This document shows positions 1 through 64,000 of a stretch of 64,000 bases of DNA, piece after piece (the stretch's first letter is position 1; each line of letters begins with the position of its first letter). The notes beneath the pieces are model-generated. The model ran no database searches. It was not told where the DNA came from and worked only from the letters and a program-made list of their open reading frames with translations. A program made the translations under genes and the position numbers. This DNA comes from Martelella lutilitoris (lineage in GTDB: Bacteria > Pseudomonadota > Alphaproteobacteria > Rhizobiales > Rhizobiaceae). The stretch spans positions 186,001 to 250,000 of the forward strand of contig NZ_VCLB01000008.1 in assembly GCF_005924265.1 (NCBI RefSeq), in the 5' to 3' direction.

Positions 1-608
1 CGCTTGCCCAGTCGCTGAACATCATGAACATGATTGACGCCAGCATCCTCTCGCAGGCGCTCGAGGATCACCGCCACTGGCGGGAGAGCGGACTTGCGCC
101 GCCCCGGCTCTCTCTCAACCTGTCGCCGCACCGCCTCAGCGACCCTGCCCTCGTGGCCGCATTGCAGCGCACCGAGCTTCCGGCCGGGACCCTCACCTTC
201 GAACTGCTCGAATCGATCTTTCTTGACCAGCAGGACGATGTCAGCGCCTATAATCTGAAACAGATCCGCCGGCTCGGCATCAATATCGATGTCGATGATT
301 TCGGAACCGGCTATACCTCGATCACCGGACTTCTGAAGGTCGCGCCGAACGGCCTGAAGATTGCGCGGGAGCTGGTTCTGCCGCTGACCCGCTCGCACGA
401 GCAACGGGCCATTGTAAAGTCGATCGTCGATATTGGAAAAACCCTGAATATCAGGGTGATCGCCGAAGGCGTTGAAACGCGCCAGCACGCCCGGATCCTG
501 ACCGATCTCGGCTGCGATGCGCTGCAGGGATACTGGCTCGCCCGGCCAATGCCGGCAGACGCGATGGAAACGCTTCTGCGCCGGAAGATGGCCGAAGCCT
601 CCGCCTGA
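1..608 (+). CDS. EAL-domain cyclic-di-GMP phosphodiesterase, C-terminal part only
   Basis: The reading frame is open through the left edge of the window, so the true start lies outside it. The visible part of about 200 residues is the C-terminal two thirds of an EAL domain, which hydrolyses the second messenger c-di-GMP. Recognisable blocks are the FELLES segment, the DDFGTGYTS metal-binding motif, the LKIA strand and the EGVET motif near the end. The EAL signature itself is not in the window. The same blocks occur in the complete GGDEF-EAL protein at 44394-46979, so the two are paralogues. Whether this one also carries GGDEF, PAS or membrane segments cannot be seen. Its stop lies about 45 bases from the convergent pyrG stop. 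Confidence 0.9.
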   Translation, partial: LAQSLNIMNMIDASILSQALEDHRHWRESGLAPPRLSLNLSPHRLSDPALVAALQRTELPAGTLTFELLESIFLDQQDDVSAYNLKQIRRLGINIDVDDFGTGYTSITGLLKVAPNGLKIARELVLPLTRSHEQRAIVKSIVDIGKTLNIRVIAEGVETRQHARILTDLGCDALQGYWLARPMPADAMETLLRRKMAEASA

Positions 609-652
609 GACGCCAACAGCCTCAGGCGAAAGCCGCGAGAGCGACCCTCATC

Positions 653-2918
<2,266 letters not shown>

Positions 2919-3229
2919 GAATGTCCAATCCGGCCCCGCCCGCGAGGTGCAAACGGGGCAATCGAAGAATATCTGGCGCTTCTCTACATGAGGCGCGCTG
3001 TCAATCCAACCCCTTTTTCAATGCCTGTCCGCCAAACCCGCAGCCGCCGGTTTGCCGCGGGTGAGACGGCAGACGGCCCGCTTGTTCTGAAAGGGCCTTG
3101 GCATTCCGTCAGAAGACACCGGCACCGGGAGAGAAGCCGCCTAGCCGGGCAGATACGACAATATCTCTATTTTTCTTTTTACTTCAATGAAGTATCGGCC
3201 TGTTTGAACGCTCCGATCGAATGCATCGC
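2919..3229. other. Noncoding gap between tpiA and secG
   Basis: About 310 bases separate the tpiA stop from the secG start. The half nearest tpiA is AT-richer. A TTGACA hexamer on the minus strand (2999-3004) could be a -35 element for secG, but I see no convincing -10 at normal spacing. I find no tRNA or conserved small ORF here. Confidence 0.4.
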
Positions 3230-4000
3230 CTAAACGATATCCTCATAGGCGTGGTAGATGGAGAGGAAATCGGCCGCCTTCAGGCTTGCCCCGCCGATCA
3301 GCGCTCCGTTGACATGCGGTACGCTCATCAACTCCTTGGCATTGCCTGGCTTTACAGAGCCGCCATAGAGCAGACGAAAGCGCTCGCCGGCATCGCCGAA
3401 GCGTTCGATCAGGTCGCGCCGCATGGCCGCATGCACGTCCGCCACCTGTTCGGGACCGGGCGTCTGACCCGTGCCGATCGCCCAGATGGGCTCATAGGCG
3501 ATGATCGTATTTTCGCCTGTGGCATCGTCCGGCATACTTTCAAAGAGCTGGCGGTGCAGCACGTCCATGGTGCGCCCGCTTGCATGTTCGGAGCGGGTCT
3601 CGCCGATGCAGACGATCGCCGTCAGCCCCTGGTCATAGGCCGCGCGCGCCTTGGTGGAGACAACCTTGTTGTTTTCCCTGTGCTCCTTGCGCCGCTCGGA
3701 ATGGCCGACGATGACATGGGTTCCAAAGCAATCGCGGATCATCTCCGCCGAGATGTCGCCCGTATGCGCGCCGGTGCGGGCCTTCTGATGGCAATCCTGC
3801 GCGCCGATCAGGAGCCTGGTGTCCACCGTCAGCGTGGTTGCCACATAGAGCAGCGTCGAGGGCGGGCAGACGAGCGCATCCACTTTCCGCGACAGGGGTC
3901 CGCTGACGCCGTGGGCGATCGCCCTGATCTGGTCAAGCGAAGCCCGGGTGCCGTTCATCTTCCAGTTCCCGGCGACCAGCGGTCGGATGTCGGATGTCAT
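3230..4000 (-). CDS. tpiA: Triose-phosphate isomerase
   Basis: This enzyme interconverts dihydroxyacetone phosphate and glyceraldehyde 3-phosphate in glycolysis and gluconeogenesis. The 256-residue protein has the full TIM-barrel signature set: the N-terminal AGNWKMNG substrate-binding lysine motif, catalytic His100 in GHSERR, the catalytic Glu170 in [11 protein letters not shown], and the phosphate-binding YGGSVKP near the end. The open frame reaches further upstream, but the ATG chosen is preceded by an AGGGAG ribosome site and gives the normal family length. It is divergent from parE and is the first gene of the tpiA-secG-pyrG cluster. Confidence 0.97.
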
Positions 4001-4355
4001 CTGTCTTTTTCTCCCTATCTGTCTTGCGTCAGGCACCGAGGGTCCTTCTTCCCCTATTCGGGGTCGGGGCGCAAATGCCGCGATGCCGGTTTTCCTCATG
4101 CGCCGGCCGGAAATCTTCCGTCTTGTTCCAGAACAAACGGCAGACACGCGATGGCGAAATTTCCTGTTCTGCGCTCCTCCTAATCGGTTTGACGCCCGCT
4201 TAAACCGAATCGTCCCGCCCGAACCGCCCCTTGGCCGCAGCCCTTTTGCCATGCCGCCGCGCCTTCATCCACAGCCAGCCTGCGACAATTTGGCACAGCA
4301 TCGCCTAACGGCCCATTCTTTGCCAGAATAGAGCGGTGATTCGCCTATAAGGCGC
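4001..4355. other. Divergent intergenic region tpiA/parE
   Basis: This 355-base region must hold the promoters of both tpiA and parE. It has a near-palindrome TTGTTC-CA-GAACAA at 4123-4136. On the parE side, TTGCCA (4320-4325) and CTATAA (4345-4350) are separated by 19 bases, a plausible but imperfect promoter whose start point would fall close to the first parE ATG. No other gene is evident. Confidence 0.4.
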
Positions 4356-6443
4356 ATGCAAACCAATATGGACACTCTGCCGGACCTTATGGACAACAGC
4401 AAAGACCTCTTCGCCGATCTTTCGGGCAACAGCAAGAAACCAGCCGAGGATGCGGCCCCGCCCCCTGCACGCAAGACGGCAGGAAAGCCCCCTGCGGAGA
4501 TCAAGGCGGCGGACGGCGACTACGGCGCATCCTCCATCCGCGTGCTGGAAGGGCTGGAGCCGGTGCGCATGCGGCCGGGCATGTATATCGGCGGCACCGA
4601 CGACAAGGCGCTGCATCATCTGTTTGCCGAAGTCATCGACAACTCCATGGACGAGGCCGTTGCTGGCCATGCCGATTTCATCGAAGTGCATCTCGACGCC
4701 GAGGGCATTCTGACGGTGACGGATAACGGTCGGGGCATTCCGGTGGAGAACCATCCGCAGGTCCCGGGCAAGTCGACGCTCGAAGTGATCATGACCAAGC
4801 TTCATGCCGGCGGCAAGTTCGACGGCAAGGCCTACGAGACCTCCGGAGGCCTGCACGGCGTCGGCGTTTCCGTGGTCAACGCGCTTTCCGACATGCTTGA
4901 AGTGGAAGTCGCCCGCGAGCGCCGTCTTTACCGGCTGGCCTTCTCGCGCGGCGTGCCGCAGGGGGAATTGCAGGATCTCGGGCCGATCCAGAACCGACGG
5001 GGAACGCGCGTGCGCTTTCACCCCGACGCAGAAATCTTCGGACCGCGGGCGAAATTCGATCCGGCCCGCGTCATGCGCATGGCCCGCTCCAAGGCCTATC
5101 TCTTCGGCGGCGTGGAGATCCGCTGGTCCTGCGACCCATCTCTCGTGGAAGGCAATGAGGACGTTCCGGACAAGGCCGTCTTCCACTTCCCCGGCGGGCT
5201 GAAGGACTATCTGGCCGCCAACATCGGCAAGGATTTTACCGTCACGCGCGAGATCTTCGCCGGCAAGACGGAAAAGACAGGCGGCCACGGCGCGGTCGAA
5301 TGGGCGGTCTCCTGGTATGGCGGCGACCCCGATGTCCATTCTTACTGCAACACCGTGCCGACGCCCGAGGGCGGAACGCATGAAGCGGGTCTGCGCCAGG
5401 CCCTGATGCGGGGCCTGAAGAATTATGCCGAGATGATCGGCAACAAGCGCGGCGCCCAGATCTCCACCGACGACGTGATGATTTCCGCGATCGGCATGCT
5501 CTCCGTCTTCATCCGCGAGCCGGAATTCGTCGGCCAGACCAAGGACCGACTGGCGACCGTGGAAGCCCAGCGCATCGTCGAAAACGCGCTGCGCGACCCC
5601 TTCGACCTCTATCTTTCCGCCAACCCGATGGAAGCGGAAAAGCTGCTCGACTGGGTAATCGAGCGCTCCGAGGAGCGGCTGCGCCGACGCAAGGAGCGCG
5701 AGGTCAACCGCAAGTCCGCCGTCAAGAAACTGCGGCTTCCCGGAAAGCTCGCCGACTGTTCGCAGAACACGGCGGCCGGGGCGGAGCTGTTTCTGGTCGA
5801 GGGCGATTCGGCCGGCGGCTCGGCCAAGCAGGCGCGCAACCGCACCAACCAGGCGATCCTGCCGCTCAGGGGCAAGATCCTGAACGTGGCGAGCGCCGGA
5901 CGCGACAAGTTCACGTCCAACCAGCTGCTCGCCGACATGATCCAGGCGCTCGGCTGCGGCACGCGGACGAAATACCGCGAGGAAGACCTGCGCTACGAAC
6001 GCATCATCATCATGACCGATGCCGACGTCGACGGCGCCCATATCGCCTCGCTGCTGATCACGTTTTTCTACAAGGAGATGCCGGAGCTGATCCGCCAGGG
6101 CCATCTGTTCCTGGCCGTGCCGCCGCTCTACAAGATCACCCAGGGCGGCAAGACGGCCTATGCCCGCGACGATGTCCACCGCGCCGAGCTGATGGAGAGT
6201 TATTTCACCGGGCGCGGCAAGGTCGAGATCAGCCGCTTCAAGGGCCTTGGCGAAATGCTGCCCGCCCAGTTGAAGGAAACCACGATGGATCCGAAGAAGC
6301 GCATGCTGCTGAGGGTCGATATCGACGCGGTGGATTTCGAAGGCACCAAGGCCGCCGTCGACGACCTGATGGGCACCAAGGCCGACGCCCGTTTCCGCTT
6401 CATCCAGGAAAACGCCGCCTTTGCGGAGAACCTGGATATCTAG
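4356..6443 (+). CDS. parE: DNA topoisomerase IV subunit B
   Basis: ParE is the ATPase subunit of topoisomerase IV, which decatenates replicated chromosomes. The 695-residue product has a GHKL ATPase domain (VIDNSMDEA, DNGRGIPV, GGLHGVGVSVVNALS), the transducer domain, the TOPRIM motifs EGDSAGG and DADVDGAHI, and a C-terminal GLGEM segment. The length and the lack of the extra GyrB-type insertion favour ParE over GyrB. About 55 low-complexity residues precede the ATPase core. Three in-frame ATGs (4356, 4368, 4389) could be the start; a possible promoter ending at 4350 would make 4389 attractive. The stop TAG is the first part of a TAGAGC repeat. Confidence 0.95.
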   Translation: MQTNMDTLPDLMDNSKDLFADLSGNSKKPAEDAAPPPARKTAGKPPAEIKAADGDYGASSIRVLEGLEPVRMRPGMYIGGTDDKALHHLFAEVIDNSMDEAVAGHADFIEVHLDAEGILTVTDNGRGIPVENHPQVPGKSTLEVIMTKLHAGGKFDGKAYETSGGLHGVGVSVVNALSDMLEVEVARERRLYRLAFSRGVPQGELQDLGPIQNRRGTRVRFHPDAEIFGPRAKFDPARVMRMARSKAYLFGGVEIRWSCDPSLVEGNEDVPDKAVFHFPGGLKDYLAANIGKDFTVTREIFAGKTEKTGGHGAVEWAVSWYGGDPDVHSYCNTVPTPEGGTHEAGLRQALMRGLKNYAEMIGNKRGAQISTDDVMISAIGMLSVFIREPEFVGQTKDRLATVEAQRIVENALRDPFDLYLSANPMEAEKLLDWVIERSEERLRRRKEREVNRKSAVKKLRLPGKLADCSQNTAAGAELFLVEGDSAGGSAKQARNRTNQAILPLRGKILNVASAGRDKFTSNQLLADMIQALGCGTRTKYREEDLRYERIIIMTDADVDGAHIASLLITFFYKEMPELIRQGHLFLAVPPLYKITQGGKTAYARDDVHRAELMESYFTGRGKVEISRFKGLGEMLPAQLKETTMDPKKRMLLRVDIDAVDFEGTKAAVDDLMGTKADARFRFIQENAAFAENLDI

Positions 6444-6550
6444 AGCATTTCGCGGTCAGATGGAAACATCTGACGTCGGCGAAAATGAGTCAAACCAAAT
6501 AGATAGATCGCTTACGCGTTTCCATGAAAGGCGGATACGATCTAGCGGGC
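6441..6550. repeat. TAGAGC-type intergenic repeat after parE
   Basis: The element begins TAGAGC, using the parE stop codon. It includes a perfect 8-bp hairpin with a GAAA loop (6455-6462 paired with 6467-6474), followed by an AT-rich stretch. The opening TAGAGC plus TTTC is shared with the repeat near 43847, and TAGAGC with the one at 31495. No T-run follows, so it may act as an mRNA 3' structure rather than a clean terminator. Confidence 0.55.
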
Positions 6551-6881
6551 GTTTGGATGGCGCGCCACGTATCGGCATCCGTGGCGCGCCGTTCGAGTGG
6601 TTCTCGGACCGGATGCATCGCTCTTCCCCTGAAGAACGGAAGCCGGCGCTGCCTGCGGGATTGCATCGACGTGCGACATGTTTCGCAAGCCAGCACCGCG
6701 CACCTTATGCAGTAGAATATTTTTTCACATAAATTTCATAAACTTATATGGTTAACTTCATATCAATATCGCTGAAGTTCATGCAAAGGATTAACGCTGA
6801 GCACGCGTCGTTGCCGCCTTTGCTTGCCTGCCATTTACGGGCAAATTATAGTTTGCCCACTGCCTTGTGATGGGAAGAGCC
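6551..6881. other. Noncoding gap with an 11-bp inverted repeat
   Basis: The gap between parE and the patatin gene contains a perfect 11-bp inverted repeat (6559-6569 and 6580-6590, 10-base loop) whose arms contain the sequence GGCGCGCC. The part from about 6715 to 6800 is strikingly AT-rich for this genome and probably holds the promoter of the next gene. I see no small ORF worth calling. Confidence 0.45.
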
Positions 6882-7823
6882 ATGGTCCGACGTCGAAACT
6901 TCCTGCTTGCCGCAAGCGCCGGCCTGATCGCCGGATCCGCCCGGGCGCAAACGCCGCTGCCAAAGGACCCCGCCATGGCTGACATCGCCGAGGATGTTTC
7001 ACGCGAGAAAGAGGGGCTGGCACTGGCGCTCGGCGGCGGCGCGGCCAAGGCCTTCGCCCATATCCCCTATCTGGAAAGCCTCGATGCGCTCGGCGTCAGG
7101 CCCAGGGAAGTCGCGGGCACCTCCATGGGCTCGATCCTCGGCGCGCTCTACTGCGACGGCATGAGCGGCCGCGAGATCCGCGACTATGTCGTCGACCTCT
7201 TCACCCGCCGCCAGTCGCTCCTGAAGAAGCTGCTGATCGACACCGGCGACACCTGGGGATCGCTGATCAACATCTTCCGGCCAGCCGTCGTGGAGCCGGA
7301 GGTGCTGTTTGCGGCACTGTTTCCCGAGGGCATGGCGCGGGATTTCTCCGAACTCGAAATACCGCTGACGATCGTCGCCACCGATTTCTATCGCCAGAAC
7401 GAATATGTGATGCGCGATGGTCCGCTTCTGTCGGCGATCTCCGCCTCCTCCTGCCTGCCCGTGCTGCTGACGCCGGTAAGGCGCGACGGTCGGGTGCTGA
7501 TCGACGGCGGTTTCGTCAATCCGACGCCCTTCGACCTTCTCGACAAGGCCCGCTATTTCACCGCCGCGATCGACGTGACCGGAACCGATGTCGAGGACAC
7601 CGGCGAAATCCCGGGCTCGTTCGAGACCTGGGCCGGCTCCTTCAGCATCACCCAAAGCTCGATCGTCGCCGAGAAGGTCAAGTGCGCCCGGCCCGATCTC
7701 TTCATTGAACCGGCGGTCGGCGGTTTCAATCCGATGGACTTCTTCGAGGTCGAGGACATCCTCGCCGCCGCCGACGCGGATCAGGATTCCTTCCGGCGCC
7801 GGATCGAGAAAATTCTCAATTAA
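6882..7823 (+). CDS. Exported patatin-like phospholipase (RssA/YlbK type)
   Basis: This is a predicted lipid acyl hydrolase of the patatin family. The 313-residue protein begins with a twin-arginine-like export signal (RRR, then a hydrophobic stretch ending ARA). The patatin core shows the oxyanion-hole GGGAAK (about residue 51), the nucleophile elbow GTSMG with Ser81, and the DGG motif with Asp208, so the Ser-Asp dyad is intact. The ATG at 6882 is preferred because GGGAAG sits just upstream; an in-frame ATG at 6870 is possible. The substrate is unknown. The next gene, a membrane hydrolase, starts about 40 bases downstream in the same direction and may be co-transcribed. Confidence 0.85.
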   Translation: MVRRRNFLLAASAGLIAGSARAQTPLPKDPAMADIAEDVSREKEGLALALGGGAAKAFAHIPYLESLDALGVRPREVAGTSMGSILGALYCDGMSGREIRDYVVDLFTRRQSLLKKLLIDTGDTWGSLINIFRPAVVEPEVLFAALFPEGMARDFSELEIPLTIVATDFYRQNEYVMRDGPLLSAISASSCLPVLLTPVRRDGRVLIDGGFVNPTPFDLLDKARYFTAAIDVTGTDVEDTGEIPGSFETWAGSFSITQSSIVAEKVKCARPDLFIEPAVGGFNPMDFFEVEDILAAADADQDSFRRRIEKILN

Positions 7824-7864
7824 CAGGCAATTAGAACAAGAAGCAGAGAGACGGGTTAAACCAG

Positions 7865-9538
7865 ATGGAACAGGATGATCGCCAAAGCCGAAGCTGGTAC
7901 AGCATCAGCATTTTTGCCCTTTCGCTGGGGCTGGTGTTCTTCGCCGCTTCGCTGACGCCGTCGCTGATCCCGCGCGGCTGGCCGCTGCAGGGCGTGCTGG
8001 CGGGCCTGGTGATGGCGCTCGGCTACATGATCGGCCGGTTTCTGCTGTCCCTCTGGCGCGCGCTGCAGATCCCCGAGCCGCGCGGCGCCTGGCGGACCGT
8101 CGGTCGCGCCGTCGTTCTTGTCGCATCGCTTGGCCTTCTCGCCTTCTGCCTGTCGATGTGGACCGAATGGCAGAACTCCGTGCGCTCGCGGGTCGACATG
8201 GAGCTTCTCGAAGGCGGCGCGGTGCTCGCCATTCTCGTCATCGGGCTTTTGACCTTCGCCGTCCTGTTCCTGTTCGGCTCGCTGTTCCAGTCCGCCTTCG
8301 ACGGGCTTCGACGGCGGCTTTACCGGGTCATTCCGCCGCGCGCGGCCAATCTGCTCGGCCTGGTCATCGTGCTGCTTATCGTCTTCGTCGCCTCGCGCGA
8401 CTGGGTCCTGCCGTCGGCCATCGAATTCCTCGACGAGACCTTTGAGACGGCGCAGGACCTGTTCGAGACAGCGCCGCCCGCGCCGACGGATGCCTTCATT
8501 CCCGGCAGCCGCGAATCGCTTGTCAGCTGGGCGGCGATGGGCCAGCCCGGCCGCGATTTCGTCACCAGCGCGCCCTCGGCGGAGGACATCGCGACCTTCA
8601 GCGGCGTTCCGGCCAAACGCCCGATCCGCGTCTATGTCGGCCGGTCGGAGGATGACGACCCGAAGGAGCGGGCGGAGATCGCGCTTCAGGAACTGATCCG
8701 GCTGGACGCCTTCGACCGCAAGATCCTGCTGATCGCAAGCCCCACCGGCACCGGCTGGCTCGACCCCGGCGCGCATGACACGCTGGAATTCATGCAGAAC
8801 GGCGATGTCGCCACGGTCGCCGTCCAATACTCCTTCCTGCAATCGCCCCTGGCGCTGATCTTCGAGACCGATACCGGTCTCGCTCAGGCAACCGCGACCA
8901 TGGAGACGGTCTACCGCTACTGGCTTACCCTGCCGGAGGACAGCCGCCCGGAACTCTACATGCACGGCATCAGCCTCGGCGCATGGTCGTCCATGCATTC
9001 CTTCAACGTGTTCCAGATGATGGACCAGCCGGTGGCCGGCGCCGTCTGGGCGGGCCCGCCCTTCCCCTCCTATCTCTGGCGCCAGACGGTTTCCGCGCGC
9101 AATGAGGGCACGCCCTATGTGCTGCCGGTGGTCGACAAGGGCGAGGTCGTGCGTTTTTCCTCGCAATTCCGCAAGCCGGCGCAAAGCGGCGACGCCTGGG
9201 GTCGGATCAGGATCAATTTCCTCCAGTATGCCTCTGATCCGATTGTATTTTTTGAACCCAACTCCGGTTTTCGCGAGCCGGAATGGATGAAGGAAAAGCC
9301 GGCGCCGGACGTTTCGCCCTATCTGCGCTTCGTGCCGGTGGTGACCCAGTTCCAGCTTGCCCTCGACATGGCGCTGTCGAAGGCGCTTCCGGCAGGCTTC
9401 GGGCACAATTACCTCGCCCGCGATTATATCGACGCCTGGGTCGCCGTTTCCAATCCCGACGACTGGAGCCCGGTGCGCACCCAGGCGCTGAAGAACATCT
9501 GCAATCTGGGCAGGGATACCGGCTGCGCGGTGGAATGA
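7865..9538 (+). CDS. Membrane alpha/beta-hydrolase family protein (Abhydrolase_9 type)
   Basis: The 557-residue protein has an N-terminal half with about five hydrophobic segments (roughly residues 15-35, 40-60, 78-98, 115-140, 160-182), then a soluble alpha/beta-hydrolase domain. The nucleophile elbow is HGISLGAWS with Ser370. The two-part architecture, membrane domain plus hydrolase, is that of the Abhydrolase_9 family; natural substrates are not established, though lipid or ester hydrolysis at the membrane is likely. It begins 41 bases after the patatin-like gene. The pair may act together on envelope lipids, which is inference. Confidence 0.8.
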   Translation: MEQDDRQSRSWYSISIFALSLGLVFFAASLTPSLIPRGWPLQGVLAGLVMALGYMIGRFLLSLWRALQIPEPRGAWRTVGRAVVLVASLGLLAFCLSMWTEWQNSVRSRVDMELLEGGAVLAILVIGLLTFAVLFLFGSLFQSAFDGLRRRLYRVIPPRAANLLGLVIVLLIVFVASRDWVLPSAIEFLDETFETAQDLFETAPPAPTDAFIPGSRESLVSWAAMGQPGRDFVTSAPSAEDIATFSGVPAKRPIRVYVGRSEDDDPKERAEIALQELIRLDAFDRKILLIASPTGTGWLDPGAHDTLEFMQNGDVATVAVQYSFLQSPLALIFETDTGLAQATATMETVYRYWLTLPEDSRPELYMHGISLGAWSSMHSFNVFQMMDQPVAGAVWAGPPFPSYLWRQTVSARNEGTPYVLPVVDKGEVVRFSSQFRKPAQSGDAWGRIRINFLQYASDPIVFFEPNSGFREPEWMKEKPAPDVSPYLRFVPVVTQFQLALDMALSKALPAGFGHNYLARDYIDAWVAVSNPDDWSPVRTQALKNICNLGRDTGCAVE

Positions 9539-9702
9539 GGCTTCCGGAAGGGCAAGGGCCGCAAAACTGCGTGTTTTCGGTCACACCCGCCCGACCAAGC
9601 GACGCGATACCGCGATTGTGACCGGGTGACGCTATCAAGGTGGAACCCGCTCGGCTAAAAGCCGTTTAGGACTAGACTTTTCCAATTTATCAAGAGGCTT
9701 GA

Positions 9703-10404
9703 ATGCTCGTTGACAAGACGATGTCGCGCCGAACCTTTCTTCTCGGCGCCGTTTCGACCACCGCAGTGCTTACCGGCTGCGTGAGCCAGTACCCGTCCCA
9801 GCCCGTCGCCCCGGCAGAGCCGCGCATCGGCGCCACGCCCTACACTGCCGCGCAACTCGACGCGATGTACGGCCCGCTCGAGGATAATGGCTACATGATC
9901 CCGGCCGTGCCGTGGCGCCAGATCGACCCGCTCTACTACCGCCAGGAAGTCCGGGACCCGACCGGCGAGGCCCCCGGAACGGTCGTCGTCGACACGCCGA
10001 ACCGCTTCCTCTACCTGGTCGGCGAGAACGGCATGGCGATGCGCTACGGCGTCGGCATCGGCCGCGCCGGCTTCTCCTGGGGCGGCAATGGCGTGATCCA
10101 GTGGAAGCAGGAATGGCCGAAATGGTTCCCGCCGAAAGAAATGATCGAGCGCGATCCGAAGCTTGAGAAATATTCCAACGAAAACGGCGGCATGGAGCCG
10201 GGCCTGATGAACCCGCTTGGCGCGCGCGCGCTCTACATCTTCGAAAACGGCAAGGATACGCTCTACCGCGTCCACGGCAATCCGGACTGGACCTCGATCG
10301 GCAAGGCCGTTTCCTCCGGCTGCATCCGCATGCTGAACCAGGATGTCATCGACCTGTACAACCGGGTCAACAACCTGCCCGCTCCGATCGTCGTCTATCA
10401 GTAA
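9703..10404 (+). CDS. L,D-transpeptidase (YkuD family), probable lipoprotein
   Basis: L,D-transpeptidases cross-link peptidoglycan stems 3-3 or attach outer-membrane proteins to peptidoglycan in the periplasm. The 233-residue product has an SRRTFLLG twin-arginine-like start and a lipobox-type LTGC with Cys26. The YkuD domain covers the C-terminal two thirds, with the catalytic His191 in HGN and Cys207 in SSGCIRM. An AGAGG ribosome site favours the ATG at 9703, although the one at 9721, directly before SRRTF, is also possible. It stands alone, with gaps of about 165 and 260 bases on either side. Confidence 0.9.
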   Translation: MLVDKTMSRRTFLLGAVSTTAVLTGCVSQYPSQPVAPAEPRIGATPYTAAQLDAMYGPLEDNGYMIPAVPWRQIDPLYYRQEVRDPTGEAPGTVVVDTPNRFLYLVGENGMAMRYGVGIGRAGFSWGGNGVIQWKQEWPKWFPPKEMIERDPKLEKYSNENGGMEPGLMNPLGARALYIFENGKDTLYRVHGNPDWTSIGKAVSSGCIRMLNQDVIDLYNRVNNLPAPIVVYQ

Positions 10405-10667
10405 GGAGAAGCGGTCGAAAACGGCCAGCTCTCCTCGTCAGCCAAGCCTCACGCCCCGTCTTTCGGTGGGGCGCAACTGTCTTCTGGTCGCTTGCGGTTA
10501 CCGGCATGTGACCTGGTCTCTTTCCTGTCCTCCCTTGCCTCGCCCATCGCCCCCCCCTATTTTCCTTCCGTGTTCATCTGAGACCGACGGGCTGTCTTCC
10601 GTCCGGTCTGTTCTTTCGTAATTCGGCGCCGACGACATGTTCCTCGCGCCGCGGCCAGGAGAATTCC

Positions 10668-11234
10668 ATGAAGCTCAACATCATCATCGGCAGCACCCGC
10701 CCCGGACGGGTGGGTCCGTCCATTGCCAAATGGGTCGGCGATTTCGCCCGCGAACATGGCAAGTTCGAAGTCGAGGTCGTCGATCTCGACGATTTCAAGC
10801 TGCCCTTGCTTGATGAACCGAAGCATCCGCGGCTGCAGGAATATGAGCACGAGCATACCCGCAAGTGGAGCGAGAGCGTCGCCTCTGCCGACGCCTTCAT
10901 CTTCGTCACCCCGGAATATGATTTCTTCGCCCCGGCAACGCTCGTGAACGCGCTGCAGGTGGTCTACAAGGAATGGGGCTACAAGCCGGCCGGCGTCGTC
11001 AGCTATGGCGGCGTTTCCGGTGGCCTGCGCGCCGCCCAGGAACTGCGCACGCTGATCGTCAACCTCAACGCCCACCCCCTTCCCCAGGTCGTGCCGATTC
11101 CCTTCTTCCCGAAATTTCTTGGCGAAGACGGCGAGCTGACGCCGAATGACGAGATGAAGGCAGGCGCGACCGGTCTGCTCGATGAACTCCACAAATGGGC
11201 CGGCCCGCTTGCGGAAATGCGCAAGTCCGCCTGA
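10668..11234 (+). CDS. NADPH-dependent FMN reductase family protein
   Basis: The 188-residue protein is a flavodoxin-fold oxidoreductase of the NADPH-dependent FMN reductase family. It shows the phosphate-binding GSTRPGRVG loop near the N-terminus, TPEYDFF in the flavin-contact region, and a YGGVSGG loop. Such enzymes reduce FMN, quinones or azo compounds; which substrate applies here cannot be told. A clear GGAG ribosome site precedes the ATG, and a strong terminator follows within 10 bases of the stop, so it is probably a single-gene unit. Confidence 0.88.
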   Translation: MKLNIIIGSTRPGRVGPSIAKWVGDFAREHGKFEVEVVDLDDFKLPLLDEPKHPRLQEYEHEHTRKWSESVASADAFIFVTPEYDFFAPATLVNALQVVYKEWGYKPAGVVSYGGVSGGLRAAQELRTLIVNLNAHPLPQVVPIPFFPKFLGEDGELTPNDEMKAGATGLLDELHKWAGPLAEMRKSA

Positions 11235-11242
11235 CCGATGAT

Positions 11243-11270
11243 GCCGGGCAGCTACCCTGCCCGGCTTTTT
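11243..11270 (+). terminator. Rho-independent terminator after the FMN reductase gene
   Basis: A perfect 9-bp GC-rich stem (11243-11251 with 11257-11265, 5-base loop) is followed directly by TTTTT. Confidence 0.9.
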
Positions 11271-11388
11271 GCGCGCCGAACGACGCAAAACTGTCATATT
11301 ACAAGTGGAAAGACGCCGAATGCCGTTTCCAAGCGGCTTGCATTCGGTCATTCTGCCTCCCGTGGGAGACCCGGTTGGAGGAATGACG

Positions 11389-12063
11389 ATGGACATTCGC
11401 CGCATGAAAGTCTGGCTGCTCGGCGTGGCGACAGACGACCCCCTTCCTTTCGATCCGCAGGCAAACCGCCCGGATTGCCTGTGTCTTCCCGCCAAGGGCG
11501 AGGACCGGCTTGAGGAACGCATCGCCTCGCTCAGAAGCGTACTGCCCTCGCTGCCGATCTTCCTGATCTGCGAACCAATCTCCAAAGCCTATAATGTCGA
11601 CGATTTCTCGCGCGCCGCCCGCACTGCGCCCGACGGCATCATTCTCAAAGGCGTGGAAAGCGCCGCCCGCATCCAGATGGCCGAGACGCTGCTTCGGGTG
11701 GTCGAGGCGCGCGCGGGGCTGGAGGAAGGCTCGATCGCGCTGATCGCCATGATCGGCGACAATGGCGGCGGGCTTCTCAACGCCCGCCATTTTCTCCACC
11801 GTCACCGCCGCCTGATCGCGCTTGGCTATGACGGCGATGCGCTTGGACCCGCCGATGGCGACGTCGCCCGCCAGGGCGCGGTCGCAACCATGCTCGCCGC
11901 GCGCAATCTCGGCGTTGCGGCGATCGACTTTTCGGCCGCCCCCTCGCCGACGGAGGCATTCGAGACCTCCTGCCACCATGCCGCGCGCACGGGCTTTGCC
12001 GGCAAGCTGACCAAAAACCCGGACCATATCGGCATCATCAAGAACGCCTTCGGCGCGGCTTGA
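11389..12063 (+). CDS. Divergent HpcH/HpaI aldolase / citrate-lyase-beta-like protein
   Basis: The 224-residue product resembles the CitE/HpcH TIM-barrel family. The C-terminal GFAGKLTKNPDHIGIIKNAF block matches the conserved GK..IHP.QI..IN..F motif, and YDGDALG occupies the usual metal-binding Asp region. It is shorter than typical CitE proteins (about 290 residues), and the usual ET.G metal-ligand segment reads GDNGGG here, so activity is uncertain. The ATG at 11389 is chosen because GGAGGA ends six bases upstream; the open frame extends to 11269, through the preceding terminator. It is convergent with the flavin-reductase gene. Confidence 0.65.
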   Translation: MDIRRMKVWLLGVATDDPLPFDPQANRPDCLCLPAKGEDRLEERIASLRSVLPSLPIFLICEPISKAYNVDDFSRAARTAPDGIILKGVESAARIQMAETLLRVVEARAGLEEGSIALIAMIGDNGGGLLNARHFLHRHRRLIALGYDGDALGPADGDVARQGAVATMLAARNLGVAAIDFSAAPSPTEAFETSCHHAARTGFAGKLTKNPDHIGIIKNAFGAA

Positions 12064-12090
12064 GAGGCATTCCCGGATATTCCCGCGCGC

Positions 12091-12693
12091 CTATCGCGGC
12101 CTGATCATCTCGAACACATCGCCGCCGTCGCAATAGTCGCGATAGCCGAGGCGCGCGAGCGGGCGGACCCTCGCCATGTCGAGGCGACCCTCGGGGGTCA
12201 GCGCCTCATCCTTGATGTGGACCGCGACGACCTGGCCGAAGACCATGCGGCTCTGCGTGACCGCGCCCTCAAGCGTCGGCGGCGCCATGATTGCCGTCAT
12301 CCTGCATTCCAGCGCGGCGTAGGCCTCGCCGACATAAGGCGCATCGACCAGCCGACCGGCGACCGGGGTAAGCCCTGCCGCAGCGAACTCGCTTTCGCCA
12401 CGCGCAAGCGCGGCAGAGGTCGTGTTCATCTGTTCGGCAAGATCCCTGCTGACCAGATTGACGGTGAAGACGCCGGTCTCATCGATGTTGCGCAGGCTGT
12501 CCTTGGTCGTATCGGAGGAGAACATCACCACCGGCGGCGCCGAGGAGACGGCGTTGAAGAAGGAATAGGGCGCGAGATTGTCCTCGCCCCTGCCGCTGCG
12601 CGAACCGATCCAGCCGATCGGCCGCGGCGAAACGATCGCCTTGAACGGGTCATGCGGCAGGCCGTGCTCGTTTAGGTCGGTGGTGTAGAACAT
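12091..12693 (-). CDS. Flavin reductase family protein (FMN-binding split barrel)
   Basis: The 200-residue protein begins MFYTTDLNEHGLPHDPFKAI and has the hallmarks of the flavin-reductase-like FMN-binding family: SPRPIGWIGS, NLAPYSFFN, and a VNLVSRDLAEQMN segment. These proteins bind FMN and reduce it with NAD(P)H or serve a partner oxygenase. The start codon lies one base after the stop of the nitroreductase gene, so the two are almost certainly translated from one mRNA. The chosen ATG gives a family-typical N-terminus although the frame is open further upstream. Confidence 0.85.
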   Translation of the reverse strand: MFYTTDLNEHGLPHDPFKAIVSPRPIGWIGSRSGRGEDNLAPYSFFNAVSSAPPVVMFSSDTTKDSLRNIDETGVFTVNLVSRDLAEQMNTTSAALARGESEFAAAGLTPVAGRLVDAPYVGEAYAALECRMTAIMAPPTLEGAVTQSRMVFGQVVAVHIKDEALTPEGRLDMARVRPLARLGYRDYCDGGDVFEMIRPR

Positions 12694-12694
12694 C

Positions 12695-13291
12695 TCAGAT
12701 CTCCCCGCGCCAGGTGACGACATCGGCCAGTTCCGGCCGGACGCGTTCGAAAGGCGGCTCCCCGCGCGTGCCGATATGGACGAAGCCGACCACGCGCTCG
12801 CCGGCAGTAACGCCAAGCGCCGAAAAGGCGCGCTCGTCGAAGGCGTACCATTCGCTGAGCCATGTGGCGCCGTAGCCGAAGGCATTGGCGGCAGCGACCA
12901 GATTATAGCAGGCCGCCCCCGCCGACATGATCTGCTCCCACTCGGGTATTTTGGGATGGAGCGCTGCGCGGCTGATGACGCCTACGACGAGCGGCGCGCG
13001 CGTCAGCCGCTCCCGCTCGAGCTTGAGGCGCTCGGGCGAAGCATCCGCGTCATCGGCAAGGGTAATCTCGGCGAGCGCCTCGCCCACCTCGGCCCGCGCC
13101 TTGCCGGCATAGACGATGAAACGCCAGGGGGCCAGCTTGCCGTGATCGGGCACGCGCGCGGCGATCGTCAGGATCTCCTCAAGCTCGGCGCGGGAGGGCC
13201 CGGGCTCTCCAAGCTGAAGGACAGGCGTGGACCGGCGGGTTCTCAGAAATTCGACGACGGCGTCATTCTTCTCGTTCAACGCAAACCTCAT
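12695..13291 (-). CDS. Nitroreductase family protein (YdjA-like)
   Basis: The 198-residue product is an FMN-dependent nitroreductase-fold protein that probably reduces nitro or enone compounds with NAD(P)H. It shows the family blocks FLRTRRSTP near the N-terminus, RVPDHGKLAPWRF, the SAGAACYNLVAAANAFGYG helix and WLSEWYA. It is the first gene of a two-gene unit with the flavin reductase downstream, which fits a shared flavin-redox role. No good Shine-Dalgarno sequence precedes the ATG; instead a terminator-like hairpin ends seven bases before it, so either the start or the regulation is unusual. Confidence 0.87.
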   Translation of the reverse strand: MRFALNEKNDAVVEFLRTRRSTPVLQLGEPGPSRAELEEILTIAARVPDHGKLAPWRFIVYAGKARAEVGEALAEITLADDADASPERLKLERERLTRAPLVVGVISRAALHPKIPEWEQIMSAGAACYNLVAAANAFGYGATWLSEWYAFDERAFSALGVTAGERVVGFVHIGTRGEPPFERVRPELADVVTWRGEI

Positions 13292-13297
13292 TCATTC

Positions 13298-13320
13298 AAA
13301 AACAAGGGCCTCTGCCCTTG
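13298..13320 (-). terminator. Terminator-like hairpin in the leader of the nitroreductase gene
   Basis: On the minus strand a perfect 7-bp stem (13303-13309 with 13314-13320, four-base loop) is followed by TTTTTG, ending just before the nitroreductase ATG. No gene lies upstream on that strand before the divergent gene at 13404, so this could be an attenuator or the end of a very short transcript. Confidence 0.5.
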
Positions 13321-13403
13321 AAAAGGCCACGATAATCAGGCCAAAACGCTTCTTGCGAATTTGGCTTGAACGCTTGCGATCCGCAAGTCAACCGGCGAGA
13401 AAC

Positions 13404-14348
13404 ATGGCTCTCTTTGCTCAGCACCGACCTTTCCTCCTCCGGCTCCTGGCCGCTCTCGCCTGCGCCCTGATGACCTCCGCCCTGCCGGCGGCGGCGCAGA
13501 GCGCCGGCGAAGACCCCTTTTCGCTGATGCGCGGGACGCAGGAACCCGGCGTCAAGCGCACGGTCTCCTTCGAGGCGCGCCTGACACAGGACGGCGCGGT
13601 GATGCGCGACGGACTGACCTGGCGGGTGTTCAAATCTGTTCCCGACGCCAGTGGCCGGCTGGAGCTGGTGGCCTCCGCCGAGGGCGGCAGCAAGACGATC
13701 GAGCTGCCCGCCGGCGAATATTTCGTCAACTGCGCCTTCGGACGCGCTTCCACCACGCGCAAGGTCGCCGTTCCACGCACCGGCGAGGGCAAGGTGGACG
13801 TCGCCCTCGTGCTCGAGGCAGGCGGCCTCGTTCTCAACGCAACGCTCGGCGATGACAGCCGCGCCGATCCGGACCTCCTCCGCTTCACCGTCTATGAGGA
13901 CCGCGGCGACAAGCGCGAGCTGGTGATCGAGGACCTCAAACCGGAAACCATCCTGCGCTTGCGCGCCGGGACCTACGAGATCGTCTCCTATTACGGCGAT
14001 CTCAACGCCGAGGCTCATGCCCGGCTCAAGGTCAAGGCCGGCGAAATCACCGAGGCGACGCTGAAGCAGCATGCCGCCGTCGTCACCCTCACGCTTGCGT
14101 CCGAAAAGGGCGGCGAGGCGCTGGCCGACACGTCATGGACCGTGCTCGGCGCTTCCGGCGACGTCCTGACCGAAAGCCGCAGCGCCTACCCCTCGATGAT
14201 CCTGGCAGAGGGCGAATATACCGCAATCGCCCGCAACAAGGACTCCGTTTATGAAAAGAACTTCACTGTCGCGCCGGTGAAATCCATCCAGGTTGAGCTG
14301 CTGCTCGATGAAGACAAGGCAGAACTGCCGGATGAAAGCGTGGATTGA
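13404..14348 (+). CDS. Exported protein of unknown function with three beta-rich repeats
   Basis: I do not recognise a named family. The 314-residue product starts with a cleavable Sec signal (hydrophobic stretch ending AAAQS). The mature part seems to consist of three divergent units of 80-90 residues, each with a strand like LTWRVFKS, LRFTVYED or TSWTVLGA and a later glycine-tyrosine turn (PAGEYFV, RAGTYEI, AEGEYTA). That pattern suggests tandem beta-sandwich domains in the periplasm or on the surface. The chosen ATG gives the signal peptide directly. It ends 28 bases before the first of two glycosyltransferase genes, so it is probably in their operon. Confidence 0.75.
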   Translation: MALFAQHRPFLLRLLAALACALMTSALPAAAQSAGEDPFSLMRGTQEPGVKRTVSFEARLTQDGAVMRDGLTWRVFKSVPDASGRLELVASAEGGSKTIELPAGEYFVNCAFGRASTTRKVAVPRTGEGKVDVALVLEAGGLVLNATLGDDSRADPDLLRFTVYEDRGDKRELVIEDLKPETILRLRAGTYEIVSYYGDLNAEAHARLKVKAGEITEATLKQHAAVVTLTLASEKGGEALADTSWTVLGASGDVLTESRSAYPSMILAEGEYTAIARNKDSVYEKNFTVAPVKSIQVELLLDEDKAELPDESVD

Positions 14349-14376
14349 GCCCGGAGCGAAGCGAGACCAGACGATC

Positions 14377-15174
14377 ATGAAAATCTACCTGCTCAACCTC
14401 GAAGACGACCGCGACCGCCTCGCGCATGCGACTGCCATCTTCGCCGACAAAGGCCTCGCCTTCGAGCGGCTTCCGGCCGTCGACGGCCGCAAGATGTCGG
14501 AGGCGGAACGGTCCGAACACCTCGCCTTTCCGGCGGCCGGAAGCTTCGATCTCAGCCCCTCCCAGGTCGGCTGCTATCTCAGCCATGTCCATGCCTGGGA
14601 GCGGTTCCTGGAAACCGATGCCGCTGTCGCCGCCATCTTCGAAGACGATGTCCATCTCGGGGAGGATATCGACAGGCTGTTCGATGCGCCCGAGACGTGG
14701 CTGCCGGATGATGCGGATATCGTGAAGCTCGAGACCTGCCTGCAGAAGGTTCCCCTGCCGGAAAAGGCCGAAGGTGCGGTTGTCGGCCGGAATCTCGTGC
14801 GACTCACCGGGCGCCATCATGGCGCGGCAGGCTATATCGTTACCCGCAAGGGTGCGGAGAAGCTGCTGGAGAACAGCCGCAAGCTTGCCGTCGGCGTCGA
14901 CGCGATGATGTTCAGCCCGCAGGTCGCTGTCGAAAGCCGGCCGATTGTCTATCAGCTCGAACCGGCGATCTGCATTCAGGATGACCTTGCGGAGCGGACG
15001 AATGTCGATAAGCTCGGTTTTCCGTCGCACAATGTCCCGAGCGGTACGAAATCCTACGGCGAAAATCACCTCGCTCAGCTTCGCTATCGCCTTCGCGACC
15101 GGTCAAGGGCCTTCTATCTCAAGGCGCGCAACGCCCTGCGCGGCTACCGCAAGCGCATCGTCGCCTTCCGCTGA
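14377..15174 (+). CDS. Glycosyltransferase family 25 protein (LPS-type), first of tandem pair
   Basis: Family 25 transferases add hexoses to lipopolysaccharide or related glycans in the cytoplasm. The 265-residue protein starts with the family-typical IYLLNLEDDRDRL. It has the QVGCYLSHVHAWE segment and the acidic FEDDVHL motif that coordinates the metal and sugar nucleotide, then GAAGYIVTRKGAEKLL near the middle. The C-terminal 40 residues are basic and may sit at the membrane. It begins 28 bases after the exported protein gene and is about one third identical by eye to the next gene, so the pair arose by duplication. The acceptor is unknown. Confidence 0.88.
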   Translation: MKIYLLNLEDDRDRLAHATAIFADKGLAFERLPAVDGRKMSEAERSEHLAFPAAGSFDLSPSQVGCYLSHVHAWERFLETDAAVAAIFEDDVHLGEDIDRLFDAPETWLPDDADIVKLETCLQKVPLPEKAEGAVVGRNLVRLTGRHHGAAGYIVTRKGAEKLLENSRKLAVGVDAMMFSPQVAVESRPIVYQLEPAICIQDDLAERTNVDKLGFPSHNVPSGTKSYGENHLAQLRYRLRDRSRAFYLKARNALRGYRKRIVAFR

Positions 15175-15286
15175 GAGCTGACGCTTCGGACGCGACGACG
15201 CCGTTTTCCCTGTTCCCACCAACCGGAGTTCGGCTATATAGCCGGCGAACGGAAACGCTCGCCCACTCACCCATGAAAGCCAGTCC

Positions 15287-16087
15287 TTGCTCACATTCGT
15301 CATAAATCTCGACCGGGATACCGACCGTCTTGCCGCGATCGAGGAGATCATGGCGGCGCGCGGGCTGGACTTCACCCGGCTTGCGGCAAGCGATGCCCGC
15401 CTGCTCGGCGATGACGAGGTTGCCCGGCTCTCGGCCTTTCCAGCCCCCTTCAGCCGGGAGATGACGCGCGGGGAAATCGGCTGCTACCTCAGTCACCGCC
15501 GCGCCTGGAGCGCGCTTGTGGAAAGCGGCGCGCCGGCAGCAGCCGTCTTCGAGGATGATGTCGAGATCAGCGCCTCAACCCGCGCCGTGCTTGACGGCCT
15601 CGCAAGCCGCCTGCCCGCCGGCGTCGACATCGTGAAGATCGAGACCAGCATGAAGCCGGCGGAACTGGCGCGCAAGACGGAGGTCATGCTTGGCGCGCAT
15701 GCGCTCAAGCGTCTCGTCGGCTGCCATATCGGCTCGGCCGGCTATGTGATCACCCGGCAGGGCGCTGAAAAAATGCTGGCCCGCAGCCAGACGCTCTTCG
15801 TTCCGGTCGACGCCGCTCTGTTCGATCCGAGGGCCGGCATCCGCAACGATCTTTCCGTGATGCAGGTCGTGCCAGCCCTTTGCGTGCAGAACCGCTATGT
15901 CGCCGGCGGCGCCGGCGCGGAAGATGTCGCAACGTCGATCGAGGAGCGCGGCAAGCGCAAATCCTATGGCCGTTCGGCAGCGGAAATCGCGCTGAACAGA
16001 ACGCGCGACAGGATCGCCGTGATTGCCCGCAAGATCTCGGCCGTCATCGCCCGCCGCCGGGCCGCGATTGTCGAGTACCGGCCATGA
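15287..16087 (+). CDS. Glycosyltransferase family 25 protein, second of tandem pair (TTG start)
   Basis: This 266-residue paralogue of the preceding gene keeps the same landmarks: FVINLDRDTDRL at the start, GEIGCYLSHRRAW, the acidic FEDDVEI motif and SAGYVITRQGAEKML. No ATG is available in frame (an in-frame stop lies at 15239), and the N-terminus aligns only if translation begins at TTG 15287. It ends in a basic tail like its partner. A bidirectional terminator follows. It is probably co-transcribed with the two preceding genes, though a 112-base gap leaves room for an internal promoter. Confidence 0.85.
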   Translation: MLTFVINLDRDTDRLAAIEEIMAARGLDFTRLAASDARLLGDDEVARLSAFPAPFSREMTRGEIGCYLSHRRAWSALVESGAPAAAVFEDDVEISASTRAVLDGLASRLPAGVDIVKIETSMKPAELARKTEVMLGAHALKRLVGCHIGSAGYVITRQGAEKMLARSQTLFVPVDAALFDPRAGIRNDLSVMQVVPALCVQNRYVAGGAGAEDVATSIEERGKRKSYGRSAAEIALNRTRDRIAVIARKISAVIARRRAAIVEYRP

Positions 16088-16091
16088 AAGG

Positions 16092-16129
16092 CAAAACGGC
16101 GCGGCCAAGAGACCGCGCCGTCCTGTTTT
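16092..16129. terminator. Bidirectional terminator between glycosyltransferase and thrS
   Basis: A perfect 9-bp stem (16096-16104 with 16113-16121, 8-base loop) has AAAA on the left and a T-rich run on the right. It lies between two convergent stops only 45 bases apart and can serve both genes. Confidence 0.8.
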
Positions 16130-16132
16130 CCC

Positions 16133-18106
16133 TTACGCCAGAGCGCGCTTGCGCTTCAGATCCGGCGGCGTCGCCTCGTCGGTCAGCATGGCGATCGCGT
16201 CGGCAAGCGACATCGATTGCTGATCGCGCGAGCCGAGGCGGCGGATATTGACCGCTTCGTCTTCCGCCTCGCGCATGCCGCAGACGAGAATGACCGGCAC
16301 CTTGGCCAGCGAATGCTCGCGGACCTTGTAGTTGATCTTCTCGTTGCGGAAGTCGGTCCCGACCGAAAGACCGGCAGCGCGCAGCTTCTCGGCAACCTTG
16401 CGGCCGTAGTCATCGGCTTCCGAGGTGATGGTCGCGACCACCACCTGCTGCGGCGCGAACCACAGCGGCATATGGCCGGCGTGGTTCTCGATCAGGATGC
16501 CGAGGAAGCGTTCCAGCGAACCGCAGATCGCGCGGTGGACCATCACCGGCTTTTTCTTCTCCGACGTCGAGTCGATGTAGAATGCGCCGAAGCGTTCCGG
16601 CAGGTTGAAGTCCACCTGGGTGGTGCCGCACTGCCATTCCCGCCCGATCGCATCCTTCAGCGTATATTCGAATTTCGGCCCGTAGAAAGCGCCCTCGCCC
16701 GGCAGGATGCCGGTCTTGATCCGCCCGCCGGACTGCGCCTCGATCGTCTTCAACACCTCGGTCATGATCGCTTCGGCGTGATCCCAGTTCTCGTCCGAGC
16801 CGACGCGTTTTTCCGGACGCGTGGAGAGTTTGACGACGATCTCGTCGAAGCCGAAATCCTCGTAGACCGAGAGGATCAGGTCGTTGATCTTCAGGCATTC
16901 CTCGGCAAGTTGCTCCTCAGTGCAGAACACATGCGCATCGTCCTGGGTAAAACCGCGCACGCGCATCAACCCGTGCATGGCGCCCGAGGGCTCGTAGCGG
17001 TGCACGACGCCGAACTCAGCATAGCGGATCGGCAGTTCGCGATAGGACTTCAGCCCGTGCTTGAACAGCTGAACATGGCCGGGGCAGTTCATCGGCTTCA
17101 GCGCGAAGACGCGCTTGTCCTCGGCTTCCTCATCGGCGCAGGCAACGGCGAACATGTTCTCGCGGTACCATTCCCAGTGGCCGGAGGTCCGCCAAAGGGC
17201 CGTATCCAGCACCTGCGGCGCGTTGACCTCCTCATACTCGCCCTCGAGACGACGACGCATATAGGACGTCAGCGACTGGAACATGCGCCAGCCCTTGGAA
17301 TGCCAGAATACGACGCCGGGGCCTTCTTCCTGAAAATGAAACAGGTCCATCTCGCGGCCGAGCCGGCGGTGGTCGCGCTTTTCCGCCTCCTCAAGAAAGT
17401 TGAGATAGGCATCGAGCTGCTGCTTTTCGGCCCAGGCCGTGCCGTAGATGCGGGTCAGCATCGGGTTGTTGCTGTCGCCGCGCCAATAGGCGCCGGCCAC
17501 CTTCATCAGCTTGAAGGCATCGCCGATCTGCCCGGTGGAGGTCATGTGCGGACCGCGGCACAGGTCGAACCAGTCGCCCTGCGCATAGATCTTCACGTCC
17601 TGGTCTTCCGGGATCGCATCGACAAGCTCGACCTTGTAGACCTCGCCCTTCTCGGCGAAGACATGCTTGGCCTTCTCGCGCGACCACACCTCCTTGGTGA
17701 AGGGGGCGTTGCGCTTGATGATCTCCTTCATCTTCTTCTCGATCTTCGGCAGATCGTCGGGCGTGAAGGGCGTCTCGCGGGCGAAATCGTAATAAAAGCC
17801 GTTCTCGATCACCGGACCGATGGTCACCTGCGTTCCCGGCCATAATTCCTGCACGGCTTCGGCCATCACATGGGCGCAGTCGTGGCGGATCAGCTCCAGC
17901 GCGCGGTCATCGGCGCGGGTGACGATCTCGATGCGGCCGTCCTCGACCGGGTCGGCGAGATCGCGCAATTCGCCGTCAAGGGCAATCGCGACGGCTTTCT
18001 TGGCGAGCGATTTGGAGATTGACTCGGCAACGTCGCGGCCAGTCGTGCCGGCGGCGTAGTCGCGCTTGGAGCCATCGGGGAAAACGAGGGAAATCTGATC
18101 AGACAT
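16133..18106 (-). CDS. thrS: Threonyl-tRNA synthetase
   Basis: The enzyme charges tRNA-Thr in the cytoplasm. The 657-residue protein has the N-terminal TGS domain (starting [12 protein letters not shown]), the editing domain with [10 protein letters not shown] and the class-II catalytic core, including [10 protein letters not shown] and RYAEFG. The C-terminal anticodon-binding domain ends the protein. The ATG used is preceded by an AGGAGA ribosome site; the upstream extension of the frame is not needed. The gene stands alone, with a terminator on each side. Confidence 0.97.
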
Positions 18107-18192
18107 ATCTTCTCCTAAAACCAGTCCCGCCAACGAATGCGGGTGGACGAAAGGCCGTCTTGCACGGCCAGTTCAACGAGGCCGCTCAATAG

Positions 18193-18227
18193 TAAAAAAA
18201 CGGCCCTGCGTAAAGCCGCAAGGCCGT
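18193..18227 (-). terminator. Rho-independent terminator after the porin gene
   Basis: On the minus strand an 11-bp stem with one G-T pair (18200-18210 with about 18217-18227) runs into a seven-T tract (18194-18200). It lies 28 bases after the outer-membrane protein stop and upstream of thrS. Confidence 0.85.
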
Positions 18228-18254
18228 CTGATTGCTGCCGCAGGGGGAAGATCG

Positions 18255-18938
18255 CTAGAACTTGACGCCAAGGCCCGCGGTGACGGTATTTGAGGAGGTC
18301 TCCTGATCGGCCTTGTTGCCGGCACCGAAATAGCCGGTGAAATCGGCGCTCGGATAGCCGGTGTAGCGATATTCAAGCCGGGCGAAGATATTCTCGGTAA
18401 AGGCATAGTCGACGCCGGCGCCGACCGTGTAGCCGTAGATCACCTCATGCGGACGCTTGGAGCCCGTGCCGAGATAGAAGTTCGCAACCGCAGCGCCCGC
18501 CGTGCCGTAGATCAGCGCATTGCCGAGGGAATAACCGATCCGGCCCCGGAGCGATCCGCCCCAGTTGATGCCGTGGTGGCGCGAGACACCGCCGGCGACA
18601 TACTGGCTCATGTCGAAAGTGTGGTCGGCATCGATCTCGGCGCCAACCACGAGATTGTTGTCGAACTGAAAATTGTAACCGGCAAAGGCGCCGACGATCG
18701 CGCCGGCCATGCCGTTGGACCAAGAGGAACTGCCGGATGCGCCCGAAATCGTCCCGCGAGCGTGTGTCCAGTCATATCCGCCCCTGAGGCCGAGATAGGG
18801 ACCGTCCCACGGTAGTTCCTCTTCCTCGACATAGACTTCCTGATAAACCGGCGCGGGCGCCGTCACCGCCAGGTCCGCCGCCAGTGACGGCCCCCCGGCC
18901 AGAACGACCAGAAAGGCCGCCGCAACTGCTCTCGTCAT
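18255..18938 (-). CDS. Omp25/Omp31-type outer-membrane beta-barrel protein
   Basis: The 227-residue product has a Sec signal peptide ending SLAADLA, then an acidic linker (VYVEEEELPW). The mature part is an eight-stranded barrel of the kind found in the Omp25/31 family of Brucella and rhizobia. Supporting features are WDGPYLGLRGGYDW at the first strand, FAGYNFQFDNNLVVGAEID, GRIGYSLGNALIYGTAG, and a C-terminal strand ending in phenylalanine (TAGLGVKF), the signal for barrel assembly. The role is structural or porin-like. It lies downstream of the Lrp-type gene on the same strand and is followed by its own terminator. Confidence 0.9.
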   Translation of the reverse strand: MTRAVAAAFLVVLAGGPSLAADLAVTAPAPVYQEVYVEEEELPWDGPYLGLRGGYDWTHARGTISGASGSSSWSNGMAGAIVGAFAGYNFQFDNNLVVGAEIDADHTFDMSQYVAGGVSRHHGINWGGSLRGRIGYSLGNALIYGTAGAAVANFYLGTGSKRPHEVIYGYTVGAGVDYAFTENIFARLEYRYTGYPSADFTGYFGAGNKADQETSSNTVTAGLGVKF

Positions 18939-19051
18939 AACGCAATCCTCACGAATTATGCTTTATGACTGTTTAACAGCGAATGCTTAACAAATGGTCA
19001 CGTGGCCAAGAATAATACAACTTCTACTTGGCACCGCTGAGTTTGGGCGGC

Positions 19052-19537
19052 TCAGTCGCCGGATTTCGAAGGCTCCAGCGCCATATAGTCGAGCGGCAGT
19101 TCGGTCGAGAACTTGATCTGTTCCATGGCGAAGGACGAAGAGACATCGCGGATCTCGATCTTGGCGATCAGTCGCTTGTAGAAGGCGTCATAGGCGGCGA
19201 TATCCGGCACCACAACCCGCAGCAGGTAATCGACATCGCCGCTCATGCGGTAGAACTCGAGCACTTCGGGGAAGTCGCCGATGACCTCGGAAAACCGCTT
19301 CAGCCATTCGACCGAGTGGGAATTGGTGCGGATGGCGACGAAGACGGTGACATTGGCGTTGACCTTTTCCGGATCGAGCAGCGCCACGCGCCGCTTGATC
19401 ACGCCCTCTTCCTCCATCTTCTGGATGCGACGCCAGCACGGGGTCGTGGAAAGACCGACCTTCTTGCCGATATCGGCAACGGCCAACGTCGAATCTTCCT
19501 GAAGAAGGCGCAAAATCTTTCTATCCAGACGGTCCAT
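19052..19537 (-). CDS. Lrp/AsnC family transcriptional regulator
   Basis: The 161-residue protein is a feast-famine regulator. The N-terminal winged helix-turn-helix (LDRKILRLLQED, then ADIGKKVGLSTTPCWRRIQKMEEEGVI) is followed by an effector-binding RAM domain (residues about 70-150) with GDVDYLLRVVVPD, the usual ligand-site glycine-aspartate motif. It resembles the subgroup that controls amino-acid catabolism, but no target is evident: the nearest downstream gene is the porin, 113 bases away. The start is supported by a CGGAGAG site. An AT-rich stretch just upstream probably contains its promoter. Confidence 0.92.
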   Translation of the reverse strand: MDRLDRKILRLLQEDSTLAVADIGKKVGLSTTPCWRRIQKMEEEGVIKRRVALLDPEKVNANVTVFVAIRTNSHSVEWLKRFSEVIGDFPEVLEFYRMSGDVDYLLRVVVPDIAAYDAFYKRLIAKIEIRDVSSSFAMEQIKFSTELPLDYMALEPSKSGD

Positions 19538-19601
19538 TTCCGCTCTCCGTAAAAAATTTTTGCCGTTATAACAAAAATGGCACCGAAAGAAAGAGTGATT
19601 T

Positions 19602-20228
19602 TCAGCCGCCGCCGTAAAGCCGGATCGCCTTTTTCAGTTCCGGCAGCACCTCGTCCTCAAACCATGGGTTCTTCTTCAGCCAGCCGGTGTTGCGCCAGCT
19701 CGGGTGCGGCAGCGGCAGGATACGCGGCGCGCGGTTTGCGAGGAAGCTGTCGCGCCAATTACGGACGGTCTCGGTCAACGTCTTGCGGCTGGTCTCGCCC
19801 ATATGCCAGTTCTGCGCATAGATGCCGATCGCCAGAACCAGCTCGATCTGCGGCATTGCCGCCATGGCTTCCTCCCGCCATTCAGGCGCGCATTCCCTTC
19901 GCGGCGGCAGGTCGCTGCCCTTTGCATCATAGCCCGGAAAGCAGAAGCCCATCGGCAGGATGGCAAAGCGGTCGGGATCGTAGAATTCATCGCGGCCGAT
20001 CCCCATCCAGTCACGCAGCCGGTCGCCGGAGCGGTCGTTGAAAGGGATGCCGGTCTCGTGCACGCGCAGACCCGGCGCCTGGCCGGCGATCAGGATCCGC
20101 GCCGTTTCGGACAGGATCGCCACCGGCCGCGGCTCATGCGGCAGGCGGCGCGGCGGCCCGCCTGCCGGGCAGTCGCGACAGACCCGGCACCGTGCAATCG
20201 CGTGCGACAGCCCGTCCGCTCCGCTCAT
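19602..20228 (-). CDS. Uracil-DNA-glycosylase-like protein
   Basis: The 208-residue product belongs to the UDG superfamily. The GQAPGLRVHETGIPFND segment takes the place of the first UDG motif and LPHPSWRN the second, with a potentially catalytic histidine. Near the N-terminus CRVCRDCP could contribute to an iron-sulfur site, as in family-4 enzymes. Base-excision activity is plausible but this subfamily is less characterised than Ung. It is divergent from the histidine kinase gene. A second, more degenerate UDG-type gene lies at 55753-56589. Confidence 0.82.
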   Translation of the reverse strand: MSGADGLSHAIARCRVCRDCPAGGPPRRLPHEPRPVAILSETARILIAGQAPGLRVHETGIPFNDRSGDRLRDWMGIGRDEFYDPDRFAILPMGFCFPGYDAKGSDLPPRRECAPEWREEAMAAMPQIELVLAIGIYAQNWHMGETSRKTLTETVRNWRDSFLANRAPRILPLPHPSWRNTGWLKKNPWFEDEVLPELKKAIRLYGGG

Positions 20229-20374
20229 TGGCCGCTCCTTCGCCCCGCAGGAGAGCCAGCAACTGCGGCAAAGATTACGACCCGATTAAAAAACAAGGCT
20301 AACAAATCCTTTACGGAAGGTATTTCTTAACAATTCGTTCGTAGGTTCATTATCAGCGACAACCAAGATTTGCG

Positions 20375-22126
20375 ATGGCGAACCTCAGCGAGGCCCACAT
20401 GAAACGCGATACGACACAGCGTCATGATCCTCAGGACACCGAGACCGGGCTTGCCCCGGCCGCTTCCGACGCGGCGTCGGCCACGCTTGCGGCAGACGCC
20501 TTCCGTCACGCGCTTTCCGTCATCGAAAAGGGCATTCCCGCCGTTGCGATCCTGCTGGTCATCACCGCGGTCGGCTTTCTCTATATCGGCAGGGACATGG
20601 TCTTCGCTCTCTGGGCCCTGGCAGCGCTGACGCTGCACGGCGCGGCCTTTGCCATCGTCCGCAATGCGGCGCGCGAAGGCAAGGATGCCGCAACGCTTGC
20701 CAAATGGAACAACCGCGTCATCGGCGCCTACTGGCTGGCAGGTGCCGCCTGGGCGCTGACCGCGCTTCTCGACTGCAGCGCCTGCACCGGCGCGGCCTTT
20801 CCCTTCTTCAAGGGGGCGATGGTGATCATCGCGCTTTCCCTGCTGGCGCTCGGGGCGGTTTCGCTGCCGAAGACGACCTGGCACGTGTTCATGCCGGCCG
20901 TGATGGCGTTCGGCGCGATCGCCTATCTCGGCAGGGATCCCTTCGACATCGGCCTCGCGTCGACCCTTGCGGTCGTCATGGTGTTCATCGCCTATTTCAG
21001 CCATCAACTCGGCGCCGGCGACCGGGCGCTGCTGACGAAGGAAAGCGAAAAGGATGCGCTGAACCGAAAGCTTGCAGAAAGCCTGGAAAAGGCGGAAGAC
21101 GCAGCCCGGACCGCCGAAGACGCCAACAAGGCGAAGGCAGCCTTCCTGGCGGCCATGTCGCATGATCTGCGCACGCCGCTCAACGCCATCATCGGCTTTT
21201 CCGAAATCATGAAAGAAGAGATGATGGGCCCGCTGAAGAACCCTTATTACAAGGAGTATGCCTCCGACATCCACAGTTCCGGCACGCATCTTCTCGACAT
21301 GATCGACAGCGTGCTCGACCTTTCCCGGCTGGAGGCCGGCGGCTACCGGCTCACCGAACAGCCCGTCTATCTGGTCGATGTCATCGATGCCTCGATGGCA
21401 ATGGTCGGCCCGGATGCCGCCGCCAGGGCAATCTCCATCCATTGCGACGCCGGCGAGCGGCTTGCCCCCGTCATCGCCGACGCACGCGCCGTCAAGCAGA
21501 TGCTGATCAACCTGTTGTCGAACGCGATCAAATTCTCGCCCGAAGGCTCCGACATTCTGGTTTCCGCCGGCAACACGGCTGAAGGCGGGCAATATCTGAG
21601 CGTGCGCGACTATGGCTGCGGCATGGACGAGGACGCGCTTGCGGCGGCAACGGACGCTTTCTCACGCGGCGCGGCGGCAGACCATGTCGAGGGCTTCGGC
21701 CTTGGCCTTTCTATCGTCCGCCAGTTGATCGAGGCGCATCAGGGCGCGCTGGTGCTGCGCTCCGCGCCGGGCCGGGGAACGCTTGCGAGCATCGAATTGC
21801 CCGAGGCCCGCGTGGCGGACCTGCCGGCGGCAAGCCTCAGCACGGACGACATTGCCCTGCCGCTGTCGCCGGCACATGACATGCCCTTCATTCCCGGCAG
21901 CATCCGGATCGAGGCGGAGGAAAGCGCCGGAACGGCATCAGGCCGCAGCGGTCGAGACCGGCTGGCAGCCGCACTCAAGCGCCGCGCCCACAAGGTGGCC
22001 AATGATGTCGGCGGCAGAGAAATCGACTCCGATCTCGCAATCGAGGCCCAGCTGGAAGCGGAGATCATCGAGGCGCTGGACCGCGAACGCGAAAGCGCGC
22101 GGCACGAAGCCGCCAACGCGGCTTGA
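20375..22126 (+). CDS. Membrane sensor histidine kinase (PdhS-like)
   Basis: The 583-residue protein has five or six hydrophobic segments between residues 45 and 210, a short coiled-coil linker rich in Ala, Glu and Lys, then a HisKA domain with phospho-acceptor His263 in MSHDLRTPLNAIIGFSE. The HATPase domain shows the N box (NLLSNAIKFSPEG), DYGCGM and GFGLGLSI. The HisKA sequence with YKEYASDIHSSGTHLL is typical of the PdhS/DivJ group of alphaproteobacterial kinases that act in cell-cycle control, so this is a candidate member. No response regulator lies next to it. The C-terminal 90 residues are Ala/Glu-rich and unrecognised. An in-frame ATG at 20399 is an alternative start. Confidence 0.85.
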   Translation: MANLSEAHMKRDTTQRHDPQDTETGLAPAASDAASATLAADAFRHALSVIEKGIPAVAILLVITAVGFLYIGRDMVFALWALAALTLHGAAFAIVRNAAREGKDAATLAKWNNRVIGAYWLAGAAWALTALLDCSACTGAAFPFFKGAMVIIALSLLALGAVSLPKTTWHVFMPAVMAFGAIAYLGRDPFDIGLASTLAVVMVFIAYFSHQLGAGDRALLTKESEKDALNRKLAESLEKAEDAARTAEDANKAKAAFLAAMSHDLRTPLNAIIGFSEIMKEEMMGPLKNPYYKEYASDIHSSGTHLLDMIDSVLDLSRLEAGGYRLTEQPVYLVDVIDASMAMVGPDAAARAISIHCDAGERLAPVIADARAVKQMLINLLSNAIKFSPEGSDILVSAGNTAEGGQYLSVRDYGCGMDEDALAAATDAFSRGAAADHVEGFGLGLSIVRQLIEAHQGALVLRSAPGRGTLASIELPEARVADLPAASLSTDDIALPLSPAHDMPFIPGSIRIEAEESAGTASGRSGRDRLAAALKRRAHKVANDVGGREIDSDLAIEAQLEAEIIEALDRERESARHEAANAA

Positions 22127-22141
22127 TCGCGGGCAGACTGC

Positions 22142-22645
22142 ATGACGAATATCCCCACGCTTGAGACCGAACGCCTGCGCCTGCGCGCGCCGCGCTTCGC
22201 CGATTGGCCGGACTACCTTGCCTTTCTCGCCTCGCCGCGCGCGCAGTTCATGGGCGGCCCGCATACGCCCGATACCGCATGGTCCTATTTCAGCAACGAC
22301 GTCGCGCAGTGGCAGCTCTTCGGCCATGGCGCATTGATGCTCGAAGACAAGAAGGACGGCGCGGTCCTGGGTCAGGTCGCCCTGTGCAAGGGACCGCTGT
22401 TTCCCGAACTGGAGCTTGGCTGGTTTCTTTATGAGGGCGCCGAGGGCCATGGCTATGCGATTGAGGCCGCCGCTGCCATGCTTGCCTGGGGTTTTACCGC
22501 GCGCGAGGAGCAAAGCATCGTCAGCTATATCGATCCGGAAAACCGCCGCTCCATCAGCCTCGCCAAACGACTGGGCGCAAGCCTCGACGAAACGGCGCAG
22601 CGCCCCCATCCTGCGACGCTCGTCTATCGCCACCCCCGCGCGTGA
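22142..22645 (+). CDS. GNAT family N-acetyltransferase (RimJ/RimL-like)
   Basis: The 167-residue protein has the opening TERLRLRAPRFADW typical of RimJ/RimL-type acetyltransferases. A WFLYEGAEGHGYAIEAAAAML segment forms the acetyl-CoA-binding region, with GHGYA where Q/R-x-x-G-x-G/A normally lies, and YIDPENRRSISLAKRLGA matches motif B. The substrate is unknown. It starts 15 bases after the histidine-kinase stop and may be transcribed with it. It is convergent with dgkA, with about 10 bases between stops. Confidence 0.88.
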   Translation: MTNIPTLETERLRLRAPRFADWPDYLAFLASPRAQFMGGPHTPDTAWSYFSNDVAQWQLFGHGALMLEDKKDGAVLGQVALCKGPLFPELELGWFLYEGAEGHGYAIEAAAAMLAWGFTAREEQSIVSYIDPENRRSISLAKRLGASLDETAQRPHPATLVYRHPRA

Positions 22646-22654
22646 ACGGTCCGG

Positions 22655-23023
22655 TCAGAAGAACACGACATAGACCGCATAGATGACATTGCTGCAGATC
22701 AGGCAGAAGGTAGCGAAGGAGCCGAGGTCCTTGGCGTGCTTGCCCTCGACCGAGCGCTCCGGCGAGACCCGGTCGATGATCTCCTCGACCGCCGTGTTCA
22801 GCGATTCGGCGGCAAACAGTGCGAACATCAGGATCACGAAGATCATGAACTCGACGCCGCTCGCCCCGACAAAGGCGAAGACCGCAAGGCCGATGACGAA
22901 GCCGATCAGTTCATGACGGAAGGCTTCTTCCCTGAGCAGCCGCAGGAAACCCTGCCAGGAATAGCCGCCGGCTGCGAACAGATGACGAATGCCCTTCTTC
23001 TTCTCGATCGGCGGCTCGGCCAT
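22655..23023 (-). CDS. dgkA: Diacylglycerol kinase
   Basis: DgkA phosphorylates diacylglycerol in the inner membrane and so recycles lipid released during envelope synthesis. The 122-residue protein matches the family: an N-terminal amphipathic part with EEAFRHEL, three membrane helices and the signature AAESLNTAVEEIID, with the catalytic glutamate and asparagine. The start codon used has an AGGAGA site upstream and gives the normal size. It follows cobT on the same strand after 125 bases; functional linkage is not expected. Confidence 0.94.
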   Translation of the reverse strand: MAEPPIEKKKGIRHLFAAGGYSWQGFLRLLREEAFRHELIGFVIGLAVFAFVGASGVEFMIFVILMFALFAAESLNTAVEEIIDRVSPERSVEGKHAKDLGSFATFCLICSNVIYAVYVVFF

Positions 23024-23148
23024 TCGGTCTCCTCTCGGCTCAAACGCAGGTCGGCGCAATCTGCCACCGGCATGTAACAGATTCGCGACAAGCCTTTGAT
23101 GGCGCACGGAAAACGGCGTCACAAATGCCGCGCCCGGCAAAGCCTCCG

Positions 23149-24165
23149 TCAGCTCCGGCCGGAAACGCCCGCCTCCTCAAAGGTCGCCATGCCAGTGTGG
23201 CAGGCCGCCGCCGATTTCACCAGGCTTGCGGCAAGCGCCGCGCCCGTCCCCTCGCCAAGCCGCATGCCGAGCGCCAGAAGCGGCGTCTTGCCAAGCTTCT
23301 GGATCAGTTTCAGATGCCCCGGCTCGGCCGAGACATGGGCGATCATGCAGTGATCAAGGGCAGACGGATTGATGGCCTTCAGCACGGCGGCGGCGGCCGT
23401 GACGGCGTAGCCATCGAGCAGCACCGGCACTTTCTGCATCCGCGCGGCAATGATCGCGCCGGCAATCGCCGCGAATTCGCGACCGCCGAGCCTGCGCAGC
23501 AGTTCCAGCGGATCGGCAAGATGGTCCTTGTGCAAGGTGACCGCCTGTTCGACGGCGGCGATCTTGCGCTCCAGCATCTCGCCTTCCGCGCCCGTGCCCG
23601 GCCCCACCCACTCGGCGGCCGAGCCGCCGTGAAGGCCGTGACAGATCGCTGCGGCGATCGCGGTGTTGCCGATCCCCATTTCACCAAGGCAGAGCAGATC
23701 CACCCCACCCGCGACCGCCTCCATGCCGTAAGCCATGGTCGCCGCGCAATCGCGCTCGGAAAGGGCAGGCTCCACGGTGATGTCGCCGGTCGGATAGTCG
23801 AGCGCCAGATCGAAAATCTTGAGGCTGAGATCGACCGAGGCGCAGATCTGGTTGATCGCCGCGCCACCCTTTTCGAAATTGCCGACCATCTGCTGCGTGA
23901 CGGTCGCCGGATAGGGCGTGATGCCTTTCGCCGCGATGCCGTGATTGCCGGCGAAGACGGCGACCATGGGCCGGTTCACCGCCGGGGGGCGACCGCTCCA
24001 GGCGGCAAGCCACATGGCGATCTCTTCCAGACGGCCGAGCGCACCTTCGGGTTTGGTCAAAATTGAGTTACGTTTGCGAGCCGCCGCAAGGGCCGGCGTA
24101 TCGGCCCCCGGAAGCGCCTCCAGAAGAGCGCGGAAATCATCGAAGGGCTGTCCGGCGGGTTCCAT
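23149..24165 (-). CDS. cobT: Nicotinate-nucleotide:dimethylbenzimidazole phosphoribosyltransferase
   Basis: This enzyme activates the lower ligand of cobalamin by making alpha-ribazole phosphate from nicotinate mononucleotide and dimethylbenzimidazole. The 338-residue protein contains KPEGALGRLE, FAGNHGIAAKG, CLGEMGIGNT and the C-terminal GMRLGEGTGAALA, all characteristic. It is named CobU in the Pseudomonas denitrificans scheme. It is divergent from cobS, the next enzyme of the nucleotide-loop pathway, with only 108 bases between starts; that gap is too short for a complete cobalamin riboswitch, and I see none. Confidence 0.95.
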   Translation of the reverse strand: MEPAGQPFDDFRALLEALPGADTPALAAARKRNSILTKPEGALGRLEEIAMWLAAWSGRPPAVNRPMVAVFAGNHGIAAKGITPYPATVTQQMVGNFEKGGAAINQICASVDLSLKIFDLALDYPTGDITVEPALSERDCAATMAYGMEAVAGGVDLLCLGEMGIGNTAIAAAICHGLHGGSAAEWVGPGTGAEGEMLERKIAAVEQAVTLHKDHLADPLELLRRLGGREFAAIAGAIIAARMQKVPVLLDGYAVTAAAAVLKAINPSALDHCMIAHVSAEPGHLKLIQKLGKTPLLALGMRLGEGTGAALAASLVKSAAACHTGMATFEEAGVSGRS

Positions 24166-24273
24166 CTAGAGTAAGTCCTTTTTAACTATCACGTGTAAAA
24201 CGGGGTTATCATCGGTTGTCCTGATCTGCCATAATCCTACTCGCAATACGGCAGCAGCAATGGAAATGCCATC

Positions 24274-25053
24274 ATGACGCGATTGACGAGCCTAGCGACA
24301 GACCTCGCCGTGGCAACCGGTTTCCTGACGAGATATCCCATTCCGGCGGAAATGCAAACCGCTGCGCCAGACGGCGCGCGCGCAGCCTGGGCCTTCCCGA
24401 TTGCCGCCGTTCTCGCGACATTGCTCCCGGCGCTTGTTCTTGTTGCGCTTCTGGCGCTTGGCGCAGGGTCGCTGCTGGCCGCGCTGATTGCGATCGGGGT
24501 CAGTATGCTGGTCACCGGCGCACTGCACGAGGACGGCCTTGCCGATTCCTTCGACGGGCTTTTCGGCGGCAAGGATCGTGCGGCTGCCCTTGAGATCATG
24601 AAGGACAGCCGCACCGGCGTTTACGGTACAACCGCCCTCACCCTCTCGATCCTGCTTAAGGCCGTCGCGCTTGCGACATTGGTTGCAGAAGGTTCGCTGA
24701 ATGCAGCGCTTCTCCTCATCGCCGCAGCGGCAGCCGGACGCGCGGCCATGGTCTGCCAGTGGAGTAGCCTTTCGTCAGCCCGCACCGACGGAGTAGCGGC
24801 CACGCTCGGCCGTCCCGCAAGGAAGACGGCGCTTTGCGCGGTTCTTGGTGGCGCTGTCATCGTTTTCCTCGTCGCCGGCTTCACCGCTTCGGCGTGGCCA
24901 TCGCTTCTCGCAACCTGCACCGCCGCGATCGCCGCTCTCGGCTTCAGTCTGTTCGTCTCCCGCCGTCTCGGCGGCTATACGGGCGATACGCTGGGCGCGA
25001 CGGTACAAATCAGCGAGACCGCCTTCCTCGTTACCCTTGCCATTTGCGTCTGA
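24274..25053 (+). CDS. cobS: Adenosylcobinamide-GDP ribazoletransferase
   Basis: CobS (CobV in another naming scheme) joins adenosylcobinamide-GDP with alpha-ribazole, the last step of cobalamin assembly, and is an inner-membrane protein. The 259-residue product has the signature acidic motif EDGLADSFDGLFGG with the metal-binding aspartates, followed by DSRTGVYG and several hydrophobic helices between residues 45 and 255. It pairs functionally with the divergent cobT. The next gene downstream starts about 30 bases on. Confidence 0.94.
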   Translation: MTRLTSLATDLAVATGFLTRYPIPAEMQTAAPDGARAAWAFPIAAVLATLLPALVLVALLALGAGSLLAALIAIGVSMLVTGALHEDGLADSFDGLFGGKDRAAALEIMKDSRTGVYGTTALTLSILLKAVALATLVAEGSLNAALLLIAAAAAGRAAMVCQWSSLSSARTDGVAATLGRPARKTALCAVLGGAVIVFLVAGFTASAWPSLLATCTAAIAALGFSLFVSRRLGGYTGDTLGATVQISETAFLVTLAICV

Positions 25054-25082
25054 AACCCGATATCCGGTCACGATGACAAGGC

Positions 25083-25823
25083 GTGGACCCCACCGCGCCT
25101 TCAACACGGGGAGTGACCGCCTTGCGCCTGTTCTGGATCCTGATCGCCATCGTCTCAGTCGGCATGATCATGTTGATGGTGACGGGTGGCGATGGCACGA
25201 CGCTCGGCCTTGCCAATGATGAATTTGCCTCCGCGCTCTGGCTCGCGCCGCTGCTCGTCCTGGTCGCCGCCGGCGTACTGCAGGGCCAGCGCAATTTCGG
25301 CCATGTTTTCCAGTCGCTGCTGATCTGGGCGGCGATCCTGCTGGTCATTTCCGCCGCCTATATCTTCCGCCATGATTTCCGGGAGGTCGGCGCACGCCTC
25401 TTCGGCGGTCTCGTGCCCGGCATGTCGATGACGACCACGACGGTCGACGGCCGGGAACAGGTGGTCATCGGCAAGCGCCGAGACGGGCATTTCACCGCCA
25501 ATGTCGAAATCGACGGCATCAGCGTGGCGATGCTGGTCGATACCGGCGCAAGCCGGGTGACGCTGACGACCGGGGATGCGGAACGGATCGGCTTCGATGC
25601 GGACGCGCTTAGCTTCACTGCGATGGTCTCCACCGCGAACGGCACGGCGATGGCCGCACCGGTCACGCTTGATGAGGTCGCGATCGGCCCGATCACGCGC
25701 CGCAACGTCCGTGCCATGGTGGCCGGCGAGGGCCTTCTGTCTCAAAGCCTGCTCGGCATGAGTTTCCTCGGCACGCTGAGCTCGGTCGACATGCGCGCCG
25801 AGGAACTGCGCCTCACCGATTGA
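25083..25823 (+). CDS. Membrane-anchored clan AA retropepsin-like aspartic protease
   Basis: The 246-residue product has about three hydrophobic segments (residues 13-33, 50-66, 78-95) and then a C-terminal domain of the TIGR02281-type aspartic protease family. The active-site motif is LVDTGASRV with Asp153, and the second half has LLGMSFLGTL. Only one DTG is present, so a dimer would be needed for catalysis, as in retroviral proteases. The start is uncertain: GTG 25083, GTG 25113 and TTG 25122 are all in frame, the last with a GGGGA site at workable spacing. It follows cobS by about 30 bases. Confidence 0.8.
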   Translation: MDPTAPSTRGVTALRLFWILIAIVSVGMIMLMVTGGDGTTLGLANDEFASALWLAPLLVLVAAGVLQGQRNFGHVFQSLLIWAAILLVISAAYIFRHDFREVGARLFGGLVPGMSMTTTTVDGREQVVIGKRRDGHFTANVEIDGISVAMLVDTGASRVTLTTGDAERIGFDADALSFTAMVSTANGTAMAAPVTLDEVAIGPITRRNVRAMVAGEGLLSQSLLGMSFLGTLSSVDMRAEELRLTD

Positions 25824-25827
25824 GCGT

Positions 25828-26649
25828 TCAAAAGAACGAGATGAAGAAGCGGGCGGAGATCGTCAGCAGGAATATGCCGAAACCCGCGGTCAACACCCGG
25901 TCGGACACCGCATGAGCCGCGCGTGCGCCGAGCGGCGCGATCAGAAGCGTGATCGGGATGATCAGCGCCACCGCGATCCAGTTCACATAGCCGGTGGACA
26001 GAACCGGGAGCCCGGGATGCCCCCAGCCGCCGATGACGTTGCCGATGAAGCTCGGGATCGAGATCAGCACGCCGACGCCCGCCGAGGTCGCCACGGCCTG
26101 CAACATCGACCGGTTATAGAGCGTCATGAAGGTATTGTTGAGCGTCCCGCCGCCAATGCCGATCAGCCCGGACAAAAGCCCGATCAGCCAGCCGCAGCCG
26201 AACAGAGCGGGGTTCTTCGGTAGGTCCTCGCCCAGCCGCCATTTCGATGCCTTTGGATAGAGCATCTTCAGCCCGATCAGGAGCGTGATCACGGCAAAGG
26301 CCGCGCGCAGCACGTTGCCCGGCGCATAGGCGATGACCATGGCCGAGACAATGGCGCCAAAGGGCACGGCGATGATCCATTGCTTCAGCAGCTTCATGTC
26401 CACCGTGCCGCGTTTGTAATGCGACTGGAATGAGCGCAGCGAGGTCGGAATGATGATGGCAAGCGAGGTTCCCACGCACAGCTTCATGCGCACGCCCTCG
26501 TCCACGCCGGCAAGCGCAAAGGCCTGATAGAAGACCGGCACCAGCACGGCGCCGCCGCCGATGCCGAAGAGGCCGGCCAGAAAACCGGCGACGCAGCCGG
26601 CCACCGCCAGCAGAACGACGAGTTGCAGGATTTCGGAAATCGGCGGCAT
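25828..26649 (-). CDS. TauE/SafE family permease (sulfite exporter-like)
   Basis: The 273-residue protein is an integral membrane permease of the TauE/SafE family, implicated in export of sulfite or organosulfur anions. Both family repeats are visible: GFLAGLFGIGGGAVLVP near the N-terminus and GLLSGLIGIGGGTLNN at about residue 165. Around eight membrane helices fill the sequence. The ATG chosen leaves the first helix intact; the open frame continues upstream without homology. It is convergent with the protease gene, with the two stops almost touching. Confidence 0.88.
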   Translation of the reverse strand: MPPISEILQLVVLLAVAGCVAGFLAGLFGIGGGAVLVPVFYQAFALAGVDEGVRMKLCVGTSLAIIIPTSLRSFQSHYKRGTVDMKLLKQWIIAVPFGAIVSAMVIAYAPGNVLRAAFAVITLLIGLKMLYPKASKWRLGEDLPKNPALFGCGWLIGLLSGLIGIGGGTLNNTFMTLYNRSMLQAVATSAGVGVLISIPSFIGNVIGGWGHPGLPVLSTGYVNWIAVALIIPITLLIAPLGARAAHAVSDRVLTAGFGIFLLTISARFFISFF

Positions 26650-26699
26650 GCGTAGTCCCCTCACGCTCCTTCCGGGCGCAGTCGGCAAAGCGCAGTCAG

Positions 26700-26946
26700 A
26701 AGGTTCTTGAATGTCGGATTATCATTGGCGATGTGTCATCAAAACGTGATCTTCTTACACTATCTCGTGGCCAGGGCAAACGGGGATGCACGGCGCAGCT
26801 TTTTCGCGGCGGTATCCCTCGAACTGGATTTCATCAGCTCACGATATTGCGCCCGCGCATGTTCAGTTTTTATGTTCAAGACGGTTTCCGATCACCAAAG
26901 CTTTTTCGCTTTTTTCCTTTGCCGGCCCTCACGGGCCGGCTTTTTT
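26700..26946 (+). ncRNA. Candidate small RNA ending in an orphan terminator
   Basis: No plus-strand gene precedes the strong terminator at 26921-26946: the nearest genes on both sides are on the minus strand. The AT-rich sequence just before the hairpin and the lack of a convincing ORF suggest a noncoding transcript of up to about 200 bases. The 5' end is not identifiable by eye. This call rests on the terminator alone. Confidence 0.35.
26921..26946 (+). terminator. Strong plus-strand terminator without an upstream gene
   Basis: A perfect 8-bp stem of G and C (26921-26928 with 26933-26940, loop TCAC) is followed by TTTTTT. Confidence 0.85.
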
Positions 26947-26967
26947 GTCCGCACTGCGAAAACGACA

Positions 26968-26997
26968 CAAAAAAACCGGCCGATTCGAACGGCCGGT
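26968..26997 (-). terminator. Terminator after the DUF3126 gene
   Basis: On the minus strand an 8-bp stem (26990-26997 with 26975-26982, 7-base loop) runs into a T tract (26968-26974). It lies about 27 bases after the DUF3126 stop. Confidence 0.85.
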
Positions 26998-27023
26998 CCC
27001 TGTCATGCCTATGCGCCCGACGA

Positions 27024-27233
27024 TCAGGGATCGAGATCGACGTCGAGGATCGCCATGGAGAAATTGAAGGAACGGTCGCCGTCCTCGTCGTCGAGATAGA
27101 TGACGCCGATGAATTCGTCCTCGCGGTAAACCTCGCAGGAATCGTCCTTGCGCGGACGCGCGCGGACGGCAAAGAGCGGCCCGAACATGCGCTTGAAATA
27201 GGAGTCGAGCTTTTTGATTTCGTCTGGCTTCAA
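27024..27233 (-). CDS. DUF3126 family protein
   Basis: This is a 69-residue conserved protein of unknown function, almost universal in rhizobia and relatives. It begins MKPDEIKKLDSYFKRMFG and has an acidic C-terminal half (YLDDEDGDRSFNFSMAILD). No export signal or membrane segment is present, so it is presumably cytoplasmic. It lies 100 bases downstream of cysE on the same strand and is closed by a terminator. Confidence 0.88.
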   Translation of the reverse strand: MKPDEIKKLDSYFKRMFGPLFAVRARPRKDDSCEVYREDEFIGVIYLDDEDGDRSFNFSMAILDVDLDP

Positions 27234-27332
27234 GGGATGAACTCCGTCTGGTCTTCAAGTGTTGGCGCGCTTGTGACACGCAAGAGCCGAGAATGCAAAT
27301 GCGCGGGCGGATGGTTTTTCAAGGTCGGGCTG

Positions 27333-28160
27333 TCAGTCTTCCGAACCGATCAGCTGGTCCATTGAACGGGCGGGATCGGAGCAACCGGCCGTGCCGATCA
27401 CCTTCGCCGGAACGCCCGCAACCGTCGAATTGGCCGGAACCGGCTTCAGCACCACGGAGCCGGCGGCAATCCGCGAGCAATGACCGACGGTGATGTTGCC
27501 GAGAACCTTGGCGCCGGCGCCGATCAGCACGCTGTCGCCGATCTTCGGGTGGCGGTCGCCGCTTTCCTTGCCCGTGCCGCCGAGCGTCACGCCCTGCAGG
27601 ATCGAGACATCGTCGCCGATCGTTGCCGTCATGCCGACGACAAGGCCGGTGGCGTGGTCGAGGAAGATGCCCTTGCCCATTTTCGCGGCCGGATTGATGT
27701 CGGTCTGGAACACGCTGGAAGACCGGCTCTGCAGGTAGAGCGCGAAATCCTGGCGCCCCTTCTGCCAAAGCCAGTGCGCCAGCCTGTGGGTCTGGATGGC
27801 ATGAAACCCCTTGAAATAGAGCACCGGCTCCATGAAGCGGGTGCAGGCCGGGTCGCGGTCATAGACGGCCTGGATGTCGACCCGGAGGATATCGCCCCAT
27901 TCCGGCCAATCGCGCCGCATCTCATCAAAGGTCTGGCGCAGCAGGATCGCCTGCACGTCCGGATGATCGAGCCGCTCGCAGATACGGTAGACGACGCAAT
28001 CCTCAAGCGAGGTATGGTTCAGGATCGTCGAATAGAGAAAGGCGGCGAGGATCGGGTCCTTCTCAAGCGCGTATTCCGCCTCGGCCCTGAGGCTCGCCCA
28101 GATCGGATCGACGGCCTTCAGGCTGGTCTCGTGACCGGTCTTTTCGGGATGTGCGGCCAT
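27333..28160 (-). CDS. cysE: Serine O-acetyltransferase
   Basis: CysE acetylates L-serine to O-acetylserine, the acceptor for sulfide in cysteine synthesis. The 275-residue protein has the helical N-terminal domain (DPIWASLRAEAEYALEKDP, SLEDCVVYRI), then the left-handed parallel beta-helix with hexapeptide repeats, including FLDHATGLVVGM, DDVSILQGVTLGGTGK and HPKIGDSVLIGAGAKVLGN. The catalytic histidines (HATG, HPKIG) are present. The ATG is preceded by AGGAGG. Regulation by cysteine feedback through the C-terminal tail is known for the family; nothing here shows otherwise. Confidence 0.96.
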   Translation of the reverse strand: MAAHPEKTGHETSLKAVDPIWASLRAEAEYALEKDPILAAFLYSTILNHTSLEDCVVYRICERLDHPDVQAILLRQTFDEMRRDWPEWGDILRVDIQAVYDRDPACTRFMEPVLYFKGFHAIQTHRLAHWLWQKGRQDFALYLQSRSSSVFQTDINPAAKMGKGIFLDHATGLVVGMTATIGDDVSILQGVTLGGTGKESGDRHPKIGDSVLIGAGAKVLGNITVGHCSRIAAGSVVLKPVPANSTVAGVPAKVIGTAGCSDPARSMDQLIGSED

Positions 28161-28282
28161 CGTGGCCTCCTGTGGTTCGGGCGCTTTGCGCCTGTCCTTC
28201 CAACGAAATCGCTTCTCTTTCTGAGCGCGAATATAAATCACTGCGGGCCGATTACAAATGCACGCGCGGTCAGATTTTCGTG

Positions 28283-29062
28283 TCAGTCATCGTTCTCGCG
28301 CGCAAGAAACTCCAGAACCGCCTTCTTGAACACCTTGTCGCCGACGGCCAGCATGTGGTCGCGGTTGGGAATATCGAGCGCGATGGCGTTCTGCATCTGG
28401 CTTGCCAGCGTCTGCGGCGAACCCGCCAGATCGTCCTTCGTGCCGACGCCGATCAGCGTCGGCGCCGCGATCTTGCCGATCTCCGCGCGCGCAATATTCT
28501 GGCGCGAGGTCTCGATGCAGGCGGCAAGGGCCAGGCGGTCGCTCTTCGTCTGGTCGGCAAAGGCGCGGAACATGCGGCCCTTCTCGTCGGTGACGTCGTC
28601 AAGCGACGGCGCTCTCAAGGCCTCCGCGATCGCGTCCCAGTCGCCCACCCCGTCGCAAAGGCCGATGCCGAGACCGCCGAAGACGAGCGAACGCACCTTT
28701 TCCGGATGGGCGAGCGCCAGATAGGCCGAGATCCGCGCGCCCATGGAATAGCCCATCACATGGGCGCTCTCGATTCCGAGATGCTCGAGCAGCGCGGCCG
28801 CGTCGCCGGCCATCAGCGCCGGATAATAGACCTCGGGATCATGCGGCTTGTCGCTCTGCCCATGGCCGCGATTGTCGATGGCAATCACCCGGTAGCCGGC
28901 ATCTCCAAGCGTCTTCAGCCAGCCCGGATGCACCCAGTTGACGGCCGCCGTCGAGGCAAAGCCGTGGATCAGCAGCACCGGCGCGCCCTCTCCCTCGTCG
29001 AAAAAGGCGAGTTCGAGCCCGTCATGTTCGAATGTGGCGAAGTGCGGGAGGTTGAGGTTCAT
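28283..29062 (-). CDS. Alpha/beta-fold hydrolase
   Basis: The 259-residue product is a soluble alpha/beta hydrolase. The oxyanion strand LLIHGFAST, the DNRGHGQSDKP segment, the nucleophile elbow GYSMGAR with serine, and the C-terminal NRDHMLA histidine give a complete Ser-His-Asp arrangement. The substrate is unknown. The ATG at 29062 is chosen because GGAG lies nine bases upstream; an ATG at 29077 in the same frame is also possible. It is divergent from the zf-CHCC gene. Confidence 0.86.
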   Translation of the reverse strand: MNLNLPHFATFEHDGLELAFFDEGEGAPVLLIHGFASTAAVNWVHPGWLKTLGDAGYRVIAIDNRGHGQSDKPHDPEVYYPALMAGDAAALLEHLGIESAHVMGYSMGARISAYLALAHPEKVRSLVFGGLGIGLCDGVGDWDAIAEALRAPSLDDVTDEKGRMFRAFADQTKSDRLALAACIETSRQNIARAEIGKIAAPTLIGVGTKDDLAGSPQTLASQMQNAIALDIPNRDHMLAVGDKVFKKAVLEFLARENDD

Positions 29063-29209
29063 CGCGGCCGTCTCCATTGTCGACATCTGCCCGAAAGACC
29101 CCGGCAAATCGGCGGTTCAAAACCGCCCGCCATCGCAATTCGGGTACTACACATTTGCAGCGAAGAGTTATAGTGTCCGGGCCGAAAGCTCAAGGAACCG
29201 GAGACAATT

Positions 29210-29455
29210 ATGGCTGGCCACGGGATCGCCCATTTCAAGAACGACGACGGACACAGAAGCATCGAGATCGGCGTCAAGGAATTCATGTGCGTCGGCGCAT
29301 CCGCCCCCTTCGACCATCCGCATATCTTCATCGACATGGGCGACGAGGATGAGGCGGTCTGCTCCTATTGCTCGACGCTCTACAAGTACTCGCCCGCGCT
29401 TCACGGCGAGGAGACCAACCCGCCCGGCTGCGCCTACCACGTCGACGCCGCCTGA
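29210..29455 (+). CDS. zf-CHCC zinc-finger protein (NDUFS6-like)
   Basis: This 81-residue protein belongs to the zf-CHCC family, related to the mitochondrial complex I subunit NDUFS6. The metal ligands are visible: a cysteine in FMCVG, a histidine in FDHPHIF, and CSYC further on. In alphaproteobacteria such proteins are thought to associate with respiratory complex I. An ATG directly after an AACCGGAGA-type ribosome site supports the start. The monooxygenase gene begins 58 bases downstream. Confidence 0.9.
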   Translation: MAGHGIAHFKNDDGHRSIEIGVKEFMCVGASAPFDHPHIFIDMGDEDEAVCSYCSTLYKYSPALHGEETNPPGCAYHVDAA

Positions 29456-29513
29456 CCTAGCCCTTGGTCAGCGCCGGTCTCGTCACGGCGCGACAAGGGG
29501 TCGGGAGGAGAAG

Positions 29514-30683
29514 ATGACGATTGCACATGCAGCCATTATCGGCGCCGGCATTTCGGGCCTGACAGCCGCGCTGGCGCTCGCCCGCCACGGGATCTCCAGC
29601 GAGATCTTCGAGCAGGCCGATGCGCTTGCCGAAGTCGGCGCCGGCCTGCAGGTTTCTCCCAACGCCTCGCGCTGCCTGGCGAAGATCGGCGTGCTCGGCC
29701 GGCTCGAGGGCCAGTGGCGGGAACCGAAGAAAGTGGCGCTGGCCTCGGGCCTGACCCTCAGGGAACTCGCGCATGTCCCCGTCGGCGAGGCGCGCAAGCG
29801 CTGGGGCGCGCCCTATGGCACGCTGCACCGCGCCACGCTGCAATCGGCGCTCAAACACGCCGTTGCCGATGAGCCGCTCACGACGCTGCGCCTCGGCACC
29901 CGCATCGACAAGGCAAACAGGGCAACGCTTTCCGGCAGGACGGAAAAGCCCGCCGATGTCATTATCTGCGCCGACGGCGTGTGGTCGCACAGCCGCCGGC
30001 AGATCAAGGGCGCGCCGGAAGCGCGCTTTTCCGGCAATATCGCCTGGCGTTTCGTGCTCTCCTCGGAAGACGCGCCCGGCTTTCTGGAGCGAGACAGCGT
30101 CACCGCTTTCATGGGGCCGATGGCGCATCTCGTGGCCTATCCGCTGCGCGATGTCGGCGGCTTCAACCTCGTCGCCATCGCCGCCGGCGCCAGCGCCGGG
30201 GAGGCCTGGCACACCGAGGTCGATAGCAGCTGGAAGATGGCGCTGGAGCGCCACTTCAAGGGCTGGAGCCCCGAACTCACCCGGCTGTTTTCCGCCGACA
30301 AGCCGACCTTCTGGCCGCTCTATGAGGTGGGAGAAGGCAACTGGCACAATGGCAGCGACACGATTGGGATCGGCGACGCCGTCCACGCGCTGATGCCGTT
30401 TTCCGCGCAAGGGGCGGCCATGGCGATCGAGGACGGTTTCGAGCTGGCGGCCTTCCTGGCCACCATGGAAGCGCCGCAGGCCTTCGAAGCCTTTGTTGCC
30501 CACCGCAAGCCGCGCCTTGCGGCGCTGCGCAAGCGCACCAGCTTCAACAAGTTCGCCTATCATGCCTCAGGCCCGATGAGAATCGGACGCGACATCGTGC
30601 TGAAACTGCGTTCGCCTGATACGCTCGCGCACGAACTCGACTGGCTTTACGGCTATCACGCCTACGGTCTCGACCGGTTCTGA
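29514..30683 (+). CDS. FAD-dependent monooxygenase (salicylate-hydroxylase-like)
   Basis: The 389-residue protein is a class-A flavin monooxygenase. The N-terminal dinucleotide fold reads IIGAGISGLTAALALAR, the middle has the FAD/NADPH-contact ICADGVWS, and the second FAD motif is GDAVHALMPFSAQGAAMAIED. It would hydroxylate an aromatic or similar substrate using NAD(P)H and oxygen; the substrate is not apparent. The start has a strong GGGAGGAG site. The open frame continues upstream across the zf-CHCC gene in a different frame, which is not coding. Confidence 0.9.
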   Translation: MTIAHAAIIGAGISGLTAALALARHGISSEIFEQADALAEVGAGLQVSPNASRCLAKIGVLGRLEGQWREPKKVALASGLTLRELAHVPVGEARKRWGAPYGTLHRATLQSALKHAVADEPLTTLRLGTRIDKANRATLSGRTEKPADVIICADGVWSHSRRQIKGAPEARFSGNIAWRFVLSSEDAPGFLERDSVTAFMGPMAHLVAYPLRDVGGFNLVAIAAGASAGEAWHTEVDSSWKMALERHFKGWSPELTRLFSADKPTFWPLYEVGEGNWHNGSDTIGIGDAVHALMPFSAQGAAMAIEDGFELAAFLATMEAPQAFEAFVAHRKPRLAALRKRTSFNKFAYHASGPMRIGRDIVLKLRSPDTLAHELDWLYGYHAYGLDRF

Positions 30684-30795
30684 CAAACGCCCGTAAAGCG
30701 AACTCCGTTCATCTTCGCTTCAGACTGCATGGCTAAGCTTGCGGTTACCAGACGTCATCGTCTGGCCTCATAAGCCAACCGGGGAACAAAGCCAT

Positions 30796-31497
30796 ATGGG
30801 AATGAAGGGGTATTTCGCAATCGCGGCCGTCGCGCTGTCGACCGCGTTCGGAGCGGCGGGCGCCAGGGCTCAGGCCGTCGATGCCTATGCCACGGCGAAC
30901 GTCAATCTGCGCGCCGGGCCAGCCACGACCTATCCGTCGATCACAGTGGTTCCTGCCGGCGCTACGCTTTCCAATTACGGGTGCCTGGCGGATTATAGCT
31001 GGTGCGATGTCTCCTATGCGAGCTATCGCGGCTGGCTTTCCGCCGGCAATATGCAAATCGTCTATCAGGACCAGCGCCAGACGATCTCGCCCGGCGTCGC
31101 CTTTGCCGCGGGCATTACCATCACCGCCTTTACCGAGGCCTATTGGGACAATCATTATCGCAGCTATCCCTGGTATCCGAACTGGAACAGATATCCTCCG
31201 ATCCCTGTGCCGAGGCCCTACATTCCCCCGCCCGGCTGGCGCGAGCCGCCAGGCTGGCGCGGCCCGCCGCCCGGCTGGAGGGCTCCGCCCGGCTATCGCC
31301 CGGTCTGGGAATCCCATCCGGCTGACCGCCCGGCTGCGGCGCGACCCGCAGAGCGCCCGGCGGAACCAGTCCGCCGCGAGGCGCCCGCTGTTCGCGCTGA
31401 AGAACCGGTGCGCCGGGAAGCGCCAGTACGAGCCGAAGAGCCGGTTCGCCGCGAGGCACCGCGCATGGAAGAAGGCAGGCGTATGGAACGCCGCTAG
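30796..31497 (+). CDS. Exported SH3-domain protein with repetitive Pro/Arg-rich tail
   Basis: The 233-residue product has a Sec signal ending ARAQA, then a bacterial SH3 domain (residues about 30-88) with the typical ATANVNLRAGPATTYP start and WCDVSYASYRGWLSA. A tyrosine/tryptophan/proline-rich middle (PGWREPPGWRGPPPGW) leads into a charged tail in which EPVRREAP recurs three times. SH3b domains often bind cell-wall or ligand peptides in the periplasm. The stop codon is the start of a TAGAGC repeat. A GGGGA ribosome site lies upstream of the ATG. Confidence 0.85.
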   Translation: MGMKGYFAIAAVALSTAFGAAGARAQAVDAYATANVNLRAGPATTYPSITVVPAGATLSNYGCLADYSWCDVSYASYRGWLSAGNMQIVYQDQRQTISPGVAFAAGITITAFTEAYWDNHYRSYPWYPNWNRYPPIPVPRPYIPPPGWREPPGWRGPPPGWRAPPGYRPVWESHPADRPAAARPAERPAEPVRREAPAVRAEEPVRREAPVRAEEPVRREAPRMEEGRRMERR

Positions 31498-31600
31498 AGC
31501 GCCGTGCGTCCTTTAGGACGCACAAAGGACGCTCTAACTTATCGAATCTACGCATCGTTCTTTTCGAAAATCGATTCCGATTTTCGAGCCGATGCGCGAG
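31495..31600. repeat. Composite palindromic TAGAGC repeat
   Basis: The element starts at the TAG stop of the SH3 gene. It has an outer stem TAGAGCG (31495-31501) paired with CGCTCTA (31530-31536), enclosing a hairpin (31504-31511 with 31516-31523), and then a second structure with CGCATCG (31551-31557) paired with CGATGCG (31590-31596) around a 9-bp stem (31565-31573 with 31578-31586). This layout is typical of rhizobial intergenic palindromic units. Confidence 0.65.
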
Positions 31601-31622
31601 GAAAACAGCGACGGCAAGAATC

Positions 31623-31652
31623 AAGGCCGGAGCCCGATGGGGTCCGGCCTTT
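31623..31652. terminator. Terminator-like hairpin between SH3 gene and metC
   Basis: A perfect 9-bp stem (31623-31631 with 31643-31651) is followed by a short T-run on the plus strand. It lies 35 bases beyond the metC stop and could also close the SH3 transcript. Confidence 0.5.
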
Positions 31653-31686
31653 CATGCATGCTCTTCGGCGAAAAGGCGGAACCGGG

Positions 31687-32874
31687 CTATGCTGCGCTCG
31701 CCGCAGCCAGCCCCTTTTCCAGATCCGCCTTCAGATCCTCGACATCTTCCAGCCCGATATGCAGGCGGATGACCGGGCCGTCTTCCGGCGCGGTGCAAAC
31801 CGTGCGGTTTGACAGGTTCACCGGCACGGCGAGCGATTCGTAGCCGCCCCAGGAATAGCCGATCCCGAAAATGTCGAGCGCATCGAGGAAAGCGTGCTGG
31901 CGGGCCCTGAACGCGCCCTCCTCCGCCTTCAGCACGAAGGAGAAGAGACCGCTTGCGCCGGTGAAATCGCGCTTCCAGATGTCGTGGCCAGGGAAGGACG
32001 GCAGCGCGGGGTGAAGAACGCGGGAAACTTCCGGCCGCTCTTCCAGCCAGAGCGCAACGGCAAGCGCGCTTTTCTGATGGTGGGCAAGCCTCACGCCCAT
32101 GGTGCGCAAACCGCGGAGGATCTGGTAGCTGTCATCGGGCGCGGCGCACATGCCGGTCCAGGTATAGTGCTCCTCCAGCTGCTCGAAACAGCGCTCATTG
32201 GCCGAAGCGGTGCCCATCAGCACGTCCGAATGGCCGGAGGGATATTTGGTCGCGGCGTTGAGCGAGAGATCGACGCCAAAATCGAGGGGCTTGAAGAAAA
32301 GCGGCGTCGCCCAGGTATTGTCCATGGAGACGAGCGCGCCCCTGGCATGGGCAAGATCCGACAGCGCCCGGATATCCTGCATCTCGAACGTATTCGAGCC
32401 CGGCGCCTCGGTATGAAAGAGGCGGGTGTTGGGCTTGAACATCTTCTCGACCTCAAGACCGAGCGCGGGATGATAATATTCGACCTCGACCCCCATGCCC
32501 GTCAGCACCTTGTCGGCGAAGCGCCGGGCCGGATCATAGACAGAATCGACGATGAGGATGTGGTCTCCGGGGCGCAAGAAAGCGAGCCAGGGCATGGTGA
32601 TGGAGGCAAGGCCGGACGGATAGAGCAGCGTGCCTGCGGCATTCTCAATCTCGTTCAGGGCGGCGCACAGGGCATCCGTCGTCGGCGTGCCATGGGTGCC
32701 GTAGGTATATTTCTGCCCACCGCTGACAGCCGTCTTGGAATCGGGAAACAGCACCGTGGATGCATGCACGACGGGCGGATTGACGAAGCCATGGAACGCG
32801 CCCGGATCATGGCCCGTATGGGCGAGAATTGTGTTGTCTCCGGCCTTTTTGCCGGCGGTCTTTTCAAAAGCCAT
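31687..32874 (-). CDS. metC: Cystathionine beta-lyase
   Basis: This PLP enzyme cleaves cystathionine to homocysteine, ammonia and pyruvate in methionine synthesis. The 395-residue protein shows the Cys/Met-metabolism fold: YGTHGTPTTDAL, the SGLASITM cofactor-phosphate loop, SMDNTWATPLFFKPL and the Schiff-base lysine Lys210 in ATKYPSGHSD. The YTYGTHGTPT and TWTGMCAAPDD features fit the alphaproteobacterial MetC group. It is divergent from aapJ across a 367-base gap. Confidence 0.93.
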   Translation of the reverse strand: MAFEKTAGKKAGDNTILAHTGHDPGAFHGFVNPPVVHASTVLFPDSKTAVSGGQKYTYGTHGTPTTDALCAALNEIENAAGTLLYPSGLASITMPWLAFLRPGDHILIVDSVYDPARRFADKVLTGMGVEVEYYHPALGLEVEKMFKPNTRLFHTEAPGSNTFEMQDIRALSDLAHARGALVSMDNTWATPLFFKPLDFGVDLSLNAATKYPSGHSDVLMGTASANERCFEQLEEHYTWTGMCAAPDDSYQILRGLRTMGVRLAHHQKSALAVALWLEERPEVSRVLHPALPSFPGHDIWKRDFTGASGLFSFVLKAEEGAFRARQHAFLDALDIFGIGYSWGGYESLAVPVNLSNRTVCTAPEDGPVIRLHIGLEDVEDLKADLEKGLAAASAA

Positions 32875-33241
32875 GATGATGTTCCGCTGAGTTGAGGGCA
32901 GTGCAGTCGCGCTCTGTTTTGAATCGTCGTTTCCGGGCGGTCAAGTCGCAAAGAGAAAAACCGAATTACGACTAAAGGATTAGACTAAAGAAAGGAAATC
33001 CTGCCCGATTTACCAGCATAAAATTGCCCATATTTTGCCGTGTTGCCCAATTTTTGAACGAAAATGGACGTTTTTCACAAAATCAGACCATTTTTGAGAG
33101 GCGAGTATTGACCATCTGGAAAATTACGACTGAGATACACGGGCTCGCACCGAGGGGTTTGCGGGCAGTTGTCGCTGCTTGACCGAAGGCTACGGTCATG
33201 GGGACAACTTCAAGTTTCAACGATAAACAAAGGTTGGGAAA
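32875..33241. other. Divergent intergenic region metC/aapJ
   Basis: The 367-base gap is AT-rich in its central part (about 32965-33110). A TTGACC (33108-33113) followed after 17 bases by TGAGAT (33131-33136) is a candidate promoter for the aap operon. A small GACCG/CGGTC hairpin follows. No small ORF or tRNA is visible. Confidence 0.4.
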
Positions 33242-34270
33242 ATGAAAAAGACGCTTCTGTCTGTCGCTCTCGGCGCAGCAGTCTTCGGTCTTGGGGTCCA
33301 GGGTGCTTCGGCCGCGACGCTCGATGACGTCAAGGAAAAGGGATTTGTCACCTGCGGCGTCAGCACGGGCCTCCAGGGCTTTTCCGCGCCTGACAGCGAA
33401 GGCAACTGGTCCGGTCTCGACGTTGACTATTGCCGCGCCATCGCAGCTGCGATTTTCGGCGATCCGTCCAAGGCCAAGTTCGTTGCTCTGACCGCCACCG
33501 ACCGCTTTCCGGCTCTTCAGTCCGGCGAAGTCGATGTGCTGACGCGCAACACCACCTGGACGCTTTCCCGCGACACTTCGCTGGGCCTCGATTTCCGCAC
33601 CGTCAACTACTATGACGGCCAGGGCTTCATGGTTCCGAAGGATCTCGGCGTATCGTCCGCCAAGGAGCTTTCCGGCGCTGCTGTCTGCGTCCAGTCCGGC
33701 ACCACGACCGAGCTGAACCTCGCCGACTACTTCTCCTCGAACGACATGGAATACAACCCGGTTGTCTTCGAAGCCCTCGAAGACGTCAACAACGCCTTCA
33801 ACCAGGGCCGTTGCGACGTTTACACGACCGACCAGTCCGGCCTTTATGGCATCCGTCTGACCCTTTCGGACCCGGACAACTACGTCATTCTGCCGGAAAT
33901 CATCTCCAAGGAACCGCTTGGTCCGGCATGGCGCCAGGGCGATGACCAGTGGGGCGACGTCGTCTCCTGGGTCCATTACGCCATGGTCAATGCCGAAGAA
34001 TTCGGCATTACTTCGGAAAATGTCGACGAAATCGCTGAAACCTCGGACAATCCGGGAATCAAGCGCCTGCTCGGCACCGAGGAAGACGGCAAGATGGGCG
34101 CCGATCTCGGTCTCGACGAAAAATGGGCCTACAACATCATCAAGACCGTCGGAAATTACGGCGAGATCTTCGAATCTGATGTCGGTCAGGGCAGCGAGCT
34201 GAAGATCGAGCGTGGCCTCAACGCCCTGTGGACCAATGGCGGCCTGCAGTACGGCCCGCCGATCCGCTAA
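33242..34270 (+). CDS. aapJ: General L-amino-acid ABC transporter, periplasmic binding protein
   Basis: AapJ captures a broad range of L-amino acids in the periplasm for the AapQMP importer. The 342-residue product has a Sec signal peptide ending GASA, then the family-3 solute-binding fold: GVSTGLQGFS, GLDVDYCRAIAAAIFGD, FPALQSGEVDVLTRNTTWT and GRCDVYTTDQSGL. A good ribosome site (AAGGTTGGGAA) precedes the ATG. It is the first gene of the aapJQMP operon and is separated from aapQ by 100 bases with a strong hairpin. In rhizobia this operon matters for amino-acid exchange during symbiosis and for general nitrogen nutrition. Confidence 0.95.
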   Translation: MKKTLLSVALGAAVFGLGVQGASAATLDDVKEKGFVTCGVSTGLQGFSAPDSEGNWSGLDVDYCRAIAAAIFGDPSKAKFVALTATDRFPALQSGEVDVLTRNTTWTLSRDTSLGLDFRTVNYYDGQGFMVPKDLGVSSAKELSGAAVCVQSGTTTELNLADYFSSNDMEYNPVVFEALEDVNNAFNQGRCDVYTTDQSGLYGIRLTLSDPDNYVILPEIISKEPLGPAWRQGDDQWGDVVSWVHYAMVNAEEFGITSENVDEIAETSDNPGIKRLLGTEEDGKMGADLGLDEKWAYNIIKTVGNYGEIFESDVGQGSELKIERGLNALWTNGGLQYGPPIR

Positions 34271-34304
34271 GCGCGATCTTCCATTCTGATTTTGTCTCGG
34301 ATCC

Positions 34305-34332
34305 GGCACGGGGCGGCCACCCGCCCCGTGCC
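34305..34332. other. Perfect 12-bp hairpin between aapJ and aapQ
   Basis: A 12-bp G/C stem (34305-34316 with 34321-34332, loop CCAC) has no T-run behind it. It probably protects the aapJ message from 3' decay or attenuates read-through, giving more binding protein than permease, as found between binding-protein and permease genes in other operons. Confidence 0.7.
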
Positions 34333-34370
34333 TTCATAAAAATAGCCCTAGACGGGCAACCGGGGAAAAT

Positions 34371-35564
34371 ATGGCTGAAACGTCAAGCAACGCTCCTTTT
34401 CAGGAATCGCGCGCTGCCGCGCTTATGTATAATCCCGCTGTCCGGGGCTTCGTTTACCAGTTTGTTACAGTGCTTCTGGTCGTCGCCTTCGTCTGGTGGG
34501 TCACCGACAACACAATTCGAAACCTTCAGGCAGCCGGCATCGCGTCGGGCTTCGGCTTCCTCGACAATCGCGCCGGTTTCGACATCGCGCAAATTCCGAT
34601 CCCTTATAACAATGACATGTCCTATGGCCGTGCGCTCATGGTTGGCATCGTCAATACGATCATCGTTTCGGTGGCGGGCATCATCACGGCAACCATCGTC
34701 GGCTTCATCATCGGCATCGGACGGCTCTCCTCCAACTGGCTGATTGCCAAATTGAGCCAGGTCTATGTCGAGGTTTTCCGCAACATTCCGCCGCTGCTTG
34801 TCATCTTCTTCTTCTACACCGGCGTTCTGGCGCTCCTGCCCTCCGCGCGCGACAGCCTGTCGTTGCCGCTGGACATGTTTCTCAACAATCGCGGCCTCGC
34901 CTTCCCGAGCCCCGTCTTCGGACCCGGCTCCTGGCTGATCGGCGCCGCGCTCATCATTGCTATCGGTCTTGTCATAGCCCTTTCCCTTTGGGCACAGCGC
35001 CGGCAGATGGCGACGGGCCAACAGTTTCCGACATTTTCGGTGAGTGTTGCGATCCTGATCATCCTTCCGGTGATCGGATATTTCATCGCCGGCTCGCCGG
35101 TCACCTTCGACATTCCGGTCAAGGGCCGCTTCAACCTGCAAGGCGGCGCCGTGCTTGGACCGGAATTCATGTCGCTCTACCTGGCGCTTTCGCTCTATAC
35201 CGCCGCCTTCATGGCGGAAATCATTCGCGGCGGCATTCTGGGCGTTGCCAAGGGCCAGACCGAAGCCGCCAATGCGCTCGGCCTTCACCCGCGCAAGGTC
35301 ACGCGTCTCGTCGTCGTGCCGCAGGCCATGCGCATCATCATCCCGCCGATGACCAGTGAATATCTGAGCCTGACGAAGAACTCCTCGCTCGCCGTTGCCA
35401 TCGGCTATGCCGATATCGTGGCGGTCGGCAAGACGGTTTTGAACCAGACAGGACAGGCCGTGGAAGTGGTCACCATCTGGATGATCATCTACCTCACGCT
35501 TTCCATTCTGACATCGATCTTCATGAACTGGTTCAACGCCAAGATGGCCCTGGTGGAGAGATAA
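34371..35564 (+). CDS. aapQ: General L-amino-acid ABC transporter, permease AapQ
   Basis: AapQ is one of the two membrane subunits of the AapJQMP importer. The 397-residue protein has about eight hydrophobic segments and the binding-protein-dependent transport motif [27 protein letters not shown], which contacts the ATPase, in its C-terminal part. The segment [17 protein letters not shown] is typical of polar-amino-acid permeases. A GGGGAAA site precedes the ATG. The stop codon is one base from the aapM start, indicating translational coupling. Confidence 0.95.
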
Positions 35565-35565
35565 G

Positions 35566-36720
35566 ATGGCGCACGAAATCGCTTATGTCCGCAAGGAAAT
35601 GCAGGCCCAGGAGCCGGCCCCGCAGAAGAGCGGCAGCATTGCGCTGTGGCTGCGCACCAACCTCTTCGCCAATCCGAAGGACGCATTTCTGTCGATCCTG
35701 GCTATCATCTTTCTGGTCTGGGCCGTACCGCCCGTCGTGGAATGGCTGTTCATCAACGCCGCATGGACCGGAACCGACCGAACCGCCTGCGCCACGATCG
35801 CCCAGGGCGGCGTCCAGCCGGATGGCTGGAGCGGGGCCTGCTGGGCCTTCATCGGCGCCAAGTTCGACCAGATCATGTTCGGGCGTTATCCCGACGCGGA
35901 AATGTGGCGGCCGATCCTCGTCGCAATCGTGTTCACCGCCCTGTTGATTCCGATGCTGATGCCCAAGGCGCCGCACAAGGGCTGGAACGCATTCGCTCTC
36001 TTCATAGCCCTGCCCTTCTTTTCCTTCTTTATCCTGTATGGCGGTGTATTCGGTCTTCCGGTCGTCGACACCTCGGACTGGGGCGGGCTGATGGTCACTC
36101 TGATCCTGTCTTACTTCGCCATTGCCGTCTCGCTGCCGCTCGGCATCATTCTGGCACTGGGGCGACGATCGAAAATGCCGGTGATGCGGACGCTGTCGAT
36201 CATGTTCATCGAGGTGGTGCGCGGCGTGCCGCTGATTACCATCCTGTTCATGGCGAGCGTGATGCTGCCGCTGTTCCTGCCGGAAGGCATGACCATCAAC
36301 AAGTTCCTGCGTGCCATTGTCGGCGTTTCGCTGTTCATCTCCGCCTATATGGCCGAGACCATTCGCGGCGGCCTGCAGGCCATGCCCAAGGGACAGTTCG
36401 AGGGTGCCGCCTCGCTTGGCCTCGGCTACTGGCAGACCATGCGTCTCGTCATCCTGCCGCAGGCGATCAAGCTGGTCATTCCGGCGATCGTCAACCAGTT
36501 CATCTCGATCTTCAAGGATACCTCCCTGGTCTCGATCATCGGCATGTTCGATCTGCTCGGCATCATCAAGTTCAACTTCACCGATTCAAGCTGGGCCTCG
36601 CCGGTCACGCCGATCACCGGCCTGATCTTCGCTGGCTTTGTCTTCTTCATCTTCTGCTTCGCGATGTCGCGTTATTCCAGCTTCATGGAACGCCATCTCG
36701 ACACCGGCCACCGAAGCTAG
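35566..36720 (+). CDS. aapM: General L-amino-acid ABC transporter, permease AapM
   Basis: AapM is the second membrane subunit of the importer. The 384-residue protein is related to AapQ and has [16 protein letters not shown] followed by the ATPase-coupling loop [26 protein letters not shown] long N-terminal region with a first helix and a periplasmic cysteine-containing loop precedes the core. It follows aapQ after one base and precedes aapP by 24 bases, so all three lie in one transcript. Confidence 0.95.
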
Positions 36721-36744
36721 CTTCGCGTATTTGAGGATAAATTC

Positions 36745-37521
36745 ATGGTAGAAACCGTCGACACTTCTCACATGACCGTCTCGGATACCGAGGTCGCGGT
36801 CGAGATGATCCACGTCAACAAATGGTATGGCGACTTCCACGTCCTGCGCGATATCAACCTGAAAGTGATGAAGGGCGAGCGCATCGTCATCGCCGGGCCG
36901 TCGGGTTCGGGCAAGTCGACGATGATCCGCTGCATCAACCGTCTGGAGGAACACCAGAAGGGCAATATCATCGTCGACAATATCGAGCTGACGGACGATC
37001 TGAAGAAGATCGACGAGATCCGTCGCGAGGTCGGCATGGTGTTCCAGCACTTCAACCTGTTCCCGCATCTGACGATCCTGGAAAACTGCACGCTTGCGCC
37101 GATCTGGGTGCGCAAGATGCCGAAGAAGGAAGCGGAAGAAATCGCGATGCACTACCTGACGCGGGTGAAGATCCCCGAGCAGGCGGACAAGTATCCCGGT
37201 CAGCTCTCCGGCGGCCAGCAGCAGCGCGTGGCGATTGCCCGTTCGCTGTGCATGAGCCCGAAGATCATGCTGTTTGACGAGCCGACCTCGGCGCTCGATC
37301 CGGAAATGATCAAGGAAGTGCTCGACACCATGGTGGGTCTTGCCGAGGAAGGCATGACCATGCTGTGCGTGACCCACGAAATGGGCTTCGCCCGCCAGGT
37401 CGCCAACCGCGTGATCTTCATGGACCAGGGCCAGATCGTCGAACAGAATTCGCCGCACGAATTCTTCGACAACCCGCAGCACGAGCGCACAAAACTGTTC
37501 CTGAGCCAGATTTTGCACTGA
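36745..37521 (+). CDS. aapP: General L-amino-acid ABC transporter, ATPase AapP
   Basis: AapP hydrolyses ATP on the cytoplasmic face to drive amino-acid uptake. The 258-residue protein has all ABC motifs: Walker [10 protein letters not shown], the Q-loop region [12 protein letters not shown], the signature LSGGQQQR, Walker B IMLFDEP with TSALDPE, and the switch histidine in CVTHEMGFA. The ATG follows GAGGATAAATTC. An intrinsic terminator 31 bases after the stop closes the operon. Confidence 0.97.
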
Positions 37522-37552
37522 GGCGGGACGACAGCAGAGCACGATGGAAAAG

Positions 37553-37577
37553 GCGGGCTCCGGGGCCCGCTTTTTTT
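37553..37577 (+). terminator. Terminator of the aapJQMP operon
   Basis: A G/C stem (37553-37558 with 37565-37570) is followed by TTTTTTT. Confidence 0.88.
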
Positions 37578-37600
37578 GGCAATAGCCCTCATCTCTTTCG

Positions 37601-37770
37601 CCGTCATGCCGGCCTTGAGCCGGCATCCAGGGCCAAGTATGAAAGACCGTCAAATTCAAGGCCTTGACAGAAAAGGTGTTTTTGAGGCCCTGGACCCCGG
37701 CTCAAGGCCGGGGTGACGGAGAATTGTTGGCGAGCCCCATCGGTCTGCAACATATTTTGCCAACAAATTA
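37601..37770. repeat. RIME-like mosaic palindromic element, copy A
   Basis: The element is bounded by imperfect 32-bp inverted repeats (37601-37632 and 37688-37719, about 29 of 32 positions matching), each itself a palindrome around GCCTTGAGC. The first 33 bases of the shared core (37604-37636) are identical to 51808-51840. Weaker similarity to copy B continues to about 37770. The layout resembles the Rhizobium-specific intergenic mosaic elements (RIMEs), which consist of two large palindromes. It lies between the aap operon and the convergent DUF1489 gene. Confidence 0.75.
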
Positions 37771-37806
37771 GAGGTGGACTCTTCAGTCGGCCTTTCTGAC
37801 GCCTTC

Positions 37807-38241
37807 CTACAAAAGTCCCAGTTCCGCGAGCTCCGCACGCAGCTCCTCGGGCATATCCTCGCCGCCCTCGCCGAAATCAAGATCGCGCGGCGCGTCCTCG
37901 GCTTTAAGGTAGCGCCAGCCCTGAAACGGCTTGCGCGGCACCGGCACGGTATCCACGACCTGCGGGGCAAGCACGAGGTCGCAGCGCTGGATCCCCTGCC
38001 CGTCCGTATGGTTGGTGATGTCGAGCAGGGCCTGGCGCGCGCGGATCTGGCCGTTGATGACCCAGTAGAGCGAACCGCCGTCGAGAATTTCGTCGCGCCG
38101 CTTCGGCGTCATCCGCGTCGTGTGGACGGTGTGCGGCTCGAGGCCGGCGGCAATCGCGGCCATGGACCTTTGCGAGACCCAGCCACGCAAATCGTCAATC
38201 CCGGTCGCGCCGACGCATAATTTCAGAATATGAAGGCTCAT
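37807..38241 (-). CDS. DUF1489 family protein
   Basis: This 144-residue conserved alphaproteobacterial protein has no assigned function. It begins with the family-typical LHILKLCVGATGIDDL and has the RMTPKRRDEILDGGSLYWVINGQIRARQ block and FQGWRYLKAEDAPRDL. It has no signal peptide and is probably cytoplasmic. The ATG chosen gives the usual length. It lies 56 bases downstream of sdaA on the same strand and may be in its transcript. Confidence 0.88.
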   Translation of the reverse strand: MSLHILKLCVGATGIDDLRGWVSQRSMAAIAAGLEPHTVHTTRMTPKRRDEILDGGSLYWVINGQIRARQALLDITNHTDGQGIQRCDLVLAPQVVDTVPVPRKPFQGWRYLKAEDAPRDLDFGEGGEDMPEELRAELAELGLL

Positions 38242-38297
38242 GGAGCTTATGAAGCGCGGCGAAGGGGTATCGTCAAGGTTTTGACGGCATGAAAAAG

Positions 38298-39710
38298 TCA
38301 GCAATCCACCACATTGACGGCAAGGCCGCCGGTGGAGGTCTCCTTGTATTTCTCATGCATGTCATTGCCCGTCTGGCGCATGGTCTCGATGCAATTGTCG
38401 AGCGGCACGAAATGGGTGCCGTCGCCCTTGAGCGCCAGCGAAGCGGCCGTCACCGCCTTGACCGCGCCCAGCGCATTGCGCTCGATACAGGGCACCTGCA
38501 CAAGGCCGGCAATGGGATCGCAGGTCATGCCAAGATGATGCTCGAGCGCGATCTCGGCAGCATTTTCCACCTGCTCCGGCGTGCCCCCCATGGCTGCTGC
38601 GAGCCCCGCCGCCGCCATGGCCGAGGCTGAGCCCACCTCGCCCTGGCAGCCGACTTCGGCGCCCGATATCGAGGCATTGGTCTTGATGATGCCGCCGATG
38701 GCTGCTGCCGTCAGAAGGAAGTCGCGCGTCGCCTCCTTTCCGCCCGTGTTCTGGAACTCGCGGAAATAGCGCAATGTCGCCGGCACGACGCCGGCCGCGC
38801 CATTGGTCGGCGCGGTGACAACCCGACCGCCTGCCGCATTCTCCTCGTTGACGGCCATGGCGAACATGGAAAGCCAGTCATTGGCCATCAGCGGGTCGAA
38901 TTGGTTGGAAAGCTTGGCCCTGGACAGCTTGTCATAAAGCTGGCCTGCGCGGCGGCGCACGTTCAGCCCGCCCGGCAGCACGCCCTCACCCTTGAGGCCC
39001 CGGTTGATGCAGCCATGCATGGCATCCCACAGCGCGTCCAGACCGGCATCGAGTTCGCCGCGCGTCATCCGCGCCTCCTCGTTGGCGCGCTTCATCGCGG
39101 CAATCGTCAGGCCGGAACGTTTGGCCATATCCAGCATTTCGGCGGCAGAGCGGAAGGGAAAAGGAATTGTGCCCTCATCGCTCTCGCCGGCGGGAAAGTC
39201 CTTCGCGTCCTTCCACGCCGTCAACTCCGTATCGGTCAGCACAAATCCGCCGCCGACGGAATAATAGACCTGCCGCAAGAGGATCGCCCCGTCGGCATTG
39301 AGCGCGTAAAAGGTCATGCCGTTTGCGTGGCCCGGCAGCGGCTCCTTCCTGTTGAAGATCACATCCGCCTCGCAGTCGAACGCATAGGACGGGTGGCCCG
39401 GGGGCTCGACGGCGCCCTTCTGCCGGATATCAGCGATGATCGCATCCATCCGGTCCGGATCGACCGTATCCGGACGCTCGCCGGCAAGCCCAAGGATGAC
39501 GGCGCGATCGCTGGCATGGCCGACGCCGGTGAAGGCGAGCGAACCATGGAGGCTGACGCGAAGATGCGAGACGACGGCGCCTGCCGGGCGCGGCCATTCG
39601 CTGGAGGCCAGCAGCGCCAGAAAGCGGTTGGCGGCCGACATCGGCCCCATCGTGTGCGAACTCGACGGCCCGATCCCGATCTTGAAGACCTCGAAAACCG
39701 ATAAGAACAT
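38298..39710 (-). CDS. sdaA: L-serine ammonia-lyase, iron-sulfur-dependent
   Basis: SdaA deaminates L-serine to pyruvate and ammonia. The 470-residue single-chain enzyme begins with the beta-domain motif [13 protein letters not shown], and the catalytic alpha domain carries the cysteines for the 4Fe-4S cluster ([26 protein letters not shown]) plus a C-terminal [12 protein letters not shown]. Length and order match the one-chain proteobacterial form. It lies upstream of the DUF1489 gene and is separated from the micro-ORF at 39913-40014 by a bidirectional terminator. Confidence 0.95.
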
Positions 39711-39852
39711 TCCGGTCTCTCCATTGCCAAAAATGCTGCGTTCATTCTGTCATCTGGCGGCGCGGGCGGCAGGAAGGCGCGCGCCTCACCGACATGGTCG
39801 CACCTGATCGCGGCAGAAATCAATGCGAAGGAGAAAAACCGGGCGTCAAACG

Positions 39853-39891
39853 AAAACGACGGCGCCCTCTTGCAGGAACGCCGTCGTTTTT
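39853..39891. terminator. Bidirectional terminator downstream of the micro-ORF
   Basis: A perfect 9-bp stem (39856-39864 with 39879-39887) is flanked by AAAA and TTTTT, so it can act on both strands. On the minus strand it lies 22 bases after the stop of the 33-codon ORF. Confidence 0.82.
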
Positions 39892-39912
39892 ACGGAAAAT
39901 TCGATAGGCTGT

Positions 39913-40014
39913 TCAAACGGCGATGACGAGATACGCAATTCCGAGAACAGCACCAAAACCGATAACAGCCCGCAGGGTTACACCCCAGCAGGACTTGTGC
40001 GCGGTGTCTTCCAT
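39913..40014 (-). CDS. 33-residue predicted single-pass membrane micro-protein
   Basis: I do not recognise a family. The product of 33 residues starts MEDTAHKSCWG, followed by a hydrophobic stretch (VTLRAVIGFGAVLGIAYL, with one arginine) that could form a single membrane helix, and ends VIAV. A CGGAG ribosome site lies five bases before the ATG, and a strong terminator follows 22 bases after the stop. That combination makes a real gene likely. Small membrane proteins like this often modulate transporters or kinases, but no partner is evident here. Confidence 0.6.
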   Translation of the reverse strand: MEDTAHKSCWGVTLRAVIGFGAVLGIAYLVIAV

Positions 40015-40243
40015 AATAGCTCCGATTGTCTTGACCCCAGTGCGCCTATTGGGAGGATGCGCACCGATGGTTATCGCTTTATTAAACTGTCACAGAAACT
40101 GCAATGGGGGATGCGGAGAAATTTTGAAGATCGCCGCTTGCAAAGCCCCCGCGCTGTCGACACAACAGGAGTGACGCGACTGAGGGCCTCTCGCCAACCC
40201 CTTGTACGCGCCGGAAAAACGCATCGACCGAAGGCCGGGTTTC
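40015..40243. other. Divergent gap between micro-ORF and DUF599 gene
   Basis: The gap should contain promoters in both directions. The stretch around 40070-40100 is AT-richer. I see no further ORF or RNA element. Confidence 0.35.
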
Positions 40244-40957
40244 ATGACGGGCACCGATTTTCTCGCACTCAGTTTTTTTCTTCTCTGCTGGTTCGTATTC
40301 GACAGTTCGGTCAGCGGGCGGTTCAACCTGATCCGCCGCACGAGCCTCACCTCCGCCATGATGATCCACCGCAGGCGCTGGATGAAGACGGCGCTTTCGC
40401 GCGATCTGCGGATGATCGACACGCAGATCCTCTCCGGCCTGCAGAACGGAACCGCCTTCTTCGCCTCGACCTCGATCTTCGCCATCGGCGGCTGTTTCGC
40501 GCTGATGGGCGAGGCCGACCGGGCGCAGATGCTGTTCGAGGACCTGCCCGGCCTCATTCCCTCGACCCGGGCGGCATTCGAGATGAAGGCCGGCGGTCTT
40601 GCGGCGATCTTCGGCTATTCCTTCTTCAAATTCGGCTGGTCCTACCGCCTGTTCAATTACAACACCATCCTGTTCGGCGCGCTGCCGATGCGCAGCGACA
40701 CACCTGAAGGCGGCAAGGACATGGAGCGGATGGCCGAGCAGATCGCCGAGGTCAACATTATCGCCGCGCGCCACTTCAACACCGGGCTCAGAGCGATTTT
40801 CCTGTCGATCGGCTATCTTGGCTGGTTTCTCGGTCCTTATGCGTTCATGGCTACGACGGCCTTCGTGTTCATGATCCTGACGCGTCGCCAGTATTTTTCC
40901 GAGGCGCGCCGGACCATACTGGAAGCCACCCAAAGCGAAAGCGGAGAGACCGCATGA
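40244..40957 (+). CDS. DUF599 family membrane protein
   Basis: The 237-residue protein has four or five hydrophobic segments (residues about 5-25, 68-88, 118-135, 187-225) and the DUF599 family's conserved elements MMIHRRRWM, DTQILSGLQNGTAFFASTSI and GYSFFKFGWSYRLFNYN. Its function is unknown. The ATG at 40244 places a hydrophobic helix at the N-terminus; the open frame runs 14 codons further up. The last four bases overlap the start of the next gene (ATGA), showing translational coupling. Confidence 0.86.
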   Translation: MTGTDFLALSFFLLCWFVFDSSVSGRFNLIRRTSLTSAMMIHRRRWMKTALSRDLRMIDTQILSGLQNGTAFFASTSIFAIGGCFALMGEADRAQMLFEDLPGLIPSTRAAFEMKAGGLAAIFGYSFFKFGWSYRLFNYNTILFGALPMRSDTPEGGKDMERMAEQIAEVNIIAARHFNTGLRAIFLSIGYLGWFLGPYAFMATTAFVFMILTRRQYFSEARRTILEATQSESGETA

Positions 40958-41889
40958 ACGAGAAGACGACGCCTGCGACGAAGAGCCGGCGCATCCATGC
41001 GATTGATGCCGCACGCGGGATCGCGCTGATCGCCATGGCGATCTATCATTTCGTCTGGGACCTCGATTTTTTCGGCTATGTCTCCCCCGGCCTGTCGACG
41101 CGCGGCGGCTGGGCGATCTTCGCTCATCTGGACGCGGCCAGCTTCCTGTTCCTGGCCGGTTACAGCCTGTGGATGGCCCATGGCGCTTCGTTGAGGCCGC
41201 GATCCTTCCTGAGGCGGCTCGCCATCTTGGCGGCCGCCAGCCTCGCGATCACAGCGGTCTCGTTCTTCGCCACGCCCGACGCCATCATCTATTTCGGCAT
41301 CCTCCACATCATCGCAGTCGCCTCGGTGATCGGCCTTCTGTTCCGCAGGGTGCCGGCCGTCATCACCCTCGTGATTGCCGCAATCGCCCTGCTTGCGCCC
41401 CATCTCGTCAGGTTCGACGCGCTTGATCCGCGCTATCTCGCCTGGATCGGCATGGCGGCCCACCCCTACCCCTCGAGCGATTATGTGCCGCTGCTGCCGT
41501 GGATTGCGCCCTTCCTCGCCGGGTTCGCCGCCTCGAAGCTCACGCTGTCCTGGCTGAGGCGGCAGAAACAGCTACCGGCGACGGAAAACCCACTGACCTT
41601 TCTCGGCCGTCACAGCCTGATCTTCTATCTCGTCCACCAGCCTGTGCTCTACGGCCTCGTCTATGTCGCGACGCTGGTGGCCCCGCCAAACCCGGCGCCG
41701 GCCTATCTCTCCGGCTGTCAGGCTGCGTGCGAACAGACGGACGAGGCGGGCTTCTGCCGCTCCTATTGCGCCTGCACGCTCGACGCGCTGGAACAGGAGG
41801 GCCTGCTGGCGCCGCTGATGCGCAACCAGACCACGGACAAGGACGCGGTCGCGCTCGGCCGGATCGCGATGTCCTGCAGCATTCGGTAG
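40954..41889 (+). CDS. DUF1624 / heparan-alpha-glucosaminide N-acetyltransferase-like membrane protein
   Basis: The 311-residue protein has about eight membrane helices and belongs to the DUF1624 acyltransferase group: RRIHAIDAARGIALIAMAIYH at the N-terminus with the conserved histidine, FLFLAGYSLW, and GRHSLIFYLVHQPVLYG at the C-terminal side. The family is thought to move acyl groups across the membrane. A cysteine-rich segment (CQAACEQTDEAGFCRSYCAC) near the C-terminus is unusual and may form disulfides in the periplasm. The start overlaps the DUF599 stop by four bases. Confidence 0.86.
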   Translation: MNEKTTPATKSRRIHAIDAARGIALIAMAIYHFVWDLDFFGYVSPGLSTRGGWAIFAHLDAASFLFLAGYSLWMAHGASLRPRSFLRRLAILAAASLAITAVSFFATPDAIIYFGILHIIAVASVIGLLFRRVPAVITLVIAAIALLAPHLVRFDALDPRYLAWIGMAAHPYPSSDYVPLLPWIAPFLAGFAASKLTLSWLRRQKQLPATENPLTFLGRHSLIFYLVHQPVLYGLVYVATLVAPPNPAPAYLSGCQAACEQTDEAGFCRSYCACTLDALEQEGLLAPLMRNQTTDKDAVALGRIAMSCSIR

Positions 41890-41928
41890 GATTGTCGGAG
41901 GAGAGGCCGTAAGGACGGCCGGGAGGGA

Positions 41929-42318
41929 TCAGGTGCCGACGCCGATTTCGGCGAGACGGGCCAGGCAGGTCTCTTCGGCGATGTCGAGTTCGCTCATCAT
42001 CTCGTCAATGTCGCGGCGCTTCTGGCGCAGGTCGTCGCGCCGCGACTTGATTTCGTTCATGGTCTGCTTCAGCTGGTCGATCTCGGTTGGCGGGCGATGG
42101 AACAGGTTCTGCATGTCCCTGATCTCGGCAAGCGTTAGCCCGATACGACGGCTGCGAAGGATTTCCTTGATCAGCACGCGCTCATTCTCGCTGTAAAGCC
42201 GCGTGCGTCCGCGCCTCTCGGGCTGCAGCAGTCCCTCATCCTCGTAGAATCTGAGGGTCCGGGTGGATACCCCGAATTCGCGCGTAAGTTCTGTAATCGA
42301 GTAAAATCTCTTCTGCAC
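41929..42318 (-). CDS. MerR family transcriptional regulator
   Basis: The 129-residue protein has the MerR-type N-terminal winged helix (YSITELTREFGVSTRTLRFYEDEGLL, then RRGRTRLYSENE) and a long C-terminal coiled coil (about residues 78-120) for dimerisation. No cysteines of a metal-binding type occur except a single one near the end, so the effector is probably not mercury or copper. It is close behind mgtE (49 bases) on the same strand. An ACGTTT/AAACGT inverted repeat (42330-42335, 42354-42359) between them may be an autoregulatory operator. Confidence 0.88.
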   Translation of the reverse strand: MQKRFYSITELTREFGVSTRTLRFYEDEGLLQPERRGRTRLYSENERVLIKEILRSRRIGLTLAEIRDMQNLFHRPPTEIDQLKQTMNEIKSRRDDLRQKRRDIDEMMSELDIAEETCLARLAEIGVGT

Positions 42319-42367
42319 AATGCGCCCCGACGTTTATTTTTGTTTGGTTTGAAAAACGTTTATGAAA

Positions 42368-43783
42368 CTAGATGTTAAACCACCAAGTCGCAATTCCCAA
42401 GAACGAGAAAAAGCCGATGACGTCAGTGGTTGTGGTCACGAAAACGGACGAAGAAATGGCAGGATCGGCGCCAGCTCGGTCAAGAAGAAGAGGAATCAGA
42501 ATGCCGGCCATGGCGGCGGCGAACATGTTAATGATCATGGCAGCGGCCACAACTCCTCCGAGTTGCGGGTTGTCAAACCAGTAACCGGCAACTAACGCGA
42601 TCAACAATGCAAAGACGACGCCGTTGAACAGGCCGACGCCGGCCTCCCTGCGGATAATGCGCGCTGCGTTGTAGATGTCGAGATCGCGGGTGGCGAGCGC
42701 GCGCACCGTTACCGTCATCGTTTGGGTGCCGGCATTGCCCCCCATCGAGGCGACGACCGGCATCAGTACGGCAAGGGCGATCATCTGGCCGATTGATTCG
42801 TCGAAAAGGCCGATGACGCTCGCGGACATGAAGGCCGTGCCCATATTGATCAGAAGCCAGCCGAAACGCGAGCGCACCGCCCTGACGACATTGTCGGAGA
42901 GTTCCTCGTCGCCGACGCCGCCGAGGCGCTTGATGTCCTCATCCGCCTCTTCGTGAATGACGTCAACGACATCGTCGATCGTGAGCACGCCGACGAGACG
43001 GCCGTTATTGTCGACCACGGCAGCAGACAGAAGGTCGTATTGTTCAAAGACCTGGGCAGCCTCCTCCTGATCGAGTTCGGCATCGATCGGATGGTTGGTC
43101 TCGCGCATGATCGTCTCGATCTTCACCTGGCGCTTGGTGCGCAGGATGCTGTCGAGATCGACCGCGCCGAGCAACCGGAAGGTCGGATCGACCACGAAGA
43201 TCTGCGAGAAGGAATCAGGCAGGTCGTCGTCCTCGCGCATGTAGTCGATGGTCTGGCCGACGGTCCAGAACGGCGGCACCGCCACAAATTCCGTCTGCAT
43301 GCGCCGGCCGGCCGAACTCTCGGGATAATCGAGCGAGCGCGTCAGCCTGATCCGCTCGGTAAACGGCAGTTTCGAGAGGATATTCTCGCGCTCTTCGTCC
43401 TCGAGGTCTTCGAGGATATAGACCGCGTCGTCCGAATCGAGAGCGCTCAGCGCGCTGACGAGCTGTTCGGAGGGCAGCGATTCGATGATGTCGAGGCGGA
43501 TCGCCTCGTCGACCTCGGTCAGCGCCGTCAGGTCAAATTCGTCGCCGAGCAGGCGCACCAGTTCGGGCCGGCTTTCGTAATCGAGCGCCTCGATGACGTC
43601 GCCGAGCTCGGATTCGTGCAGGCTCGCCACCTCTTCGCGCAGATAGGCGGTATTGCCCTCGGCGATTGCCTGCTGGACGCCAGCGAGGAACTCGGCGCTG
43701 ACCGCCCCTTCCTCGCTGTAGATATCGTCGATCTGCTCGCGCGCTTCGGTCTCGTTCAGCACTTCTTCATCCAGATGGCTCAT
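42368..43783 (-). CDS. mgtE: Magnesium transporter MgtE
   Basis: MgtE is a magnesium channel/transporter gated by intracellular Mg. The 471-residue protein has the N-terminal superhelical MgtE_N domain (LHESELGDVIEALDYESRPELVRLL), two CBS domains (about residues 145-270, with YDLLSAAVVDNNGRLVGVLTIDDV) and five membrane helices at the C-terminus (GNAGTQTMTV in the pore). The ATG at 43783 gives MSHLDEEV; an in-frame TTG at 43807 is the alternative. It is followed by the MerR gene. Confidence 0.93.
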   Translation of the reverse strand: MSHLDEEVLNETEAREQIDDIYSEEGAVSAEFLAGVQQAIAEGNTAYLREEVASLHESELGDVIEALDYESRPELVRLLGDEFDLTALTEVDEAIRLDIIESLPSEQLVSALSALDSDDAVYILEDLEDEERENILSKLPFTERIRLTRSLDYPESSAGRRMQTEFVAVPPFWTVGQTIDYMREDDDLPDSFSQIFVVDPTFRLLGAVDLDSILRTKRQVKIETIMRETNHPIDAELDQEEAAQVFEQYDLLSAAVVDNNGRLVGVLTIDDVVDVIHEEADEDIKRLGGVGDEELSDNVVRAVRSRFGWLLINMGTAFMSASVIGLFDESIGQMIALAVLMPVVASMGGNAGTQTMTVTVRALATRDLDIYNAARIIRREAGVGLFNGVVFALLIALVAGYWFDNPQLGGVVAAAMIINMFAAAMAGILIPLLLDRAGADPAISSSVFVTTTTDVIGFFSFLGIATWWFNI

Positions 43784-43839
43784 TTTGGGAAACCTTTCTG
43801 TCAGCAACGCGACCCTTTACGCGCGGTTCCGCCCGCGCT

Positions 43840-43930
43840 CATCTCTTAGAGCGTTTCACACGGAAATGAAATCGCTTCGGGGCAACCTTTTGATGACAAA
43901 CAAGAACAGCGAAATCGTGTTCTCCGGCGC
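43840..43930. repeat. TAGAGC-type intergenic repeat
   Basis: The sequence TTAGAGCGTTTC at about 43846 repeats the opening of the element after parE (TAGAGCATTTC at 6441). It is followed by interrupted palindromic sequence containing GAAATCG. It lies in the mgtE upstream region. Confidence 0.4.
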
Positions 43931-44070
43931 GACGAAGCAATCTGTTGAATGGCAAATCTTTTTTGTTAACATTTTTCGAGGACGCACCGCGGTCGCCGTA
44001 ACAAAGCCTGCAGGTGACCAGCCTTTGATCTCTATTGCCCGGCGAAACAACCGCACGATGTGGACTTTCC

Positions 44071-44406
44071 ATGGCTCAACAGTCCTTGCCCGCAACATCG
44101 CCGACGGGCTTGCATGCACGTCTCGATCGATCCGTCGCCAACAATGCAGCAAGCCGTTTGACTATCGGAGGCACGGCTCCTATCACAGATTACAAGCAGG
44201 CGGGAATACGACCCGTGACGTCCGCGCAGTCTGCCGCGCGTGGCGACAACAAGAAGCGGCAGGCAGCCGCGGGCAAGGTGCGACGCCGGCGGATTGTCCC
44301 CGACCTCGGTGACCGGCGGAGGCGTGGGGCGAGACAGGCAACAGGGGAGCTTGCGATGCGATCAAAAGCCGTTTCTTTTCTGCGGGTCATTGAATGGCGC
44401 TGCTGA
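44071..44406 (+). CDS. Possible small basic protein upstream of the GGDEF-EAL gene
   Basis: This open frame of 111 codons ends 13 bases inside the following GGDEF-EAL gene in another frame. It is rich in Ala, Arg and Lys (KVRRRRIVPD, DRRRRG), without a recognisable domain, and its codon bias is only moderate. I report it because it would otherwise leave a 600-base region without a gene; it may simply be leader sequence. Confidence 0.2.
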   Translation: MAQQSLPATSPTGLHARLDRSVANNAASRLTIGGTAPITDYKQAGIRPVTSAQSAARGDNKKRQAAAGKVRRRRIVPDLGDRRRRGARQATGELAMRSKAVSFLRVIEWRC

Positions 44407-46979
44407 AGAACGCCAGCATACCACGCGACAGGCGTTCGACGATCAGGCTCTACACGGCCCTGACGATCCTGTTCTTTGCGACGTTGGCTGCGGGAACGGT
44501 ATTCGGTGGGCTGGCCGTTCGCGATGCGATCCGCCAGGAGCGCCAGGAACAGGCCGAAGCCCGGGCCGAAGGCTTCGCCAAGGCGCTGAAATCGGTTCTC
44601 AAGTTGACCGACAATGTCGGCCAGGCGCTTGCCGAGAGTTTCGACGAGGGTGGCCTTGAGGGCTATGACACATCCGTTGACACCTATCTGGCCTCCGCGC
44701 CGTGGACGAAGGCAGTCATCCTCAACCGCGACGACGCCACACGCGTTTCGCCGCAGGACCTTTCGGCCACCATGCGCGAGCTTCCGGTTCCCGCCGAGGA
44801 TGTTGACCAGCGAAAGATCTTCGGGCCCTTCAGGCTGCCGAACGGAGAACGGATCCTCGTCTATCGCTATGTGTTCGATGCGGGAAACATGGAACTCGTC
44901 GTCGGCTTCGAGGCGATCCTCGAGGCTGTCGGCCTTCTGGAGCTTGAGGAGACGACCCAGCTCAGCGTCACGACCGTTGCCGCACCGGGCCCCGACGATC
45001 GCGCCGTCGCCGGCGAAAGCGACCTCCCCGTGGAGGACGCGATCCGGCAGGACGTGCGCGTCGACAACGCGACATGGACGATCAGCGTAGCGCCGCGCGC
45101 GCTTTCGGATGGCCTGTTCGACTGGGGCCGGGCGTTCCGGCTCGCCGGCGGCTTACTGGTCCTGATGTTTGTCGCGCCCTTCATCGCCTTGCTGCTCCTG
45201 TTCCGCGCGCGTCTCAGGGACAATATCAATATCCGCCGCAGCATGATGGCCGTCGACAACCTTTCGCGCCATCTCGACGTTGCCCTCAATGCTTCGAATA
45301 TCGGGCTTTGGGAACATGATCTGGAAACCGACATCCAGATCTGGGACGACCAGATCCTGAGGATCTACGGCATTGAGGGAGAGAGCCATGTTCAGACGTT
45401 CGAGAGCTGGCGCGCCAGGCTGCATCCCGACGACCAGGAACGCTTCCGCCGTTTCAGCTGGGAGGACGCGGAGAACGAGAACGGTTTCCTGACCGAATAC
45501 CGCATCATCACGCCCGAGGGGCAGGAGAGGACCATTCGCTCTGCCGGCAACGCCTATCGCGATGCCGACGGCAAGCGCAAATTTGTCGGCGTCAACTGGG
45601 ATGTTTCCGCCGACAAGGCGCTGCAGGAGGCGCTGGCGGACGCCAAGGCAAGGGCGGAAGAACAGAATGTCGCGCTGGAAGAGGCCCGCGCCCGCATGGA
45701 AGAGATCGCCCTGCAGGACACGTTGACGGGCATACCCAACCGACGTCATTTCGAAAAGCGACTGGCAGCCGCCCAGGGCGGCGGCGCCATGCCGGAAGGC
45801 ATGAACATCGTGCTGATCGACCTTGACGGGTTCAAGACCATCAACGACACGATGGGACATTTCTTCGGCGACGACGTTCTGCGCTACGCGGCCGAAACAT
45901 TCATGAAGAACCTCGGCCCCGACGACTTCCTGGCGCGCACCGGCGGCGACGAGTTCGTCGCCCTGATGCCGGCGACCAGCGATGTCGAGGCCTTCGCGAC
46001 AACCGTCACCGCCGCTTTCTCCAAGCCGCTGCGCATTGACGGACGCTCCTGCCGCCTGGGCGTCAGTCTCGGCATTGCCACGGCCGAGGATTCCGCCGAT
46101 ACGGCTTCGGACCTCCTGATCAAGGCGGACCTTGCGCTCTACGAGGCCAAGAACCGCGGGCGCGGGCGCACGGTGAACTATACCAGCAACCTGATGGCCA
46201 AGACCTTCTCGTTGAAACGTCTGGCCGACGAGCTGCAGGAGGCTGTCGAGAACGGAGAGATCATCGCCCACTACCAGCCGATCTTCGATGTCAGGACGTC
46301 AGCGATCATCGGCGTTGAAGCGCTCGTCCGCTGGCAGCATCCGCGACGGGGCGTGTTGGAGCCCAAGGCCTTTCTCGATGTGGCCGAGCAACTCGGCCTG
46401 CTGCATGCGATCGATGACACTGTCTTCAGGAAGGCGGTCGCGGTCATCGACCACGCCAAAGCGGCGGGCGTTCCGCTTCCCGGCATCTCGGTCAACATCT
46501 CCTCGCAGCGCCTTCGCGACCCGCTGCTGCTCGACCAACTCGCCTCGTTTGACCTTCCGCCGGGCACGGTTCATTTCGAACTGCTGGAGTCGATCCCCTT
46601 CGACCGGCCCGATACCGCATTGATCAAGACGGTCAATGCCATCAGGAAACTCGGCATCGGCATCGATCTTGATGACTTCGGCTCGGGCTATGCCTCGCTC
46701 GTCGGCCTCAACCAGGTGCGCCCCGACCGGCTGAAGATTGCGGGCCAGCTGATTGCACCGATCACCGGATCGGAGGAGAGCCTCCAGATCGTCGAGACGA
46801 TTGTGCGCATCGCGCGGACCTTCAACATCGGCGTCATCTGCGAGGGCGTGACCTCGAAGGCGCACTACAAGAAGCTGGAAGCGCTCGGCTGCTTCCTGCA
46901 GCAGGGCTACTATTTCTCGCGCCCGATGGATGAGGACCAGTTCATCGCCTTCATGCGCACGCGCAACGGCCTCGACTGA
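44394..46979 (+). CDS. Membrane GGDEF-EAL protein with CHASE-like sensor and PAS domain
   Basis: This 861-residue protein is predicted to control c-di-GMP. It has a first membrane helix (about 17-40), a periplasmic region of about 200 residues, a second helix (about 245-268), a PAS domain (about 290-405), a short coiled coil, GGDEF (about 435-595, with intact GGDEF at 517) and EAL (about 610-850, with EAL at 642, ELLES and DDFGSGY). Both catalytic signatures are intact, so it may make or degrade c-di-GMP. The PAS and periplasmic parts probably sense a signal. Its EAL domain is a paralogue of the truncated gene at the left edge. The ribosome site is weak. Confidence 0.92.
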   Translation: MALLKNASIPRDRRSTIRLYTALTILFFATLAAGTVFGGLAVRDAIRQERQEQAEARAEGFAKALKSVLKLTDNVGQALAESFDEGGLEGYDTSVDTYLASAPWTKAVILNRDDATRVSPQDLSATMRELPVPAEDVDQRKIFGPFRLPNGERILVYRYVFDAGNMELVVGFEAILEAVGLLELEETTQLSVTTVAAPGPDDRAVAGESDLPVEDAIRQDVRVDNATWTISVAPRALSDGLFDWGRAFRLAGGLLVLMFVAPFIALLLLFRARLRDNINIRRSMMAVDNLSRHLDVALNASNIGLWEHDLETDIQIWDDQILRIYGIEGESHVQTFESWRARLHPDDQERFRRFSWEDAENENGFLTEYRIITPEGQERTIRSAGNAYRDADGKRKFVGVNWDVSADKALQEALADAKARAEEQNVALEEARARMEEIALQDTLTGIPNRRHFEKRLAAAQGGGAMPEGMNIVLIDLDGFKTINDTMGHFFGDDVLRYAAETFMKNLGPDDFLARTGGDEFVALMPATSDVEAFATTVTAAFSKPLRIDGRSCRLGVSLGIATAEDSADTASDLLIKADLALYEAKNRGRGRTVNYTSNLMAKTFSLKRLADELQEAVENGEIIAHYQPIFDVRTSAIIGVEALVRWQHPRRGVLEPKAFLDVAEQLGLLHAIDDTVFRKAVAVIDHAKAAGVPLPGISVNISSQRLRDPLLLDQLASFDLPPGTVHFELLESIPFDRPDTALIKTVNAIRKLGIGIDLDDFGSGYASLVGLNQVRPDRLKIAGQLIAPITGSEESLQIVETIVRIARTFNIGVICEGVTSKAHYKKLEALGCFLQQGYYFSRPMDEDQFIAFMRTRNGLD

Positions 46980-47174
46980 TCGAGCCGACGCTCCCTAATT
47001 CTTCGGCAGAGAAGACGCCGCGAGACATGCGGCATGCGCCGAGCGCATACCTTGTATGCCGAGATGGCACTGCAAATTTCCGGCTCGGACGCGTATATAA
47101 GGATCAACAGAGTGATTGAGCAGAGATCAAAACGGTTTGACAGAAGCTCAGTGACTTGGCCCGGTCCCCGGGTT

Positions 47175-47306
47175 TGAAATTCGAAGCCGCGCACTCCTCC
47201 TCCTCCGAGCGCGCTTCGATGGGTTGACGACGCTCCTCCTCCCAGTCGTCGACCAACGCAAATGACGCTCACCGGATCCTCCTCCCCCGGTGAGCGTTAT
47301 TTTTTT
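47175..47306 (+). ncRNA. Alpha-r14 (NfeR1-type) small RNA with three anti-Shine-Dalgarno loops
   Basis: Three consecutive hairpins are visible. Hairpin 1 pairs 47181-47192 with 47209-47219 and has a CTCC-repeat loop (47193-47208). Hairpin 2 pairs 47222-47231 with 47245-47254 and exposes CCTCCTCCC (47235-47243). Hairpin 3 pairs 47265-47275 with 47287-47297, exposes CCTCCTCCC (47278-47286) and runs into TATTTTTTT, forming the terminator. Exposed CCUCCUCCC loops in successive hairpins define the rhizobial alpha-r14 family, whose S. meliloti member NfeR1 represses ABC-transporter and other mRNAs by covering ribosome sites. The 5' end is estimated; a TTGACA lies upstream at 47137. Confidence 0.85.
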
Positions 47307-47593
47307 GTGCGATGCACACTCCCGATCCAACCCATTGCGCATCCCAGTCTTGTGAAACCGGTCTCGCCCATTGTCCGATGACGCCCGGAATTCACGACAC
47401 GTATCAACCTTTCAATAGCGATTCTGCTCGCTGTCGCAGCGTTTACAGACCCTCTCCCGCATTGCCATGCGCGAAACGCATAGCGGCTTTACCGCAAACC
47501 CACTGACCGAGACCGAAGGCAAGGACTATATCCCGGTCATCAGAGATTGAGGCGCAGGAAATCGAAGCGCCGCAGCAAACAGGAGAGAGTAAT
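47307..47593. other. Leader region of the first DUF1127 gene
   Basis: This 287-base gap follows the small RNA. I see no strong ORF with a ribosome site; a 27-codon frame at 47467-47550 lacks one. The region probably holds the promoter of the DUF1127 gene, but no clear hexamer pair stands out. Confidence 0.35.
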
Positions 47594-47737
47594 ATGAGCA
47601 TGGCTCGTTCGTTCAACAACTGGATCAAGTATCGTCAGACCGTTTCGGAACTCGGCCGCATGAATGCGCGCGAACTGTCCGACCTCGGCATCAACCGCGA
47701 AGACATCCGTCGCGTTGCCCGCAAGGCAGCATTCTAA
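47594..47737 (+). CDS. DUF1127 mini-protein, first copy
   Basis: This 47-residue protein ends in the DUF1127 signature: LGRMNARELSDLGINREDIRRVARKAAF. The N-terminal half (SMARSFNNWIKYRQTV) is amphipathic and basic. DUF1127 proteins in alphaproteobacteria are RNA-binding or regulatory mini-proteins tied to phosphate, carbon and sRNA pathways. An AGGAGAGAG ribosome site supports the start, and a perfect terminator follows. A second DUF1127 gene of the same length lies 280 bases downstream. Confidence 0.9.
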   Translation: MSMARSFNNWIKYRQTVSELGRMNARELSDLGINREDIRRVARKAAF

Positions 47738-47761
47738 GCGCTGCCTTTCCCAACCTTGCAA

Positions 47762-47798
47762 AAGCCCCACGCCCAACCAGGCGCGGGGCTTTTTTTTG
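47762..47798 (+). terminator. Terminator after the first DUF1127 gene
   Basis: A long GC-rich stem (47762-47772 region paired with the GGCGCGGGGCTT arm) with a six-base loop runs directly into eight T residues. Confidence 0.9.
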
Positions 47799-47887
47799 AG
47801 CAGGCACTGATTGCGAAAAGCAGACTTGACGCTTGTCATGCGCAGAATGCCTCAAAACTATGCGATGCCATAGACCTGCACCGATAT

Positions 47888-47932
47888 TGTGCTATCTAGT
47901 GCACAAATGCATGGCAGTTGCATAATAACTGC
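47888..47932. promoter_or_regulatory. Two short inverted repeats upstream of the second DUF1127 gene
   Basis: TGTGC (47888-47892) and GCACA (47901-47905) flank an 8-base centre, and GCAGTT (47914-47919) and AACTGC (47927-47932) flank a 7-base centre. They lie 85-130 bases before the ATG, in an AT-rich stretch, and could be operator half-sites. Confidence 0.35.
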
Positions 47933-48017
47933 ACACGACGCATTGCCGTTTTCCTTGTATTCTCCCGGCCAAAATCAACACAGCACAACGCTGCCGGACA
48001 AATTCGAGGAAACACCC

Positions 48018-48161
48018 ATGCATCCCTTCGACTTCACCATGAAATGGTTCAGCTACCGCCGCACGCGCTCCCAGCTGCGCAACCTTACCGCCGAAGAGCT
48101 CAAGGATATCGGCCTGCTGCCGGGCGATATCGATCGCGTTGCTGCTCGCGCTTTCCGCTGA
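48018..48161 (+). CDS. DUF1127 mini-protein, second copy
   Basis: The 47-residue product has a different N-terminus from the first copy (HPFDFTMKWFSYRRTRSQL) but the same C-terminal signature: LRNLTAEELKDIGLLPGDIDRVAARAF. The ATG at 48018 is preceded by GAGGAAA; the frame is open further upstream but without a ribosome site. Having two DUF1127 genes beside an sRNA of the anti-Shine-Dalgarno class fits a regulatory locus. It is followed by a terminator-like hairpin. Confidence 0.88.
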   Translation: MHPFDFTMKWFSYRRTRSQLRNLTAEELKDIGLLPGDIDRVAARAFR

Positions 48162-48185
48162 GATAATACCCGCACTGAATTTGCC

Positions 48186-48209
48186 AACGGCGCCGCGTGG
48201 CGCCGTTTT
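48186..48209 (+). terminator. Terminator after the second DUF1127 gene
   Basis: A perfect 9-bp stem (48186-48194 with 48199-48207, loop GCGT) ends in TTTT. Confidence 0.7.
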
Positions 48210-48297
48210 GCGTTTCGGCGGATGTCGCGGTGCTTGCCTTCCAAAACGCAGCGATTATGTTGGGGCCCCTTCTCGCAGCAACCGGACGACGCACAGC

Positions 48298-49410
48298 ATG
48301 GCCGCATTCCCGCGCTTTACCTCTCTGATCAAGGAACTGCCATCCACGGTCCCCTTTGTCGGACCCGAAGCGCTGGAGCGCAGCCGCAACTACCCGATCA
48401 TCGCCCGTATCGGCGCGAATGAGAGCGGCTTCGGACCCGCACCGTCCGTGCTTGCGGCGATCCGCGAGGCCGCCGGCGACATCTGGAAATATTCCGATTC
48501 CGAGCATCTGTCGCTGCGCAAGGCCCTTGCCGATCATCACGGCTGCAAGCCGGAAAACCTGATGATCGGAGAGGGCGTCGACGGACTCCTGGGCATGGCT
48601 GTCAGACTGGTCGTCTCGCCGGGCACGGTCGTCGTCACCTCGCTCGGCGCCTATCCGACCTTCAACTACCATGTCGACGGGTTCGGCGGAAAACGGGTGA
48701 GCGTCCCCTATGCGGGCGACAAGGAAGACCTTGATGCGCTGATGGCGGCGGTGAAGGAACATGACGCGACCATGGTCTATTTCGCCAATCCCGACAATCC
48801 GATGGGCAGCTTCTGGCATGAGGACGATGTTATCCGCTTCGTCGAGGACCTGCCGGAGACCTGCATGATGGTGCTGGACGAGGCCTATTGCGAATGCGGC
48901 CCGGCGGAGGCCTTTCCGGCGATCGACCGTTTTCTCGACCGGCCGAACGTCATGCGGTTCCGCACCTTCTCCAAGGCCTATGGGCTCGCCGGTGCGCGCG
49001 CCGGCTACATCATCGGCGAGGCCGAGACGATTTCCGCCTTCAACAAAATCCGCAACCATTTCGGCATGCCGCGCCTGACGCTGGTTGCTGCGGAGGCAGC
49101 GCTTGCCGACCAGGCCTATCTTCAAAGCGTTGTCGGACGCATCCGCGAATCGCGCGACGAGATCGCCCGGATCGCCCGTGACAACGGCCTGGAGCCGTTG
49201 CCCTCGGCGACGAATTTCGTCGCCATCGATTGCGGCAGGGACGGCGCCTATGCGCGCGCCATCGTCGATGCGCTCGGCGCACGCGGCGTCTTCATCCGCA
49301 TGCCGGGCGTCGCGCCGCTTGACCGCTGCATCCGCGTTTCGACCGGTCCGAGCGAAGACATGGACCTCTTCGCGCAGGAACTGCCGTCCGTGCTCCAGGC
49401 GCTTGGCTGA
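48298..49410 (+). CDS. PLP-dependent aminotransferase, HisC-like
   Basis: The 370-residue protein is a class-I/II fold aminotransferase most like histidinol-phosphate aminotransferase. It shows GANESGFGP, a GEGVDGLL loop, YFANPDNPMGS, VLDEAYCECG with the aspartate that contacts the PLP ring nitrogen, and FRTFSKAYGLAGARAGY with the Schiff-base lysine. The substrate is not certain; rhizobia have several HisC paralogues. The ATG is chosen over an upstream extension that runs into the DUF1127 gene. It is convergent with the GST gene. Confidence 0.86.
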   Translation: MAAFPRFTSLIKELPSTVPFVGPEALERSRNYPIIARIGANESGFGPAPSVLAAIREAAGDIWKYSDSEHLSLRKALADHHGCKPENLMIGEGVDGLLGMAVRLVVSPGTVVVTSLGAYPTFNYHVDGFGGKRVSVPYAGDKEDLDALMAAVKEHDATMVYFANPDNPMGSFWHEDDVIRFVEDLPETCMMVLDEAYCECGPAEAFPAIDRFLDRPNVMRFRTFSKAYGLAGARAGYIIGEAETISAFNKIRNHFGMPRLTLVAAEAALADQAYLQSVVGRIRESRDEIARIARDNGLEPLPSATNFVAIDCGRDGAYARAIVDALGARGVFIRMPGVAPLDRCIRVSTGPSEDMDLFAQELPSVLQALG

Positions 49411-49440
49411 GCCAGGCGCCCGAAGCGACGCGGCATCCGC

Positions 49441-50139
49441 TCAGCGCGCCTTCTGACCGAAGAGCACCGACTGGGCGTCCTTGTCGGAAGCGAGGTTCAT
49501 TCTGGCGCGCTCCTCCTGCCCCACGGCGATGCCGGCCTTCACCGCCGGCCGTGCCATCACCGCCTCATACCAGCGTTTGAGGTTCGGAAAGTCATCGAGG
49601 TTCTGGCCCTGCGCCTCATATGAGCGGACCCAGCCGATCGAGGCCATGTCGGCGATCGAATAATCGCCGCCAAGATAGTCCGCCTCCCCCAACCGCGTGT
49701 TCATGACGCCATAGAGCCGGTTGACCTCATTGGTGTAGCGGTCGATGCCATAGGCGATCTTCTCCGGCGCGTAATTGCGGAAGTGATGCGCCTGGCCCGC
49801 CATCGGCCCCAGCCCGCCGACCTGCCAGAACAGCCATTCCTCGACGGCCACCCGTTCGCGTTCGGTCTCGGGATAGAACTTTTTGAACTTGCGGCCGAGA
49901 TACTGAAGGATCGCACCGGATTCGAACACCGAGACGGGCTCGCCGCCCGGCCCTTCCGGATCGACGATCGCCGGCATGCGGTTATTGGGCGAAATCTTCA
50001 GGAATTCCGGCTTGAACTGATCGCCCTTGCCGATATTCACGTAATTGACGTTGTAGGGAACGCCGGCCTCTTCCAGATAAATCGTGATCTTGTAGCCGTT
50101 GGGCGTCGGCCAGTAGAAAAGCTCGATCGGTGTGGTCAT
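49441..50139 (-). CDS. Glutathione S-transferase family protein (YfcG-like)
   Basis: The 232-residue product has an N-terminal thioredoxin fold with YWPTPNGYKITIYLEEAGVPYNV and FESGAILQYLGRK, and an all-helical C-terminal domain with WLFWQVGGLGPMAGQAHHF. This matches the YfcG/Ure2p-like group, which has disulfide-bond reductase activity with glutathione. The TPNG segment marks the active-site loop of that group. It is divergent from amn with 130 bases between starts. Confidence 0.9.
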   Translation of the reverse strand: MTTPIELFYWPTPNGYKITIYLEEAGVPYNVNYVNIGKGDQFKPEFLKISPNNRMPAIVDPEGPGGEPVSVFESGAILQYLGRKFKKFYPETERERVAVEEWLFWQVGGLGPMAGQAHHFRNYAPEKIAYGIDRYTNEVNRLYGVMNTRLGEADYLGGDYSIADMASIGWVRSYEAQGQNLDDFPNLKRWYEAVMARPAVKAGIAVGQEERARMNLASDKDAQSVLFGQKAR

Positions 50140-50269
50140 GAAAAATCATCCTCTCGCGTGTCGCAAAACACTGATCCCTTCGATATAGATCGATTTCGAA
50201 CGCAAAAAAGAGCGGAGTGGCGCGGTCCTGTTCGCGATCAGACCGTTTTCCGCCATCACGAGGGTCGCC

Positions 50270-51766
50270 ATGCACCAGAACGAAGCTTTGACAGCAAAGA
50301 TCATTTCGCCCGATCCTGTCGAGCCGCAGAGCTTCACGGACCCCGGCGAAGCTGTGAAGGCCCTGCAGGCGCTCTACAAGCGCAATACCCGCTTCATCAT
50401 CGATGCCTTCATCGCGCTTGCCGGCGGCGCGCCGATCGAGGGGCGCTACCGCGCCTGCTATCCCAAGGTCAGCATCGAGACCGGCAGCTACGGGCTCACC
50501 GATTCGCGCCTCTCCTTCGGCCATGTGGCGACGCCTGGCGAATATGCGACGACGATCAGCCACCCGACCCTGTTTGCGGACTACCTGATCGAGCAGCTCG
50601 GCCTGCTGATCAAAAACCACGGCGTTCCGGTGACGGTCGAAGAGTCCGACACGCCCATTCCGCTGCATTTCGCCTTCGGCGAAAACACCCATGTGGAGGC
50701 GGATCTCGCCGCGCTTGCCGACGTCCCCTTGCGCGACATCTTCGACACGCCCGATCTCAACACGACCGACGACCAGATCGCCAATGGCGACTTCGAGCCG
50801 GAACCCGGCGCGCCGCAACCGCTTGCCCCGTTTACCGCCCAGCGCATCGACTATTCGCTGGCGCGCCTCAGCCACTATACGGCGACGAGTTCGGCGCATT
50901 TCCAGAACTTCGTGCTGTTTACCAACTACCAGTTCTATATCGATGAGTTCTGCGCCTATGCGCGGGAGGTAATGGCCAAGGGCGGAGAGGGCTACAGCGC
51001 CTTCGTCGAGCCCGGCAACAACATCACGCTTCCGGGCGAGGTGGAGCCGGAAGGCGGGCATACCGGCGTTCGCATGCCGCAAATGCCGGCCTACCACCTG
51101 AAACGCGCCGACAATTCCGGCATCTCCATGGTCAATATCGGCGTCGGTCCGTCCAACGCCAAGACGATCACCGACCATATCGCGGTGCTGCGACCGCATG
51201 CCTGGCTGATGCTCGGCCATTGCGCGGGGCTCAGAAACAGCCAGAAGCTCGGCGACTACGTGCTTGCCCACGCCTATGTGCGCGAGGACCATGTGCTGGA
51301 CGACGACCTGCCGGTCTGGGTGCCGATCCCGGCGCTCGCCGAAGTCCAGCAGGCGCTCGAGGAAGCCGTCGGCGAGGTGACCGGGCTTGAGGGCTACGAG
51401 TTGAAGCGGGTGATGCGCACCGGCACGGTCGCCACCATCGACAACCGCAACTGGGAGCTTTCGCACCAGAGCGGACCGGTAAAGCGCCTGTCGCAGTCGC
51501 GCGCCATCGCGCTCGACATGGAATCGGCGACGATTGCCGCCAACGGCTTCCGCTTCCGCGTGCCCTACGGCACGCTGCTCTGCGTTTCCGACCGGCCCCT
51601 GCACGGCGAACTGAAACTGCCCGGCATGGCGACCGCCTTCTACACCACCCAGGTGCGACAGCATCTCCGCATCGGCATCAAGGCCGTACAGAAACTCGCC
51701 GCCATGCCACCGGAACGGCTGCATTCGCGCAAATTGAGAAGTTTTTACGAGACGGCCTTCCAGTAA
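50270..51766 (+). CDS. amn: AMP nucleosidase
   Basis: AMP nucleosidase hydrolyses AMP to adenine and ribose 5-phosphate and helps buffer the adenylate pool. The 498-residue protein has the N-terminal regulatory domain and the C-terminal nucleoside-phosphorylase fold with MVNIGVGPSNAKT, RPHAWLMLGHCAGL and ALDMESATIAANG, where the glutamate binds ribose. Length fits the family (E. coli 484). Its last 19 bases of context (51751-51769, including the TAA) are duplicated at 51974-51992, beyond a RIME-like element. Confidence 0.95.
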   Translation: MHQNEALTAKIISPDPVEPQSFTDPGEAVKALQALYKRNTRFIIDAFIALAGGAPIEGRYRACYPKVSIETGSYGLTDSRLSFGHVATPGEYATTISHPTLFADYLIEQLGLLIKNHGVPVTVEESDTPIPLHFAFGENTHVEADLAALADVPLRDIFDTPDLNTTDDQIANGDFEPEPGAPQPLAPFTAQRIDYSLARLSHYTATSSAHFQNFVLFTNYQFYIDEFCAYAREVMAKGGEGYSAFVEPGNNITLPGEVEPEGGHTGVRMPQMPAYHLKRADNSGISMVNIGVGPSNAKTITDHIAVLRPHAWLMLGHCAGLRNSQKLGDYVLAHAYVREDHVLDDDLPVWVPIPALAEVQQALEEAVGEVTGLEGYELKRVMRTGTVATIDNRNWELSHQSGPVKRLSQSRAIALDMESATIAANGFRFRVPYGTLLCVSDRPLHGELKLPGMATAFYTTQVRQHLRIGIKAVQKLAAMPPERLHSRKLRSFYETAFQ

Positions 51767-51769
51767 GGC
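51751..51769. repeat. 19-bp direct repeat, left copy (amn 3' end)
   Basis: These 19 bases, covering the last codons and stop of amn, are repeated exactly at 51974-51992. The two copies frame a RIME-like element. Confidence 0.85.
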
Positions 51770-51794
51770 CTTCCGTTTGCCCGCAAGGGTCACG

Positions 51795-51973
51795 GTCCTC
51801 ATTTCCATCATGCCGGCCTTGAGCCGGCATCCAGGGCCAAACAGCAAGGACCTTCGCGATTAAGACATTGTTGCAAAAGGTGTTTTTGTAGCCATGGACC
51901 CCCGGCTCAGGGCCGGGATGACGGAGGATGGGGCAGGCTCTCTGAGTCCGCAAACAGGCTTTGTCAACAAACT
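51795..51973. repeat. RIME-like mosaic palindromic element, copy B
   Basis: The element has a 33-base core (51808-51840) identical to 37604-37636, and the next 48 bases align to copy A without a gap, ending in the shared AAAAGGTGTTTTTG (51875-51888). An inverted palindrome closes the core at about 51926. Similarity then fades toward CAACAAA near 51970. Confidence 0.75.
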
Positions 51974-51992
51974 GACGGCCTTCCAGTAAGGC
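51974..51992. repeat. 19-bp direct repeat, right copy
   Basis: Exact copy of 51751-51769, located just before the convergent lipid-kinase stop. Confidence 0.85.
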
Positions 51993-51994
51993 TG

Positions 51995-52900
51995 TCAGTC
52001 CAGCCGGCTGTCGGCGGGGACGATCACCGGCAGCGAGCGGGGATGCTGCTCGAGCACGGCATGGCGCACCTCTTCAATCGGGTCGCCATCAAGCGACTGG
52101 TCGATGCCCGTTGAATGGAAGTCGAGCGTCAATCTTTCCGTTTCGATCACGGTCACGTTCTCGCTGTCCTCGATCCGGCCTGCCAGATAGCTGAGCGCGA
52201 AGCCGAGCACCGAGTCGAATTCCTCGGCCTTCAGCAGATAAAAGGCAAGCATGCCGCCCTGGGGCCGGTCGGTAAACAGGCTGGCATTGCCGTGGATGCG
52301 ATTATTCGCGACGCCGACGAGGGCGAACCTCCCCTCGCCGCTGGCCTCGGCGCATTCGTAGCCGAGGCTGATTTCAGGAATGGTGCGCAGCGTATCGACC
52401 CAGGCGCGCGTGCTGGCTGAAATCTTGCCGAACCGCGAATCATAGTCGAGTTTTTCGCGGTTGCGGATCATCGTCGCGTGAAGACCGGCGGAGAACTGGT
52501 GGATGAAGGGCCGGCCGTTCATCGTCGGCACATCGACTCGGGCGGGCTTGCCGCCGGCCAGCGTCTTCAAGGCCTCCTCGATATCAAGCGGCAGGCCGAG
52601 ACTGCGGGCAAAGAGGTTCATGGTGCCGGCCGGAATGACGCCGAGCAGCTTGTCGGTGCCATACATCGAGCCCGCCGCAAGCGAGATCGAGCCGTCGCCG
52701 CCGCCGACGATCATGCCGTCAAATCCTTCGGCCTCGACCGTCTTTTTGATCACATCCGCGATTTCCCTGCCTCCGACGACCGCGCATTCGAACTCATGCC
52801 CGGCATCGCGGAAGATATTGGCGGCAAGGTCGGAAAATGCGTCCATATCGGTGGTCTTGAACGTACCGCCGTCGCGATTGAAAATACCTTTCAGACGCAT
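51995..52900 (-). CDS. Diacylglycerol kinase-fold lipid kinase (YegS/DagK type)
   Basis: The 301-residue protein has the catalytic domain of the DAG-kinase/YegS superfamily, with the nucleotide-binding motif VGGGDGSISLAAG in place of GGDGT and GVIPAGTMNLFARSLGLP behind it. The C-terminal half is a beta-sandwich domain. It would phosphorylate a lipid such as diacylglycerol. A serine replaces the usual threonine in GGDGT, which is tolerated in this family. The ATG with AAGGA upstream is chosen. The ETF-QO gene lies upstream on the same strand, 77 bases away. Confidence 0.86.
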   Translation of the reverse strand: MRLKGIFNRDGGTFKTTDMDAFSDLAANIFRDAGHEFECAVVGGREIADVIKKTVEAEGFDGMIVGGGDGSISLAAGSMYGTDKLLGVIPAGTMNLFARSLGLPLDIEEALKTLAGGKPARVDVPTMNGRPFIHQFSAGLHATMIRNREKLDYDSRFGKISASTRAWVDTLRTIPEISLGYECAEASGEGRFALVGVANNRIHGNASLFTDRPQGGMLAFYLLKAEEFDSVLGFALSYLAGRIEDSENVTVIETERLTLDFHSTGIDQSLDGDPIEEVRHAVLEQHPRSLPVIVPADSRLD

Positions 52901-52977
52901 TGCTTGTCCTTGAGACTGTTGACTGGCCTGAAACGGGTCAGGGCGGTCGCCGGTTCCGCCCCTCCCGCCTGGACCCG

Positions 52978-54636
52978 TCACATATTCGGGTAAACCGGCC
53001 CTTCGCCCCCCTGCGGCGGCACCCAGGTGATGTTCTGGTTCGGGTCCTTGATGTCGCAGGTCTTGCAGTGCACGCAGTTCTGGGCGTTGATCACGAATTT
53101 TTCCGTGCCGTCCTCCTCGACCCATTCATAAACGCCCGCCGGACAGTATCGGCCGGAAGGGCCCGCATAGATTTCGTATTCCGAGCTTTTCTGCAGCGCC
53201 ATGTCCTTGACCTTCAGGTGGACAGGCTGGTCCTCCTCGTGATTGGTGTTCGACAGGAACACCGAGGAGAGGCGGTCGAAGGTCAGCACGCCGTCGGGCT
53301 TCGGATAGTCGATCGGCTGGTGCTTTTCCGCCGGCTCCAGCGACGCAGCATCGCTCTTGCCGTGCTTCATCGTGCCGAAAAAGGAAAAGCCGAACAGCGT
53401 GTTGGTCCACATGTCGAGACCGCCAAGCGCGATTCCGGCATAGGTGCCGAGCTTCGACCACAGCGGCTTGACGTTGCGGACCTTCCTCAGGTCACGGCCG
53501 ATGGCGCCGTTGCGCCAGTCCGCCTCGATCTCGACGATCTCGTCGTGTTCGCGGCCCGCCGCAAGCGCCTCCGCGACGCGTTCGGCGGCAAGCATGCCGG
53601 AGAGCACCGCATTGTGCGATCCCTTGATTCGCGGCACGTTGACGAAGCCCGCCGAACAGCCGATCAGCGCGCCGCCGGGGAAGGAAAGCTTCGGAACGGA
53701 CTGGTAGCCGCCCTCGGAGATTGCCCGCGCGCCGTAGGAAATGCGTTTTGCCCCGTCAAAGGTCGGCGCGATGGCCGGATGGGTCTTGAAGCGCTGAAAC
53801 TCCTCGAAGGGGGAGAGATAGGGGTTCTTGTAGTTCAGGTGCAGCACGAAGCCGACGGCCACCTGATTATCCTCTAGATGGTAGAGGAAGGAGCCGCCGC
53901 CGGTTTTCGCATCGAGCGGCCAGCCGAAGGAATGCTGGACGAGGCCGGGCTGGCTTTTCTCCGGCGCGACTTCCCACAATTCCTTCAGGCCGATGCCGTA
54001 TTTCTGCGGCTCGCGGCCCTCATCGAGGCCGAATTTGGCGATCAGTTGCTTGGCGAGCGAACCGCGCACGCCCTCGCCGATCAGCACGTATTTTCCGAGA
54101 AGCGCCATGCCGCGGGTAAAGTTCGGGCCGGGCGTGCCGTCGCGCTCCACCCCCATGTCGCCGGTGGCGACGCCGATGACCGCGCCGGCGTCGTCATAGA
54201 GCACTTCGGCCGCGGCAAATCCGGGGTAGATCTCGACCCCCAGCGCCTCGGCCTTTTCGGCCAGCCAGCGACAGACATTGCCGAGCGAGACGATGTAATT
54301 GCCGTGATTGTTCATCAGCGGCGGCATCACGAAATTCGGCAGGGTGAGCGCGCCGGCGGGACCGAGCAGAAGAAAGCGGTCGCGCGTGACCTCGGTCCTG
54401 AAGGGATGACCTTCCTCCTCCCGCCAGCCGGGCAGAAGAGCGTCGACGCCGGACGGATCGACGACCGCGCCGGACAGGATATGGGCGCCGACCTCTGCGC
54501 CTTTCTCCAGCACGACGACGCTCAAGTCCTCGTTGAGCTGTTTCAGCCGAATGGCGGCGGCAAGACCGGATGGACCGGCCCCGACAATCACCACATCGAA
54601 TTCCATGCTTTCACGTTCCGGCAATTCTTCAGCCAT
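52978..54636 (-). CDS. Electron-transfer flavoprotein-ubiquinone oxidoreductase
   Basis: This enzyme passes electrons from electron-transfer flavoprotein to ubiquinone in the inner membrane. The 552-residue protein has an N-terminal FAD-binding motif (VIVGAGPSGLAAAIRL), GAHILSGAVVDP, the ubiquinone-binding middle, and a C-terminal 4Fe-4S domain with CPAGVYEW and CVHCKTCDIKDPNQN. Length and motif order match the family. A GGAAGGGA site supports the start. It is divergent from the SDR gene; the lipid kinase follows it on the same strand. Confidence 0.96.
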   Translation of the reverse strand: MAEELPERESMEFDVVIVGAGPSGLAAAIRLKQLNEDLSVVVLEKGAEVGAHILSGAVVDPSGVDALLPGWREEEGHPFRTEVTRDRFLLLGPAGALTLPNFVMPPLMNNHGNYIVSLGNVCRWLAEKAEALGVEIYPGFAAAEVLYDDAGAVIGVATGDMGVERDGTPGPNFTRGMALLGKYVLIGEGVRGSLAKQLIAKFGLDEGREPQKYGIGLKELWEVAPEKSQPGLVQHSFGWPLDAKTGGGSFLYHLEDNQVAVGFVLHLNYKNPYLSPFEEFQRFKTHPAIAPTFDGAKRISYGARAISEGGYQSVPKLSFPGGALIGCSAGFVNVPRIKGSHNAVLSGMLAAERVAEALAAGREHDEIVEIEADWRNGAIGRDLRKVRNVKPLWSKLGTYAGIALGGLDMWTNTLFGFSFFGTMKHGKSDAASLEPAEKHQPIDYPKPDGVLTFDRLSSVFLSNTNHEEDQPVHLKVKDMALQKSSEYEIYAGPSGRYCPAGVYEWVEEDGTEKFVINAQNCVHCKTCDIKDPNQNITWVPPQGGEGPVYPNM

Positions 54637-54914
54637 GTTATCCCTTCCATTGCCGCATGCCCCGGGATCGGCGAGGCATGCGGTCTAGCAACTCCACCCG
54701 TTATTCCTAGAGAGGTTGCAACGAAATGAAAAGCGCCCCGGCGCGCGCGCAATTCGCCGGCCACAGGGAGTTTCCACAGGCCCTGCGTGCGACACGCCCG
54801 CGCAAACGTCCGATAATGATTGATTGACGACATGGCGGGCGTCTATGGTGAAAGCCAATTTCCGCGGTTCATTTTTCAAAGCGTCGGCCGGTTCCGGCCA
54901 GGGGAGTTTATTTC

Positions 54915-55703
54915 ATGGATTTTGGTATTGCCGACAAGAAGGCCGTCGTGCTCGCCTCCTCGCGCGGGCTGGGCGCCGGCATCGCCGAGGCGCTGGCGAG
55001 GGAAGGCGTGCATGTGCTTCTCTGCGGGCGCACCGAAGACCGGCTTCAGACCAACTGCAAAGTGATCAATGAAACGACGCCCGGCAAGGCCGATTTCGTC
55101 GTGGCTGATATCGCCCAGGACACGTTCGTCGAGGACCTGCTGTCGGCCATCGGGGAGAAGCTCGGCGGCGTCGATATCCTCGTCAATAATTCCGGCGGCC
55201 CGACGCCCGGCACCGTCGCCGAGATGAGCCCTGAACGGCTCGACAATTTCTTCCGCTCCATGGTTTCGCCGATCATCACGCTCACCAATGCGCTTGTGCC
55301 GCAGATGAAGGAAAAGGGTTGGGGCCGGATCGTCACCGTCGCCTCGAGCGGCGTGATCGAGCCGATCCCGAACCTTGCGCTCTCCAACACGCTGCGTTCC
55401 GCGCTGGTCGGCTGGAACAAGACGCTGTCGAGCGAGGTCGCCGCGTCCGGCATCACCGCGAACATGCTTCTGCCGGGGCGCATCCATACCGACCGGATCG
55501 ACGAACTCGACCATGCCAATGCCGAGCGCTCGGGAAGGAGCCTTGCCGAGGTGCGCAAGGCCACGCTTTCGACGATCCCGGCCGGAAGGCTGGGGCGGGT
55601 CGAGGAATTCGCCAGCATCGCAGCCTTCCTCTGCTCCAGGCAGGCGAGCTACCTGACCGGCAGCCTGATCCGCTGCGACGGCGGCGCGACGCACGCGATT
55701 TGA
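54915..55703 (+). CDS. Atypical SDR-family protein lacking the YxxxK pair
   Basis: The 262-residue protein has a short-chain dehydrogenase fold: VVLASSRGLGAGIAEALA (NAD(P) motif), VDILVNNSGGP and a C-terminal LTGSLIRCDGGA. The catalytic Tyr-x-x-x-Lys motif is not recognisable: where YSASK would be expected, aligned on the following ALVG, the sequence reads SNTLR (SNTLRSALVGW), so Tyr is Ser and Lys is Arg. The catalytic serine region (ASSGV) is kept. The same change is found in some annotated SDRs, so it may be a divergent subfamily rather than decay. It is next to a degenerate UDG gene, about 50 bases downstream. Confidence 0.85.
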   Translation: MDFGIADKKAVVLASSRGLGAGIAEALAREGVHVLLCGRTEDRLQTNCKVINETTPGKADFVVADIAQDTFVEDLLSAIGEKLGGVDILVNNSGGPTPGTVAEMSPERLDNFFRSMVSPIITLTNALVPQMKEKGWGRIVTVASSGVIEPIPNLALSNTLRSALVGWNKTLSSEVAASGITANMLLPGRIHTDRIDELDHANAERSGRSLAEVRKATLSTIPAGRLGRVEEFASIAAFLCSRQASYLTGSLIRCDGGATHAI

Positions 55704-55752
55704 GTTCAATGCATGGCCGGGCGGCCGGATGGTCGCCCCATGGAACCGACCG

Positions 55753-56589
55753 ATGATATCCGCACGGGATTTGACAGCACACGAGGCGGCCGCCCTTCTG
55801 CATTTCTACGCAGATGCCGGGGTTGACGCGCTTCTGGAAGACGCCGCCATCGACCTTGCGGCGCGCGCCGAAACGCCTGCGCCCGTGGAGAAGCGTCCGG
55901 CCGCCCCGCAGCGCGAAACGCAGGCGGCTTCCCCGGCCGCCCGTCCCGCCGCTGTCGCGCGCCCCGCCATCGGCACGACGACCATTCCGGACGACAAGGC
56001 CGTCTCCGATGCGCAGTTCGCCGCCGAAAGCGCCCGCTCGCTTGCCGAGCTCAAGACGGTTCTGGACGGGTTTTCCAGCTGCAATCTCAAACACAATGCC
56101 CGCTCCACCATCACGCTCGACGCCATGCCGGAAAGCGGCATACTGGCAATATGCGGCTATCCGGCCGGGGACGACGACCGCAACGGCGCACCGCTTGCCG
56201 GCCGCGCCGGCAGCCTCTTCGAACGCATGCTCGCTGCAATCGGCCTTTCCCGCGAGGATGTCGCCGTCACCACTGCCCTTCCCTGGCGCACGCCTGGCGA
56301 CCGCAGCCCCACCCAGTCGGAGGTGGATATCTGCCGGCCCTTCCTGAAACGCCAGATCGCGCTTGCCGAACCGCGCCATCTTCTGGTGCTCGGAAATTTC
56401 GCCAGCCGCATGCTGATCGATGCCGACAAGACGGTGTTCAACCTGCGCGGCGAATGGCACGCGCTGAATGTCGACAGCCATGCGGTCGAGGCGCTCGTGA
56501 CCTTCTCCCCGACCGAGCTTCTGGCCGCGCCCGCCAACAAGAAGCCGGCCTGGCAGGACCTTCTGTCGTTCAGGGCGCGCCTTGGCTGA
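55753..56589 (+). CDS. Degenerate family-4 uracil-DNA-glycosylase-like protein
   Basis: The 278-residue product aligns with alphaproteobacterial family-4 uracil-DNA glycosylases: FSSCNLK, a G-x-P-x-G-like GYPAGDDDRNGAP, LPWRTPGDRSPTQSEVDICRPFLKRQI and a C-terminal PAWQDLL. However, the first motif has GYPAG where family members have GEAPG, and the HPSYLLR-type catalytic motif reads FSPTELLA, so the active-site histidine is missing. It is probably not a functional uracil glycosylase. The first 70 residues are Ala/Pro-rich. Two in-frame ATGs (55729, 55753) are possible; the second gives the family-type N-terminus. Confidence 0.75.
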   Translation: MISARDLTAHEAAALLHFYADAGVDALLEDAAIDLAARAETPAPVEKRPAAPQRETQAASPAARPAAVARPAIGTTTIPDDKAVSDAQFAAESARSLAELKTVLDGFSSCNLKHNARSTITLDAMPESGILAICGYPAGDDDRNGAPLAGRAGSLFERMLAAIGLSREDVAVTTALPWRTPGDRSPTQSEVDICRPFLKRQIALAEPRHLLVLGNFASRMLIDADKTVFNLRGEWHALNVDSHAVEALVTFSPTELLAAPANKKPAWQDLLSFRARLG

Positions 56590-56749
56590 ACGCCCTCTCT
56601 TCTTGAGTGCCCAGAAAATACTCAGTTTCTGAAGGGTTAACGCCGGCATGCATGTGACGCATGGCTGCCCTACGGCAGGGACCATTGCTGGTTCCGGCCG
56701 TTTCATGGATAAGGGGACATGTCTTGGGAGGACCAACGGAACCAAGGCA

Positions 56750-56941
56750 ATGAGATACGCACAGGACATGGACGCAACCCTTATGCAGAACACGCGCTTT
56801 TCTCTCGAACTCGGACGCTCGACCAATGGCTATCACGGCCAGCGGGGCATCGACCGCGCGATCGCCAAGGGCTTTGCCAAGGCACTCGGCCATCACGATG
56901 CCAGCACGCGCCGCCCGGCAATGCGGGCCCTCGGCGCCTGA
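56750..56941 (+). CDS. Small hypothetical protein closed by a terminator
   Basis: This 63-residue frame has good GC-rich third positions and ends 38 bases before a perfect terminator, suggesting a real transcript. The sequence (for example TRFSLELGRSTNGYHGQRGIDRAIAKG) has no recognised domain. Several ATGs (56648, 56705, 56750, 56768, 56783) are in frame; 56750 follows AAGG closely and 56768 follows AGGA, so the start is unclear. A second frame (56719-56976) has worse composition. Confidence 0.5.
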   Translation: MRYAQDMDATLMQNTRFSLELGRSTNGYHGQRGIDRAIAKGFAKALGHHDASTRRPAMRALGA

Positions 56942-56979
56942 TCGGGCGACGGCGGATACGGAAATTCACGGATTGATTG

Positions 56980-57005
56980 AAAAGCCGGGATATGTCCCGG
57001 CTTTT
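56980..57005. terminator. Bidirectional terminator downstream of the small gene
   Basis: A perfect 11-bp stem (56980-56990 with 56995-57005, loop TATG) begins with AAAA and ends with TTTT, so it can act in both directions. Confidence 0.85.
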
Positions 57006-57114
57006 CTGCGTCCGGGTCCTGGCTTTGCTTCATGCTTCAAGCCAAAACGATCGATCTCTTTGTCTTGATGCATTTCGCATAACGCCAGATATTTCCATCT
57101 GACTGCACATTGCT

Positions 57115-58407
57115 CTAGTCGATGAAGGTGACTTCGACAGTGGTGCCGCTCTCGATGGCGGTGCGGATCGAAAATTTGAGCCCGAGCCTGGATGCGGCAT
57201 CCTGCGCCTCGACAAGGCATGTGTGAGAGATGCCCATCGTCAGCTCCGGCTGCTTGAACACCGCCTCAAGCTCGCTTTCGCTGAGCCCCCTGCCGATATC
57301 GGAAAATTCGGCCCTGAACCCGTCGGATTCGGAAGGCTTGAGCGTCACCCGGGCATCGCAATAGGGCGGGGAAACCGCGATCAGCCGCTCGACAAGATGA
57401 GAGAACAGCGTTGTCAGAAGCTCTTCGTCGAGCGGGTAGCCGAGACCGCCGTCGTCGATCGCCGTGGTCAGCATGACGCTTTCCGCCACCGCTTCGCCGC
57501 GATGGCGCTCAAGCGAGTCAAGCAGACACTTCGCCGGAGAGATCAGCGGGATGTCCTGCTCGCGTTCCTTTCGATCGCGCTCGGATTCGAACTCCGCGAA
57601 GATGTCGCGCCTGAGGGCTGACGCAGCCGAGACCGGAGCGACATTGGTAGCCGGCGCGCGCTCAGGCTTGTTAGCGCTGTCAGCATTCCTGATCTTTTGC
57701 TCTTCGGCGAGCGAAGGTTTCGTCATGTCAGGCGAAGCCTTGCTGAACCGGGCCTCCTTGAGATCATCAAGGGGTTCTTCCTCGGGCACTGAGGCGCTGA
57801 AAAACCCGTTCGCGATGATGCGGTGCGGCCGTGCCGGCGCCTTCTCCGGACGGCTACGCCCCGGATTCCAGGGCATGTGACCGTTGATCGTCCCGAGATG
57901 GGACGGGTTCGCCTCGGCTTGCTGCGCCCTGGGCCGGGCTGTGCGGACCGGCGACGCGGTTTCGCTTCGGCGATCCAGTTCGCTTTCGCTCACCCGCGGC
58001 ATGGCAGCGGTCCGTCGCGGACGCTCCTGTTGCGCGGCCGGACGGGAGATCACCACGCAAACGGCATCGCGGTGGCGCATTCGGGCGAGAGAAAGCTGCG
58101 AGCGCCCTTGCGGCCCGACGGCGAACTCGGCCGAGACTTCCTCGAGCCGGCTGCCCGGCTCATCGGAGAGCACGCGCGTCATCGCCCGATCGATTTCCTG
58201 GCCATCAGCCCGCGAAAACCATGAGGTCAGCGCCGTTCCGCAGACATCGGCCTCATCCGCCCGAAGCAGCGAAAGGGCGGCGGCATTGGCGATCTCGATC
58301 GTGCCATTGGGGTCGACCAGCAAGATACATTCAGGCGCCCGGTTGAGTGTCTGAACCACCGGTCTGTTTTCAGCTGTCTGAGGCAATTCGGAATTCATCA
58401 GTTGCAT
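57115..58407 (-). CDS. PAS-domain protein with a degenerate HATPase (pseudokinase)
   Basis: The 430-residue protein starts with a PAS-like domain (about residues 20-130, ECILLVDPNGTIEIANAAALSLL). A long low-complexity middle follows. The last 100 residues resemble an HATPase domain, with LLTTLFSHLVERLI in the place of the N box and FSDIGRGLSESELEAVF in the place of DxGxG. The N-box asparagine reads His, and I find no phospho-acceptor histidine domain, so classical kinase activity is unlikely. It may be a sensor-adaptor. The gene stands alone, divergent from nothing obvious, and is followed by a gap. Confidence 0.65.
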   Translation of the reverse strand: MQLMNSELPQTAENRPVVQTLNRAPECILLVDPNGTIEIANAAALSLLRADEADVCGTALTSWFSRADGQEIDRAMTRVLSDEPGSRLEEVSAEFAVGPQGRSQLSLARMRHRDAVCVVISRPAAQQERPRRTAAMPRVSESELDRRSETASPVRTARPRAQQAEANPSHLGTINGHMPWNPGRSRPEKAPARPHRIIANGFFSASVPEEEPLDDLKEARFSKASPDMTKPSLAEEQKIRNADSANKPERAPATNVAPVSAASALRRDIFAEFESERDRKEREQDIPLISPAKCLLDSLERHRGEAVAESVMLTTAIDDGGLGYPLDEELLTTLFSHLVERLIAVSPPYCDARVTLKPSESDGFRAEFSDIGRGLSESELEAVFKQPELTMGISHTCLVEAQDAASRLGLKFSIRTAIESGTTVEVTFID

Positions 58408-58621
58408 CCGTTTGTCCAGTCGAGCGTTTCAGCGCCGGGACGGGTCCAATTCAAATCATCTGTCACGGCGATGGCCGGGCACGTCGTGTGCGGGCATCAA
58501 GACAAGCATGATAAGCCCGCGAGGTAAATCGCATATTAAACGCCAAACCCAGCACATATTGGGCACATTCGACGCCGAGGCGGCATTTTACCAAAAATGG
58601 TCTGACGCGATATTGTAACGA

Positions 58622-59470
58622 CTAATCTATCAGGTCTCCGGTCGCGAATGCAAACGCCTCATCGAGGTGGTGCGACTTGACCGCCTGCCAACGGCAATAT
58701 TCGGCGATAAAAGCGCCATCGACCCACATGGCGCTTTCAAACGGCCGTCCGCTCCAGCCGATCGCGCCGACATTGACGACCTTGCGCAGGATGCGCTGCA
58801 GATGCGTGCGCGAGATCAGGATCCGCTTCGCCATTTCCCGAGCATTGAGGGCCGGGATCAGATAGCGCCCCTCTTCCGGCCGCTCGCGACCGACCATAAC
58901 GATGATGTTGTCCATCACCAAACCGCCCGAAATCGATTTCTGCAGAAGAGCGACGCGCGGCGGCGGTTCGCGCCAGGCGGCATCGTGCAGACAAGCCAGA
59001 GCGAGACGCGGCTGGATGACCGGGATCATCTCGGCGTGCGCAGCCAAGGCCGCCGCCCGGTCCTGTCCATCGATTGCGTCCAGCATCATGAGATTGGCGG
59101 CAAGCCATTGCCCGATGGCCACATAGACCGGACGCGTCGGTTCGAAATAGCGCGGCCTGAGGCTGTCGCGCTCGGGATCCGGCCGTAAAAATCCATAGGT
59201 GAGCGATTCATCGACATAGTCGCGAATGGTGTTCGGGCTGGCGACCTTGAACGGCTTCAACGCCTCGATCAGGCTGTTGACCGTCAGGCCTTCGTGTCCG
59301 CCCCAGTAGAGGGCAAGCGCCGCTTGGGAAATCAGCCAACGGCGCTGCGAACCGAAATTCGCGCCGAGGCGCTGGTTTTCCTGGTAAACGCCGGCAAGCC
59401 TTTCGCCGTAAAGCGAAAGTGATGGGAGAAAGGCGGGATGTTGCGCGATCGTTTCTGCGGAAAGCGGCAT
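58622..59470 (-). CDS. Unknown protein, possibly with two winged-helix segments
   Basis: I do not recognise a family. The 282-residue product has a helix-rich N-terminal half with LTVNSLIEALKPFKVASPNTIRDYVDESLTYGFL, which reads like a winged helix, and a second helix-turn-helix-like stretch (ALNAREMAKRILISRTHLQRILRKVV). No export signal or membrane helix appears. Two DNA-binding-like elements would suit a transcription factor, but that is inference from helix patterns. It lies between the PAS protein and the divergent MFS gene. Confidence 0.7.
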   Translation of the reverse strand: MPLSAETIAQHPAFLPSLSLYGERLAGVYQENQRLGANFGSQRRWLISQAALALYWGGHEGLTVNSLIEALKPFKVASPNTIRDYVDESLTYGFLRPDPERDSLRPRYFEPTRPVYVAIGQWLAANLMMLDAIDGQDRAAALAAHAEMIPVIQPRLALACLHDAAWREPPPRVALLQKSISGGLVMDNIIVMVGRERPEEGRYLIPALNAREMAKRILISRTHLQRILRKVVNVGAIGWSGRPFESAMWVDGAFIAEYCRWQAVKSHHLDEAFAFATGDLID

Positions 59471-59696
59471 TGTTCTTATAGGCTTGTCGGCGCTGTTGTG
59501 CCGGAAGCTGCGCTGCCTCCGGCCTTGAGGTTGGGAGCGACCCTACTGGATAGCGGCGGGAAAATACAGACGCAAAAAACGCCCGCGGGCGGTTGCGGGC
59601 AGGTCTTTTAAACCCTATAGCGCCGGAAGTCGCCGCGCTGGCCGTGCTTCCGGCGGAAACCTGAGAAACGCAAAAACACCGCAGCGAGCGAAAACC

Positions 59697-60959
59697 ATGT
59701 TTGCCAGTCTCGTCTCCATCACCTCCCTGATGCTCTCCACCATGCTGATGATGGTCGGCTACGGACTGATGAACTATCTCGTCCCGGTGCGCTCAGTCGC
59801 CGAAGGCTGGTCCTCCTTCCTGATTTCGGTGATCGCGACCGGCTATACGGTGGGCTTCACCGTGTCATGCATCGTCACCCCGAAACTGGTGCTGCGGGTT
59901 GGCCATGTCCGCGTGTTCGGCGCCCTGATCACGCTGCTGACGGCCTCGATCCTTGCCAGTTCGCTGCTCGTTGACTGGCATGCCTGGATCGCCTTCCGCG
60001 CGATCTCCGGTTTCGCCGTCGCCGGCTGCTATCTGGTGATCGAAAGCTGGCTGAACGAACGCGTGACGAACGAGACCCGCGGCTCGGTCTTTTCGATCTA
60101 CATGATGGTGACGCTTGCCGGTTCGATCGGCGGTCAGTATCTCGTGCCGCTTGGCGACCCGCTCAATACGACGCTGTTCATCGTCTGCGGCATCGTCTTC
60201 GCCGTCGCCATTCTTCCGACGGCGCTCTCGACCGCGCAATCGCCCGCGCCGATCGCGCAGGTTCAGTTCGGGCTCGGCAAGCTTTACCGGCGCTCGCCGG
60301 TTGCCGCCGTCGGAGCGGTTCTCGCCGGGATCCTGTCCGGCACCTGGGCGAGCCTCGGCGGCGTCTACACCACGCAGAGCGGCTTCACCACCGGCCAGGG
60401 CGCCACGCTGCTTGCCTTCGTGCTTGCCGGCGGCGCGCTCGGGCAGATCCCGATCGGGCGCATCTCGGACCTCACCGACCGGCGTTATGTGATGATCGCC
60501 TGCGGCGTGATCGGCGTCGTTGCCGCCTGCGCCATGTTCTTCATGTCGCCGGACACGCCGCGCCTGCTCTACGGCACGGCCTTCATCGTCGGCTCGATGC
60601 TCTATCCGATCTACGCGCTCAACGTCGCCCACGCCAATGACCGCGCCGATCCGAGCGAATATGTGACGATTTCGAGCTCGCTCATGGTGCTTTACGGCCT
60701 CGGCACCGTCGCCGGCCCCCTGATCGGCGGCGGCGCGATGGAGCTTGCCGGTCCGCGCGGACTGATGCTCTATCTGTCGATCGGTTTCGCCATCTACGCG
60801 GCCTATGCCGCCTGGCGCGTCATGAAGGGCAATCCGACGGTCGCCCCGGACGAGCGCACTGACTTCCACGCGATCGCCGTGCCGATGCGCGGTACGGACC
60901 CGGCAGGCAGCATCGCTGTGGATTACGAGACCGACTACGATCCCGCCCAGAGCGAATAG
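59697..60959 (+). CDS. MFS transporter (YcaD-like)
   Basis: The 420-residue protein has 12 predicted membrane helices and the MFS-type loops RVGHVRVFGALIT and GRISDLTDRRYVM. The order of helices and VIESWLNERVTNETRG fit the YcaD/AraJ-like group of putative exporters. Specificity is unknown. A 40-residue polar tail follows the last helix. It is convergent with the EamA gene; the stops are only five bases apart. Confidence 0.86.
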   Translation: MFASLVSITSLMLSTMLMMVGYGLMNYLVPVRSVAEGWSSFLISVIATGYTVGFTVSCIVTPKLVLRVGHVRVFGALITLLTASILASSLLVDWHAWIAFRAISGFAVAGCYLVIESWLNERVTNETRGSVFSIYMMVTLAGSIGGQYLVPLGDPLNTTLFIVCGIVFAVAILPTALSTAQSPAPIAQVQFGLGKLYRRSPVAAVGAVLAGILSGTWASLGGVYTTQSGFTTGQGATLLAFVLAGGALGQIPIGRISDLTDRRYVMIACGVIGVVAACAMFFMSPDTPRLLYGTAFIVGSMLYPIYALNVAHANDRADPSEYVTISSSLMVLYGLGTVAGPLIGGGAMELAGPRGLMLYLSIGFAIYAAYAAWRVMKGNPTVAPDERTDFHAIAVPMRGTDPAGSIAVDYETDYDPAQSE

Positions 60960-60963
60960 GGTC

Positions 60964-61911
60964 TCAGCTAGGGTTTTGCGAGGAGGAAACGCGGCGGATC
61001 TTCCGCCGTTCCAGCCCCAGCCTGTGCTCGCGGAAGATGATGAAGATGCCGGCGCCGACGACGAAGACGGAGCCGGCGATCGTGTTCAGCGTCGGGATCT
61101 CGCCGAAGACGAACAACGAAATCAGAATGCCGAAAATGATCGAGCTGTAGTCGAATGGCGCGATCGTCGAGGCATCTGCGAAGCGATAGCTCTCGGTCAT
61201 CATGATCTGGCCGACGCCGCCGAAGAGACCCGAAAGAATGAGCAGGACGAGCGGCCAGAAGCCCAGCGAGGCCCAGCCGAAGGGCAGCGTCGCAAGCGAC
61301 AGCAGCGCGGCAAAGGTCGAGAAATAGAGCACGATCGTCGGGCCCTTCTCGGTCACCAGTAGGCGACGGACCTGGATCATCGCCAGCGCGCCAAGCGCCG
61401 CGCCCGCTAGAACAAGCACGACGGCAAGCGCCTCTTCCGAGCCGATGCCGCCCTGGCGAAACAGCGTGAGCTTGGGCCAGGAGATGATCATCACGCCAAA
61501 GAGCCCGACGCCGACGGCCGACCAGCGATAGATACGCACCACCTCGCCCAGAAGCAGGGCGGCAAAGACGACCGAGAGCAACGGCAGCGCATAGCCGAGG
61601 GCGATCACCTCGGGCAACGGCAAGTGCATCAGCCCGTAAAACCCCATCCCCATCGAGGTGATGCCGATCAGCGAGCGCAGGAAATGTCCGACCGGGCGTT
61701 TCGTCTTGTAAGCGCCCTTTAATTCATGCCGCCAGGCAAGATAGACGATGATGGGAACGATGCCGAACAAGGAGCGGTAGAATGTGACCTGCCCCGGCGC
61801 GATCCCCTCGCCCGCGAGCTTGATGCAGGTCTGCATGCCGAGAAAGGCAAGAATCGAGGACAGTTTGAGAATGATGCCGCGCAACGGGTTGGCATTGGTT
61901 TCAAAGGGCAT
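60964..61911 (-). CDS. EamA/DMT family transporter
   Basis: The 315-residue protein is a drug/metabolite transporter with about ten helices in two repeats, the second containing ALGALAMIQVRRL and FDYSSIIFGILISLFVFGEIP, which is the EamA-type end motif. The exported compound is unknown. The ATG at 61911 is the natural start, though its ribosome site is weak. It is divergent from pepN across 189 bases. Confidence 0.87.
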   Translation of the reverse strand: MPFETNANPLRGIILKLSSILAFLGMQTCIKLAGEGIAPGQVTFYRSLFGIVPIIVYLAWRHELKGAYKTKRPVGHFLRSLIGITSMGMGFYGLMHLPLPEVIALGYALPLLSVVFAALLLGEVVRIYRWSAVGVGLFGVMIISWPKLTLFRQGGIGSEEALAVVLVLAGAALGALAMIQVRRLLVTEKGPTIVLYFSTFAALLSLATLPFGWASLGFWPLVLLILSGLFGGVGQIMMTESYRFADASTIAPFDYSSIIFGILISLFVFGEIPTLNTIAGSVFVVGAGIFIIFREHRLGLERRKIRRVSSSQNPS

Positions 61912-62100
61912 GGATGACGCGATCTGGTGTTCGGTTAGGCGGCGGCGACGGCCACGGAAATCATGCCCTCCTTACGCCAGTTCCCGCGTCCATGTACAGA
62001 TTTCATGAAAATCCGGCGAAGCATTTGCATTTTTCGGCCTCGGGCGCTTTGTTGTGCATCGATCGGCCGCGCCGAAGATAACGATTTGAAGAGGAAGCCC

Positions 62101-64000
62101 ATGCAAGCGGACAAGAACCGGACCGTTTACCTGAAGGACTATCGGCCGACCGATTTCATCATCGAGACCGTCGACCTGGTGTTCGACCTCGGCGAGACGA
62201 TGACGACGGTGGGGAGCCAGATCCGCATGCGCCGCAGGCCCGGCGCGGACCCTTCCGCCCCGCTGATCTTCGACGGCGATGGCCTTGCGCTTTCCGGGCT
62301 CGCGCTTGACGGCAAGCCGCTGTTGCCCGAGCGCTATGACAGCAACGCCAACAGGCTGACGATCCGCGACCTGCCCGAGGACGGCGCCTTCACGCTGACG
62401 ATCAAGACGCGAATCAACCCGACCGCGAACAGCCAGCTTCTGGGCCTCTACCGGACCAACGGCATCTACTCCACCCAGTGCGAGGCCGAGGGCTTCCGCC
62501 GCATCACCTATTTCTACGACCGGCCCGACGTGCTGGCGGTCTACACGGTGACCATCATCGCCGACGAGAAGACCTGCCCGCTCCTGCTTTCAAACGGCAA
62601 CCTGGTTGAAGAACAGAGGCTCGACGACGGCCGGCATATGGCCAGGTGGCACGACCCCTTCCCCAAGCCGTCCTACCTCTTCGCGCTGGTCGCCGGCGAC
62701 CTTTCGATGATCGAGGACAGGTTCAAGACCATGTCGGGCCGCGACGTGACGCTTCGGATCTATGTCGAGCACGGCAAGGCCGGACGCGCCGGCTATGCCA
62801 TGGATTCGCTCAAGCGCGCGATGAAGTGGGACGAGGAACGCTTCGGGCGCGAATACGACCTCGACATCTTCATGATCGTCGCCGTCTCCGATTTCAACAT
62901 GGGCGCGATGGAGAACAAGGGGCTCAACATTTTCAATGACCGGCTGATCCTGGCGGACCCGGAAACGGCGACCGACGACGATTATGCCCGGATCGAGGCC
63001 GTGGTGGCGCATGAATATTTCCACAACTGGACCGGCAACCGCATCACCTGCCGCGACTGGTTCCAGTTGAGCCTGAAGGAAGGTCTGACGGTCTACCGCG
63101 AGCATGAATTCTCCGCCGACGAGCGCTCGCGTCCGGTCGTGCGGGTGGAGGAAGTGAAGTTCCTGCGCGCCCACCAGTTTCCGGAAGACGGCGGGCCGCT
63201 CGCCCACCCGGTGCGCCCGACGGAATATGTCGAGATCGACAATTTCTACACCACGACGGTCTACGAGAAGGGCTCGGAGGTCTCGCGCATGATCGCCACG
63301 CTTCTGGGGCCGGAGGGCTTTCGCAAGGGGCTCGACCTGTTCTTCGAACGCCATGACGGCGGCGCGGTGACCATCGAGGACTATCTGACGTGCTTCGAAG
63401 AGGCGACGGGCCATGACCTGACCCATTTCGCCCTTTGGTACCACCAGGCCGGAACGCCGGTGATCTCGGTTGACAGCGCCTATGACGAGGAGAAAGCCGA
63501 GCTGAGGCTGACGCTCGGCCAGAAGACGCCGGCGACGCCGGGCCAACGGATCAAGAAGCCACTGCATATCCCGCTGAGGGTCGGCCTCATCGGCCCCAAC
63601 GGCGACGACATGGAAGCATCGGCAATCAGCGGCGGCGCGCATCGCAAGGACGTGCTGGAGCTCACGCAGGACGAGCAGACCTTCGTCTTTGAAGGGATCG
63701 GCGCGCGGCCCGCCATCTCGGTCAATCGCGACTTTTCCGCGCCGGTGCGGGTTCGCTTCGACCAGTCGCGCGAGGACCGGCTGCGCATCGCGGGAGCGGA
63801 GACCGATCTGGTCGCCCGCTGGGACACCGTCAATGCGCTGGCGCTCGAGGCGCTGGTCAGGGCGGCGGAAAACGTCAAGGCAGGACAACCGGTGACGGTG
63901 GATGCGGGTCTGAGCGCGGTCCTTGTCGCCACGGCGGAAGACGAAACGCTCGAACCCGCCTTCCGCGCCCTGGCGCTCGCACTGCCGAGCGAACTCGATA
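62101..64000 (+). CDS. pepN: Aminopeptidase N, N-terminal two thirds (truncated by window edge)
   Basis: PepN is the main M1-family zinc aminopeptidase of the cytoplasm. The open frame runs off the right edge after about 633 codons, of about 880 expected. It begins MQADKNRTVYLKDYRPTDF after a GAGGAAG site. The substrate-anchoring motif MGAMENKGLNIFND and the zinc site HEYFHNW (His304) with the downstream glutamate in SLKEGLTVY are intact, followed by the EHEFSADERSRPV segment typical of the E. coli-type PepN group. Confidence 0.95.
   Translation, partial: MQADKNRTVYLKDYRPTDFIIETVDLVFDLGETMTTVGSQIRMRRRPGADPSAPLIFDGDGLALSGLALDGKPLLPERYDSNANRLTIRDLPEDGAFTLTIKTRINPTANSQLLGLYRTNGIYSTQCEAEGFRRITYFYDRPDVLAVYTVTIIADEKTCPLLLSNGNLVEEQRLDDGRHMARWHDPFPKPSYLFALVAGDLSMIEDRFKTMSGRDVTLRIYVEHGKAGRAGYAMDSLKRAMKWDEERFGREYDLDIFMIVAVSDFNMGAMENKGLNIFNDRLILADPETATDDDYARIEAVVAHEYFHNWTGNRITCRDWFQLSLKEGLTVYREHEFSADERSRPVVRVEEVKFLRAHQFPEDGGPLAHPVRPTEYVEIDNFYTTTVYEKGSEVSRMIATLLGPEGFRKGLDLFFERHDGGAVTIEDYLTCFEEATGHDLTHFALWYHQAGTPVISVDSAYDEEKAELRLTLGQKTPATPGQRIKKPLHIPLRVGLIGPNGDDMEASAISGGAHRKDVLELTQDEQTFVFEGIGARPAISVNRDFSAPVRVRFDQSREDRLRIAGAETDLVARWDTVNALALEALVRAAENVKAGQPVTVDAGLSAVLVATAEDETLEPAFRALALALPSELD

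Follow-up and report, generated by a model that had tools for sequence, protein, structure and literature searches.

The described systems closest to the locus analysed here are NfeR1 of S. meliloti, the CcsR1-4/ccaF1 locus of Rhodobacter sphaeroides and the AbcR small RNAs. The loops of NfeR1 are reported to pair with the start regions of mRNAs and to silence them redundantly, to repress ntrB at its start region and to act on translation independently of Hfq (PMC10746234). LsrB activates NfeR1, and the LsrB site in the NfeR1 promoter was given as TGCA-N6-GCAT at -72 to -60 (PMC10746234). The abcR genes are also published targets of LsrB/VtlR (PMC7486931, PMC10746234), many genes were reported to be affected by lsrB deletion in Agrobacterium (PMC11975290, PMC7486931), and VtlR of Brucella is described as activating abcR2 together with three DUF1127 genes (PMC12595884). 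The pairing of a DUF1127 gene with a cuckoo RNA is the published association of the CIN1 locus, and the promoter of the ccaF1-CcsR operon is reported to be RpoHI/RpoHII-dependent (PMC10253847). Both the RNA family and its association with DUF1127 genes are already known.

The window (the whole 64-kb stretch of DNA that was analysed) was searched with the Rfam covariance models and ar14 (RF02344) was found to be the only family reaching its threshold, with a score of 94.6 bits against a cut-off of 58.8 (E 4.8e-16) and with the model covered end to end (positions 1-123 of 123). The initial annotation had assigned this locus to the alpha-r14/NfeR1 family and had proposed the ar14 search. The score, the covarying stems, the conserved loops and a promoter box of the NfeR1/LsrB kind all bear out this assignment; of the wider interpretation the family stands, but the start and length of the transcript and the targets aapJ and thrS are not supported. 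We consider it very probable that the locus is an αr14 (cuckoo/NfeR1) small RNA gene which is activated by a LysR-type regulator, blocks ribosome sites with its loops and ends at its third hairpin. The features are listed in the table.

Table. Features of the ar14 locus and its DUF1127 neighbours (window positions; aSD, anti-Shine-Dalgarno).
Feature	Positions	Strand	Basis
TGCG-N6-GCAT box, LsrB-like	47035..47048	+	Genus alignment and published site; putative binding
-10-like TATATA, exactly 45 nt past the box	47094..47099	+	Alignment; predicted start ~47106
5' leader, two hairpins without C-rich loop (47110-47157, 47158-47174)	47106..47180	+	Folds; predicted transcription
ar14 (RF02344) core of small RNA	47176..47302	+	Rfam score, fold, conservation, covariation
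aSD hairpin 1, loop containing CCUCCUCCUCCG	47181..47219	+	Fold and loop comparison
aSD hairpin 2, loop containing CCUCCUCCC	47222..47254	+	Fold and covariation
aSD hairpin 3, loop CCUCCUCCC, plus U-tract (intrinsic terminator)	47260..47306	+	Fold and covariation
Second box-N45-TATA promoter, before first DUF1127 gene	47468..47530	+	Box scan
DUF1127 small protein gene, 47 aa	47594..47737	+	PF06568, 52.6 bits
Second DUF1127 gene, 47 aa, without box-N45-TATA of the shared type	48018..48161	+	PF06568, 38.1 bits (genome search)

The minimum free energy of the ar14 RNA is -58.9 kcal/mol, compared with -32.5 +/- 2.9 kcal/mol for 200 shuffled sequences (z -8.97, no shuffle as low). Three successive hairpins are formed in this fold and, as had been annotated, each exposes a loop of the CCTCC type. 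All three loops contain CCTCCTCC, where loops 2 and 3 carry the exact CCTCCTCCC and loop 1 carries CCTCCTCCTCCG; likewise, the test for anti-Shine-Dalgarno loops found CCUCCUCC in 3/3 loops of the window RNA and the exact CCUCCUCCC in two of them. The window holds 10 occurrences of CCTCCTCC where 2.9 are expected, and four of these (two overlapping) are located inside 47196-47285. The hairpin at 47260-47302 is followed by the U-tract TTATTTTTTT, in agreement with the earlier proposal that hairpin 3 doubles as a terminator. It was absent from the output of the terminator scanner, whose loop limit is 3-8 nt, the loop of hairpin 3 being 11 nt long.

Matches to ar14 above the cut-off were found in 37 of the 61 genomes searched (own genome included, with three copies) and in 0/14 control genomes. 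For the neighbouring aminotransferase gene, the nearest named loci belong to Martelella (97% and 92% identity), to a genome labelled Marinicella sp. W31 (89%) and to another Martelella (70%). Covariation was assessed on an alignment of 39 of the 40 genus copies (36 distinct), in which 93.8% of the cells are paired. Changes on both sides were observed in 17 of the 37 stem pairs, compared with 11.5 +/- 1.5 in shuffles, none of which was as high, and with 2-6 double-changed pairs when the partners were slid by 1-3 columns. The covariation score was 0.327 against 0.193, whereas further pair types numbered 33 in the same test, under the 36.5 of the shuffles, which counts against covariation. The ar14 region is a structured RNA. 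Loop conservation in related genomes, on which the initial annotation depended, was also observed, as the C-rich loops are kept while the stems change. The exact nonamer is present in only two loops in 7/61 copies examined, the window copy among them, and this copy is the only one of 13 genus orthologs without three exact nonamers.

Some further observations were made on the copies themselves. Among the genus paralogs, hairpin 3 is nearly invariant with 10/16 pairs never varying (alignment A3), whereas 8/10 pairs of hairpin 2 have changed on both sides; structure alone is insufficient to explain this difference. A family member with a genome of 1.1 Mb still has one ar14 match (G018:C2:250697-250814), which at 61.7 bits exceeds the cut-off. 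Rows of ar14-like matches, some of them overlapping or below the cut-off, occur at G032:C23:266514-267184, where four follow a DUF1127 gene and resemble the CcsR1-4 layout, and at G035:C12:149477-150162, where there are at least five. In addition, a tandem array that repeats every ~445 nt, each unit consisting of a box, a DUF1127 gene and a weak ar14-like RNA (47-50 bits), was noticed near contig ends at G008:C54:25-1021 and C48:173-391 and is apparently a recent amplification.

The two adjoining DUF1127 genes that had been annotated were both recovered, on the same strand and 3' of the small RNA. A same-strand DUF1127 gene within 1 kb was found for all 40 genus copies over the cut-off and for at least 75 of the 97 copies over the cut-off in the 61 genomes, the latter count being a lower bound with at least the rows G019:C1:468037 and G036:C3:1341199 left out, which by their position change no class. 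No DUF1127 gene among the matches listed for these genomes lies on the other strand at less than 1 kb from ar14. Among the matches listed, the DUF1127 gene lies upstream only in 15 genus copies, on both sides in 12 and downstream only in 13. The window copy has the downstream-only arrangement, which was found once per genome in 13 genomes.

The likely action of the RNA is repression by Shine-Dalgarno pairing, as for NfeR1. Candidate targets were taken from the pattern GGGAGGAG-N3-12-ATG, which describes ribosome sites with 8-nt complementarity to the loops and gave 51 matches (two sites doubly listed, one antisense to an ar14 copy) against 11 in the backward control. ORFs shorter than 150 aa were dropped, leaving 37. 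Pfam was run on 34 of them, and L256, L264 and L265 were counted as non-binding proteins judging from their sequence. Solute-binding proteins make up 13 of these 37 ORFs (>=150 aa) compared with 1/16 behind AAGGAGGH-N3-11-ATG, a strong but less loop-complementary ribosome site for which the first 30 loci of 95 matches were used and 16 ORFs kept; both sets include ATGs within or antisense to genes. The enrichment is modest (one-sided Fisher p 0.026) and the control small. The 13 ORFs comprise DctP (5), Peripla_BP (3), SBP_bac (3), TctC (1) and NMT1_3 (1), and the set also holds MmgE/PrpD, a citrate synthase-type protein and three GFO/IDH/MocA oxidoreductases. This candidate set fits both the predicted target class of NfeR1 and a role in restraining uptake and carbon use.

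Two of the targets proposed earlier within the window, aapJ and thrS, appear unpromising. The gene starting at 33242, which we take by eye to be aapJ, has the ribosome site AAAGGTTGGGAAAATG, where the longest run complementary to the loops is GGGA, and the gene starting at 18106 on the minus strand, presumably thrS as read by eye, has the ordinary AGGAG alone (5 nt). Both were rejected as special targets on the basis of these sites. The many AGGAGG-like sites that had been put forward as target evidence do not discriminate between genes, since every strong ribosome site looks much like the loop complement and can pair with any C-rich loop. The only window gene with an 8-nt loop match at its ribosome site (29503-29516) was observed to be a FAD_binding_3 monooxygenase starting at 29514.

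This unspecific pairing potential would also suit an RNA that titrates a protein (e.g. the DUF1127 protein) or ribosomes, not one that pairs with particular mRNAs, and so would the constant pairing of ar14 with DUF1127 genes and the reported binding of RNA by CcaF1 (PMC10253847, PMC12501420). However, NfeR1 with all three loops mutated is reported to no longer repress ntrB (PMC10746234), and the sites with the long complement are enriched here for one protein class. We regard titration as rather unlikely, and pairing with ribosome sites as the preferred reading.

A conserved block was observed in 13 aligned orthologs of the window copy, located in the window ~80-140 nt upstream of the RNA core. 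It would represent a promoter at 47035-47099, which the coordinates of the initial annotation leave out. TGCR-N6-GCAT is present in 13/13 of these orthologs (exact TGCA in 6/13) and the spacing between box and TATA is constant at 45 nt in all of them. The window box, TGCG-N6-GCAT, differs by one letter from the published LsrB site of the NfeR1 promoter and overlaps the dyad GCATAC-CTT-GTATGC (47045-47059); its centre lies at ~-65 relative to the predicted start. Among 38 of the 40 genus copies, the box was found in 38 and the TATA at exactly 45 nt in 37 (UD_G003 being without it), and the two copies left out (L137 and the second copy in L146) both show the full pattern in the genome scan. The predicted start is placed by the -10-like element; no match to a consensus sigma-70 promoter was found in 46900-48300. 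A sigma-70 promoter directly before 47175 was rejected for lack of such a match, and no conserved promoter block was observed there.

A LysR gene (C13:246823-247734) was found between trxB and two abcR (ar15) genes, and this trxB-LysR-ar15-ar15 order matches the reported setting of vtlR in Brucella melitensis (PMC12595884). We infer from the gene order that it is the LsrB/VtlR ortholog and the putative binder of the box. In the mechanism that we propose, this activator would bind the box at 47035 and turn on transcription at ~47106, giving an RNA of ~200 nt, perhaps trimmed to ~125, which would terminate at hairpin 3. The three C-rich loops would then pair with long GGGAGGAG-type ribosome sites and block translation, with solute-binding protein genes forming the largest class of repressed genes.

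Where a copy has a DUF1127 gene upstream, the promoter stands before that gene. The two sister copies in the own genome start 47 and 62 nt past a match to the DUF1127 domain and have the order promoter-DUF1127-ar14 under the same promoter type; therefore, the small RNA and the DUF1127 protein would rise together. With the box standing before the DUF1127 gene, these sister copies suggest that the window RNA might also be a processed 3'-UTR product cut from a longer mRNA, similar to CcsR1-4 and without a promoter of its own, as published for CcaF1/CcsR of Rhodobacter (PMC10253847). In the window copy, however, no DUF1127 gene was found within 1 kb upstream among the matches listed, and the box and -10 element are located directly before this type of copy in 13/13 orthologs, which makes a 3'-UTR origin distinctly unlikely. 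It is very improbable that the region is mainly a terminator, an attenuator or the 5' UTR of the downstream DUF1127 gene instead of a trans-acting RNA, since that gene, although it lies on the same strand 301 nt downstream of a hairpin able to terminate and attenuation is reported for a DUF1127 gene of S. meliloti (PMC12218461), has its own box-N45-TATA, 15/40 genus copies are without a downstream DUF1127 gene within 1 kb (among the matches listed) and the loops are kept while the stems change.

The box-N45-TATA pattern, which the small RNA shares with DUF1127 genes, is rare elsewhere in the genome. Seven sites were found in the own genome against 0 in the backward control, and 82 in the 13 genus genomes against 2. 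Of the latter, 51 lie before DUF1127 genes ("before" meaning up to 600 nt, with two sites at 437 and 442 nt), 13 directly before ar14, 13 before a gene for a 55-aa protein and five have no assigned gene. In total, 64 of the 82 precede ar14 or DUF1127 genes, and the 13 that precede ar14 occur one per genome, each at the ortholog of the window copy. The box was observed before 4/7 DUF1127 genes of the own genome. Outside the genus, any site of the strict pattern was found in 11/24 other genomes of the family and 9/24 genomes of the order. The abcR promoters of the own genome gave no strict match in the whole-genome scan; since lsrB deletion in Agrobacterium is also reported to affect many genes, the pattern describes a single promoter type rather than every LsrB site. 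At C5:9681 in the own genome, the site lies across long ORFs of both strands and was taken as a chance match.

The second DUF1127 gene follows an apparent strong terminator at ~47757-47797, which was read by eye and is absent from the scanner output, and several TGCA dyads are found upstream of it. This gene is without the box and located behind the apparent terminator, and therefore it probably has a different promoter. The class of sites before neither ar14 nor DUF1127 genes was considered as AbcR and rejected, as cmscan found no ar15 there and the 55-aa gene follows instead. This small protein occurs once per genome in the 13 genus genomes, behind box-N45-TATA at 13/13 such sites (G000:C13:221506-221866, i.e. 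L187:3007-3366, and L275-L286). It aligns with DUF1127 given a six-residue insertion; a Pfam search at E 0.01 found no family for it, and none in NCBIfam scored above its cut-off.

A transcript of 110-135 bases ending near 47306 had been expected by the initial annotation. This does not fit the conserved promoter, which predicts that the RNA probably starts at ~47106 and is ~200 nt long unless processed. The predicted leader places ~75 nt ahead of the first aSD hairpin. Leaders were cut to run from the position matching 47104 up to the first aSD stem, and all 11 distinct genus leaders, which differ in sequence and in length (47-81 nt), were found to form two hairpins without C-rich loops when each was folded alone (z -2.2 to -5.4). 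The support for these hairpins consists of single-sequence folds, alignment A2 being out of register in the second hairpin, where an inner G-C pair was read by eye as C-G in 2/11 leaders. Extending the 13 genus leaders by 10 bases 5' changed the fold of one (G011), and in several full-length folds the first leader bases pair with the 3' end of the RNA. No conserved reading frame was found in the genus leaders. A small coding gene was rejected here: some orthologs have an open GTG frame but others lack its start, no ribosome site precedes the GTG and the length differences are not multiples of three.

In the sister copies, a DUF1127 ORF occupies the place of the leader. In three copies of other genera (n_G029b, D2_G015 and D_G021) the box is located only 52-54 nt from the core, and therefore at least two layouts exist, the long leader being one of them. 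A tentative scheme, which we regard as less likely than not, is that the Martelella RNA is a five-hairpin derivative of ~200 nt of a promoter-DUF1127-ar14 operon where the coding part was replaced by a structured leader. Under this scheme box-N45-TATA would serve almost wholly anti-SD RNAs and DUF1127-type proteins, both under one LysR activator and together acting on nutrient uptake. The leader would then mark the spot where a protein gene and a small RNA leader may have swapped places.

The fresh parts of this analysis are the two-hairpin leader and the promoter pattern common to ar14 and DUF1127 genes, both of which are predictions. In the literature searched, no paper was found combining DUF1127 and NfeR1, and Martelella was not named among the best matches of a search on such small RNAs, DUF1127 and LsrB. 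A small RNA system known from a legume symbiont is thereby carried over to another genus within the family, and two separate lines of research, the CcsR/DUF1127 pairing and the LsrB-NfeR1 circuit, are joined. If the shared promoter motif is real, loss of one regulator should silence the small RNA and its DUF1127 partners alike.

Among the known systems, AbcR1/AbcR2 (ar15, RF02345; two copies in the own genome) are reported to be LsrB/VtlR-activated and to act on transporter mRNAs (PMC7486931, PMC10746234) but belong to another Rfam family. Their genes are located elsewhere, next to the LysR gene, and have promoters outside the strict pattern. The CcsR1-4/ccaF1 locus of the CIN1/cuckoo type resembles it in having CcsR-like RNAs beside short DUF1127 genes on one strand, and its promoter-DUF1127-sRNA order is that of the two sister copies; the window copy, in contrast, lies ahead of its DUF1127 genes, behind a promoter motif of its own with an LsrB-like box. 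NfeR1 (αr14; Smr14C2, SmelC397) has the same three hairpins, CCUCCUCCC loops and terminator hairpin, several copies per genome and an LsrB-type box ~65 nt before the start, which is predicted in our case. By table coordinates NfeR1 is 122 nt long (PMC7143759) and therefore has no room for a long leader, whereas the window RNA has a predicted 5' leader of ~75 nt with two more hairpins.
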